Source: Capitulum mitella
Taxonomy: Eukaryota > Arthropoda > Thecostraca > Pollicipedomorpha > Pollicipedidae
DNA length: 64,000 nt
NCBI GenBank assembly: GCA_030062745.1
Contig: CP099842.1
Span: 30,232,901 to 30,296,900 of the forward strand
Reading direction: 5' to 3'
Positions 1-64,000 of this stretch are shown in pieces; position 1 is the first letter of the stretch, and the number at the start of each line of letters is the position of its first letter. The position numbers were made by a program, and so were the translations under genes. Below the pieces are notes generated by a model, which saw only the letters and a program-made list of their open reading frames with translations, did not search any database and was not told the origin of the DNA.

Positions 1-198
1 GTCTGCTGATCCCAACACAGTAGTACTATATGGCATGTTATTGTTACAATTCTATTGTTATTGGTGTTAGTTATGTAGAGGATTATGTGCAATTTAATCT
101 GTCAGAAACTTACCTTTTAGCTGAGATGTTTCTTATGTCATGGTAGCATCATATTTATGTATACTGAAAAATCATGCTTCATGTTTCTGCTTTTCCAG

Positions 199-254
199 GG
201 AGTAGCTTAGGAATACCTGTGGGCTCATCTGACTGTTTTGTGCAATAAGGAATC
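199..254 (+). other. RED 5' UTR segment of the first coding exon
   Basis: A pyrimidine-rich acceptor (ctgcttttccag) ends at 198, and the exon then runs 56 nt to the ATG at 255. The transcript therefore begins further upstream, at a non-coding exon within bases 1-190 or left of the window. An in-frame stop lies in this leader, consistent with the ATG at 255 being the start. Confidence 0.6.
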
Positions 255-3200
255 ATGCCAGAAAGTAAGTATACCGATGTTGATTAGTTTTCGCAAATTA
301 CTGGATTGAAGCTATCCAGATGGACCTAATTATTGCCTTGTTGCCCCCATCCAAGGAAAATTTGCACTGTGATTGATCATGTCAGTTTTTTTACATTCTT
401 CATGTATTTGCCATTGCCAGTAGTTGACTGTATTTAAAGTAACATATAAGTTATTGTGGTCATCTTTAGAAACATTAAATAAAATGAGCTGGTAATGTGG
501 TACTCTCATGACTTTTCTCATGTGTGTTTTCAGAGGAGGAGCCATTTGCCAATCCAGCAGCACCACCAGGGGCTGTGCCGCATGTGAACGTCGAGTCCAC
601 GTGAGAAATCACAGAATTTGATGTGGCCAACAGTTCTTGTCCTTGCCTTGTCTTTTTCATTATTGATATGCATTAGGAAATTTATTTTGTTCTGACAGGT
701 GGCTAGGTAAATGATGGTTGTAGGCCATGAAAACTACTGAAATGATATTCAGCACATGTAATGGCAGACCAGATTTGAGATGCAGTCTGACCCGATTGCG
801 CGTCATTGTGCACTCCCTCTCGATCACCTCGCCGTTTCGCCGTGGTCGGGTCGGCCTAACTGTGGCGGGACGTGCGGCAGACCGGCCCGGCTCACCAATG
901 CCGACTTCCGTAAGCTGCTGATGACGCCTCGGGCCGGGCCGGCGGCGGCGGCGCCGGCCGCCACGCCTGCCGCCGCCCGGCCCGAGGCCTCCGCCAAGCT
1001 CGACAAGGCCGAGGAGCGCCGCAAAAAGAAGAGGTGAGCCCGCCCGCGTGTCGTGGCCGAGAATGGTCGGAAGACGTGACAGTCGGTCGTGTAGGGTGCA
1101 AGCGTTCTCTTGGCTCAGCTGGCCAGGTCTGGAATACTCTGCATGTTTTGGCTTTTGATGTGGGCGTGGCTGGGCGCGTGAGGTCCCTGGCCACGAAGAC
1201 TTTGTTTGCCGGGTTATTGGGTGTTGCATGTTCCCGTCAGCAGGATATTTGTAATTGAATGTATGATGTGAATGGAATTGAAAGGGTTTACCTTCTCTTG
1301 TTAAAAGGGTTGATGCAGGAACTCCTGATACAGTAACGTTTTTTGTGTGTGTTTGTGTATGAAACAGCCTCGTTTCGAGCAGCAACTCACCACATGTTGC
1401 TGCCTCTCATTGCGATATGAGTCCACAGCTTGATGCTCCTCTTCTCATGTGCTGCTGCACAAGTGACCGCGCTCGCCTTCCGCAGCTACTACGCCAAGCT
1501 GAAGCGGGCCGAGGACGACATCATGGCCGAGCTGGCGAAGAAGTACCGCGACCGCGCCAAGGAGCGGCGCGACGGCGACGAGGGCGGCGTGCCCGACTTC
1601 CCGCACCAGGCCGAGGACGCCATGGCCACGGCCAGCGCCTACCGCGCCGTGGCGCCCGACCTCAAGTCGTGAGTAGCCGCCGGCCGGGGGCGGTGTACGG
1701 CCCATAGTCGTCCTCCGGGCGGGGAGGGTTATGTGCGATCTGTGGTAGGGAGAGCAGCAGCGCGTCGGGTAGGCAGAGGTGGTGCGTGGCCTGCGGTTGA
1801 AAGTGGTGCCACCTACCGGGCGGGGAGGGGATGTGTTGTGATCCCTGGTGGCACTGTTTGTCGGACGGGGAGGGGTTTGGTACGACTTGTATTCCAAGGT
1901 AGCCTCATGTGGCGGGCAGAGGCGGGGTGGTGCGTGAACCCAGGCGAGGACGAGGCTGGCTGTCGGATGGACCAACCTGTCCAGTAACATCTGCCGGATG
2001 GGGAAGGGACGATGCTACCTAATGTGTTGGATATGACAGGCAATGCAAATGTCATGTAGAACTCTGAGGTGCTTTGTTTTTATTGTGGTATGTCATCCAT
2101 TCAACATTTCATGCTGGTATAGGACTGAGTATTGCATGGAGATGCACTCATACCCTCGAAATGAATTTCTTGTGAGCGTTGCAAACCAACAGCATGAGAC
2201 AAATGAACATCCTTCGACCAGTATTACTCAGTTCACCTGTTGCTGCTCCTGGCCATACACTCCACAAAGAGAGCCCCTCTATCTCGTTACGGTCCTGGTC
2301 CTATCCCAGACAGCTGATCCTCTCCGCAGAGAGGCCCTCTATCTCGTTACGGTCCTGGTCCTATCCCAGACAGCTGATCTCGTTACGGTCCTGGTCCTAT
2401 CCCAGACAGCTGATCCTCTCCGCAGAGAGGCCCTCTATCTCGTTACGGTCCTGGTCCTATCCCAGACAGCTGATGCTCTCCGCAGAGAGCCCCTCTATCT
2501 CGTTACGGTCCTGGTCCTATCCCAGACAGCTGATCCTCTCCGCAGAGAGCCCCTCTATTTCGTTACGGTCCTGGTCCTGTCCCGGACAGCTGACGTCCCA
2601 GCAGCGTCAACCCTTCGGCCGGCCGGTAACCGTCCGTTAGAGGGAGCCGCCGTCGGCCTGAGGTGACCACCGCCCGGTCCGCTTCCAGCGGCCTGGACGC
2701 GGCCGAGCGGCGCCGCCAGCAGATCCAGGAGTCCAAGTTCTTGGGTGGTGACATGGAGCACACCCACTTGGTGAAGGGTCTCGACTACGCCCTGCTGCAG
2801 AAGGTAAGTGGCGCCACCTGCCGGCAACTGATGGGAGACAACGCCGCATTTCGAACTGTACAGGAGTCCACGAGACGAGAGATGATGTTGTAATGCGAGA
2901 TATGTTTTGGAACGTCGAGTTTTATTTTTCTGAGATGCCTGTGTCTTTGTTTTTGTGGGAAGCCTCCATACTGTCCAAACCACGTGGGTGTAGGCGACTC
3001 GATGGTTTACTTCCACTCGCCCGGTGAAGTTCGGAGTTGTTTTCTCCTGTCAGCTTTGACTGTGGTAGAGCACTCTAAGATTATCTGCGGAACCACGTGA
3101 GAATATGTTTTTATGTAGGCCGCCATCAGTCCACCCCCATGCTTAGTGACCGCGCAAGCCGGTGACTCAGCCTCGTCTCATTTATCGTTGCTAGCTTTGA

Positions 3201-6200
3201 GGTGGATTTAAACGCATCGATAGAGATTCTGAAATTCGGCACTTGCGGCGTATTCCGAGCTCCTATCCAAAGCCCTTGTGGCGATCGAGCTTAGTTCTTT
3301 TGCGCGTTGCGCTTGTCACTATTAAGCGGATACTGAACTTCATTGTGTTTAAGGTTCAGCTCAGTACGATGGGTATTTGAGTCATCAGGCGTTCTTTATT
3401 GAGCGGGCATGAATTATTCTTTTGGTTAAGCTTGCTTTTGCGTCGTTTGCACACATCATGCGCTCGTCTTTGTTAAACCGTAATCCATGTAGACTGCGGG
3501 CCACATTTCGATGCCCTCCCTCACAGGAAAAGCCGTTCAAACACAAGTCACGCCCGAGCATAGTTGCTGGCTTTACTGAGCCGCACGATGGAGGCGAATG
3601 GAAGATTATCCCGTTGCACAGCGATGGTGCCGGAGGGAGCATGATTTCGTTGGCGTTTGGCGGTGTGAGACTGTACACTCGGCAGCGGAGCGGGTGCTGA
3701 ACATGGATCCAGCCGCCGTTCGTAGCAGCCTGCCGGCTCCGGGAAACGGCTAACGGGATGCGAGCCGTGAACTGCGGATGCTAGAAATATCGACTTCTGC
3801 TTCGTCAGAAGTGTATCCCGTCTTGAGAAGCACGACTTCCTTGGTCGGCCCCGGGTGAATGCCAATTCGCCTTCGCCGGACCTTCCTCCGGTCGGCACGG
3901 GAGGGGCCGGAAACGTGGTGGCCTGTGCTCCGGGTCGGGGTAGGCCCCAGTCTTATGGTCGCCACCGTCGGGGCTCCGTCTGTCAGAGCAATGCTGTTAG
4001 TGCGTGGCTGCTTGACTGCCTCCTTTGCTGTGAGATTCGTAATGATCGAAGAATAGATGCCTATTTTACGGTTTTTACGAGTGTTTGCTTTACAGTTTTA
4101 TGGTTTATTTTTTAATCAAATCCCATTATCACAATAACGGCGTCAGAGCGGTTGTTGAGTGGATTATGCAGCGCATATCTTCATCTCGTCCCCAGCTGAT
4201 TTCATACAGAGCGTAAGTCCGTGCTCTTTATTCAACTGACGAAATATCCTGGCCGTCCGTGCAATGCCACGCTGTGGCAGATCCGTAATGGGCCAGTCCG
4301 GAGCGACGTCTGTTCTCCCCGCCGTACGCTGGAACACAGCGCCCGCCGCGCGCGTTGCGGTTATTGATTTATTTCTCTTTTTTTGTGTCCAGTTCTGTAC
4401 CCACTCTGTCATTGCGACGTGCCGCGCAGTAGGTTGAGTCACCACCAGCAGTATGAAGCTTTTTAGTCCGGCGTTTTTCCGCTCTGCCTGGCACGTGTGG
4501 CGGAATAATTTAGCGCCCGTAACCCGTGGTCGCTGGACATGCCGCGTTCGTCCTGCGCATCGCGCTCCTCTGTCCGCAGTGCATCGCCCCTACTCCGAGC
4601 AGGCCCGCACTCTGCCGGTCAGCTTGCATAATGTGCCGGTTTAGCATGCAGGCGCGTCTGATGTGAGACTGGCCAGGAACGAGCATGACGCGCGGGCGCG
4701 GGGCCCCAGCTGTGACAGCCTCTGCTGGGAGCTCGGGCTTCCCTGGGACGACGCCGGCCGCAATGCAGCCGCTCCGCCGGCGACTTATGGCGGGTCTCCG
4801 CCGCGCTGACGACGTCACCTACTTTTGCAAATGAAGCGGGGAAATCGACGAGCCCCCGTAGCGGAGGCCGGCGTCGAGTCGGGACGCAGCCTGCGACGCT
4901 CGTCTCCTGTGCTGAGAGAACCCCGCGGAACCACGTCACAGTCTGCGTCGGATAGCCGCGCAAATGTGCGCGCTTGCGACGCTACGCGCGGCTCGGCCGG
5001 AGTTCGGCGTAGCGGTTACGCGTAGTTCGCACGGCCCGGCGATGCTGTAAGCGTTGTAAGCGTTCAGGCGCTCGGGGCAAGACAGGCGAGATGGTCGGAC
5101 TGCCACGAGTTCCGTTCCGGGGCCGAGGTGCCGAGGCTGTCGGCGCGCTGAGGTCGGTGGTCGCGCCGCCAGGTGAGGTCCGAGATCCAGGCCATGGAGC
5201 TGGAGCACGAGGACGAGATGGAGCAGCTGGCCGACGGCGCCGACGCCAAGAAGAAGGAGGAGACCAAGGAGGAGGAGGTCCAGTTCAAGACCAAGCTCGG
5301 CAAGAACATCCACAGGTCGGGCGACACGTCCACGCGTTTGGGCGGACACTGTGGTATTCCCGCGCACTTTTCTCCCAAAATTGGAGGACGGGTTCCCTTT
5401 AACGCGAATGTTCCACCTTTAACACCTTTGTATTGAGTTGAAATTGGTAAGGTGTGGTCCGTAATCTCAGAGTCCAGTCTGTCATATACATTGTGCCTGA
5501 AAAGCGTACAAGTATAGGCGTTCAGAGGGATTCCCCACGTTGTCTCCTGTGCCGTACTTAACCATGTCTTGCTTACGGCCGTGGCGTGGCGTCACGAGTG
5601 GGTGCAGGTCAGTTCACATCTGCATGAGGCGTACGTTTATTGGCCTGAAGTACAGCATATGGGCAGAAGGCGACAGCTTCTAGAGTTTAATTAATCATGT
5701 TTTTGAAACCTGTAGACACTTGGCAGCTCGGGGCGGCTCAGTTGAGTTCCAGATAACAGTTTTTGTCAGAATTGTTCGTCAGAAGTGCCAGATTGTCATT
5801 TTCGTTTGCCAGAAGTGCTTGCTGTCCGAAGTGTCCGGTTGTCATTGGCACTGGCATTGGCAACTGCCAATGATGCCGTTGTCAGAAGTACTTGCTTAAA
5901 ACGTAGTGAGCGACATTTAGACCACCGAAGTGTATATGTCAAGCGTCCATGAAGGTGGGACGTTCCCGTTGCCGCGCGCATGTGTGCCTCTGTGCGCCTG
6001 TCGCCGCGGCCGCGGTCACCGGCCGACCCCCGGGCGTGTCTGGTCGCTGCCCCGGCCGGTGTCGGCCGCGCTCCTGACGCCGCCCTCCTGACTCCTGGTG
6101 CCGACCAGGGTGCTGTTCCGCGACAAGCCGCCCGTGCGCAACGAGCTGTTCCTGCCGGGCCGCACCGCCTACCGGATCGAGCTGGACGACGAGTACGTCG

Positions 6201-9200
6201 AGTTCGACATCCCGACCACGGTGGTGCGCAGCAAGGCCGACTGCCCGCAGGTGGAGGTGAGCTGGCCGGACGGCCGCCGGCGCGGGGAGCCGCGCCCGAA
6301 CGGAGGGAGTCGGTGAATTAGGGAGGGGAACAGGGGGCCGGATGGTGGCGGGGACGTCGGTGGCCGGTTGTGGGGATGAGATGGCGGATGGTGCCCCGGT
6401 AGAGGCAGGGAAGCTGACGTGGTGTGGTTATCAGACGTGCACCTTGGTGTCAAAGTCGGGCCCGCTGGGTCGCGGTGGTCTGCGGGTGAGAAGCACTCCT
6501 GCTCGTCTGTCAATGCCGTGCCCATGACAGCTTCGTCGCTGGTTTTCAGACGGCCACGACGCTGACGACGAACGACATCGTCATCAACAAGCTGACGCAG
6601 ATCCTGTCGTACCTGCGGCAAGGCCGCACCGGGCGGCGCCTGAAGAAGAAGGAGCGCCAGCGCGGCGCCGAGGAGAAGAAAGCCGCCAACGAGGACATCT
6701 ACAGCGAGCTGCCCGAGTACGTGCCGGGCCCGGCCAAGAAGGACCGCGACTCGGAGCGGACCGGCGACAAGGCCAGGTGAGCCGGGCCGGGGCGTCCATT
6801 TGGCACAGGGCGGGACCACGACCGGGCTACATACTCGTCCTGATTAGCCCTTAGATTAGCCCTCTTTATTATCGTGAGGCAGTAAAGACTGTTAAACGAA
6901 ATAAAAGTACAATAGGAATGAAATGGATAACTGAATTTCTGATAAGCTAATGTAACATTTTTTAAGCCATTTACTTGACTTATGTTTCCTTCTTAAGAAG
7001 TCTTTGTTAAGAGTGATTGTCGGCTTTGCACACCGCAAACGCGCTAAATTGCCTCATTGCTCTGCGCTATAAAGTTACGAGAGTAAGATGCGGCATGTTG
7101 CACCCGTCCTTCTACTCGTGACGGCATTAATACATATAGACGTATGTTAAAGGTATGAGCTCTCTGTGAGTAAGTAATTCGGGTGTGTTAGTTACGTTAT
7201 GCGCCCTGACTTGTGCACCCTGTGTGCCAATGCCGCTATCGGCGCCGCGTCTGGTAACGACTCGCCGTGTCGGCGCCGCGGCGCTGCGGCGCGGCGCGAG
7301 CGTGTCTGGCCTGACGGCGCGGCGTGGCGCGCTCCAGCCGGCAGGAGGCGGAGCGGCGGCCGCGCAGCTACTTTGACCGGCCCGACGAGGAGCCGCGCCG
7401 CGACCGCGACCGCCGTCACGAGCGCGACAGGTGAGCCGGCCGACCTGCCGCCACCAGAAGAGGTGGGCGGGCCCAAGGTCGGGCCGCTGTCAGGGCTCCG
7501 CTGATTGCGCTGCGTCGCATTAGTCTCGGAAGATGTGTAGCGTTTGTGTCAGGCGTTTTTGTTGATATGAGATTGATTCGTAATAAAGTCAGAAATGAGT
7601 AAAGGCTTCAGGCATGATGATGAAAATGTACAGTCTGCTTTATGCCGGGGGAGACTTGGATTTACACTCGGAAATGTATACATCAGCAAAGACTAAACCT
7701 TTCACCCACAGGCCATCGTCGGGAGTGATAAAAATTAAAGTTACAAATTTCAAACGGATAAAGCAGGCGTCAGTCAGAGGTACCAACCGCTGAACTGCAG
7801 ACACAAACATGAACATGGAAATACAAAAATGTATCAGGTGGAGAAATTCAGATCGACACAACCTAGGGTCCTTTATTTATTTTAGCCCTCCTTAATTAAG
7901 CAGATGAGCTGCTCTTGTCAGTGGCACATATGTCAAGTACGAAAATTCAGATCGACACAACCTAGGGTCCTTTATTTATTTTGGCCCTTAATTAAGCGGA
8001 TGAACTGCTTTTGTCAGTCACACATATGACCAAGGACAGAACTCTGCAGATTCATGATAGAGCCGAATTGTTGTTGAGCTGCGTGCCGCGAAGAAGGATT
8101 ATCGGTATGCACTATGCGGCAATTGAAATAAATGCTGTTTATCTCCTGGCAGTTGAAGTAGATGCTATTACTATCCGAGGTTACGTTCAGCTCTTGTGAG
8201 CGCTTCTGTCCGGCCGTGTGTCCCGTCGCGGTGCTCCCGCTCGTCTGAGAGCGTGTCCGGCGGCCGCCCGGCCTGGCTCTGACCGCTCGCCCGCCGCCAG
8301 GGCGCGGGACAAGGACCGCGAGCGCGAGAGGGAGCAGGAGGAGCGCGACAGAGAGCGGGCCGAGCGCGACAAACGCGACAAGGAGAGGTGAGCCCCGGCG
8401 TTCCCTTTCTTGAGCATTGCCTTGCCTTCTTAGTATTCTAATCGGAAAGCTATTTGTAGGGTCACGTGTGGAATGCTGTTTTCCTTGTCGCTGAATCCTC
8501 GGCTTTGAACACAACTCATAGTGCAACCCTTGGAGAGTGAAGCATTGCGCGAATAGAAAAACTACGGGCGTTGCGCTTTGGTCGCGTGGGCGCCAGAAAT
8601 GTCACGGGCCTTGTGGCTGCGTCGCCGGCGATTTCCGTAATCTACGACGCCGTAACCACTTCTGCTGAACTTTGCAAAACAACGGAGGTGGTCGACGAAG
8701 GAGACACGGGATATGAAATGGGCCAAATTCAGCGCATTTTTCACTCCGAGAAGTATGATTGTCTTTTGTGAGGCCGTTCTGCCCCCGTACGCCCGAGGAG
8801 CCGCCGCAGCTCGTAGCAGTGCGGTGTCAGGTATCTAGTGGGAGCGCTCTGTCAGCCATCGGGTAGCATTGCTGTGTCGGCACACTGGGCGGCGCCTGAA
8901 TGTGAGCTGTGTTACGGTGTTACGGTGCGGGTGTTACAGTATTCCGTGTGCCCAGTATCTACGGTGCTTGATGATGGTCGTTCTCGTCTGTTCTTGCGTC
9001 GGTTATGAGGGTTCACGCTATTCGTTTTGTCTAAAAATAAAGTGAGGGGCCCACGTCACTCCCTTTGTCTATTGTGAGGGTTCCACGTCACTTGGTGTGC
9101 TTGTAGTGAGGGATCCACGGCACTTGATGTGCCTGTCGTGAGAGGTGCACGTCACATGGTGTACCTGCAGTGAGCGTTCCACACCTCTTGGTGTGCCCAT

Positions 9201-12200
9201 AGTGCGGGGTCCACGTCATTTCATGTGCCTGTAGTGAGGGTTCGCGTTTCTCCGTATGTTGTGAGAAACCCACGCCACCATTGGTCGGAACCCAGAGTAT
9301 TTCTGCTGAATAACGTGGCTCCGTGAGCTGGTCACGCCACGTGCCGCGTGACGCGGGGAGCGCCCCTGGCCGCCTGTGACGCCGGCCGGCGACCTCCGTA
9401 GGCGGGCGTTATTTCACGCGGCGCCGCCCCGGCCGGGCCCGGCGGGACCGATCAGCCGCTGGGTGGGAGCGGCAGCGGCCGCCACCGCCGCCGGCCCACC
9501 CTGCCGGCAGAGGGCGGTCCTGCGTCTCCAGGAGAGGGACGGCGAGAGGCGGGCACTGCTGTCGCTGGGCGGATGGCGATGTTTGTGATAAACTGGCTTA
9601 GACTGCGTCTTTTCCATTTACGCTGAGAGGTTTGCCGCCATCTGCGGTCACTTGGCGCGCATTTACGTGGAATTGAATCGTGTTTCAGTTCTGCGGCGGC
9701 ATCTTTTAATGCCCCGTTGCTGGTTTCCTCCGTGTTTGCGGCTGTGTGCAGTCAGGCCGCGTCGGCAGAGCGCGGCGCTGTTTCGGCTGCCCTCCGCTCC
9801 TGCCTGATCCAGTCCGCCTCGCCGCAGGTTCGAGCGCGAGAAGGGCCGGGAGTCGAACTGGCTGAACGTGGACGCCGCCGCCGCCGCCGCCGCCAGCAAG
9901 CGCAGGTGAGCGCCACCCTCTGGGGCGACGGCGGCCATGAATCGGAAAGGAGTGGGTACATGTTGGACTTCGGGATGCAGTCTAGGAACAGTTATGGACA
10001 GCTTGCGTACGCAGACGCAGTTCACGTGCTAAGCAGATCAGGTGGAGGCGATCGATCATATGTGACAAAGTGCGTGGCGTAGTGCCGTAGTGTTGTGTTG
10101 TACAGGAACGATGCTTTGTTGCGAAATTCCTTTGACTATAGGGCAGTCAGGGCCCGTGCCGGATTCGTTTCCAACAAGAGCATTGTCTTGCACCGGCGCG
10201 CCCCGGGGGCCGCGGACCCGGCCGGGGGCGCCGGACCCGGGGGCCGGCCGATTATCGGGGCCGACACGCGTCACTCGGGAGACGGAGAGGGTGCTTCGGC
10301 CGCCGGTTAACGGGCCGGACGCGGACCGGGCGGCGACGCGGCCGGCCCGGTGTTACACTGAAAGCCCCGGCGCCGTCGCGTCTGCCGGCCGGCCGTTACT
10401 CACCCGCCCCGTTGCAGTAAGGACATGGGCGCGGCGCTCAACGGGTACGCCGAGTGCTATCCAGGCCTGGAGGAGATGGCCGACGCCATCGACGACTCGG
10501 ACGACGAGGCCGACTATTCCAAAATGGACATGGTGGGTGGCGGCGGCGGTGACCGTGCGGGAGGCCTCATGCTCCGGTTGGGGGCCGACTGATGTCGCGT
10601 AACATTTGTTGGAATTTGCTTTTAGTTCTTCTGATTTAGTATTGTATGTCTGGGTGGCACTGGCATAATAAGTTGAATTTCTTCATTTGCTTGTCGAAAA
10701 CGTCGGGCATTAACCGTGCAATTTGTGGCGTGCACGCAGTGCAGTTTTCGTCGTACTTTGACGCCATTTAAAGCTCGAAGACGTCTGCAGACAGGGCTGT
10801 GCCGAAACCTGTTTGCAAGTTTTGAAGATGCATCTTTAGTTCGAACGCTTTTTTGTCGGATGTTTCGCTTTGCTGTCCCGACGATAAGTGCGCTTTGGTG
10901 TGCGTTGTCAGCCATTGACCCACAGAGCTCAGATCAGTGTCTATGCCTTTAAGAGAATCAATAACATCGTTAAAAAAGAAAGCTGAAGGCAGTGCACCGC
11001 ACGTGTCGGGCATGCTGGCGCTCTAGCCCTGCTGAGTCGCCTCGCCACCGCCCACAGGGGAACAAGAAGGGCCCGATCGGCCGCTGGGACTTCGACACGC
11101 AGGAGGAGTACAGCAACTACATGAACCAGAAGGAGGCGCTGCCGAAGGCGGCGTTCCAGTACGGCGTCAAGATGGCCGACGGCCGCAAGACGCGCCGCAT
11201 CCCCAAGGAGAAGAACGAGAAGGCCGAGCTGGACCGCGAGTGGCAGAAGATCTCGGCGATCATCGCCAAGCGGAAGTCGGCGGGCGATGACGGGTGAGCG
11301 CCGGTCAGGGGTTGGGCCTCGCGGGCACTGCTCGGCCCGCGGGACCGGGCTGTCGGGTCAGACGCTCGACGGCCTCCCCTGGCCGGCCATGAGGTCGGGG
11401 CAAGGCCGCGGCAGACGTGGTGGAGTCGCGCGGGAGTTGGGTTGGGATTGCTCCCGACGGCCAGCGAGGAGAAGTGATACGCCGGGCGCAAGCGCTTTTC
11501 ACGTCGTTGGTTTCGCGTCATTAGCCGCGTTTGGCGTGAGCGGGGTACGCCCACGTATTGGTACTCGGGGCGCCGCTTACCGTGCTCTGCTGAGCCCGGC
11601 CCGTTGGGGAGAGCCGATTCGGGCGGCGCGGTGCGTGAAGATAGCCGGCATTAGCGCGACTGACCGGCCGCTGGCGGCGGCGGCGGCCGGTCATTACCGG
11701 CCGACGCCGACGCCGGCGCCGCGCGCCTCCCACGGCGTCCGGCGGCGCTGCGGGCTGCCGGCCGGCCGCCGGAGGCCGGGCACGTGCCGGCCGGCTTCCC
11801 GGCCGGCCCCGGCGGTCGGCGCACCGCGCCGCGTAATGCCGCCGGAGATCATGCGGGAATCGCTCATGATCTGCGGCCGCCCGCCGCGCCATTAACGGGC
11901 GTTTGCATGCATGCGGCGCGCGGCGGCGGCGGCGCTTCCGTCGCGCCACTTGAGTCGGCCGCCGGTCCCCGGGGACATCGGACGGCGGGACGCACCTGGC
12001 CGCCGAGTCGGAGCTGAGCCGACGGCGACGGAGGCGGCGGCGGGCGGCGCGCGGGTCGGCCGACACCGGCTCTGGCATTGGCGGCGGATGTGCACGCCAG
12101 GAGCTTGCGGTGGCCGATGTGCATGTAGACGCGAAGCTCGTGATTCGCTCTGGAGGTGCTTTGGCTGAACCGTCCTGTTTTGTTACCTGTTCTTTGACGA

Positions 12201-15200
12201 GACTAATGCTGCGACGACGTATTGCATCGTTGGCGGTCAACGACCTTTGGAGCTGTGAGCCCACTTGGCTTGCGGGCAGCGGTTTGCAGTTTGACTGCCG
12301 ATGTAAGCTCTTGAAAGCCGACCAGTTCATCGCCTTTTGACAGAGGCCTTGGTTGCGCTCGCCTCATTTCATTAGCTGCTTCCGTGCCCTGGGTAAACCA
12401 CATGACTTGAGATGTTCCTTATGGCGGTGGCCTAGTGACGTTACTCTGTGAACTTGGAGGGACAGCTGGCAGCAGTTTTATTTATGACTGATTTATTATT
12501 TCTTTGGATGCATGGTTATATTTGATTGTTCATGATTTACGCTGCCGGATAACGCAGGACAAATAGACTTGGTCGCATGTTTATTCTGCTGATTCGCGGC
12601 GTTCTGCTTCACTAACGCACGAAACGCAGAAACGCGCAAACGTATCTTTTGTGCTTCTGCTTCGCGTACTGAAGTTAACTTTCTCTTAGTTCGAATTAAA
12701 ATATTCCAAGCTTATCGCACGGCGTAAACTGATGTGACATTTTGAGTAGAGAGCGCCGCGCCTTTGTGACCGTTTTCTTAGTCGCCTGTAGTGCTAGCAT
12801 TAAATTCCCTTTGCCGGGTCTTTTTGGGTGTAACAGGAACAATCCTGTTAAGCGTATCATGGGCAACGGACGTTACAAAAATGCGTTTGTGTCGTCGCAG
12901 CAACTTATTCGTCCGTCTGCGATTCCAATTCGATTGAAACGGTATCCGTATTTGCCTGCTCGGCGCCCCCACCAGCTTTCACAGTGGGATTGTTCGTGTG
13001 GTTCCCAGGGGTTCTGGACGCCGCAGCGGAGTTGAAATATGAGGGTGGCGTGATCAAACCATTCCTTTTGAAGTTGAAGCTGATGCCAAAATGAAAAGTC
13101 TGACGAGGAGTTTGGGAACACGTAAAGCGTTGTACGCTTGGTGGTGCAAGGCTGTGTCATGATCGTGGCAGGTAGCAGATAGTTTGCAGGGGAGTTTGGT
13201 GACAGTGCTGTGCCTCGTTTATTTACACTTGCATTGCCCTGCACCTAGAACAAGTGCTCATCCGTGGGCCAAATTGCTGCACAGGACGACAAACGTTTCG
13301 TATATTGCCTTGTCTTGAAATGAGGCAAGGGTTTGGGTTCCACCTTCGGCAGATTTGTTTACATATATCTATGAATACATAATCTGCTGTTGCTCTTTGT
13401 ACACCTTTGCATGTAGGCCGGAATAACTAAGTTCATTAATACATGCCCTACGGAATTCTTCGAAGTACCGCGGAAGTGACTTTATTAAAATTGTTTCATG
13501 CCACTTTTGTTCATTTTGTTTGGCATTCTGGCGGAATACACGGTCTGCGAAATTCACAGAAGCCTGCTAGCTGTCGTATACTGTCATTACGTCCATCATT
13601 ACGTTCTTGTTACGCTGTTCACGTTGTTCTGTCGAAGCAACGGTACGTTTGCTAGGTATTCGCCTGCTTGCGGCCATGCGATTCGCGAACAACAGTCCGT
13701 TTGGCTTTGTATAACCCGTCAAATGGCGTCCGTTGCGCCATTACCTGCCGCGCGGACATCCCAGAGGAGGTGTTCGACTATCCGATTGCCTGTTAGACCT
13801 TTTTCGACGTATTTGTCTTTTTGACTGAAGACACGGGGCGCGTCGTTCGCCGTGTTGTTCGCGTTTGCCTCTGACCTCACCGCTCTGTGACTGGGCAGCT
13901 CTGCGCCGGAAGTTGGGCCGGTCCCGAGTCCCCGGCGGGCGGGAATTTCGGCCGCACTCGGCTGCGGACGCGTCGTTTGGCGCATTTGCTGTGGTCGTCA
14001 TGGACGGCCGTCGCTGCGGTGGCTAGCGCTCGGTCGCGGGAATGCGACGTTGGCACGACGGGGCGCGCCGCAAACGTCATTCTTTCTGCCGTCCCCGCCG
14101 CTGCCGTCGCCGCTTTGTGCTCGGCTTGTGGCGGCGAGCGATTCCGTCTTTCCGAGGGAGTATCTGGCATCGATCGAGTTAGCGTGATCCGCGGACAGGT
14201 TCCATTGTCTCCCGGGGGGGTCGGAGGGGGATGGGGCACGTGACGCGCGCGTCCCGCGCACGCCACGGGCGGGCGGCCGCGCGGGCGCGCGGGACAAGCG
14301 CCGACACACGAACGCCGCGCTCCTGATGGACGTCGCTCGTTCGGTGGACGCCCTGCGATGGGCGTTGACCGAGCTTGGCGACAGCGCCCGCGGAGGATTT
14401 CGCCGAAGCACGCTGTGGTCCGCCCACCGGAGAGGGCGTAGGTCGCGGAGTGGATCTGTCCGAAGACCCTGCGGTCCGGACTGCCGCTGCGTGTCATTTG
14501 CTGCGTGCCGGCCGCCAGTAATTGCGTCCAGGTGGGCGTCTCGCCGCCGGCGCAATGCATCTCATGCATCTGGATGCGGTGTTTTTGTCGCCGGGTGTCG
14601 GCTTCGCTATGTGCGGCCGCACCGTCGGAACGACACGACCCGGCGCCCATCCACGCGCCGGCCAGTCGCAGGGCGGCCGCGGCCCGGAACTGGCCGCCAC
14701 TTTGCGAGAGGACAATCAGATCAGCCGCGGCGAGGGCCATGTTCTCGTCGGCGGTCCGCGTCCTCCATGTGTGATTGCCGCCGCCGCCGTGCGTCTGTTT
14801 GCGTTCCGGCGCGTGCGCGACGTGAGCGCGGCCGGTCCGCCAGCACCTGTGCGGCATTGTTGCGGGCGCGGGCGGCTCCCAGAGCGTGGCCGGCGGCCGG
14901 CGGCGTCCCGGCGGCCGGTCGCCGGTCGCCCGACCCATGAATGCCCGAGAGCCACCTGGCGGCGCTCATGCATACTAAGTGCAGCTGATCCCCGCCGCGC
15001 TGGCCGCGCCGACGTCGAGCAAGTGACCTAATGATGTCGTTGGCGCCGCCCGCGCGCCGGGCGCGACGGTTCGACGTTGACGCACGGGTCTCGAGGGTGG
15101 CCGGATGGCGCCGGGGACGGCGCATGGCCCCACCCGGGTCGGACATATATAGATCGGGCATATATAGCCCTGCTCGGATCGAGCGGTTGGTTGTGGTCAG

Positions 15201-15819
15201 TTCGTAGGTTACTGTGTTTTGTGGGCGGGAACCGTAACTCGGCGCAGGCTTTTGAACAAACCGCGTAGCATCGGTCGACGTGGCCGTCTCAGCTCTCGGG
15301 ACTTCTCGAACGGCATCGGGACGCGGCACTTTCGCAACAAATCGCGGCGCAGTCGTCGTGGGGCGCCGCAGACGATTTGTTGGGCCACGCTGCCGCGGTG
15401 GTAACTTGTAATGATTTCCATAGTTTGCCACTTGGCAGCCTCCAAGTTAGCACGATTACCGGCGTCGAATGGCCCAGGCGTCGATGCGCCTGACAACTCC
15501 AAAGCCGACAAGTCCGGTGGATTTTGCAATAGAAAAATATCTAACGTCGCGATAGAATTCCGGGCTGCGGACCCCTCGTTTCGTCTGAGTACCGTTCGCA
15601 GGTTCGAGCCAGCCAAGCAGTTCGCCGCTTTTAACTTCCAGATCACTGTCCTTTTGGGGCTTTTGGCACTCCCCGTCTATCGCAAAAAAAGTTTGCCAGG
15701 ATGTCGCAAAGATGTGTGGTTTTTAACGTAGTCACGCGCGTGCGTGCCACGTGCAGACTAACTCCGATCGCTTCCGCCTTCGCAGCGGAGACAAGAGCAA
15801 ACGAATGAAGACGCAGTGA
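255..15819 (+). CDS. RED: RED (IK) spliceosome-associated protein, 14 coding exons
   Basis: RED is a nuclear protein of the pre-B/B spliceosome, needed for spliceosome activation. Coding exons: 255-264, 534-600, 881-1033, 1486-1668, 2689-2803, 5173-5315, 6109-6256, 6550-6776, 7338-7430, 8301-8387, 9828-9905, 10418-10532, 11058-11293, and tentatively 15786-15819. All have GT donors and AG acceptors, join in phase, and total 1689 nt (562 residues plus stop; human RED has about 557). Family landmarks in order: LTNADFRKLLMTPRA; KKKSYYAKLKRAEDD; KYRDRAKERRDG; QESKFLGGDMEHTHLVKGLD; RNELFLPGRTAYRIELDDEY (in this protein VRNELFLPGR); TLTTNDIVINKLTQILSYLR; an RD/RE/RER-rich stretch (exons 9-11) that gives the family its name; YAECYPGLEEMAD; then GRWDFDTQEEYSNYMNQKEA and ALPKAAFQYGVKM. 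The start MPEKEEPFANP fits the family N-terminus. An acceptor just upstream at 198 implies a non-coding first exon outside the window. Family assignment is from recall of conserved motifs, not a search. Confidence 0.95.
2281..2594 (+). repeat. 60-bp minisatellite in a RED intron
   Basis: About six head-to-tail copies of a 60-bp unit start at 2281, 2341, 2377, 2437, 2497 and 2557. The second copy is cut to 36 bp and the last is partial. Each contains the core cgttacggtcctggtcct. Copies differ by only a few bases, so the array is young. It ends about 95 bp upstream of the acceptor of the exon at 2689, and because 60 is a multiple of three it stays open in two frames. Those repetitive reading frames are not genes. 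Confidence 0.9.
2804..5172 (+). other. RED intron 5; no gene seen
   Basis: A 2.4-kb intron between secure RED exons. The left part is of mixed composition; about 4.4-5.1 kb is GC-rich. Open frames here look like GC-driven chance frames on both strands. No recognisable element, RNA or exon was found. Confidence 0.6.
7842..8029 (+). repeat. Tandem pair of 99-bp units in a RED intron
   Basis: The segment containing aattcagatcgacacaacct and ggtcctttatttatttt occurs twice with a period of 99 bp (anchors at 7844 and 7943). Each copy continues into an AAGC(A/G)GATGA(G/A)CTGCT stretch. Copies are about 90% alike. It lies in the intron between exons 7338-7430 and 8301-8387. Confidence 0.8.
9042..9265 (+). 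repeat. 32-bp minisatellite in a RED intron
   Basis: The anchor GTGAGG and its variants recurs at 9042, 9074, 9106, 9138, 9170, 9202 and 9234, exactly every 32 bp. It is followed by (t/a)tccacgtcacttggtgtgcc and variants. A further diverged copy sits just before (about 9006) and one after (9261). Units are 70-85% alike, so this array is older than the 60-bp one. It lies between exons ending 8387 and starting 9828. Confidence 0.85.
11294..15785 (+). other. Proposed last RED intron with CpG-rich islands
   Basis: If the terminal exon is right this is the last RED intron, otherwise it is intergenic. GC- and CpG-rich blocks lie at about 11.6-12.1 and 13.9-15.1 kb, separated by AT-richer DNA. Long frames in the GC-rich blocks have Arg/Pro/Ala-rich, low-complexity content on both strands and no recognisable domain, so I do not call them genes. 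Confidence 0.5.
15143..15202 (+). promoter_or_regulatory. Promoter-like site: two TATA boxes and a TCAGTT initiator
   Basis: Two copies of CATATATAG lie about 17 bp apart (15143 and 15159). The second is followed 38 bp on by TCAGTT, a match to the arthropod initiator TCAKTY, with A at 15199. It sits at the right edge of a CpG-rich block. The spacing is a few bases longer than the usual 30-33, and no clear downstream exon is recognised, so this is only a candidate. Confidence 0.3.
15786..15819 (+). CDS. RED: Candidate terminal coding exon of RED
   Basis: Exon 13 ends in phase 2 at 11293 with a good donor (gtgagc), so one more exon is required. The best candidate found starts at 15786. It follows a textbook acceptor (branch-like gactaac, then cgcttccgccttcgcag), restores the frame and encodes GDKSKRMKTQ then TGA. 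Family members end in a short basic KRPK-type tail, so SKRMKT fits. Against it: the intron would be 4.5 kb, far longer than most others here, and a promoter-like element lies inside it. No better exon was found by eye between 11.3 and 16 kb. Confidence 0.45.
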
Positions 15820-16229
15820 GCGGCTGACGGCGGCGACAGCGGCAAACAAATGACCGTCGGGAGCTGGTCGGCGTCGCAGCCTGCGGCGCGTCTATCGTGC
15901 GGTCCGGCGGCCCGGCCGCGGCCGCCGCCCGCCTTCCGCCCACCTGCCGCTGATTGTCCGGGGCCGCGGCGGCCGGCGGAAACGGAGAAATGGGCACCGC
16001 CGGCCGGCCGCCGCCGCCGCCAGCCCGGAGCGGAGCCGGCGGGCCGGGCGCGGGCGGCGCGGCCGCGTCCAGGACAGACCGCGGCGGAGAGTGGGGTGTG
16101 AGCTGCGGATCTGACTGTGTCGTGCTCTCGATGCTGAGTGTTCAACTGGACCATGTGGAGAATGGAGGTGAACTTGTATGTGGTGCTGCTACACTGATGC
16201 GGATCACATCTGTAGATTAGTTGTGTGAA

Positions 16230-16235
16230 AATATA
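16230..16235 (+). terminator. Possible RED polyadenylation signal (AATATA)
   Basis: A variant hexamer AATATA is followed within 20 nt by a GT-rich stretch (tttgttgttcgtgg), about 410 nt after the proposed RED stop. No canonical AATAAA was seen between that stop and here. Weak evidence. Confidence 0.2.
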
Positions 16236-16607
16236 TATGCTTCATCTCTTTTGTTGTTCGTGGTTTTGTAATGGCAAACCCAATGGTATCGATGGTAAAG
16301 ATAAGCCATGGCAGCCAAACATTCGGGGCAAAGGCCTGAAGCCTGATACGATCCTACCCGATCTGCTGTCCAGTAATTCATAATGCGCGAAAGTAAGAGA
16401 CACCCAGACGCAGTGGCTCCGTCACCGACGGTTCGCGACGTATTTTGAGAAAAACCATCGCCGATTGCCATCGCTGGCGGCGAAGACCGTGTGTCGGCAC
16501 CTTCGATAGCGGACCAGTAGCGCGGCTTCTGACCAGGGCCGACTGAGACACGTTCTGGCCGACAACTGCAAGCTCTGAGTGTCGAAGCAGTGGCGTGGAA
16601 TACCACG

Positions 16608-16646
16608 GACCGCAGATTCGGGTACGGGCATACACACATATTTATG

Positions 16647-16677
<31 letters not shown>

Positions 16678-16725
16678 GCCCGTATATATTATACATAATA
16701 CCGCAGACCGCAGATACGGGTACGG
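16608..16725 (+). repeat. AT microsatellite between two copies of a 20-bp word
   Basis: An (AT)n run occupies about 16640-16690. It is flanked by gaccgcagattcgggtacgg (16608-16627) and gaccgcagatacgggtacgg (16706-16725), one mismatch apart. This looks like a local duplication around an expanding AT tract. Confidence 0.7.
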
Positions 16726-17211
16726 ATTTGTGCTCGAGTCCGTGCTGGGCTCATTTTATTCTAAACCCCTCATCGCTCGTGGGAACTATGGTCGGCTTGC
16801 CCAGTAGGGGTTACTTTCGCACAACTATCGGGTATCTGCCCACCACGTGAACTAGGTAGTCATTACATGGTGCTATACTTGTATGTCCAGGCATAAAAGC
16901 GAAACAAACGCAGAGTTGTTGCAAGTTGAAACCTATGCAAATAGCCTAAATGTTGCAAGCCTAAACAAAACTTGAGGTAAACACGCAATCATTATTCTGA
17001 AAAGCTGCGACTTTCCTGACTTGGTCTTGGTCATTCACATTGATCCCTAGCGGTCTCTGAAGGGCTCAGCATGAAATGAACGCAACACGAACCCCGGAAT
17101 CAAAGCACAAATCTGGATGGATACCGCGCTTTTCTAACGACTATTAATTCCTATAGCCTCGGGTATATCTCTATCTTATCCGTTAGTTCGTGACGCCTGT
17201 TCGTGCATTAT

Positions 17212-18357
17212 CATGCGCATTGGAAAGGGGGCACTTTTGTGCCCTACCCCCACCTGTTTTTCTTGAAAATCTCGAGAAAGGAAAGGAGTTGGTCGATGCT
17301 ACTTTGTGACATTTGTGGCAATTTTATATGTCGTCGATTAACGCAAAAATCGAAAATCGGCCCGAGATCTTTTAAGTCTGAAGCTATATGAAATCAAACA
17401 AACATAACGAAAATAATGGTTCTCGCTGACAAATGGGAACTTTGCGAAAGGACTAGCGTTCTAAGTAAGATTACCATTTGAACATAATCAGCCGACATCA
17501 TTCGGGCATAACTGATGGATTTACCAAGCCAGGGTCAGCAAGGGTCAAGGTCATCAAAGGTCAATGTCGAACAGCTTGTGACCTGGTCCAGGTTTGCTTT
17601 GCAACACGTCGATTTGTACGAAATATGCATTCAAAGGCCCTAGTAAAAACACGTCTGACACGATGACACGTTTATTTATGTATCTATGTGTAATTTTTGC
17701 GTTTTACAACAATCAAATCATGTAATTAGGCTCATTATGACGAAACAACTTAAGCTTCAACAGTTGACATACTTTGTGTAAAAACTTCATCCAAAGTCCA
17801 TGACCTCCCTCCATTTCTTTTGACCTTGCGTGGTTTAGGAAACGCTAGAAGTGATCGAAAGTACCGATTTCGGCTATCTTCACAGAAAATACGCCAAAAC
17901 ATGCGGTTGCTGCCCTTACTTACACTCAGGCTACACCAGTATCCCGTGTCGCTCGAAATCTGATCCGCAAAAAAGTGAAAAAATGACTTAATAGGTTGAC
18001 GGCTTAACATGACCTCGACCCCAAGTCCGCCATTAAAACGCCAAATAACTGGAAATTACTGTATTTCACGTTCCAACGTTCTAACACGCATCCTTTTCCC
18101 GTTTCGTTCGAAAAGCCGCTCGAAATGGCCTTTGCGGGCCTAGAAAGTGTCCAGAGTTGACCCTTTTCGACCCCATTTGACCTTGATGATATTGGCCTAG
18201 GGCCATGAAAATTACGCACTATGTAAACCTACATTACCCTACCCTACCCTGAAAATTTCATGTCTCCCACTCTCTTCGCTTGCGAGATCGGAGGGGAGGG
18301 CACTTTTGTGTCCCCTCCCAGTGCGCGTTAGCGTGAAACCCTCTTCCACTGCGCATG
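17212..18357. mobile_element. 1.15-kb non-autonomous DNA element, TTAT-flanked, family unknown
   Basis: The left end reads CATGCGCATTGGAA and the right end, reverse-complemented, CATGCGCAGTGGAA: a 14-bp inverted repeat with one mismatch. The same 4-bp word TTAT flanks both ends (17208-17211 and 18358-18361), as a target duplication would. A second inner feature supports it: GGGGGCACTTTTGTGCCC near the left end and GGGCACTTTTGTGTCCC near the right, each itself palindromic. No transposase frame is inside. The plan (short terminal repeat plus subterminal palindrome) resembles the piggyBac-like pair elsewhere in the window, but the termini differ. Only one copy was seen here. Confidence 0.6.
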
Positions 18358-18361
18358 TTAT

Positions 18362-19620
18362 GGTGGATTCCTAATCACCTGACATCCGTAATGCGGTTGC
18401 CTTTATCCCCATAACAGTGATGAAAAAGCAGAAGGTTCAGAGTCACTCTGGCCGAGTGAAGTGCTCTCAGACCTGGCACGTATCCACTGATGCTCGTTGG
18501 ACACCACTTGGAGAAGCTCCATCCATTGCGTCTATCGAATTACATCCTGTACACCCAGAGCGACTCGCGCAAACGACTCCCGTTCAGGATAAATAATTCC
18601 GTTTCTGAGAGGATCGCTTTCAAGCAGTAAGCAGGGCAGCCTGAATCCAATTGATCTGTCCGGCAAGATGGCATCTATTTCTGAGAATGGGCAATTTGTT
18701 ACATATAACCTGTGGTCAGTGAACATTCGTTTATCCCGCGACAAGGTTTGTCACGTGATCGCTGTGTTCTCGCTTTGTACTAACACACGTTTGGTAGGTT
18801 TAGGTGATCCGATTAATTTTGCTTCATTCTCTGTCCTTTTTGCTTCATTGTTGCTTCACAGAGCTTCGGTTTCCACGTGGCTGGTGTATTCTATCGTCCT
18901 CTGACCACATGCGAAAAAAAGAATGCCTCACAAAGATGTATTGCATATGCACGTTGACATCGGCAAACATCATCAACAGCTGAAATCGTTTGCAGACATG
19001 AGCAGTCCAGGGTAACGTGTGAAGAACTAGCAATATATTGTCAGCCACCAAAATTGACGCTACACCGAACACAGAATGCGGAATAACACCTGTTCTTAGT
19101 ACAGGGTGCAAACGGCGACTCTGACATGTTTCGGGCTCTGGTTTCGAAAATAACGTAATCCGTAACGCCGCAACTCTTCACAATGTCCATAAACCCATCT
19201 CCGTGATGGCCGCCCGGAGAATTACTCGCCGAATGGTGTTTCGTCTCCCTCAGCACACAGAGCGGTTTGCAGTGACTCCTGACAAGATTCGGCGGGCGGC
19301 GAACTCCCAGCCGGCCTGCGTGGCGCTGAGCCGGCGGCAAAAGCCGCGTCAGGCCGGCCCCGGCCTGTGGTGCCCGGCGCCTGCCCGATTCCCGGGCCGG
19401 CCGGCCCGCCGCGCCCGAGAGCGGCCGGAGCGGTCCGCGGCCGCCGTCGGCTCCGATTGCCACTCGTGAGCGCGGCCCCCGCCGACAGGCGGCCGCGTCA
19501 TCAGGCGGCTCGTTGCGCCAACGGCCCCCGGCGGAGCGGACGTCTCGTCCGCCGTTCGTCTCGGCGGCGTTCGGCCGCCGGCGCCGGCCGGCCCTCGGTC
19601 CGCTGCTGGCGGCGGCACGG
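18362..19620. other. Intergenic; no gene seen
   Basis: AT-richer DNA to about 19.2 kb, then a GC-rich block that probably forms the 3' UTR and downstream flank of the minus-strand peptide gene. No element or RNA recognised. Confidence 0.5.
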
Positions 19621-19995
19621 CTACAGCCGGCGCTTTAGCCGGATCTGGTAGCGCTTGTAGCCGCGCGAGTAGCCGGCGCCGCGGCCGAGCCGTATGCTGC
19701 TGGCGCGAATCTGGCGCGGCCCGAGCGGGCCGAGCGGGCCCGGCTGCCGGCCCAGCCGCAGGAAGCTGGAGCGCGCCGCGCGGCCCGCCAGCTCGACGTC
19801 GCCGTCCGGCTCGCGGCCCAGCCGCAGGAACGTCTGCCGCTTGCCGGGTTCGTCGGGAGGCGCGCCGCCGCCGCTCGGCTGCGCCGGCCAGCCGACCTCG
19901 GCCGGACCGGACGGCTCCTCCGGCCAGGCGGCGCGCCACGAGCCGGCCGCCACCGTCGTCACCAGGCCGAACCACAGCAGCAGCCAGCCGCTCAT
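19621..19995 (-). CDS. Neuropeptide-type precursor releasing FLRLamide / IRLamide peptides
   Basis: A 124-residue protein. Residues 1-18 (MSGWLLLWFGLVTTVAAG) form a signal peptide, then comes an acidic/Pro-rich spacer. Processing sites follow: KR52-53, QTFLRL-Gly60-Arg61; Arg75, SSFLRL-Gly82-Arg83; Arg97, ASSIRL-Gly104-Arg105; KR114-115, YQIRL, KRR121-123. The Gly before each Arg would give C-terminal amides: (pyro)Glu-TFLRLamide, SSFLRLamide and ASSIRLamide. The start is the only ATG after an acceptor (ctcgtctccgttccgccgcag, exon from 20005), ten bases upstream. No coding exon is needed before it, as in many peptide genes with a 5' UTR exon. LRLamide ends recall molluscan and annelid myomodulins (MLRLamide) and, more loosely, FLRFamides; I do not recognise a standard arthropod family. 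Function as a secreted peptide hormone or transmitter is inferred. Confidence 0.8.
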   Translation of the reverse strand: MSGWLLLWFGLVTTVAAGSWRAAWPEEPSGPAEVGWPAQPSGGGAPPDEPGKRQTFLRLGREPDGDVELAGRAARSSFLRLGRQPGPLGPLGPRQIRASSIRLGRGAGYSRGYKRYQIRLKRRL

Positions 19996-21766
19996 CCCGC
20001 CGGGTCTGCGGCGGAACGGAGACGAGGTCAGACGGGCCGTCGCGGACGCCGACGCGTTCTGAGCGAGCACGACGCACTGACACAGGGGACCGACTTCGCA
20101 CATAACAGGGAACGACCCGGTACAAGAGCGAAACAGTGGAACTTTGCTGATGAAAACGAAGGCGGCGTTGGCGGCGAGCAGTTCGGCGCGAGGGCCGGAA
20201 CCGGGAATTCTCCGGCGTGGGCACTGCGGTCCCGATCTATCAACGTCGAGCCGCGGGGGATTCCCCCCGAGGCCCGTGTGTCGGGCAAATTTCCCCGGCT
20301 CAGGACCCGGCCATTCATCATGGCCCACCGCGCGGCCGAAGGTGAGATTTATGCCCTGATTAGCACGTGGCCGGGACTCGGACTCCAAGGCGGCCAGGAG
20401 TGGCTTCGCGACCGGGCAGGCACGCGGTGGCGTTGAGACGCTCGCCCGCGGGCGTAAACGAGGTCCGCTGTGAATGCTGCGTCAGTAGAAGTAACGGAGC
20501 AAACGAGAATTCTGGGTGTTTGGGGTTCTGTGGGTTGGGTTGTTTTTCTTGATGGATTTCGCAAAACAGTCACACTTTGCCAATCGATTTCACTTCTGTA
20601 CACCCGAATAAATGCAAGTTTGAACGCCGAGCACGCCCATCATATTTGTCGACTTTAAAAAGACACCGGAAAAAAATGTGTGAAAACGACAACATCACTC
20701 TCGGAATAGCTGTTTGAGCTCAAAAGGCACCATGCTACCGCGCTGTAGATGCAAGAGCAATTCTACGAATTAAGCTATCTTCTGGTGAAATTTTCATAAT
20801 TCGTAGCCCAATGATTACCAAGTTTCAAGGCTGTCAAAGATCTGGATGGGCCGTCCACTTTGGCTTTTTTCTGCCAGTTGAAGTACTCGTCAGTCTACGG
20901 CCCTACTCGTAATGAGGTCAACTTGGTGCAATTTTGCAAGTTTAAAAGGCAAGATCTTCAGAGCAGCATGCTAGCTGAAAAAAAATCGTGAAACTGGAAC
21001 CAAGTATCATTAATCACAGAGATACAATCGTTACATTTGTGAAAAAAGATGTTCGCTCGTATCTAATGATCTTTTTAGCCGAGCTATATCTTTTTGGACA
21101 GTATTAGTGCAGCCACAATGCCAGTTTATGTCCTTAAGCACGCTGTTCCTGATAATGAACGGGAATCTTTTTGAAAGTCCGGGGAAAGTATTGCTTCGTA
21201 GTTTGTAAAACAGGACCATCCTTGCCTTGTCTTGAATTTCTGAAAAAAAACACCCAAATTGTTTGGATGTTCCTCGAATGCATAGCAAACGGTACCTTTA
21301 ACACGTACCTATTGAACTCGTCAAGTACTATAGAAAGCGTTGATCTCTGCTGTCACGCGATTCGTGATTGTGTGGTAAACATAAGAGGGCAGCAATGCAT
21401 GGGTATTGCTCCAAACCTTAACGTGATGTGGTTCAGGCGGTATGCAAGTCTGTTAACCTCAACGGTCCAGAGTTTTCGGATCTGCAACATGTAAGAGGTG
21501 CTTTTTTACGTGTGCGGCACTGACTCGGCACCAACCAGTACTGTTCTGAAAACAACGGCAGACGCAGCTCCGATCCCTACCTGCAGGAACTCGTATAAGA
21601 TCCAATGTGTTCTGACGCAAATCGTACGCAAAACGACGGGCTTGCCGTACATATATGACGTGGAGCTTTTATGCGGTATAGTGTTTTCGCCATTTACGGC
21701 ATTTTTCCAGCACTGCTGACGGTAAAATGGCCCCGACGATAACAGTCTGTTCTGACGGCTTTCAGC

Positions 21767-22150
21767 CAGGGGTGTCGATCTGCATTTTCTGAGAGGGCTC
21801 TGTCCCACCCAATGTCGGTTTTACCCACTTCCCCCTTTCATATTTTCCGCCGATTTTAAAAGGAAATGAATAATAATAACGAACAACGGTCGCAACAGAT
21901 AAGACAGGCAGAAAGTAAAGCATGAAGTCTAAAGCGATGCATCTATCTTTCTATATTCTATCTAACCTATGCATATAAGGATAAATGTAGTTTTTTCATT
22001 TGATACATGGTAACAAAAAAGTTATAAATTTTCGTTGTTCCAAATAAAGTGGGCTAAATCCGCTAAGAAACCCACATTTGAGGGGAGGTTAGATTGTCGG
22101 ACCCTCGGCTCACCCCCCCCCCCCACCATTTACAGAAATCGACGCCTCTG
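21767..22150. mobile_element. hAT-like MITE, copy 1 (8-bp target duplication)
   Basis: The left end CAGGGGTGTCGATCTGC and right end (reverse-complemented) CAGAGGCGTCGATTTCTG form imperfect terminal inverted repeats. The flanks are CTTTCAGC on the left (21759-21766) and CTTTCAAC on the right, an 8-bp target duplication with one change. CAG-start termini with 8-bp duplications are the hallmark of hAT elements. There is no coding capacity. A second, diverged copy lies at 53400-53824 and shares internal words such as tttaaaaggaaa and cccacatttg/ctcacatttg. Confidence 0.75.
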
Positions 22151-25100
22151 CTTTCAACTGTAGGTTATTTGTTTATTGAAGGGTTCTTAGGTGGTTACCG
22201 CAAGGATGAGGTGCCTCTTGAAGACTAGTTTCATTTGATAGTCTCTGAAGGTTATTTTTTTTAGTTCTAACAAAACAGATTGTCATTACATGAAACGAAG
22301 ACCATTCTTCGCCGACCTATTTCTCGCAATACTCCGTGTCAGCCCAGCGTGGCGCCCTACGTTTTTATTTTTATTATTCATCGGGGCTGACGGTCATGAC
22401 GGTCCGCGGCCATACGACGCCCGTAACTTACTAAAAATGTGTCTTCAGTAAAGTAACAACGGCTGATAAATACCATCGAAGGAATACAAGAAAAGGCATG
22501 CCAAAGCAGAAATGATATCAACGCGAAAATAATGCACACGCAGAAGAAAACGCGTACGACTAGTGAGACGCATGCACCGCGGAAAAACTGATGTCCTCCC
22601 AGCAAATCCAGCATAGTGAGGGTGAGGGAGCGTCTTCCGCACGACGTGTCGCAATCGTTCCGCCACTTAGTCCTGACGGGAAGTCAACACGTGACGCACG
22701 GTTAGCGGCCCGGCACAGCAAGAACACACCAGCCTCTTGTCCCTACACAACAAATAACCGTGCGATGTAGCCAGGTGTCCGTGACACCAGGGCTGGACAG
22801 GACGCGCAACCGCCTTTCAAAGACAGTCACATTTGTTTGTACTTTGCAGGCGCCCCGACCACAAACTGGTGCTATCATATGAGATCATGTGTTATGCGTT
22901 ATGTGCAATGCCCATGAGCAGTTTTGGTATATTTAGAACAAGGGCAATGAACGCCATCTACTGCGCAGGTTTCAGCCAATCTGCAGTGACCACGGATCCC
23001 TGCTGAAGCCTTGATGTTTCAAGAAACATTGGACTCGCCAGTAAAGCTTCATTTGGTACATGCTCTCTGGGGCACCCAAAAGGATTTGTTTCAGGAATTG
23101 CAGAAGCTAGTGCTATTGTACGTGGGTGAAGCACAGTTTATGTCCCACTCTTGGGGAATCTCAACGAAACTTCCAATTAGAGAACCGTCAGAACTGCTAT
23201 GAAGGAAAGGATAGAAATAGCTATGTTCTAATAGTGTGTATCACAGCCAAACACCCCGCTTCACTCCACAGCTCTCACATTTCGACCGCAAACTGTCTGC
23301 AGAGTCGTCGGGAATTGCAACTTCAGATCTCTGAAGGGGCCCGTGTGCCCGGAATGTTGATCTCAGACTCTGTCCCGCCGCATGATCCCACGATCAAGTT
23401 TGGCCATCACAATGCCGGGCAGACGCGACCGTGGCGGTCTCTGAGCCATGATCACACCGGAGCTGGCTATTACCCTATCGGCAGATATTCGTGGGTAGAC
23501 GAACGCGTTCTTCTGTTTTGTTCATGACATGACATTCTGTTTTGTTCACGTCACTCCCCTGAACCCAGAATGTTCCCGTTTAGGCAAACCGGGCTCATTT
23601 TTAGCGAATGAGAGACGAATGTACAAGACTTCCGCAGACACGGACTGCAGACCATTTAGCGGCGCTAAAAGTCGTGCGTGTTTAGAGGCCTTGTTTCCGA
23701 ACGCCGCGGCCCGCCGTCCGTGCCTACCGATGCCGGGACAGGCTCCAGCGCCGAAACAGCACCCGAGGGAGTGACGCCTAAAAGCTGCTGCTGGTCACCG
23801 GTCATTGGCAGCTGAAGGCAAGAAAATTTGTCACCTGATTCGCGTCAGCCGGCTGCTAGCGGTTGCCTTAAAAACAAACATCTCTCTGCCATCACTCCTC
23901 CGCGTCCGTCTTGCTGTCTCGTTGCGCTTTTTGCATCAGGCCGACCATAGGGCCATTGCTTGGGGGGAGTCCGTTACGCGAGCGTCCACAGGTCTTTTTT
24001 AGTGCTGGTACGTCGCCAACCGGAAATATTTTTGCACGAGTACGTGACTATCGCCCTCCTCCGAAATGTCGTGCGTTTACCGAGAGCCACCAGCCAAAGA
24101 CTGAAGGTAGACCGAATGTACAGTGCAGATCCTCACGATGCGTTGCCAAGCGGAAGGACCCGGTGGGGGTCTCTGAGATATCGGATCTGCTTTTGCAGTG
24201 GCCGCGATGACCTTTGGTCGTGGGAGCGCCGTGTCACGGTCCGGCGTATTTCTGGATCGGAAGTGATAAACGACCCACTGTTGGAAAGGAAGCAGGATGG
24301 CTGGTAATGGTCGGCGAGTTTTGTAGAGCTGCGGCAGTGGAGTTGGTGCAGAAGTTGATGGTATGATGCGGACAGGCAGTATCGCAAACATAGCGCTTTT
24401 CGTCGAACTTCCGTAGTCCACAGCACCAAAGATCTGAGATGCCATGATGGTTGACGAAAAGCGTAATCGGCAACTATCGTGATATGCATTTAATAACCTT
24501 TTGGCCGTTTTTACGTCAGACTGCGAGGAAATGTGTTAAATCTGCTGCTTGGCAAGAGTTTGATGAAGCACAGTTAATGTCATGTAATCTAATGGTTTCT
24601 GTTTCTGTTGGACGCAATGCTCCTGTTCCGATTCGTGACGCGAGGTTCTGTTCATCACACCGGATGGCAAGTACTTCCGTTTTCAGTGAAGGCTCTTCCA
24701 TGCACTCCGTGAAGGAATGCACGTAAGAGCCAGCAGTGAAGATGGACAACGGCAATGGTCCTTGAACAATAAAAAGACGCTTTGTGTATTGTCTGTTCAG
24801 TAGAACAGACGACGATTTCGAGAAAACGCACTTCAACTCGCCTTTAAACATGTCTGCAGGGATGCTGCGCGGTATCACTGGGTTAGACATATTTTTGCCT
24901 AAAACGGGCTGAAATCACAAACCTTGCAAAGATTCTAACCTGGCATTTGCACGCTGCTGAAAACAGTTCTTCACGTTTGCCGCCCAGCGCATGCAAACGC
25001 AATAGCCTCAACAAATATTGGTTTTTATGGCTTTGAGCTCACGCTGTATGCTTTCCATCGCCTTTCTTCACCTTGGACGGACTATAGAATTACCGCATGG

Positions 25101-26125
25101 GGTGTTGGGTGGCGATATCTGTCTTCTCCTTCATCTTTCCCGACCAACTCGCGATTGGTTTACGATGCCGTCTGCCGCGGACGCGGACGCTGGCTACCGA
25201 TACCATCGGTCTTGTAAAGCAAAATACGAAAGTTGAAGATTGGCCGATATGTTTCAGGGCATGCCCTGCTGCTATGATCAAGCAGGCGAAATGCCGTGGA
25301 AAATACTTTCCTTTCTTTACAGTCACGAGACAGGCTATGAAAGGGGTTTGAAACGCATTTCGAAAATTCACGATACCGCTCGGAAAGTCTAAAGATAGCT
25401 GTTCGGGAGGTAGACAACAATTAAATACCGAGCAGTTCATGCCACGAAACATTCAGCGACTGGAATCGGGACGAATTTGCAGCCATGCACGTAACGAGGA
25501 GAAAGTCGATGCTGAGCATGTCTGGACTGGAGGTGCACTTTTGATATTGCCAATGCAGCGTCAATGTCCGCGCGATTTCGAGCTGCAGCTGCATTAGTGT
25601 ACGGTAGGGATGGATCTGAAACCGTTCCCAAAATACGGACAGTTCTGCAAACCTTCGCTCTCACCCCTTTCAGAAACATTGGAGACACTGTTCAAGGGAA
25701 TGCAAGGGACGAATCCACTTTGCGCTGCCAGGAGCCGTATAACTCTAAGAGCGGTTGGAAATGGGTAAAAGATGGACCTTTCATGGACTGAAGGAGACAT
25801 TGTGCAATGTTTTATGGGGACAATAAGATATCCGTAATAAGGCGTAGGAATGGGGAGGGGGATCCGTGGTTACCATGGTACCCGTTAAATGTTCAGTCTT
25901 CCGAGAACGCTGAGCATTAACACCATGGTGGTGCATGGAAGGAATCAGCTTCACTGAGACGTTCCTACACCTATGCCCGTAACGACTTGAGACTACGAGA
26001 AACATAGGCATACTCAATAGCAGCTGACTAAGGGAGTCTGAACCCGATGTTCTTTTAGAACAGGGAAAAGCAATGAGTATGAAGGTGCATGCCTTAATGA
26101 CCTTTGCGCTCTTATTCACGTGTTG

Positions 26126-26163
<38 letters not shown>
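26126..26163 (+). repeat. (TTTA)n microsatellite
   Basis: About nine uninterrupted TTTA units followed by a short T run. Confidence 0.9.
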
Positions 26164-26399
26164 GTATCGAATGGCTCTGAGCAGAAAGGCTCCAGGACGG
26201 ACCCAAAGACTATGCTGTGGAGCAGGAGGCGAAGGCTCCCTGGGCGTAAACCCCCGCGGCGTAGGTCACGGTCAGACTGAGATTACCTCAAACTGCCCTC
26301 CCTCTGCATCGGTCAGGGCAGCCCGGATTCGCTGAGACGCCCGCGGTGCCCCTCTCCTGAGCAGAGAACTCCAGACAGCCCCGCGCTCGCTGCCCGTCC

Positions 26400-26660
26400 G
26401 GCGGCCCGCGGGACGGCGCGGCCGGCCGGCGCCCGAGGCGACTCACCTGAGCGAGCGTCACGCGACGGTGCAGACGGCGTGCCCTGAGGGGACGGTGTCT
26501 GTCGGTCGCCGACCGTCCGCCGCCGTTATGTAGCGGCCAGCGGCGGCCGCGCGCGCCGCCGCTGGCTGGTGCGGCGCCGCGCGTCGGTCGCTGAACACGC
26601 CGGGCTGGGCTGACTGGGGCACGGCTGACACCGCTGTGGGTGGACGAAGGTAAGTGGAAC
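26400..26660. promoter_or_regulatory. CpG-rich block with donors in both directions
   Basis: A short GC- and CpG-rich island. On the minus strand a leader could run from about 26500 to 26451, ending CGCTCGCTCAG before a consensus donor GTGAGT. A TATA-like CTACATAAC lies upstream near 26530. This is a good candidate first (non-coding) exon for the FLRLamide gene. On the plus strand, GGACGAAG ends at 26649 before GTAAGT, another good donor that could start a divergent transcript. Neither is proven; the island and donors are seen, the gene links are inferred. Confidence 0.4.
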
Positions 26661-29600
26661 CGACCCTCCTGAATCGTGCCAGTCAAACAAAAAAGATCTG
26701 GCTTTGTATTTACTCAGTTACATGCATTGTGTATTTATGTTAGCTTGGTTATGCCTTGTGTGAAATTAAGCACAACTGCTTTCGACTGCACCCTGAAAAT
26801 AGCCATCAACAATGGCACGCCTTGACCCTGAGACCCATTTTTTTGTGTCGATGGGCTAACGACTCGTGTCAGCTTGACCAGATATCCTTCTTTCCGTTGA
26901 TCATTTCGCTGTTTTGACAATTTTTTCGTTTATAGTCATGAAAGGTTTTGGCGAACAACAAGCGAAAAGAGACGTAATAAGATGGTATAACCATTGAAGA
27001 GAAGCACCATACATAAAAGATAAAATTGGGCCGTTTCATTTACATTGTACGCCGCCATACCAACAACGGACCCATGAAGTTGCGTCGAACAGCGTACGAG
27101 TCGTGGGCTGTCCCACGACAGAAAGAAGGCATATTCCTAGAATTTGTCTTTTGTTGTGGCTCATCCCGTAGTCTGTCCATTCTAGTGGGCATTGCACCAA
27201 GCTTATCCATTTTTTCTTTCTAAAATGTATGTACATTTCTGAGCTTAAGGAACAAGTTACAAGGTTGCTAGCTGGAATGTCGGACTCATGGCGATGACAC
27301 AATAAAAGGAAGGACGGGAGCACGCTCCGTCCAAAATCTTGATGCGTTCTCTTGATCACCTAGCACGTGCATGTGAATGCTAAGTGCATGTGTGCCTGGT
27401 TCGCCGTAATGCTACTGCGCTTTCTCCCGAAAATCTTTTCTAGGGCCCAGGAATCACTCAGATCATGGCATGACTCAAGATGCACATATCAGCAAAACGG
27501 AAGCCATACAGCCGCTTGCTGTTGGCCTATTCAAAACGTTTGTTTACGTCAGCTGATTTTCGAGGCGTTTTTGTCAGTGACACAGGATGCACGAGGTCGA
27601 GGAGAAAAAAATACTTAAACTACCACTCGAAGTTTTCAGTACGCAGAACGTTCGGAGCTTAGAAGACAGACGGAGGCACGCGGTTCCATGGATCGCTGCC
27701 TGATAAGCAGAAGCCGTCTCAGAGGCCGTAGGTCTGCACTTTGGTGCACGGAGATCGGCAGCCGCCAGTGGAGCGGACCGCGTGCACCGTGACGACGACC
27801 CCTCAGTCACTGGGCATTCCCATGCCGTCTGTCTGTCGTGTTGCGTCATCACTGCTGCCGAGGCGGATCGGTTTGCCCGTGGACTACCCCCCGCCAGGTG
27901 CCCTCTACCCGTGCTTTAAAATCAGGTGAAGTCAGAGGAATGGCCTCAAAGTCAAACCGTTTGGCAGTTTCCGTGTTCGAATGCTCGAACGCTAGAACGC
28001 TCCCAGTACTTTTACTTTCCACGAAGGCATCGCCCGAAAACTCGCCTGGGATGCTCTTCCTCCCGGTCGGCGAGACCAAATTTCCCTGCCTCTGGAAGCC
28101 GACGATGGTGAACGATCCCTGTAACACTGCTGATCCGCGCACGGCCCGAGGGAAGACGATGTTCCTCCGTGTGCTGAAGCACTGGTACGAAGATTAGAAG
28201 TGTTCCCACTTTTCAACGGTGGCCGTTAGCGCTATGACGAAAATGCTGTCTCAGTTTTACCTGATCACCTTCATTTTCAGGGCTGTTTTGGGCGCACATG
28301 CTGAAGTCTTTCAGGTTTTATATTTGGCCTCTGCTGATAACATTAATAAATGCTAGAGGACTGGAAATGAATCCAGTCCTCTAGTCCTCTAATCCAAAAT
28401 GGCTACGACACGTCAGAAATAAATCCATGTGCATGCTCCTGGTCTGAACTAAAGAGGCATTACGTCCTAATAATATGGAAAACAGATTTTGTTTTGCTTG
28501 CAGATCTCCCGTTGTCTTGTATTATCATTATTGTTATTTTTTGGTTACCCTAAAAACCATTCCCAAATGGAACACGAATGCGGTTTTGTCGGGTGCGAAC
28601 ACCTCGATATATTACTGCAGCAGACGGGCATGTTTACCCAGGGCAATGGTTTTTCAGACCATAGGCTTCTGAACGGCCTGAAGCACTCGTTTCGGAATAA
28701 TCGGCTGATCTGTTTCTCTTGAAATGTTTTTCGGTCAGTTGAGCGGAGCAACATTCCATCCACCTCTACCTCTAAATAACTGCCGTGCTTAATAACGGAT
28801 AGATTTTTGGCGACGTTTAACTGTTAACGGAAGGACTGTCTAATCAAGAAGATCATAGAGCTCATGCCTCGCCCCGTCTGCACTATTCCATTCATACGTC
28901 GCCGGCCAAACGCCTTTTCTCCAGTCCATCGGTTAGCGTTTTGGCACAGAAGCCCCGCCATGTGTCCACCACTCATCCTTGTTGGGCCCACCAGTGGCAT
29001 ATTCCTTCATAAGCCAAACAGTGTTATGGGTCCCGTTTGTTAGCAGGAAATTCCATTGGTGTTTTGAGACATAACTGTGGTGTGCTCAGTCGTCACCAAG
29101 TGCCCGTCTCACGTTACCATAGTGTCGGTTCCGCATGAGGGCTGTAACCTCTAGTTATTTTAGGGCGCTGCTGACGTTTTAGTGGCAACGTTCTCCTTGT
29201 GCCGACATGTCGCCGGTTCGTACGTCAGGGCGCCCGCTTTTATATTGTTGTTATTGTTATTATAAGCGCGCCTTACAGCGGCTGTCAGGGCGTCTTTCAG
29301 CAACTACTGTAATGCTCTATTGCTTGGTGTGATTTCCTTCGTGATAACGTTCTCTATTGTATCCTGGGCCACAGGGTCCATTCTACCATCGCTATCAGGA
29401 CCGTCTTTGTATGCCTCCGCGGTGCAGCTCTGGTTATTCTGCGGTGTTCTTGTCGCGTTTACATGGCGGCGTTTTTGTTCCCGTTAGCTGGGGCGTCGCG
29501 TTGGGATGGCGTGTTTTCAGCCAATCACGGCGCCCCTGTCGTCGATCTGGGGCCATTCACTGCCCTCGACAGGTTGCGCATCATTCACCGAAGTTTCCTC

Positions 29601-30959
29601 CGTGGTTCACTGTCGCGAGTGTAGCATTTACCAAGTGCATACCTTCAAGTCAGAGCGATTTTCGGGTCGTTTCTCTCCACGCAATACCACAGGACTTACG
29701 TTAAAATCGTCAAACGTTAACAGTGTTACCACCCTCTCTGCCCTATACCCTGCACCCATGGTGGTGGCTCTTCTCCAAGTATCTATACAATACCGCCCTG
29801 CTGTTTCTCGTGGTTGAGGTGTTGACTGTTATTCGGTTATTCAGTAGTCTGCACATCTGTCCCACCTGGCATCGACACGGTATTGGCTGGCTTCGAGGTA
29901 TTTACCGGAGTCTGCCCAAATCGGTTTTCTGTCCCTGGCATGATGAAAAAGGACAAACATCACGCAGCAGTGAGCAGCCTGTGGATGATGAAATAGCAAA
30001 GCGCATGTCGTCATGGCAGGTTTTGAAATGGTGCGTTGGAAAAATAAGTAACTCCAGACGATGCATTTATCAGTGACTGATTCAAAAGAAGAAAAAGCCG
30101 GTGGATGATATCATTTCGAGGACGTTTTTATCAGCCGAGGTACATGTGGTTACCCGCTTCGTGTTTAACGTTCTCAGTGACATTTTCAAAAACATATAGA
30201 AGTAAGGTTACGTACCCGATAGTCAAACGTGAGACGGCTAAACGACCACGGACCATATTCTAAGCTAATGTCCACAGCTGGCTGATTACCGGAAATAACA
30301 CTTAGCATTGGCAATGTGGATGCAACAGATGGTTGACTGTGGGACACGGAAACGAATCCTTGTTTTTTTTTTTGAAAACGCACATTTAACGAAACCCCAT
30401 TGTATTTTACAATATTACTTACATGACTCGATGAAAGATGAATAATGACGTAGAACAAGTTGCTTGGACGCCATTTTTTACCGATGCCTTATGGCATTAA
30501 GCGTCAAAGCGTTACAGTTTTCTGTCCGAGATTTTGCAAAAACGTCAGTTTTTTTGCCGATCTTTGGTGATCAGAAGCATATATCACAGAATCTCTAAGC
30601 CAGACTTTTCTGATTAGTCTCTCTGATGCCCAAAAAACAACGCCAGAGACGTAACTCATAAAAAAGTAAATTTACATTATCCCTATTTAAGATGCGGAAG
30701 TTTACATGTGGGGTCGGGTTTTCAAATCATGAACTGGGGAACTGTGATCGAAAGCTTTTTGTTTTGATTTTTGTTTTTTTTTTGTTTTTTGTTTGACCGT
30801 TTCATCGTTATTTTCAAACCAGTGTTTCGGGCTGATCCGCCTGTTATGTCGGTTTTTCGACCTAGGTAAAAGATTTGAAAGCCATCTAGCCTGTTCCCCA
30901 AATAACGCCCGGCTTAACTGGAGAGCAGACGTTACTTTTTGTAGTATAATGGCTTATTA
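26661..30959. other. Intergenic; no gene seen
   Basis: Mixed-composition DNA. Short frames near 27.7-28.2 and 29.4-30.1 kb lack domains and exon borders. It holds the hairpin at 28353-28384. Nothing else is recognised. Confidence 0.5.
28353..28384. repeat. Perfect 12-bp hairpin
   Basis: CTAGAGGACTGG, an 8-nt loop (aaatgaat), then CCAGTCCTCTAG. It is followed at once by a second partial copy of TAGTCCTCTA. It could be a transcript-end hairpin or a relic of a small inverted repeat; no gene is adjacent. Confidence 0.7.
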
Positions 30960-30963
30960 TTAA

Positions 30964-31763
30964 CCCGCGCACGACCGTCGGTCCGTCCCGAACATCGGCG
31001 ACTGGGGGGGGGGGGCAGTTGACTGCCCCCCCTCTAACTCACGAACGGTTGGTTGCACGATAAAAATAAGCATACCGTTGGAAAGCCTGTGACGAGTAGA
31101 GCTCGAAACTGGTCTCATTTTTAGATTTAGATAATATGTAAGCCAATTTACGCCCTATATATGTTTTCTCATAGCCGACTGCATGAGACCGAGAAATGGC
31201 CTGAATCTCAAGGGCTGTGACTAATAACGCATAGGTAACGGCACCAGCGCACAAGTAAATGTCCGCGGATGACGATACACGTCTAATTTCCTCAGATTTG
31301 TTCAATATATACGCCGAAACGTTGAGTTAAAGACACCGTAATTCTCCCGTCAGCCGTCAGTGTGCGCCGCTGCCGTATGCGGTACCAAATTGACGGGAAC
31401 TAATTTTAGCAGATTTGTTACATCTATTATATGTTATCATCTTTACATCTATTATCTCTAGATTTGTTACATCTAAAGATAGCAGATTTGTTGCATCTAT
31501 CAGGATCACTAATCCCTGAAAGTATTATTGAGATATCTTGTTTTGCGAAAAAGTTAGAGGGCGCTAAACTTTTTTTGACATAGGTCTGTTTGACCTGACC
31601 TAGGTCAGGCACCTGACGTGACCTGAGGTCAAAATTTTGACACGAGACGTAAAATTGATGACGCAAAAGGTACACAAAGTTTCGTGACTCTGTGTTTGTT
31701 GGTTCTCTCGCAATCCCAGAAAAACCTCAGGGGGCAGTCAACTGCCCCCCAGTCGGGGACGGG
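30964..31763. mobile_element. piggyBac-like non-autonomous element, copy A (800 bp)
   Basis: Flanked on both sides by TTAA (30960-30963, 31764-31767), with termini CCCGCGCACGACC and, reverse-complemented, CCCGTCCCCGACTGG: CCC-start ends at TTAA are the piggyBac signature. Just inside each end lies a palindrome around GGGGGCAGTTGACTGCCCCC. No transposase is inside. It is about 90% alike to copy B (60376-61562), which is in the opposite orientation and about 390 bp longer. Copy A replaces part of the middle with a few short repeats of tagatgtaacaaatct, so it looks like an internally deleted derivative. Confidence 0.8.
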
Positions 31764-31767
31764 TTAA

Positions 31768-34700
31768 GATCAAGATCGGTCAAGAGGCCATTTGGCCCTT
31801 GCTCCTCTTTAGCTACCGTTCTGTTCATGTTTCACGGTTATTACGGGATATTGCTGTCCACACTGAAAATTGTTGACGCCAGTCACTTGGATTTGCGGAG
31901 TGGTCTACAACAATACCCATGAAACGCGCATTCGTGGTGTATGCTACACCAAATCAGCTCGCTGCTGATTCTGTGAGGTTATCGGAACTCTTGTTATACC
32001 CTTTATTTATTTACCCTAGCCGTCAGAAGGTTATACCCTTCTGACGGTTTCTTAACACGACTCCGACGGTAGCAAGATCCTTACGACACTGTTCTTATAA
32101 GTCGGAAAATCTCCCGACTTTCTGCGATACTGTGAAGACCCTTCAGACACTGTCAAATCATGCAGTACCCCCGCCTAACAACCTTAAAATTTCCCGTGGC
32201 GCTGGTAGAATCTTTCCAAAACGCCTCACATATCCTGCAGCATTCCTTCATTACGTCCTCAGAATTCATCCTGTATCCTTCCGTACCTCGGTCAATACGC
32301 TTCATGATTCCACTGGAAACGAGGCTCCTCCACAGTGCCTAGTAATATCAAGAACACAACGACTACTTTTCATCGGTTTTGTGATGGAATGTATGTGAAC
32401 TTAATATTTTTCAACAGAAACCAACATCTGCAACGTAACCCAAGCAACCTGATATCGACGATTCTCACTGACCTCACAACGCTGCTTTACCGCGGATACG
32501 ATCCATCACCCTAGGGGCGCCTCGTCATTGTCACCGCACGTGGCGACAGCGATCCCTCAACGTACATGGTCGATTGCGGCACGCACAGCCAGGTTGCGGC
32601 ACTGCAGGTGAATATGCGGCCGCCACAGCCAAGGAGCCACTCCAGCGTTTTGCGGCGCGACCTAAATAGGAACTCCGTCAGACATGGTTCTACTAGCAGC
32701 ATGACAGCTAGATATTACCCTGTCATCCAGTCAATGGTCAATTATCTTAGCGGCTGGCCACACTGGAAATGATGGTGCACAAGAATTATGTTAAATGGGG
32801 AAAATTTCGAGACAGCTACCCAACTCATTCCCAGACATCAGCATTCTAAACCGGCCCATAACCGACATATCCAGTGGCATCAGTGCGAATTTTGAAGAAA
32901 ACTGCTGAATATCACTCCAGGTACATTTGTTTGGGCCCGGTGGCCTCGGAAGGAGCAGACGCAATGGGTAGTAGAACAGATTAGCTTTAGGTAGTAGACA
33001 CATTAGCTTCGACACCGAGCATATCGTCTGAATGCGATCTGCGGAAATAATACAAGATTTATCTCGGCGGTCCGCACTACAAGTTACTAAAATTCCAAAA
33101 AATGCCCATGTTTCATGTTACACCTTGCGACAACATAATTTACATGCAGTGTCATGGACCGTTTTGTCCGACCAAAAGCATTATCAAACGGTTGAGACTC
33201 ACGGTTTTTCATTCGCATTTACGCACATCACACATTTGCTGTTTACTGTCCCACTGGTCTGCAATACAAAAACACATATATTCGACATCCAGAAAACGGT
33301 GAAAAGCTCCAGGCACAAACTACTACTTTATTTCTGGCCTCGCTCTCATAGTCTTATCACGAGGACATCCGATGACGGCAGTAACGCCATGAAGCGGCCT
33401 AATCATTGTCACAGTTGCCGGGCCGTGATTTATTTTTATCTTGGGTGGCCTCTCGATCTCTCCCCACAACTGCAAATACACAAGCAAGTCATTTATTTTT
33501 CGCAACTCTCGTCCTGGGGCTGGAGGAGGGACGATTTCATTGCAAGCTGCCAAGGACTTTACCATGATAGTGTGAATCGTGAAAAATGACAGCATTATAT
33601 GTACCAGCACATTAGATAAAGTCAAAATGAGGTATTTCCACAGGTATCAATGTACAGAATACATAAAAAATGCAGGTCTTCTTTTCCATGCGTCTTATTA
33701 AAAAAGTAGCATATGGCTTATGTTGGTAACATTGCATTCAGATATAAAGAATAAGATAAGAATGCATCCGCTAATGCGGAATATGTTGTCCCTTTTAATG
33801 AGATATTTGTGCGACTTAAAACAGATTCCATTTCCGCTTTCAACGACATGCTTGGAACTCATCTGTAGGTAGGCCGAAAACAAGCAGTCTAGCGCCTTTC
33901 CTTCTGAGTTACCCTAAAAAAGCACAAGAGTCTCATTCCCCGTCTCAGTGAGGATCCAGACTATGGATCCAACATTGACATAGGGATGGCGATGCCACTT
34001 GTACCAGAGCTGAGCTCGGAAGGCGGCACAGGAGAGGGCACATGTTACAAAACTAGTGAGATATACCTGTTCTTTGATACAGAATGTCATTTAGCATGCA
34101 TGAAAGGCACTCTGGGTCACACGACGAAGCAGTTATTCAGTCTTCAATAGACAGTAGTGCTCACGAGTTTAATGCCTTCACCTTCAGTCACAGTCACCAT
34201 CCATCACGCTGCTGAATTCACATTGGCGTCCGCACGCTGAGGGGCAAAACTGGTGGCCTTCTGATCACCTTAAAACATCTTCGGCGCGCCGCTTAAATCC
34301 CTTGCAGCGTCACTCTGACACTAAAGTTACCAGCTGCCGAGTCAAAGCACGTGATGACGCCATTTCAAAACCCACTTTTTGGCAGGAGTTCAGTAGCTTA
34401 AAGAGCCTCCATCACACGATGAAACTTTCATCAAAAGCGACCTAGATGTCCAACGTTCTGCACATGAAAAAGTGTACCAATAATGCAAGTAATTTAACTT
34501 CATATCTGCACATATTACGGGTTAGTTGTGTGTACTTTGTTCACATGCAAATACTATAGGGCGTAAACATAGTGTCAAGGCGGGATTCCGGCTCTGTTAA
34601 AGAGCCGTGGCGACACCATCTTGATACGGCGCGCAGATTCAGTGTGGTGTTGGTGTTTCGAAACACCCTCAGACCACTGCAGACACGCATACGAAACGCT

Positions 34701-34781
34701 GCTGTCAGCGAGCAAAGCGCACTGATGACGTTCTTTGGGAGCTTAACCAGCGTTGCCCCCAGTCCTCTACACTCGAGACCA
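31768..34781. other. Intergenic; no gene seen
   Basis: AT-moderate DNA with one hairpin (32020-32047). A 185-codon open frame at 33032-33589 has no recognisable domain, low GC3 unlike the real exons here, and no splice borders, so it is not called. Confidence 0.5.
32020..32047. repeat. Perfect 11-bp hairpin
   Basis: CCGTCAGAAGG, a 6-nt loop (ttatac), then CCTTCTGACGG. The word ttataccctt also occurs a little upstream, so it may have arisen by a local inverted duplication. Confidence 0.7.
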
Positions 34782-34936
34782 CCGACGCAGCCAGAGGGAG
34801 AGGGGCCGCCCCCCCCCCCTTAGGCCAGCATTCTTTGTGAAAACCATTGCACATCGCCTTCCCAGTGGACAGTTTTCGTATAGTTTCAGTTCACACTAAG
34901 CTCCCCCTCCTCAAGAAAATCATGGCTGCGCCCCTG
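34782..34936. mobile_element. Short hAT-like MITE, degraded
   Basis: The right end, reverse-complemented, reads CAGGGGCGCAGCCATGATTT, a common hAT-type MITE terminus. The left end near 34782 (cgacgcagccagagggag) matches its core GCAGCCA followed by a G-rich run. Target duplication is not clear. Family inferred from termini only. Confidence 0.35.
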
Positions 34937-35129
34937 CTCACGACCAAATCCCAGCCTTCTTGAATTCCTGTCAAGCCTCCCTAATAAAGAATTACATCGT
35001 CCACCGCCATCCTAACCAAAATTCCCAGCCATTCTGCATGGACGTCCCGTGTGTCCGCGTCAAAAGCCTCCGTCGTAATTAGTCGACGGGGTGTGCCTGC
35101 CCGACATCCTTCCCCTCTTGATGGATTCT

Positions 35130-37860
35130 ATGGCCCTGCAGCGTTGGATGCTGCCAGCTCCAACTCGGTTGGGGGAAGCCGTCAGCGGTGCGTTTAGCTA
35201 GCGCGGGTGGCGCGGTGTGGGGCGGACGTGGTCCGTATTAACGGTCGCGTGGCTGAAACCAGGCATCATTTGCTCAGGAGCTGGCCGCGTGTAGGGAGTT
35301 GCTCCTCTGGTCGTTTTGGGCGAGACTGCCGAGAGCAGACAGCTGCCGTCACGGGACTGGCCTGTGAAATGTAGGCTCAGGTGTCGCCCTTTGCGGCCAA
35401 GCCCAGGGTGCGGGCACAGGTGAGTCAAGTAACGCGTCCGCACGCCTCTATTTGTTTAACTTACTCCAGACTCTAGTCTAGGTCAGGTCAGAGTCCCCGG
35501 TTGTAGCCCTGACCTGAGCTGACCCGACACCCCTGCAGCTGCTGGCCTCCCTGGGAGCGTCGATGGCCGTCGGCGGCTGGGCCGTCGGGATCGGCGTCGG
35601 CAGCGTCTGCGTGGACCAGCTGTCCCGCGGCGTCGGCGGTTTCGTGCTGACCGGGAGCCAGGAGCTCTGGACTGGTGGGGCCTCATCGCATCGCATCGCA
35701 ACCGAATCTCAAAGACGCTGCGTTGACGGGTGTTGGTAAAAGGTAGCCCATCGCCAACAAAGTTGGCTTGCATGTTGCCACGCGACATTGTCAGCCTTCA
35801 TGCAGCCAAGCAACGCTTTTCTTTCTTTTCTTCTTTATTTTATGGTGAACAGAATATACGGACAGGTGCACACTTTGCTGCCTTCGCCTGAAGTTGACCA
35901 TCCATCTAGCTTTGCTTGTTTATGAGTTAGGACACACAGCCTCTTGGGCTCGTATGCCCAGCGTCTTGGGTCAAGTCTTGGGTCAAGTCTTGTGTTTCGT
36001 CCGGCGTCAGTCAGTCGTCTGCCACCATCCACCGCGCTGCCCTTGCGATGAACGACCACATTTATTTCCGTTTACAGTGACCTCCAACTTTATCGGCACT
36101 GTGGCTGGCTCTGCGGTGGCCGTAGAGTTTTCCCGCCGTTTCGGTGCAAAGAACACCAGTTCGAGTTCCTCGTGCACATTGCATCGGCTTTATCATCACC
36201 TATCTGGCCAACTGCTTCGAGATTCTCGTGGCAGGTGAGCGTGCACCACTACTGAATGGTTTTTCACGACGATGATACTCGATGAGAGTTTCGTGCCGTG
36301 TGTGGTGGACTTCTTGTGCGCATATCGTTTTAATGCTTTTATATGAAAGGTTGCATAAAGACGTGTGTGACAAATGTGCCGATGTTTCATATGAATGTAT
36401 CATCATTTTATATGAGTCAGGTATAACCTCAGTCACGATGACACGTGCTGTCAGAACATGTGCAAACCATACAAACCAAACCAAGTTGTCGCTGTCTTGT
36501 TTCAAAACGTGTTTTAGCCAGCTTCTGCTCCGGTCCCGCCTTCGTGCTGCACGTTTTCTTCATCAGCGCCATCGCGTCGCCGCAATATCGAGGCTTCCTG
36601 GCCATGCTGCCCGACATCGTGTACATGCTGTACGTGATCGCCAGCCTGCTGCTCGGCGTCCAGCTGCCCTGGTGGTGGGTGTCGGCGGCTGGCTGTGCCC
36701 TGTTCTCCGTGCCCACCATGCTGGCGCTGACGTTGGTGCCGTCCGACCCCGTCTGGCTGCTCCGCTGCGGCCGGCTGGACGAGGCCAAACACGCGGCTCG
36801 CTTCTACGGTCTGGATCTGCCCACGGACTCGACGGAGGGCGGCGCCGACGACGCGTCCAAGTCGCTATGGAGCCTGCTGCGCCAGCCGAGCTACTATCGG
36901 CCGCTGCTGCTGTCGGCCGCCCTGCTGCTGGGCGTGGCCTTCTGCGGCTACATGGCCGTGCTGAGCTACTCGCTGGTGCTGCTGCGCGAGCTGGGCACAC
37001 CGGCCGACGCCACGCTGGTGAGCGTGCTGCTCTGCGTGGTGCGCATCGTGACGGTGGCGGCCGTGGCCGTGCTGATCGACCGGGCCGGCCGGCGCACGCT
37101 GCTGCTGGTCTCGGCGGCCGGCATGCTGGTCAGCTACCTGGCCGTGGCCGCCTGCTTCTACGTGCCGGCGCTGGCCGGCTGGCCGGCGCTGCCGATGGCG
37201 GCGCTGGCGCTGTCCGTGTTCTTCTTCTGCGCCGGCGTGGGCCCCGTGCCGTGGTGCCTGATCGGCGAGATTGTGCCGCCGCGCGCCGCCGACGCGGCTG
37301 GCGCCGCGCTCGTCTTCCACTACAACATGGCGTCGCTGGTGGCCGTGCAGCTGTTCCCGGCCGAGCTGGCGGCGCTGGGCGTGGGCGGCGTGTTTGCGCT
37401 GCACGCGGCCATCATGGCCGCCGTGCTGGTGCTGATCGCCGCTCTCGTGCCGGAGACGCGAGGCCTGACGCTCGAGCAGATCGGCCGCCTTTTCCAGAAC
37501 GCCGACGACCGGCCGCTGCAGGTGAAGGCGCCGCCGCCGGGCTACTGCACAGTCGCCCCCGTCGCCGGCGGCTGGACGGTATTGGCCCGGTACAGGATTT
37601 GATTGGAGTTCATCGAGCCTGTGGGACTCATCTCATGGGTATCTGGCCGTCCGAGGTCTTTGAGACAGTTTTTTTTCGCGCGGTCGCTCTATGGTCTCGC
37701 CGAACTGAAGAATCAGACAGCAATGTTACCTCGTCTTTAGGTCCTGTATTCGCCTCCTTCGAGATACGAATTATTTATACTTTCACCCCATCCTCAAGCA
37801 AAGCCATCTCACAGTTAGACGTTCAGACGTGTCATGCTTTCACAGCATCTTTATTGCCGC
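35130..37860 (+). repeat. Left arm of an inverted gene duplication
   Basis: This arm matches 41250-44045 in reverse complement. It includes the promoter, four exons, introns and start of the 3' UTR of a sugar-porter gene. Introns, exon 3 and flanks are clearly diverged (roughly 70-85% by eye). The tract 36521-37519 is nearly identical to 41439-42438. Confidence 0.85.
35351..37602 (+). pseudogene. Sugar-porter (MFS) gene copy 1, decayed 5' half, open last exon
   Basis: Exon equivalents are 35351-35419, 35539-35674, 36078-36234 and 36518-37602, matching the copy at 41.4-43.8 kb. Lesions: the start codon is ACG (35351); the seventh codon is followed by TAG; exon 3 is 2 nt shorter than its partner, shifting frame after RRFGAKNT; exon 4 lacks the first bases coding GRLLVG of the conserved AGRLLVGF; the TATA box has become gtattaac (about 35235). 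Exon 4 remains open from SFCSGPAFVLHV to the stop at 37602. It carries family motifs DRAGRR, GPVPWCLIGE and VPETRG, and ends in a different tail (about 15 residues longer than copy 2). If it were expressed, it would need another start inside exon 4. Pseudogene kept partly open by gene conversion is the likeliest reading. Confidence 0.7.
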
Positions 37861-40800
37861 ATTCGTGATTGAAGCGATGAAGCCATTCATCTCTCATGGT
37901 ATTGTTATGATGGTCTCGTGAAACCCGATCTTACTGCTATCACCATCATATTCTAGTCATTTGTATAAACCATATCATCTGGACACCCACAAAATACTGT
38001 GGGTATTTTCAGTCTCCGTGGGTGCGGCTGTGATGAAACCTCGGCTCATGGAAACGTATGTGACCTCGATGTCGAAACGCGTCCGGTTATAATGTACCTG
38101 GCCGTGAATGAGTTTGCACCGAAATGTGCACATTGCGTTCGTCGAAAATATGTTTGCAATATCAAGGATTGCTCTTGCGGAGCCCGAAGGACCAGTTTTG
38201 ATGCAGGTTCCAAAGACAACAAAATGGCCGACCTTCGTGGAGAAATCGTCTCCATGGGCAGGCTAGGTTACGCAATAGCTTACTCGCCATTTGCCTTCGC
38301 ACGTCTTCTGGATCCAACGGTGACTCTGTATCCATGATCATTTCCATCTGCGATCGCCTGCCTATGGTCCTGAAGGTTTCTTCCACTAACCTGTTTCAAA
38401 GGGCAAATCCGTACAGACTGCGGCTAATGCAGTATTCGAAGCCTCGCACCAGCAATGTGATGTTTTTTACAAAACCCATTCTTTCGTTAGATACATAGGA
38501 TTACTGCCCAATAGAATTTCAGCCCAACACAATGTAATGTTCTGTTAAATTTTTACGATACATCTATCCACGATGGGTCTGAGACATGATAACATCGCTC
38601 GTTAGCAAAATTTCCAGTATTTCTATTGCGTTTAAGCGCTGAAAGCATGTGACGAGTGAAGCCTCGAAACTCACAGGAAATGCTCCACTTAACAAACTTT
38701 TCAGAAATCATTCGTCTTCCTGTCAGTGTGCCTGTCTGCCTGTCTGTCCGTCTGCCTGTTTACCTGTCTGTCTTAACGTCTGTATGTCTGCGTGCCTGTC
38801 CTTCCGTCCATCTATCTGACTGTCTGCCTGTCCGTCTTTTTGTGTTCTTAATCCGAATGTTGCGACAAAATTCATAAACTTAATTCACGTTAAAAGAAAG
38901 TATTTCCTCGGGCATCGCATGCAACAGACTGCTTGACAGTGTTCTGCGTGTGAGCAGGATCGTTTGTTAAGTTATTCGGGCCAGCGCCATCTTCATTCCA
39001 TCTTTCCACGCCACACCACTGAGCTTGCCTTAAAATTTGCCACAGTTGGTACGGCCGCCGCCCCACCAGGCCCATGGACTCCTTCACTCATGATGCTGTG
39101 TAACGAAGGCTTCACATTCATTCATTTCTGTCAAGCCAGAACGAAGCCACGTTTAGTCATTGTTTCCTGTTTTCTTTGTCGCACCTGTAACTCCTACAAG
39201 GGTCCGGTGTCAAATGTTTCTAATACTATGCGCTGAAAACGGCTCTGAAACTGACCTTTAATACCCATAGCATAAAACCTTTGCGCTGGTTCAGCACTCG
39301 ATGGTTCTACTTATTCAATCTTTCTAAACACCATCCAGCGAGTAGACTCGGGCCAATGAAACAAATGGCCCGTTTGGCTGGTAAACTCGTATCACATGGC
39401 GAGCCTAGATGTATTTCGGGCTGCATTTGGGGTCGCTTCGCGTTGCATAGGGTCGCTGCGTGCCTGCATACCGAGAGCAAAGTGCGTTGAGCAAAATATG
39501 AAGTACGATCTACCGAAAGTGCGCACTGAGGCGGGCAGGCGGCGCTTCGGTTAGCGATCACGGGCTCTTTTAAATACGGACTGCAGGCTATAGGCATAAG
39601 TGCATGCGTGTGTGCCAATGAGCGCTTTTGTGTTGATTCACCTACCCTGCTTTACCTGTGATGGAGATTAGTTGGAAGAGTCGCAATCCATCGTGAAGCT
39701 TTGAGCCGTAGAACCACGTCCATATTATCGTTATTGCCAGGAGCAAATTTAGGTCCATTCTTCCCGAGCATTACCACAGCCGTAATGCCAAAGTTCAGGA
39801 TTACTGGTGTGGCATGGGCAACACCAAAAGTGCAGGTGATCCCACCGGTGGCAACCTTGATGTGCGTAAGAACAAATTTAAGTACAGATACAATCTCATG
39901 TTGAAAAGTACGCATGGAAATCCGGGCCTAAATGTTTGCATGAACTTGCATCCGTTGACATTTCACTGCTGCCTGCGGCTAATGCAGCACTGAAGTCTCC
40001 CGATAGCTCAGTGGTACCCAATGTACTTTATTACTTCTGATCCTCAATAATGCCCCGTGTCAAACGTAGTGTGCGTTTTCTTGGCTCGCTGTTTCTCACA
40101 CGAAATCACGTCATTCGAAATGTGTCATTAAGCCCCTTGCATAACCATATACTGCTTCCCTTGACTACTGGTTGCAATTATATCGCAATATACGTCAGCG
40201 ATCAATACGGCAAAGTTGTACAACGTTCACTTTTGTTCTCAGTATTGGCAGGTGAGGGTTTGTAGCAGTCAGTGCTGGCGTTTACACAGTCGGTGCGTAA
40301 CGTGCTATATGTGTTTCCGCTGCCATTGATATGACGACACTATAGATGATCTTTTAGATATAAGGTCAGATTGTATAGTAAACAAGCCTGGTATTAGTTT
40401 ACAGTGCAGTCAGTCTACCGTCTACACCCAGCTGGTTTTGTTCTACACCCAGAACTGTGGAAACTGAGAGACTACTTTCCATCATATTACATATTACATA
40501 TTAATCATGTTCACAACGATGAAGTTATTCTTTTGCTCTTTATGTGACCTCGAAATAACCCTTCAGTCTGAAAGATTTAAGGTTTCATGTAAAATGTTTT
40601 CACGTTTGCAATTTAAGTATTGTGGAAAAATGGCATTGGCTGAACACTATAGCGCATCGCCCCGTTTTTACTAGGTCCGTAACAAATAGTGGCGTAGAGC
40701 CTTTTTGCTTGACACGAAATATGATTCAGTCAACTGTGTGTCTAAGCATGAGTTCTTATGGCGGTTGAATAAAAGCGTGTGCTCAGCATAGGGTGTGTTC

Positions 40801-41379
40801 CGCAGGCGTTATCGCTAAATCCGCCTTTGAAATCAGCGACGAGTCTGCGTGAATCGGGGCAAGCAATGTATTTGGGCAATGATGATGTATTCTCGACAAA
40901 CACGATGTGAGCATTGCAGTGAAGATATGGTCACAACCAGGTACCTAGTAACGGTACACGATTAAACAGGGACGCGATGTTAAACCACGGAACTATCATT
41001 TACATCCTACCGATGACATATGGTATGAAGATATTGTATATGGATAACATATGACATATGCATACGAATGACTAGATGATGATGGCAACAGCGTCACGTA
41101 ACGTCATGAGATCATGACACGAATGCTGTCTTCAATGAATCACTTCGTCGTCCCAATCACAGGAACCCATAACCAGGAAGCACAACTTGGAATGCATGTG
41201 AGAAGACGCGCACCTCAACCCATGAGCACACTGACGACTGGCAAAAATTAGAGCGCACTCTTTGTGACGATGGCTATGACTGAAGATGAGTTGAACATGG
41301 GTATGATTTGCCATTGGAAAGAGGCGATTGCCGTACCAACAGACGAGGTAACATTGATGTCCGAAACATCTGCGGCCTC
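37603..41379. other. Spacer between the inverted transporter copies
   Basis: The 3' UTR-like sequence of both copies is recognisable for about 200-250 bp on each side (shared caatgttacctcgtct and gccatctcac/gccatcgtcac). The rest is AT-rich with a CTGT/CTGC simple repeat. No gene seen. Confidence 0.6.
38725..38850 (+). repeat. Degenerate (CTGT/CTGC/CCGT)n tetranucleotide tract
   Basis: About 125 bp of interrupted cctgtctg-type units. The tract is open in some frames, giving Ser/Val/Cys/Pro-rich low-complexity peptides that are not genes. Confidence 0.85.
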
Positions 41380-43821
41380 TCAGCCGCCGCCGACGGGGGC
41401 GAACGTGCTGTAACTCGGCGGCGGCAGAGCCTTCACCAGCAGCGGCCGGTCGTCGGCGTTCTGGAAAAGGCGGCCGATCTGCTCGAGCGTCAGGCCTCGC
41501 GTCTCCGGCACGAGAGCGGCGATCAGCACCAGCACGGCGGCCATGATGGCCGCGTGCAGCGCAAACACGCCGCCCACGCCCAGCGCCGCCAGCTCGGCCG
41601 GGAACAGCTGCACGGCCACCAGCGACGCCATGTTGTAGTGGAAGACGAGCGCGGCGCCAGCCGCGTCGGCGGCGCGCGGCGGCACAATCTCGCCGATCAG
41701 GCACCACGGCACGGGGCCCACGCCGGCGCAGAAGAAGAACACGGACAGCGCCAGCGCCGCCATCGGCAGCGCCGGCCAGCCGGCCAGCGCCGGCACGTAG
41801 AAGCAGGCGGCCACGGCCAGGTAGCTGACCAGCATGCCGGCCGCCGAGACCAGCAGCAGCGTGCGCCGGCCGGCCCGGTCGATCAGCACGGCCACGGCCG
41901 CCACCGTCACGATGCGCACCACGCAGAGCAGCACGCTCACCAGCGTGGCGTCGGCCGGTGTGCCCAGCTCGCGCAGCAGCACCAGCGAAGTAGCTCAGCA
42001 CGGCCATGTAGCCGCAGAAGGCCACGCCCAGCAGCAGGGCGGCCGACAGCAGCAGCGGCCGATAGTAGCTCGGCTGGCGCAGCAGGCTCCATAGCGACTT
42101 GGACGCGTCGTCGGCGCCGCCCTCCGTCGACTCCGTGGGCAGATCCAGACCGTAGAAGCGAGCCGCGTGTTTGGCCTCGTCCAGCCGGCCGCAGCGGAGC
42201 AGCCAGACGGGGTCGGACGGCACCAACGTCAGCGCCAGCATGGTGGGCACGGAGAACAGGGCACAGCCAGCCGCCGACACCCACCACCAGGGCAGCTGGA
42301 CGCCGAGCAGCAGGCTGGCGATCACGTACAGCATGTACACGATGTCGGGCAGCATGGCCAGGAAGCCTCGATATTGCGGCGACGCGATGGCGCTGATGAA
42401 GAAAACGTGCAGCACGAAGGCGGGACCGGAGCAGAAGCCGACCAGAAGCCGCCCTGAAACAAAATGGCGAAAAGTTAGGTTAGTTTTTGCAGTTTTACAG
42501 TTTTACAGTGCAGCGAAGCTCGCGTCATCGCCGTGCCCTGCGTCAAATCTGCTTGATTTTAAATTGATATTTTCGTGATTTGGAACTTGGGCGCATTTTC
42601 CGCAGACATGTATATGAAATCATTATGATGTATGAAATGCGCATATGACAAGACATTCATATATAGCCTTTTATTCAAGACGTTACAACAGTGTGCACGC
42701 GACAACATCAGAAAACCTTTATCGGACACTGTATACAAGGACTATCCTCATTTCACAATTGCCGTTCGGAAATGGTAGGCGCCTACCTGCAACCAGAGTC
42801 TCGAAGGAGTTGGCCAGAGAGGTGATGATGAAACCGATGACGGTGGGCACGCAAAATCCGAGCATGGTGTTCTTGGCTCCGAAGCGGCGAGAAAACTCTC
42901 CGGCCACCGCAGAGCCGACCACAGTGCCGATAAAGTTGGAGGTCACTGTAAGCGGAAATGGACACGAACGTCTTACTGGATGTGACTTTGCCGTCAAAGG
43001 TGGTCGGAAAATGTTCGCAGCAAGGGGAAGATTGCTGGTTGGTGTATTAAATGAAGGCGAAAGCAAAAAATATCCGTTTATGCTCTCAACCGTGGTTGGA
43101 TATTATGCGGGGCATACAGTAAAGAAGAAAACTATATAAAGCATCAGAAACTAAAAACGGTAGGATCTGATTTCCGTTGCAGCACATGGCCGAAATTTTT
43201 CGATGCAAGGTTATGAAAACTGGCGAACGCAACGCCGCTGAAAGTCGGCTACAATGCGACGCGACGAGAAGTCCTCACCAGTCCAGATCTCCTGGCTCCC
43301 GGTCAGCACGAAACCGCCGACGCCGCGGGACAGCTGGTCCACGCAGACGCTGCCGACGCCGATCCCGACGGCCCAGCCGCCGACGGCCATCGACGCTCCC
43401 AGGGAGGCCAGCAGCTGCAGGGGTGTCGGGTCAGCTCAGGTCAGGGCCACAACCGGGATCAGCAGCGTTGCCGGCATCAATGTGCCACGCTGTTGACAGG
43501 CAGTATCATACTGCAAACGGACGCCAGCGAAACACTGCACGGCATTGGTAGAACGACCACTCATTTCTAGCGCAACACACGCCGTCTTCAAGCCACAGAC
43601 TGTACTGGCAACGGTCCACGGCTGACTGCCGGCCTGCTGGCCGGCTGACCTCGCCCGGGGCAAGGTCGCTCACGTGACCTGCCACATTTGAGGATGTGGA
43701 GTCATTATAGGTATGGGGTATGGAGTATTAGGAGACGCGTTACTTGACTCACCTGTGCCCACACCCTGGGCTTGGTCACAAAGGACGACCCCTGAGCCTC
43801 CATTTCACAGGCCAGTCCCAT
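41380..43821 (-). CDS. Sugar-porter family MFS transporter (trehalose/glucose transporter-like), copy 2
   Basis: A plasma-membrane facilitative sugar transporter of the SLC2/Tret1-like type; the exact substrate cannot be read. Exons on the minus strand: 43821-43753 (MGLACEMEAQ start, 23 codons), 43414-43279, 42945-42787, 42453-41380. All junctions are GT-AG and in phase, giving about 478 residues, normal for the family. Motifs: KPRVWAQLLASLGASMAVGG (first membrane segment), EFSRRFGAKN (loop 2-3 signature), ETLVAGRLLVGF, SPQYRG, VPSDPVWLLRCGRLDEA (loop 6), DRAGRR (loop 8-9), GPVPWCLIGE (segment 10) and VPETRGLTLEQI (after segment 12). One oddity: exon 4 has an extra base near 41988 (GCTACTTCGC, against GCTACTCGC in copy 1), which breaks the frame. 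It is either a recent mutation or a sequence error. A TATA box lies upstream. Confidence 0.75.
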
Positions 43822-43932
43822 CACGGCAGCTGTCCACTCGCGGCAGTCTCGCCCCAAAGTGACCAGAAGGGCAGCTCCCTACCCCGTGGCCAGCTCGTGG
43901 GCAAATGCTGCTTGGTTTCAGCCACGCGACCG

Positions 43933-43940
43933 CTTATATG
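43933..43940 (-). promoter_or_regulatory. TATA box of transporter copy 2
   Basis: CATATAAG on the minus strand, about 115 bp upstream of the ATG at 43821, so the leader would be about 85-90 nt. The aligned site in copy 1 is changed to a non-consensus sequence. Confidence 0.55.
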
Positions 43941-44045
43941 GACCACCCCCGCCCCACCCTCGTCCAGTCCACGTAAGCCAAACGCACCGCTGACGACTTG
44001 GCGCAATCCAGTTGGAGCTGGTGACATCCAACGCTGTCGGCGCCA

Positions 44046-45377
44046 CAGGATCCCGCTGATTGGGGAAGGGGAGGGTTGTCTGGAAGGCACGTGCCATCGA
44101 TCAATCACGTCGGCAGCTTTGACGAGGAGACATGGGACGTCCATGCGGAGTGACTGGGAACTTTGTTTGGGATGGCGGTGGACGGTAGCACAGGGAGGTC
44201 GAGGAAGGACTACCGAGAAGTGAAAAGCGATGCGTCGTCGGGAATGACGGAATGTGGGGCACTGTCATCCGGCAGAGACGGCGATACTCGTAATGGCCGT
44301 GAAACGCGAGTTCGAGAGCGGCCAAGAATGAGCCACGTCCCTCTGACCATTTCATTAGTCTTGGTTTTGTCAAGGGCCTATTACTCAAGGAAGGGTTACA
44401 TTTGGAATTTGGCTAATTTCGAGTTCATTTGTAAAGGAAGTTATGTGAGACTGGTGCGTCGCTGACTCAAAAGAAAGGCATTCAGAGGAAACGGTGCGCT
44501 CGACTAGTTCTAAAGGATTATTTCGGCCATTTCACCCACTGGCGAAGGGACGGTTGAAAAAGTGGTGGGGGAGGAGGGCGTGGTCAGATTAAAACAGTCG
44601 TTCGACTCAATGTTAAGCCAAATAATTTGCTCATTCCGTATAAGAATTACGAGCTCAAAATGTTCCCGCGTTGAAGTGGTACGCTCTTCCGAAAGGGCTT
44701 CGTGTTGGATGTCTCTGGACAAGTCCCGTGCTCAGAAATTTGGTCGGAGGCGCCTGAGGAAGCTCCGGAGGCGGAAGATTACGGGGCCTTTGAGAAGGGC
44801 CCGAAGATGGTTATAACCATCTTCGGCTTAAGAGAAACTTTTTGGTTGGGTTAGAATGATGAATAAAAAGAGGCGATTCTGTCACGTCTACACAAAGGAC
44901 CGATGATAAATCAGAGTGATTTCAGGTTCTTTTGGACGAATTTAAAAAAAAAAACGAAAAATTCAAGGACGCAGCTGTTATGTGAAGCATCAAATACCCG
45001 TGCTAACTGACACATCGAAGTATAAAGTATACGGCACGGATGAGGGTGACAGGCATCATTTTTGACCAGTATTAATCGTTCAATATCATAGGCCAACTAT
45101 TATGTGCCAAGACTGAGGCGTTAACCAATATTCCTACATTTATCAGTCATGGGTGCACCATGCATACATCACGCATATCACATACTTCTCCACCATACAA
45201 AATGATACAGGTAATGCATTCCTAAAAGACTGTTGCGTGAACATTAAACTATGGATGCACTGTTGCTTTATATGAATCATGAGTTACATACAACCTGGTA
45301 ACATTTGTAACGCATGTGTACGCCGCGGTGCAGAACGCCTACTGACAAGAGATTCCAGAGAAATGGCATGTCCTTAC
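44046..45377. other. Intergenic; no gene seen
   Basis: Mixed DNA. Near 44805 there is a short inverted word (gaagatggttataaccatcttc, a perfect 11-bp hairpin without loop). No exon recognised, although the PB1-like exon's donor predicts one somewhere to the left. Confidence 0.45.
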
Positions 45378-45589
45378 TCCTTCGATATGACTCGCAGGCT
45401 GCAGCCATCCTCAATGTCATCTGAATCTTCCACCTCAACCCAAATCGGCTGTCCACTTTTATCCACGTCTCGATATTCCAAATGGAAACCAAGACTCAAG
45501 CCAAACTTTGATTGTATGACATCAATGATAGCGCTCTTTTCGGCAGACACTTTCTTCACCCGATTCCTGTATTCAACAAAAATCTTCAT
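45378..45589 (-). CDS. PB1-like domain exon (partial gene)
   Basis: The frame begins MKIFVEYRNRVKKVS and contains a basic N-terminal strand and an acidic loop, YRDVDKSGQP to VEVEDSDDIEDG. This resembles the OPCA motif of PB1 domains, which mediate protein pairing. The exon starts at 45595 after an acceptor (cctttatgatttcag), with the ATG six bases in. It ends at 45378 before a donor GTAAGG; if unspliced, it would stop four bases later, giving 71 residues. So this is either a tiny PB1-only protein or the first coding exon of a gene running left. It lies downstream of the transposase-like frame on the same strand, but phase and order do not join the two. PB1 call is by pattern only. Confidence 0.5.
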
Positions 45590-45595
45590 TCTGCT

Positions 45596-46270
45596 CTGAA
45601 ATCATAAAGGGTTTCGATTAAAATCCAAACGTATATATTTAATTTCGATTAGTTACCAGATTTGGCGTGGTGCTGTGGATCCTTTGAAATCTAAGCAAAA
45701 CTTTGTTATTTCTTCCTCCGTAAACCTATTCTGGATGTTTCAGGTGGTCAACGTATGGACAAGGGTCCGGAAATGTCAAGTTCCTTGTCCAGACCCTGAC
45801 CTAATCGCTGACGTGTTCGTAGACGCGAGATAATTTTACACAGCCAGATAACTGCAGGATACTTACGGCACCGTGACTGCCACGAGCCGGCCGCCCGTGG
45901 TAAAGACCTCGTTTCCCCTCCTCGACGCGGAAAATGTCTGTTATGCGTCGAACTCATGTGGCGATGCATATCGACCCGAATATGTGCCACTCATGTTAAA
46001 GCCAGATGAGCTTTCCATATATTCGGCCACAGATATGGAGGCATCAGGACACTGATATCATGGCACAAGCCCACAAATTAACAGATAACTTGCATACGAT
46101 TAAAGAATAATTATTTTTAGACATTTCGTGACAAAAATGCGACTAATAACGTATGGTCATACACGAATGCATGATAAGTACACTATACGAAGCACACAGA
46201 CCAGTGACACAAAGGTACTTCCATGAGCTAAAATGATATTAAGCACTACGCCCTCACTCAACCTTCACTT
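45596..46270. other. Gap between PB1-like exon and transposase-like frame
   Basis: AT-rich. No further exon or clear terminal repeat recognised. Confidence 0.4.
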
Positions 46271-48603
46271 TTACTCGACATGCCAGCGCATGACGGTGTA
46301 ATCTGTGCCATTTTTCTGATACGTTTTCAGCGGGTGGTAATCCGCCAGATTATTCACTGGCACAAGCTTGAGCCTGCCACTTTTTACCAACTTGTACGCA
46401 TTACAATGGAAACAAAATTCGCTTGATACCAGATCTACAAGCAACGAGACATGCTTCGCAGTATCCATCAGGACATACTTGACTGAAGAGAAAATGAATC
46501 CCGGGTTCGTCTTTAGCATCACCACGTCACCTGCAGTATACTCTGTGCCATGAATTGATACAGAGGTTCCGAAATGCATGTCGGACGATATCCTCACCCG
46601 AACTTCATGTGGTATGGATCTCATATCCACCACGGCATCCTTGAATCCATGAACCCTGTTTGGAGACATATAGCCTGACTCATCCAATTTCAATGACAAT
46701 CCCTGCTGATGTCGCACAGCGATAGTTTTAGGCATATTCTTTCGATTCTTTGAACGCTGCGCGATCCCCTTCAGTGGTCCGTGTTTTGATTCGTACCTCA
46801 ACGTCCACAAATGTCTGATCGGCCCATGACGTCGAATTTGAGTTCCATAGTGGATCATGTGGTGGAACTTTGCCTTAAGCCAAAACGAGGGAAAGGTAGT
46901 CTTCAAATCCATAAGCCAGCGTGCGATAAGCTCCTCAAGGTAGATAATGTCACCACTGAAGAAGCACGGGGCAAACACGTTTTCCACCAGCTGACACAAG
47001 TCGATGAGAAGCGTCCAAACGTCGTTGTTTTCTGGAACGTAATCTCCAATCATAAGTGGCAGCAATCGCAAAAGTAGCCACATCTCGCAAGCAGTTTGCC
47101 TGACTCTCAACTTTCCTTTTATTTTCTTCAACGGCTGAGGCCTGTTCGGTTCGTTGAACTGAAATCCACTGATGCATTTGTTCAGCACATCCAGCGAGAA
47201 ATATTTGGCGTTCATAAGGGATGTGAGTATCAGCATTAATGCATATGGCACGACGCCTTCTAAAAGATCATGGGCAGCGTCAGGCACCAATCGTTCAACA
47301 GGGAAGCCTTCGTCGATGGTGCTCAAAGCGGACAATGCGTGTATGCCATATTCTTGCTGCTTTTCCTTGGAGAATTCGAACTCCTCAAGTTCAGTGATCT
47401 GTGAACGGTACATCACTGAATCTCTCAGTGTCACTTCTGACTCGCAAAATGCCGTCTGCTGCTCCTCGACGTCAGCCAAGCAGAAACGACAGCATTTTCC
47501 AGAGCTGAAACACATGGAGAAGCCACCCAGGGAATGAACTGCGAGGTTGTCTCCCACCACACACGAAACAGTGCCTTTGATAGTTGTCTGCGAACCATGC
47601 TTCCTAATGGTAACGCCTTTTTCTTGCAACTCATTCACATCTGCTACGATCCTTTGCAGTATTTTCTCCCAACCATGTTCCTGGATCTGGGAAGTCTTGC
47701 AAACTGCGGCAACATATATCGAATCGAGACGAGATCTCAGGTAGGCAGGAATGTTCAGCAATGAGAAATATATGCCTGCAAGCTTGGACTTTGATACTTT
47801 GTTTCCCAGGGGATCAACTACGTTAAAATCATCGTAATACAAAGCCAAGCGAATTGGTCCTGGGCTTCCCTGATGCAGACTTCCGTCACAGATATCCGCG
47901 ACTTTCCCTTCGTCATGAACACCGTCAGCGAGAACATACTCCAAAACGTGCTCGTTGGACAGGAGTGCTTCGAGCTGTTTCAGAATCGGTATGTACTGGA
48001 ATGATGACCATCCTCCTGATGGACTTCTCAGAAATACAGACTGCGGACCAGTGAATGGAAGCTCTTCACGAACAAATTTGTCCAGCTTATACATGGAACA
48101 AAACTCAGCAAAAGCTGCCAGAGTTTGTGAGCTGCCAGCCCGTGATGTTACATCAAGAGCATTGGCCCCCTCAGCATCGGAGGTTTCTTGGATTTCATCG
48201 ATTGCTGCTTTGATAAAATTATGACTTTGGTCCGCGATGTAGCTGCACAGTGACGAGGACACATTATGTTCATAACGCAGGTGGCCGACAAATCTTGCAA
48301 CAGCCTTACGCTTGCTGCTGGTTCGCGATGGTTCAAAGCAATTTACTTCTCCAAGTTCATGACTGGGGCCCGCTTCCACTAAACCAAAGTCTTCCTCAAC
48401 TGTCTTTTCAGGTTTCAGATTCCGGCCATGTCCCAAAACATGTCTTTTCCAGTTCCATCCAGTGGATATGATCTTTGGACAGTATGTGCACTTGAACCCT
48501 TTCAGTTCGTCCTCTGTGGCATGACGTTGAAGATGTCTGGCAATTACATTTACATCACTATGTCTAAAGTTAATACACATACTACATGCATGTATTTCAT
48601 CCC
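46271..48603 (-). CDS. C2H2 zinc-finger transposase-like protein, long intact frame
   Basis: A single exon of about 777 codons, open from an acceptor (tgtgctttccatttcag, exon from 48603) to the stop at 46271. The frame also runs on to 48688, but that part reads as intron. Counting from 48688, two C2H2 fingers lie at residues 35-56 (CSMC...HLQRH) and 67-87 (CTYC...HVLGH), and a CxxC pair at 397-403. Then come YYDDFNVVDPLGNK (about 285-297), PDAAHDLLEGV (469-479), LLRLLPLMIGD (539-549) and LWTLRYESKHGPLK (627-640). The Asp...Asp...Glu spacing suggests a DDE-type nuclease of the CACTA/Tnp2-like class known from many uncharacterised animal genes. An upstream exon must supply the start. No terminal repeats were identified, so it could be a transposon or a domesticated derivative. 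Low GC3, unlike the host exons, supports a mobile origin. Confidence 0.7.
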
Positions 48604-49958
48604 CTGAAATGGAAAGCACATGAATGATAAATCTACAGCAAAAATAAAAAGGTAGACAAAACAACATTTGCCATGCCAACCCCAGCATGGACTTAAATCT
48701 GCCATTGTAAATCAGGCGGCCTTAGGCTAACAAGACAAGTAGTCCCAAATCATTGTGAACGATAATTCGCAGGAAAGTATTTATGTTGCTTATCGCAATC
48801 CAAATTCCGACTTTTCCAAGATACCCCGACTCGCGAAATGGAAATCGGTTGGACAAAGCACTTTTTTCTCAGCAAAAATTGGACAGCTTATTGTAAGCCA
48901 ACTGCCAAAAAATTCGGAAACTAAATGTTGCTTAGTATCGTGCATACATACTCAACTCTGAGGATGGCATTTCTCAAATCTCAATCCAGAATCAATCAAG
49001 ATTTCAATCAAGAAATCAGTTCATGTACTGTAAAAACATGGTGCCAGCTACATACTGTAGGTTGGATTATCTTAAGGCAATTGGAGGGGTAGGAGGGGAT
49101 GCTAAATAGGCATCACATGACTAGTTGTTCCCCGAACATTGGTTTATTCCATGATTTCGACTGCTTTGTTTGGAAAGTTGTTGTAGAACTGTGGAAGGGG
49201 GCTGAGCCCCATACTGAGCATAAAATATGACCCTGTTTTCACATGTTTCACCCCAGTTTTGTGAGGGCCCAAAAACAACTGTTTTATTATTTTCCTGTGC
49301 ATAACAGTTTGGTTACATTGCAACTGGTGCCCTGTAAACATGACAAAACAGGCTGTTGGAGCGATGTTTCTATGGCACGATGCTTGACAGACTCACAGCA
49401 TGACCCCACTTGATCTGTCCTGGTAAATGCAGAATAAGCACTGAAATAAACACTTCACTACTATATACAGCCAAGTGGGTTCTACATTCTACCAAAGTGC
49501 AAAGCAGAGGTAAGAGGATGTCAACATCATAGCGAAAAATGTTGCACCCAGCTTACCAATGTGCAACTAAACTTGTGAAGTTTTAACATGGGGATGCACT
49601 CAGGTCTCACTGAGGTGTACTTTGGTGCATTATGAGAGCATAAATCTGAGACATACATAACATTTTCACCAGGTGATGAAAAACAACATAAATGGCATAA
49701 AAGCCATACAACAAATGGTTCTATGTTACATACTTGTGATTTGGTTGCTGCATAACATAATTTCAAGATGAAGAAAGTGAAAACAATCACCAAAAAATAT
49801 CGCCACTCCATTCGTCACTAACCGCTGTGCCATTTGTCTGACTTCTGCTGCGATCCTACGACAACAAAGTCAAAAAGGGCAATTCCAAAGATCAAGGTAT
49901 TTTGCTCCTGATGATGTCATCAGTATAACCTAATGAGTAATAAAAAGATGACTTGCCC
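48604..49958. other. Upstream flank of the transposase-like frame; no gene seen
   Basis: AT-rich DNA that may contain the missing 5' exon of the transposase-like gene; none stands out. Frames here are short and low in information. Confidence 0.4.
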
Positions 49959-50002
49959 AACCTAACCTAACCTAACCTAACCTAACCTAACCTAACCTAA
50001 CC
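49959..50002 (+). repeat. Interstitial telomere-type array (CCTAA)n, 1
   Basis: About nine perfect CCTAA units (TTAGG on the other strand), ending in a CCAAA variant. Confidence 0.95.
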
Positions 50003-50785
50003 AAACTTTACATATTTAGTCACACAAACCAACCTCTGCTGGACAGAGCCAAGTCTGATTGCACCCTTTGTTGGCCAACAGCCTCTAGGATCATGTACCT
50101 GCCTCTGGCGCTGGGTCAGACTGCGCCTCCAGTATCATTTACTGGTGATGCCATCAAACCTTACGCAGTGCGTAGGGCATCCTTGAAGCGAAGGTAGTGT
50201 AAACAAAATGGCACCACGTATTCCAGTCACGTTTACTTAAAATGGAGTATATTTCTATTTCCTTTGAAAACCATACTGGTAGTGCCACCATTCTTTGCTT
50301 CCATAGGAAAGTTTATGAACTCTTCTGTACCATATGTATAGCAAAACTGGTCTGTGAAAAGGTGAAAAAGTATAGTATTACCCAAATCTGCGATCTGCTA
50401 CATGACTGTGCACCTGGCAAAAGAACTATGGGTCAACAGTAAGATTCAGCCCGAGCGCTTACTTCCAGGGAAAATAATCGTAGTAGTGGTTGCATGGCGT
50501 TTCAAATGCAATATTGATAAGTATTACTTACGATTTCAGCCGGAAAAACCTGAAACACACATTATTTCCCCCGAAACAGATTGCGTCGTCACTGGTATGC
50601 TAACCGCCAGACGCTCGCGTAGGGATTTTTGACGTTTCTGTGTTAAATAGTTTGTTTACGTGAGATCTCGACGCTGATTGGTCGTCGGTCGGACTCAAGG
50701 TCCAATCAAGAGTAATAAAAAAGTTTCGGGGGAATAACTAATGCGATATAAATTATCTTTAAAATAAAAAAAAATTAACCGTTGT

Positions 50786-50870
50786 AAAAATAATAATAGT
50801 AATAATAATAGTAATAATGATAGTGATAATAATGGTAATAATAATAATAATAATAAACAAGAATAATAAA
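50786..50870 (+). repeat. (TAA)n-rich microsatellite
   Basis: Interrupted aataataat/agtaataat units over about 85 bp, continuing into generally A-rich DNA. It is read as Leu/Ile runs on the minus strand but is not coding. Confidence 0.9.
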
Positions 50871-50960
50871 AAAGTAAAAATATTACAAAGATGGCAAAGC
50901 GTAGTTCCAATTTGAAAAATACAAAAAAAAAAAAGCAATGAAATAAAATATCTGAAAAAA

Positions 50961-51300
50961 ATCACGGAACAAAACTGGAAAATATTAGAAAGTGAAATAA
51001 AACAATAAATAAAAATTTACCCTGGCCTAACATAGTAACCAAACCTAACCTAACCTAACCTAACCTAACCTAGCCTAGCCTGGCCTAACTTAACCTAACC
51101 TAACCTAACCTAACCTAACGTAGCCCAGCACAAGAAATCACGGAACAAAACTGGAAAATATTAGGAAGTGAAATAAAACAATAAATAAAAATTTACCCTA
51201 GCCTAACATAGTCACCTAACCTAACCTAGCCTAACCTAACCTAACCTAGCCTAACCTAACCTAACCTAACCTAACCTAACCTGATCTAACCTAGCCCAGC
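50961..51300 (+). repeat. Tandem duplication of about 176 bp including telomere-type repeats
   Basis: The block beginning atcacggaacaaaactggaa and running through taaaaatttaccct(g/a)gcctaa recurs at 50961 and 51137. It is followed in both copies by CCTAA arrays. Copies are about 97% alike outside the arrays. Confidence 0.9.
51042..51119 (+). repeat. Interstitial telomere-type array (CCTAA)n, 2
   Basis: About 15 units with CCTAG and CCTGG variants in the middle. Confidence 0.95.
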
Positions 51301-51327
51301 ACAACCCAACCTAGCAACCTAATCTAA
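51213..51327 (+). repeat. Interstitial telomere-type array (CCTAA)n, 3
   Basis: About 20 units, mostly CCTAA with CCTAG and CCTGAT variants, decaying into agcccagcacaacccaacc. Confidence 0.95.
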
Positions 51328-51587
51328 CGAGTATTAAATGTCATAATGTAATAATACTGATATCAGAAATCCCAACAATTATCTAATACAATAATATAAC
51401 AGCGTAATAATTCAGCAGTTCCTCCAAGTTCAGTTTTTGGCAACAGAATAGAATTTTCCTATATATGACGTCATTAATCGCTTGAAGATGCATGCAGGGT
51501 CTACACGTCCTTGATGTCAATAACCTTAACCTTGGCGGCGCTACATTTTCCGCCGCGGAATAATGTTGTTCTCCGCCAGTCGACTGC

Positions 51588-51765
51588 AGCACGGTATTAC
51601 TATGTCGTACGTTATCGTTACGATTTTGTTGTTATTGTTTAGAAAATCAAGTAGTGGAAAGTACGGTTAGAAACAGGATGATACATTCTTTACATTGGTG
51701 GCAATTATACAAAGCGTTGTTTGCGATTTCGTCGGGCAGAAACTTACCGTTAGCCGAACTATGCA
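51588..51765 (+). repeat. Diverged copy of the sequence upstream of RED
   Basis: Aligns by eye with bases 1-125: gtcgactgcagcacggtatt pairs with the window's first bases, and tattactatgtcgtacgtta with tagtactatatggcatgtta. Next, cgttacgattttgttgttat pairs with tgttacaattctattgttat. After a gap of about 50 bp, gggcagaaacttaccgttagc pairs with tgtcagaaacttaccttttagc. Identity is roughly 75%. Either RED's upstream DNA was duplicated here or both are copies of one unrecognised repeat. Confidence 0.6.
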
Positions 51766-53399
51766 CTGGTCACCACACTAAATTTGCACCTGAACCATGA
51801 TTTAGCATCTGAGCATTCCAAAAAGTGCACTTGAATTCTCAGGTGTGCTTACAAGATTTTGTCCACATGTTTTACTTTGCACACTGGATGAACATGTCAC
51901 CCAATGCATAGCAAAAAGCCGGATTTTGGGAAAATGGGTCATGTAATGCAACCTATCAGATTGACTTGTGGAAGGCATCAACAGCTATAACAGGGAACAG
52001 TTCTGCGTAGAAATGCGGCGAAATGTCCTCACCATTCAAGAAATGGCTGCAGAATTCTACAAAACCTTGTTGGGCAGCGAACGGAAGCCAGAGATGGCCA
52101 ACAGTTCCAATTTGAGTCACCTGTTTAAAATATTTATGGAAGAAAACCCTGAAGTACGGCAGCATGGTGTACCATGGAGCAGCTGACCACCTTTGGGAGC
52201 AGAAGGCCCAACAGACCTACTAAGCAACCTCACTGTTCCCAAACTTCGACGCTAATGCCTGCACAGAGCCTCGTCTTAATGAAACGGCCCCCCCCCCAAA
52301 GTTGCATGATACAGGCATGATGCGGCTGCGGTTCATTGGGGCTAAATGCGTCATGATTGTTTCCCCTATTCCATATGTCTTCACAAAGTTTCCATATTTC
52401 AGAAATTACTTTATTGAACGGTGGTTCCCTCCGGAACGACCTCAACGGTGGGTACCTATATCTCTTTTCATATCCAATAGTAGAGCGAGATTTCAATTTT
52501 GAATCCATACACCCACAAGGCTGCACGGGAACGCAGAGCTCATGCCCTGAGCTCGTCGAAACAGGCTATGGAAACTGGCAACCATACGGTAGTAAAAACT
52601 GCATGGGAGAATTCCGCATGAGAACCAAAAGGCGCTGAAGGTGCGGAGGAAGGATTGGCAGAGGAGAGGAAGCCCCAGCCACAGGTACCGAAACTAGACA
52701 GATCTGAAAAATTGTTTGTGCGGAGGACCTCGCCGTACCTTCTACCTCGGTTCCTGTCATGCAGCGTCGTTGGCTAATGCTAGATTTTTCGAAGCCGGAG
52801 GGGGGGGAAGCAGCTGTCTCCACTGCATGACGGCAAAGTTTGGGTCGGCTGGGTGTCCAGACTTTGGGTTGGGGTGGGGGGCAGGGTTCCAAAGCCCTTT
52901 CGGGTCCCAGACATCTCGTGTATGCCATTGGTCAAATTGTTAAATTTGGGCAGTCGCTGTGGGTTTGGGCAAGAGATGCAAGTTTTCAGCTCAGTTTACC
53001 CGCACCACGGATTGGCTCGTATTCCCTTTACTGGATTGCTGACCAAATATGCTGGTTTTTGTTGGCTTCCGTTTTAAAACAATGCGTTGCAAGGTCAATA
53101 GGGAAGCATGAATGTAGAACTGGGACAAAGTTTGGTATGGAAAAATAGTCATCGGCGCTAAAACGCGACATGGATAACGGATTTACATCACTCTTTTTAA
53201 TAAAACATGAAAATACATCAATGGGTCAAAATACTGGTATGGAATTTCATACCAACAAGGCCCTTCAGTATGGAAAACTCCGCACCAAAGTTACGCCCCT
53301 CTAGGGTAGTATGTTGGACTGAATCCCAATTTGGCTGGGGCAGGAGGGCTGGACTTAAAAAAAAACGTACTTCTATTTCGGACATCCATTCTAGACAGA
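51766..53399. other. Intergenic; no gene seen
   Basis: Mixed DNA with G/C homopolymer runs near 52289 and 52800. No exon or element recognised with confidence. Confidence 0.45.
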
Positions 53400-53824
53400 C
53401 AGAGGCGTCAATTTGTATTTTTTGCGAGGGTCCTGCCCCCCCCCCCCTTCCCTCTGCCCGCACCTAATGTTGATTTGGGCCTCCCATGTTGGTTTAGGCC
53501 ACCATTATTTTATACCGGTTTTAAAAGGAAATTGGCATGAATAACGAAAGGAACGCCGCAATAGATAAAAGATAGGCAGAAATTATAGAAAAAAACATAA
53601 ACGAATCTATCTTTATATCTATCCACCTTTCTATCGTCTGTCTATATATGCCTATATACATGGGATATATGAAATTTTGGTTTATAAGTCGTAACAAAGA
53701 AACTTATAAATTGCAAGCGGCAAATATAACGTGGCGAAATCCGTTGTAAAACTCACATTTGGGGGAGGTAGGTTGTCAGGCCGTCGGCTAAGCCTCTAAG
53801 CATTTACATCAATCGACGCCCTTG
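53400..53824. mobile_element. hAT-like MITE, copy 2
   Basis: Same orientation as the copy at 21767-22150 and homologous along its length: gaataacgaa(a/c), aggcagaaa, tctatctttatatctatc, cttataaatt, gtggcgaaatccg and a final tcgacgcc. The left end is CAGAGGCGTCAATTTG; the right end is eroded and the target duplication is not visible. Non-coding. Confidence 0.65.
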
Positions 53825-55499
53825 GCTACCGGCCCCATACCGCAACACTCCATAGACATGATGTACTGGCTTGGGGCCGGAAACGTTTGGATGGTACCGG
53901 CGCTGAAAGCGGCTTTCAGTCTACTTGAGAATGACGTTTGTTATGATTTTTGAGGATCCGAAGTAACGCTAACACCCGTATGTCACGTGTACGTAAGTTA
54001 TGAATTTTGATTAACGGGTGCTATGCGCTATAACGGGTCTTCATATTCCACATAAAATCGGTCCCTTCTCCCTGATGCTACCAATCGAACTAACCAAAAC
54101 GAAATAAATACCACCCTGACGCAGGTTAAATAAAAGCAAAAGGTCAACAGATGCACGATCATCACATAACAAGTAAAACGCAAAGCCCATAAAACGCAAA
54201 GCCCTAGCTATTCTAAACAGACCGATGTGACACAAATAAAAATGACGATATTGAATCAGCATACGCTGAAAATATGATAACATATATCTGTGCAGCATAG
54301 TGCTGCCTTCAGAAGCATTCAGCGATAAGGTAGGTGGTGTGTTACTGCTTGGCCCAACAGGCGTCTTTCCGGAGAGGCGTTTTACCCCGTTTTACCCTTC
54401 CTGTTGTCAAAAAATGGTTATCGTTTTGAGCCCAGAGGCCTGCAGGCTGCAGGGGTCGGGCTGAAAAGACCCGCAAAGCAAAAATGTTTTTTGCTGTTTT
54501 TGTGTACCAACGTTCATGGTATACCGTGAAAAGTATACCTATGCGAAGCCCAGTACAGAGAAATATGTGTGAGATAAAAAGTTTATCGAATCCTGATCTA
54601 CCTTTCTACCTCATCATATAGCATAAGGCATATCTTCCATCAGTACCACAATTTGTTCCTATTTTAATCACGAGTATTGCATTTTTAGGCACACCTCCCT
54701 ACCTGCCCAGCAATCCACTCGTTTGCATTGGAAAAAAGAGGTCAGGTACCTTGGGATGCTACTCCAAAAGCAATCATTGCACGTGACTGCATCACAACAA
54801 TCAAACCTTTGCAAAACAATTTTCTTAAGGCGTAGTTCGTATTCATACAAGCTGTCGTTAAATGAAACGGCCTTCACGTTTGGGTCTGGCCTGTGAGTGC
54901 TCCAAAATATCTACCCAGTTACGTTCTTGCCAACTTGCAGGCTAGGAAAATCTTAAGGCGCATATACTATGTTTCTTATCTATCAGAATGCATAAGTTCA
55001 TACATTATAAGACAACACTCACCAAACAGTTATAAACATACAGCTGAATTGCCTCACCTTCATCAGAAATCATCCTCAGGATGCGTCCTCAGTGTTCCAG
55101 ACCACGCACTGCACGAAAATGGCGTCTTGTCCGCGTCTGCGCGCGCAGAAAACGCGCACTTCACACCGATAAGTACCCGGTTGGGGTTTACGTTACCCTG
55201 CAGGGGTTAATTTAAACTTCATTTAGCAGTCAATCGTGGAGCAGTTTGAGCAACCTCCCTCCAACTCCCGCGCGCGCGCATTTCGAACGGCTGACGTGGG
55301 GTGCTTGCGGGATGCTAACAGAATACTGGACTACTTGAGGAGTAATTTTAGCACCCGTATCATACTCAAGGGCGATTGAGTAGTATCACTGGCTCTAAAT
55401 AGGTTGAAATTTTGCCACTTTTACGGCAAAGGTACTTCTAGCAGCGCCCTATTGGGACTAATTAAAAAGATTAGCACCAGGGGTACTGAATTTTTCTCT
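53825..55499. other. Intergenic; no gene seen
   Basis: AT-moderate DNA. Short open frames lack recognisable domains. Confidence 0.45.
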
Positions 55500-56020
55500 G
55501 TGTGTAGGTGTCCTTGAAGAAACTCCAAAGTGACCTCACAGACGGTCAGAGGAACCCGTGGATGACCGACGAGGCTCCATCGTCGGTAAGAGCAGCCCCG
55601 AGACGTTCTGAGAAATCCCATGGCCGGTCAGGGGCTATACCGTACGTGGCACCAGGACCACTGGAACCCTAGAGACGACCAGAGAAGCCCATGGCACGGC
55701 AAGAGGAGCTCAGTGAGCGGCGACAGTCAGGAACACCTCAGGGACAGACAGAGTGGCTCCGGGAACATTGGAGGGTGTGAAAGTCCGTCAGGGGTGCCCC
55801 AGGGACGATCGGGAAGGGCCTGGAGATGGTGGGAGGCCTCAGGGACGATCAGAGAATCGCCAGGATACGGACAGAGGAATCCAGAGACGATCAGGGAGGC
55901 TTCAGGTTTGTGCGGAGGACCCAGTGACGATTGGGAGACGTGGGAAATCGATCCGAGTTACCCGCGGACGGCCAGGGAGACCCAGGGTTGGTCTTACAGG
56001 ACAGGCCTCAGAGGGCCATA
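55500..56020 (+). repeat. Degenerate minisatellite rich in GA/AGGGAC words
   Basis: Recurring words such as cagggacgatc, agagac(g)atca, ggaggcctcaggg and gaccagag at irregular 25-60 bp steps. One 133-codon open frame (55620-56021) is Gly/Arg/Ser/Trp-rich and just reads through the repeat. Confidence 0.55.
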
Positions 56021-56324
56021 AAGAAAGACCAGACCACCTACCCACTGATGTACTGAGTAAAACTCCATGCATAATTTATATAACTCAAAAGTAAACTTAA
56101 CGAAAATTAAGTCTCGAAAAGTGGTGGGCGGGGGCAGTTAACATCACTCGCCCCATCCTAAAAAGTGCGGGCCACGGCCCCCTGCTCCCTCCCCCGCCCC
56201 CTTGTTGCTACGCCTACGATTTCACCACTCAGTGATTCGGTAAATGACCGTTAGATAATTTGTCATCTTCATGCCATTTGGCTAACTGATCTAACAAAAA
56301 GTTCCCGCCGGAAAAAACAGTCCC

Positions 56325-56740
56325 CCTCACTCTGGAGAATTGCGGTAACTTAATCTCACTAACATCCCATGCTCCCTCTCAGGGACGTAACAACATCCCG
56401 AAAAGTGGGGTACTCAGGCATCCATGCATAGGTAAATTGCACATGGGCTTGTTCAAGTAAGAGCTGTTGTTAATCAGGCATGATAAGAATTCCAAAACCA
56501 ATGAAAAAAATCATCCAGAAATCTGAGCTTAATGGTAGTAGAATAAGATAAAATACGACGAGAAGTTCGGGAAAAATGAGCGATATAAAGCATCAAATGT
56601 AAATGTGGTTATAGATGTTGCTCCCCTCGCCCTGTATGATTACGGTAACTTAAACTCACTAACATCCCATGTTCCCTATCATGGACGTAAGAACATCCAG
56701 AAAAGTGGGGGCACTCAGGTATCGGGCTTGTTCAAGTAAG
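56325..56740 (+). repeat. Pair of about 120-bp direct repeats, 300 bp apart
   Basis: The block cggtaacttaa(t/a)ctcactaacatcccatg(c/t)tccct occurs at about 56343 and 56643. The pair continues through gacgtaa(c/g)aacatcc(c/a)gaaaagtggg and gggcttgttcaagtaagag. The period is exactly 300 bp at its start. Copies are about 88% alike; the intervening DNA is not repeated. Confidence 0.8.
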
Positions 56741-57489
56741 AGATTCATCTGTCTTGTACAGCTACTTTTCTTTGAAAACGGTTGGTTCTACAAAAAACGG
56801 AACCGTTGTGCGCTTCGTTACAGAATTAGGTACTTGTCTACGTATACACATTTTTACTTAATAGCTTTTGTGGACTGCATAGATTTATTTGTCATGCTCT
56901 TTTTAGACGCATTTTATTGATATCTTAATACCAAAGATGGGGAGAAAGTTCATGCGAAAAAACGTCAAAGCTTTTGACTGCACGAAAGATTGAAGCACGC
57001 ATGAACAATTTGTTCTGCGGAAATAGTCGTCGATAAGTCACGCGTTAGCGTAGAATGTTTAAAACTGTGTTAAACATTTTCCAAAATCCTCAGTATATGC
57101 CAAGGAAGATTACGTTTGTTTCCAGCCGTACTATGCTAAACCGTGTCAACCGCGTACTTATAAAACACCACGCCCGGCCATCTCCCTTGGACATTAACTT
57201 CGAATGTGGTCTACGGTCATTTGGCTGCCAGCCACACGAAACTCGAAGGCAGCAAAATGGCCAAGGGAGGGACGGCTGAACAGGTGCCTCTCGCTGGCGA
57301 TCAAAAGGGCCTTTTCGGCCCTTTGCGCCTACGATGACACTCCTTTGCGCGAACGAAGCCATTTTGGCCAGCCTCCTACCTGAGCGTAATAGTGGCCACA
57401 TTCCCTTCGAACGATGTTGGAAAATGCAAATGAGAATGCGTAAAATGTTGGGTTAGACTAAATATACTTCGTTAGGGGAGCTTGGGCGT

Positions 57490-57759
57490 CAGGCACGTAG
57501 CCAAGGGGGGAGGAGCATGGGGGCCATGCCCCCCCCGAACCAAGCGATCTACCCTAGATATTTATCGATTTCGCTGGGATACGGAAAAGTGATCATGTAT
57601 ATCACTGAAAAGGAAACATTATATATTTTTCCTGTGCATTAAAAATAAGGCCATTTATATAAAATTGCTGCTTTTTCAATAAATTTTGTCATATGCCAAT
57701 GGCATATGACAAAATCTGACATGTCCCCCCCGAGGAAAATCGTGGCTACGTGCCCACTG
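57490..57759. mobile_element. hAT-like MITE with GGCACGTAGCCA terminal repeats
   Basis: Left end CAGGCACGTAGCCAAGGGGG, right end (reverse-complemented) CAGTGGGCACGTAGCCACGA; 12 bases match exactly. The interior has C/G runs near both ends and a central palindrome (57683-57715). No target duplication is preserved and there is no coding frame. Confidence 0.6.
57683..57715. repeat. 33-bp palindrome inside the MITE
   Basis: Two perfect 16-bp arms (attttgtcatatgcca and its complement) around a single central A. It would form a cruciform or an RNA hairpin. Confidence 0.85.
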
Positions 57760-59999
57760 GGAATGTTCTTGAAATAATAACGCAACTCTTTCCTTTTGGG
57801 AACTTTTCTTTTCGATATTGAAAATATCAATGAGAACGTGTGACATGCTACGTTGGACTAAATGTGCGCCTGTTACCGCAAGTGTTCCGAGAAAAATCCG
57901 TTAGCTTTTTTCGTATCATTGCCAAATACATTCGTAATTATATGATACATGGTGGTATTCGGTGCGATGGTATATGACAGATGGCACATGGGATATAATG
58001 ATAATGCATTTTCAACGAATGACTTAAATGATGTATATCGACGAACACTGCACTGTCCATGGAGAGTAATGTCAGAGCTCTGGTCGTTTCCCCTTTCCCC
58101 ACTATCAAGAACAATGAACCGATTTGGGAAGACTGCGGGAAATATTCTAATGTCGTCCAAATCACCGGTCTATGAGCAAAGAGCAGAGAGGTGCAGACTA
58201 ATAAATATCACATTACCAATAAACCCCGTACTTAACTTATAAATACTAATAATAAAGTAACTAATAAATGTCGTAAAAGTTGGACAAACCTCTGCAAAAC
58301 TTGCAAGAACGGCCAGTACCGCACTCACGAAATGGAACAGCTGGGCAGTCTCGGTAAAGGTTCTGTACCGTACTTATCACGTAGGAGCAGAACAGCTTGG
58401 CAGTCCCATTCCAGCCATAACGATCTGTTTGTTTCTCCAGCACTGAACCGCCGTTAAGTCAACACTTGCGAAGCGTTGATCGGCCGGGGCCTATCCGGAG
58501 ATCTGAGCCCCGGCCGAGCGGTATCAGCCGGCTATGTCTGGTCCGGTCCGGCGGCCGGCACGCGCCAGAACCGCAGCCGGCGGCCGGCGGCCGCGCGCCG
58601 TCCGCAGCGCTGTTTACTACGGTCACCGTCGCCCTGTGACGTGCGGATGGAGGTTCCGCTACCCGCCGCCGCGGAGCCGGTGATTACCAGATCAGAGGGC
58701 CATTTCGCCGGCGGGCAGCTGTGCGAAGCGCGACGTCGGGTCCAAAGGTCGACCTCTGCAGGCCTCGACAGGCAGCAGAAGCCGCCGCCACGCGTCTCCT
58801 GGGGCCCGGACCATTAGCCTCCGTATAGTGACGGTGTAAAAGGTGATACGGCCACGAGACTGCTCACTTTGGACAGCCCGGGATCCATTGTTTGCTGTTG
58901 TACGCGTTCCGTAACTGTCTGGAGCGTTGTACTTTCGTTTGATTAATTATCTTGTCTGTTGGGGCGACAAAAAACGATAGAAAAATCGAAGGGCTTCGCC
59001 GACTGCCCACCGATACAGACAGGATTTCCGCGAGAGAGGGTTGAAGCCTCAAGGGACGTCCTGTATGGGGTTGGAACCGTGGCTGGAGATTTCCAGAGAT
59101 TACTGGGGGTCCGCATAGATTGTAGGGTTTCTGAAACCGCAAAGGTTTCAGAAACCGTTTCAGGCCGTTTCTTTCCAGTCATTGCCATAGGCCCAATGTT
59201 AAAACCCCAAAAGCGCTGGGATCCGGACTCCCCTGAAACCCCGGGATCGCCAGCCACGGCTGGTGCGACTACACAGTTCAAGCTTCTTTTATCTCATTTC
59301 TGTATTTTGAAAGGGGCTTCCAAGACTTTCTTGCAGCGGCTTGCGAAACATCCTCCAAGGGGCGTCCGAGGCCTCCACAGAAGTCGACAATGACCTTCAG
59401 GGGCCTCCCCGAAGGACCTTCCGACACCTCTCCGAGGGGGTTCCAAGACATCTCTGAAGGGGACTCCATGGCCTCCTTTCGACAACACCTCTTTTCGGGA
59501 GCTCTCTTCCCAGTGCCATAGGAGGCCTGAATCCATCTGCAGGAGACTATAAATCAGCTATGCCATTTCTGTCATCGGCTAAAGAACTTCCGTCATCAGC
59601 CCTCTTGGCCAAATGAGGGGGGGGGGGAGGAGAAGGGAGGCGACTGCCTCATTCACCTTCCTTGGCTACATCTACTTCCACTTTACACTAAATTTCGGAG
59701 TGTATGCAATATCACTTATAAGGAATTTCATGGAAACAACAGAGGCATTTGAAATCCCAACTTTGAAAACGCTTTGCCGACGCTATTTTCGTGGACTGTC
59801 TGGATCGCCAGTCTAAACGTGCTCCTCACGCGGCAGCCGTACCAGCTGATGTTCCAATAAACAACGGACTCACCCTAACCACAGGCATGACTAATGCCTG
59901 GCTAGCGCCACTGGTTACAGGGCTTGCAGCTCACCGCTCGACCGAGTCGCCACGGGCGGCCGAAACCAAGCGCCTGCCGAGACGACTCGGTCAACCGTG
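57760..59999. other. Intergenic with a GC-rich block at 58.47-58.82 kb; no gene called
   Basis: The GC- and CpG-rich block (58476-58820) resembles the promoter-like islands elsewhere in the window. It carries a 113-codon open frame with no recognisable domain. Between 59.3 and 59.5 kb there are loosely repeated words (ccgagg, ccaagg, gaagggg). It may mark an unseen promoter or exon. Confidence 0.4.
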
Positions 60000-60072
60000 T
60001 CGTCTCGGTCTCGGTCTCGGTCTCGGGGGATCGTTCTCGGTCTCTCTCTCGGTCTCGGTCTCTCTCGGTCAA
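60000..60072 (+). repeat. (GGTCTC)n microsatellite
   Basis: Interrupted tctcggtctcgg units between two copies of ggtcaacc(g), about 75 bp. Confidence 0.9.
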
Positions 60073-60375
60073 CCGGGGATCGTTTAGAGTGCGATCAGCG
60101 CGCGCGTGTGAGTGAAACTCGCGGCCGAACCAGCACCCGTTATTGGCAGCTGAATAGCACGGCGAGGTGAACATAACCGGGCCTTACAACTGTAGGCATG
60201 GATATGTGGTAATGTCGAGTCCAGGTGCGTCGGCGTGTGATGGCAGCTCGTTATGCTCGTTAGTCCGTGTCCGATCGTGTTCTAAAGAGTCCGAGGCTTG
60301 ACTGGAGGCTTAAAACCTGCACCTGTTGCCGCGGGATGCGGAAGTCTGCTATCCGGTATTACTGTGGGACTTTAA

Positions 60376-61562
60376 CCCGTCCCCGACTGGGGGGGCAGTT
60401 GACTGCCCCCCCTGAGATTTTTCTGAGATTGCGAGGGAACAAACAAACACAGAGCCACGAAACTTCGTGTACCTTTTGCTTCATCAATTTTACATCTCGT
60501 GTCAAAATTTTAACCTCAGGTCAGGTCGGGTGCCTGACCTAGGTCAGGTCAAACAGACCTATGTCCAAAAACGTTTAGCGCCCTCTAACTTTTTCGCAAA
60601 ACAAGATATCTCAATAGTATTTTCAGAGATTAGTAAACATGATAGATGCAACAAATCTGCTATCTCAGATTTTTCAGAATTTTCCGGGTCCTTGACCTAA
60701 GGCCAAGCCTATTTTTAAGACATGTCGTCGTTTTTTCGGAAATTGACGGAATATTTCATAACATTTATAGTGTGGAGTGAAGCAGACAACTAGTTACCGT
60801 CATTGGGCAAAGTATCAATGACTTCCAGCCATTGACCTGAGGTCAGGCCACGAATAACTGCAGTGAGCCAAAATGTACCACCGTCAAAATCGGCGATGAA
60901 TTACTCAGAATGGGTAGAAAATGGCAGAACTAGCTTGCACAGACGTAAGTAATACCAGGAATTGGAAATAAACAGGCTCTCGCGAATAAAGCTCCGGAAA
61001 TTTTGTACATTGGTAACTAATGAATTTTTCCCAAATTTAAGCATGAAAAACCATCACAAGAACCTTTAAGACCAATAAAATATACATAGATTGTCTTTTT
61101 CGCGAAAATAAAGGAACCCTAAAATTAGTTCCCGTCAATTTGTGACCGCATACGGCAGCAGCGCACGCCTAGCAGCTGCCGCGAGAAATGCCGTATCTTT
61201 AACTCAACGTTTCGGCGTATATATTGAACAAATCTGGGAAATTAGACGTGCATCGGCATCCGCGGACCTTTACTTGTGCGCTGGTGCCTTTACCTAAGCG
61301 TTTTTAGTCGCAGTCCTTGAGATTCAGGCCATTTTTCGGTCTCATGCAGTCGGCTATGAGAAAACATATATATAGGGCGTAAATTGCTTACATATTATCT
61401 AAAACTAAAAATGAGACCAGTTTCGAGCTCTACTCGTCACAAGCTTTCCAACGGTATGGTTATTTTTATCGTGCGATCAACCGTTCGTGAGTTGGAGGGG
61501 GGCGGTCAACTGCCCCCCCCCCAGTCGCCCGTTTTCGAAACGGACCGACGGTCGTGCGCGGG
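60376..61562. mobile_element. piggyBac-like non-autonomous element, copy B (1187 bp)
   Basis: Starts CCCGTCCCCGACTGG after TTAA (60372-60375). It ends with the complement of CCCGCGCACGACCG before TTCA, a one-base-decayed TTAA. It has the same subterminal GGCAGTTGACTGCC palindromes and about 90% identity to copy A in reverse orientation. It carries about 450 bp in the middle that copy A lacks. No transposase frame; the short frames at its edges follow the C/G runs. Confidence 0.8.
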
Positions 61563-63459
61563 TTCAAGTCCGTTGGAATGCACTCCCGTAAGTTCGGGAG
61601 ACTTCGCATTTCATGTGACGGAACCAAACAAATATCCTGCCGTAGCCTTACCCCCACAGTCACGATGGCTGAAGAAATAAGAAATGGAGGTACGAATCTC
61701 GAGGCAAAGCACTACATTATTTGCATCCGTGTTTCCTCCCTTTCTCCTCTTCTGGTTTTCTTTGCCTCCATTCCCTCTCTCCCTCTCCGGTTTTGTAAAA
61801 GGGAATGTTCCACATTGTTGGACTATTCATTTAACACTTGGGTGGTCTGGAAAATGTCGCTGATCGCGTTTTCAGCATTCATTATTCTGAAAAATGCATT
61901 GAAGCTTCAAAAAGTGTTATTAAATCAAACCATGTTCTGTTGTCAACTCTCGAAGTCAACGAAATTGCCTATTTCGATCCATCCATTTGGGGCCTTTTTG
62001 GGACCCCTCCTCGTTTGAGAAACGGAAGTACAGCAATAAAATCGCTCCAGAACAACACTAGGGACATAAAATGACGCAAAACCGGCCTACGCCGACCAAT
62101 GATATGACGCAATACGGAGCTGCGCCAACCAATGAGTTCGTTGGCCGGCGCGAACTCACTGTTACGGCACGGCGTCACGCAACAGCTGGCAAAGAACAAG
62201 GCCGAACAGGACACTCGGGCAAACCATGGAAATCGTTCTGAACCTCCGGAAGTGTAGGGTTTTCAGGAACGGTTCATATTACGAATTGACTTCCAAGGAT
62301 GTACAGGCTTCAGCTCGGCATCTCAGCTCAAAACGCATATTGGGATGAAAGTTCCATTTGAATGCGATAAAATCATTCTTGTCATGTCACACACGTTCAT
62401 CCGTTTTATCTTCTTCCTTGAGAAACGTCCTAATTGACTCAAGTAAGCAGGCTGGGCAGCGGCGCATTGATAGGCGGCCAGGAGTCCGGATTAAAGGGGA
62501 GGGGAGGAAGGCGCAGGCCGTTCTGAGTCAATTTCTTTATCGTCAAGGCCATAGGGTTAGTGTTACACTGTAGTGTTTAAGGGGGAGGGAGGCAGAGCCC
62601 CAGCACCCCAATGGTTCTACCAGCCGTGGGCGCATACCAATCTCGAACGGCCATAAATGATCCTCCTTATGCCTAACCTTCCTGTGAAGTGTGATGATAT
62701 AAACGCGCTACTCCGCCGTGAACTCCACACGGACTGGACGTGTCCGGGTTCAACCAGATTTTTCTGGATTCGAGGGCCTGCTATGGGATACTGATGGCGA
62801 AATACGTTTCACTGAATGGTGACGTTCTCCTTGAGCTCCGGAATGCGAAAGATACACAGCATTGTGCCCCTCGTGATCATCTTGATAGCCCAGAGCCAGA
62901 CGCACCAAAACGCGCAAATGTGGCTCCTTTTCTTCATTGGAACTTTGAATAAAATTGGAAAATGTGAATAGGACGAATAGGAGCGAGTTTTCAGTACGTT
63001 AAGTCCGAAAGCAAGCATAGGCCCACCGCCCATTAAAAAAGCACTGGCCTACCCGGAGGTTTACCATGGGTGGATCCAACGACGGGTTGGGGAGCAAACG
63101 TCCCTTCAGGGGAACCAAACCTACCCCCAATCCCGATTTCTCTGCGGATTTCGGTTACTTTATTTTATCATTTCGTACAGAATATGCCTAACTAAATAAA
63201 CGAAAAATGAAAGAAAAATACGATACTGTATGGTATACCTGCACACAAAATTAAAGCACAGGATTCATGGTAGATTTGGACTTGCCGCCGTAAAGAAATG
63301 CGGCGAAAGGGGGAAAGTATTGCTGTGACCCTTTTAACTCCCTCACGCAACTGAAAACCACAGACCATCGGGACGCGTCAGCGGCTTTTGTATCGCAATA
63401 CCCAAGCTACTCGAAGCCTGGCGAGAAGCCCTGTTCATGGAGCCGCAAGAAATTAGCGG
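61563..63459. other. Intergenic; no gene seen
   Basis: Mixed DNA. The 154-codon frame at 61554-62018 begins inside the element's terminus and has no recognisable domain. Near 62080-62140 a short word is repeated (acgccgaccaatgatatgac / gcgccaaccaatgagttcgt). Confidence 0.45.
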
Positions 63460-63935
63460 AGCTCCCTGAGCCGTCATCTTTGAAAGAGAATGTTCCGCAG
63501 GTGGACTCGTGTATATTATCCGAAAGCGCGTCGAAGGAGACATCTACATCAGATGACGTGTTTACTGGTGAGGAAACGGAAATTTCTGCGCTGAACTAAT
63601 CGATTCAGGTCTTCGGAGGGACACCCATTGACAGGTAGAAGTTGAAAAGAACGGAAGGGTACGTTCTCGCCAAAGTCGCAAAAATCCAAACGCAGATAAA
63701 AGAACACCTGGAAAGCGCGAGCTGCACAAAAAGAGACGGCTCATGTCTGTCAGCAGAGACTTCGTCCTACACACCTGAAGATATAGTCAAAAAACTGAAA
63801 CAGGAATACCGTGCAGCGGAGTGCCACCAGCAGGTCATGATCCTGACCATTTTCGTTCAATCAATGAGCTTGAGACACCTGATCATTCGTGAAAAACTAT
63901 TTGACCTATCCGCAAACATTCGGAATGGGATCTAG
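63460..63935 (+). pseudogene. Decayed fragment of an uncharacterised repeat-type protein
   Basis: In one frame: KKLAELPEPSSLKENVPQVD, then a Ser/Thr-rich acidic stretch, SALN (stop at 63597) SIQVFGGTPIDR (stop at 63637) KLKRTEGYVLAKVAKIQ. After that comes YTPEDIVKKLKQEYRAAECH and QQVMILTIFVQSMSLRHLI, ending at a third stop (63933). The order (LN..L...G.SPI..KL...YV..K, then a helix, then ILT..P.SWS-like) resembles widespread uncharacterised arthropod and cnidarian proteins linked to DNA transposons; this is from recall. The fragment reaches the right part of the window and may continue beyond. No splice borders evident. Confidence 0.4.
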
Positions 63936-64000
63936 TGCAGCCATGAAGGCATGCTTTATAGGAAGATCAGATGTGACGCAGCCGTTTCGAACCTGTGTCA

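Follow-up and report, generated by a model that had tools for sequence, protein, structure and literature searches.

A frame of 124 codons in a GC-rich island raises the question of whether it encodes a peptide-hormone precursor and, if so, to which neuropeptide family the gene belongs. The island lies in the window, the whole 64,000-nucleotide stretch of DNA analyzed here. A sequence-only reading had called the frame a neuropeptide precursor and suggested that it might represent an undescribed family. The 124-residue frame, its peptides, and its coordinates are as that reading gave them (Table 1; translation of minus strand 19621-19995, MSGWLLLWFGLVTTVAAGSWRAAWPEEPSGPAEVGWPAQPSGGGAPPDEPGKRQTFLRLGREPDGDVELAGRAARSSFLRLGRQPGPLGPLGPRQIRASSIRLGRGAGYSRGYKRYQIRLKRRL), and the precursor assignment is backed by the coding signature, the motif statistics, and the processing sites. 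Regarding the family, sequence comparison leads us to consider the locus, at a probability of roughly 0.7, an arthropod FMRFamide-type (FaLP) neuropeptide gene, and the precursor is most likely the FMRFamide gene of the host or a paralogue of it.

Table 1. Predicted features of the precursor locus (window coordinates)
Feature	Positions	Strand	Evidence
Precursor CDS, 124 residues (ATG 19995-19993, stop 19623-19621)	19621..19995	minus	Translation, third-position G+C, codon score
Putative signal peptide, about residues 1-19 (MSGWLLLWFGLVTTVAAGS; cut near A16-A17/G18)	19939..19995	minus	Hydrophobic stretch, small residues at -3/-1
Copy 1, KR-QTFLRL-GR, expected pQTFLRLamide (residues 52-61 with sites)	19819..19842 (peptide + GR)	minus	Dibasic KR before; RLGR after, Arg at P4
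Copy 2, RAAR-SSFLRL-GR, expected SSFLRLamide	19753..19776	minus	Arg at P4, both cleavage sites
Copy 3, RQIR-ASSIRL-GR, expected ASSIRLamide, without the family's Phe	19681..19704	minus	Arg at P4, both cleavage sites
YQIRL between KR sites; no Gly, hence not amidated	19630..19650	minus	Dibasic residues 114-115, 121-122
Splice acceptor, pyrimidine-rich tract ending CAG	20006..20030	minus	Pyrimidine fraction 0.75, top of nine YAG sites 20481-20006
Putative noncoding first exon end, donor CAG/GTGAGT (GT 26446-26445)	26439..26500	minus	Strict donor match

Coding signature of the precursor frame

Several frames are open in the GC-rich island, so that the openness of the precursor frame says little by itself. 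The G+C content at codon positions 1, 2, and 3 of this frame is 75, 63, and 95%, respectively, and AT bases number 30, 45, and 6 at the three positions (124 each), a distribution with a hypergeometric P value of 1.2e-9 for position 3. This third-position pattern is bounded by the ATG and the stop codon, and the flanks (19400-19620 and 19996-20481) are without the AT codon-position bias of the precursor frame. A synonymous-codon score was trained on a small set of 447 codons from the transporter and IK exons of the window, two genes with third-position G+C contents of 89 and 96%, compared with 95% in the precursor. The precursor frame scored +43.9 bits, while the other five frames ranged from -56.9 to +6.4 bits and the two flanks lay at -50.8 and -27.4; in 3,000 Markov control sequences, the top frame out of six stayed at or below 23.7 bits. 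Two other coding interpretations were rejected on this score: a longer protein extended through the open stretch as far as 20481 (codon score of the upstream part, -50.8) and a gene on the opposite strand, which the sequence-only reading had named as a possible refutation (plus-strand frames at -30.5, +6.4, and -30.7 bits versus +43.9).

The repeated motif gives a second line of evidence. The pattern [LIMVF]R[LFIMVYW]G[KR] occurs three times in the precursor, which is the sole stop-free frame of the window with at least two occurrences. Among simulated islands of equal length, two motifs were found in 5 of 3,000 order-1 and 7 of 3,000 order-2 Markov sequences; the claim that a triple RL-Gly-Arg exceeds chance is thus borne out, as none of the 6,000 islands reached three. 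Likewise, none of 200,000 residue shuffles of the precursor yielded three [LI]RLGR motifs. In 19250-20500, the search reported no family of direct repeats of at least 14 nt, which indicates that a recent tandem duplication is not the source of the RL-Gly-Arg units. We regard it as very likely that the minus strand of 19621-19995 holds a real peptide-hormone gene, a confidence that is simply the complement of what we assign to a chance frame (see below).

Predicted peptides and gene structure

The precursor is predicted to hold three amidated copies and one nonamidated relative, YQIRL. Its ATG satisfies a simple signal-peptide rule, a weak criterion that 30 of the 281 in-frame ATGs of the window also satisfy. 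For cleavage at a single arginine, P4, P6, or P8 must be basic. Each of the three predicted amidation sites is RLGR, which places Arg at P4, and the N terminus of every copy follows either a dibasic or an Arg-at-P4 site; a rule widened to P6 and P8 would also mark the Arg within every FLRL or SIRL, so that the sites are separated by the P4 version alone. The QTFLRL peptide would probably carry an N-terminal pyroglutamate. Calculated [M+H]+ masses are 759.4512 for pQTFLRLa, 721.4355 for SSFLRLa, 645.4042 for ASSIRLa, and 692.4090 for YQIRL.

The acceptor proposed earlier is present, with 20006 as the predicted last intron base and the exon running from 20005. The donor at 26446-26445 is the only site on the minus strand from 20 to 34 kb that matches strictly; by our estimate, chance alone would supply about one in that length, which leaves an intron from 26446 to 20006 plausible only. 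If this donor is used, the message has no ATG within the 200 nt upstream of the junction, and in exon 2 the ATG at 19995 comes first. The Drosophila FMRFamide gene has this layout, a noncoding exon followed by one coding exon; our literature search found no supporting source for it. The closest downstream minus-strand poly(A) signal found, at 17676, is some 1.9 kb distant, so the message would have a long 3′ end.

Profile searches contributed little to the family assignment. The precursor had no match to the Pfam FARP profile (PF01581), and this says little, since four locust FLRLamide copies alone were also missed and a six-copy locust construct that included two RFamide copies reached only an E value of 0.2, below the curated cut-off. 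The NCBIfam search of the precursor returned nothing. Only two PDB sequences matched (E values, 0.017 and 0.02), both a bacterial-type reaction-centre subunit aligned to residues 4 to 41, and these were taken as chance. No relatives of the precursor were found in viral_contigs or genome_contigs, neither of which includes arthropod genomes, so that this result has no bearing on conservation.

Probable relationship to arthropod FMRFamide-like peptides

The sequence-only reading knew of no standard family of arthropod peptides ending in FLRLamide, a statement contradicted by the FMRFamide peptides of Schistocerca and Periplaneta, which include RLamides (PMC12035899, excerpt). The typical ending of FMRFamide-like peptides is given there as F-L/M/I/V-R-L/Fa. 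In Table 1 of the same source, four of the six FMRFamide-gene peptides of Schistocerca gregaria are FLRLamides (Schgr-FMRFa-1, -2, -3, and -6), and 5 of the 19 amidated Periplaneta peptides of the FMRFamide family are RLamides, including NFVRLa, NFIRLa, and SVRLa types. Two of the three amidated copies of the window (QTFLRL and SSFLRL) fit the typical ending, and ASSIRL falls outside it.

Each of the two insect precursors resembles the candidate in its own way. That of S. gregaria shares several copies, mostly with FLRLa ends, and Ala/Gly-rich stretches, and its RSNFLRL and TRSFLRL are close to RSSFLRL of the window; it differs in having six copies rather than three, one FLRFa and one FIRFa among them, and a Phe in every copy. 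The Periplaneta americana precursor likewise combines RLa-ending copies with nonamidated peptides, and its NSVRLa, which lacks Phe, parallels ASSIRLa (SSIRL); it differs in that most copies are FIRFa and that it has 24 numbered peptides (22 listed). Several observations speak against the FMRFamide assignment. ASSIRL has no Phe at all, the Asn or Asp that commonly precedes Phe is absent from every window copy, and no copy has Phe as its last residue, whereas RFamides are among the products of both comparison genes. FaLP precursors usually contain more than three copies according to the excerpt of PMC12035899; the candidate has three amidated copies plus the nonamidated YQIRL. For Locusta, the incomplete transcript in the excerpt of PMC4237046 encodes four FLRFamides and one FIRFamide, endings that disagree with the locust table of PMC12035899. 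On a separate matter of spelling, some apparent FLRLamides in the Lymnaea literature, as excerpted, are EFLRI-amide set with a lower-case l.

The three window copies were scored together with BLOSUM62 against sets of known peptides, over six or four C-terminal residues, by best or mean match. The sets comprised all 6 Schistocerca peptides (long peptides cut to the C-terminal part), 19 of the 22 listed for Periplaneta (3 nonamidated dropped), 8 of 8 for Drosophila, 6 of 6 for Tenebrio, 16 of 34 for crustaceans, and 9 of 21 for Latrodectus from Table 1 of PMC12035899, together with four FxRIamides and six myomodulins; Rhodnius and human peptides were omitted. By best match, Schistocerca and Periplaneta lead (Table 2). 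Summed means over six residues place FxRIamides (50.1) above Schistocerca (47.2), and over four residues the order is reversed (42.6 for Schistocerca and 36.1 for FxRIamides).

Table 2. Summed best scores of the three window copies; set sizes differ (3 to 19 peptides), so the best score favors larger sets
Peptide set	Six residues	Four residues
Schistocerca	57	47
Periplaneta	57	50
Mollusc FxRIamide	52	38
Tenebrio	46	37
Crustaceans	44	37
Drosophila	44	33
Mollusc myomodulin	43	36
Myosuppressin	28	35
Latrodectus	27	23

By sequence alone, the insect FMRFamide genes are thus only modestly preferred to the FxRIamides; the decision in their favor comes from the last residue, which is Leu and never Ile, and from the arthropod host suggested by telomere-type repeats. 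TTAGG is the arthropod telomere unit. Arrays of it occur on the minus strand at 49959-50006, 51036-51119, and 51214-51293, the last two within a 176-bp tandem duplication (50959-51293), and the window has no TTAGGG tandem, which suggests an arthropod host. A barnacle host was proposed from base composition only and gained no support, no barnacle FMRF sequence being present in the excerpts.

Alternative origins of the precursor

The best surviving alternative, which we still judge improbable, is a lineage-specific neuropeptide gene that does not descend from an FMRFamide gene and has converged on -LRLamide, with the same processing and secretion but a receptor of its own. Such an origin would agree with the Leu ending of all three amidated copies, one of them without Phe, and with the Pro/Gly-rich spacers and the lack of a profile match; nevertheless, two insects already have the LRLamide ending in their FMRFamide genes, which makes a new family superfluous. 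The proposal of an undescribed family is unnecessary for the same reason, given the FLRLamides in Table 1 of PMC12035899, as excerpted.

Membership in a lophotrochozoan family, FxRIamide or myomodulin, would call for a nonarthropod host or for these families reaching arthropods, and we give it a distinctly smaller chance. The molluscan FxRIamides come in many copies of the SSF-x-R-aliphatic-amide type, and their common form, xSSFxRIamide, is near SSFLRL (PMC5996578, excerpt); they also rank first by mean score over six residues. Their last residue, though, is Ile in all four peptides used and in none of the three window copies, and the family is described from molluscs in the excerpt of PMC5996578 and from other lophotrochozoans in that of PMC8557429. 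Molluscan myomodulins (xxxMLRLamide) share the LRLamide end and the many copies but have Met where the FLRL copies of the window have Phe (PMC5996578 and PMC8172996, excerpts); myomodulins are termed spiralian orthologues of myosuppressin in the excerpt of PMC8557429. The likeness to myomodulins noted by the sequence-only reading is therefore weak, since Met precedes LRL in all six myomodulins used and in none of the window copies. The TTAGG arrays, which point to an arthropod, argue against both families.

It is very improbable that there is no gene, but only a chance open frame in the GC-rich island or a relic: although several frames are open and the minus-strand poly(A) signal (17676) lies some 1.9 kb downstream, the third-position and codon-usage signals are restricted to the precursor frame, and the motif counts are far above the controls. 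Least probable of all is a derived myosuppressin or pyrokinin/CAPA-type gene, for while myosuppressins share the FLRx-amide core, ending in FLRFa (PMC4237046, excerpt), and pyrokinins have the motif FXPRLa in the excerpted literature, myosuppressin-type genes usually encode one and occasionally two peptides as excerpted (one per transcript in Locusta; PMC4237046, excerpt) against three copies here, no window copy has the final Phe or the HV of the HVFLRFa ending (summed score, 28), and none has Pro before Arg-Leu.

Proposed processing, function, and significance

Under the FMRFamide-type assignment, a noncoding first exon would probably be spliced to a single coding exon, and the product would enter the secretory pathway. 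Cleavage would follow KR and those Arg residues that have a second Arg at P4, and the Gly thus uncovered would be converted to an amide, yielding pQTFLRLamide, SSFLRLamide, and ASSIRLamide, perhaps along with free YQIRL. The peptides may be released from neurons or neurohaemal organs and bind an FMRFamide-type G-protein-coupled receptor. Their effect would most likely be myotropic or cardiotropic modulation, by neurohormones that target muscle, heart, or gut, which are the roles given for the FMRFamide-like family in the excerpt of PMC12035899.

The family itself is known; what appears mildly new is that all three predicted amidated copies end in Leu and none in Phe. A tentative extension, which we hold to be unlikely, is that a gene of FMRFamide type, or its duplicate, has switched all amidated copies to a C-terminal Leu, the host using RLamides and making no RFamide from this gene. 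For a brachiopod FLRFamide receptor, exchange of the last residue for Leu (DFLRLamide) nearly abolishes activity (PMC5577450, excerpt), so that an RLamide-only gene would need a Leu-accepting receptor; if the switch is real, the receptor would have shifted to accept Leu. Such a locus would add a compact RLamide-only precursor of FMRFamide type to a family best known for RFamide ends and, if confirmed, would offer a natural test of joint ligand-receptor change at the last residue. Searches and profiles built on RFamide ends can miss genes of this kind, as FARP missed the lone locust FLRLamides.

Other features of the window

Rfam and tRNA scans over the whole window found nothing. An 816-amino-acid open frame at 46271-48721 (minus strand) weakly resembled DUF4218 (E value, 0.00074) and Transposase_21 (E value, 0.056), both below the curated cut-offs, and had no relatives in viral_contigs; it is probably a transposon protein. 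Sugar-transporter copies at 36464-37539 (plus strand) and 41419-42495 (minus strand) form an inverted duplication with arms 96 to 99% alike, and the minus-strand copy reads in two frames, which indicates a shift or an assembly error. The final coding portion of a gene for IK/Protein Red lies at 10974-11297 on the plus strand (Pfam RED_C E value, 7.1e-38; human Protein Red E value, 1.1e-35). Tandem arrays with 36-, 60-, and 96-bp units, 96 to 100% alike, occupy 2281-2593 on the plus strand.
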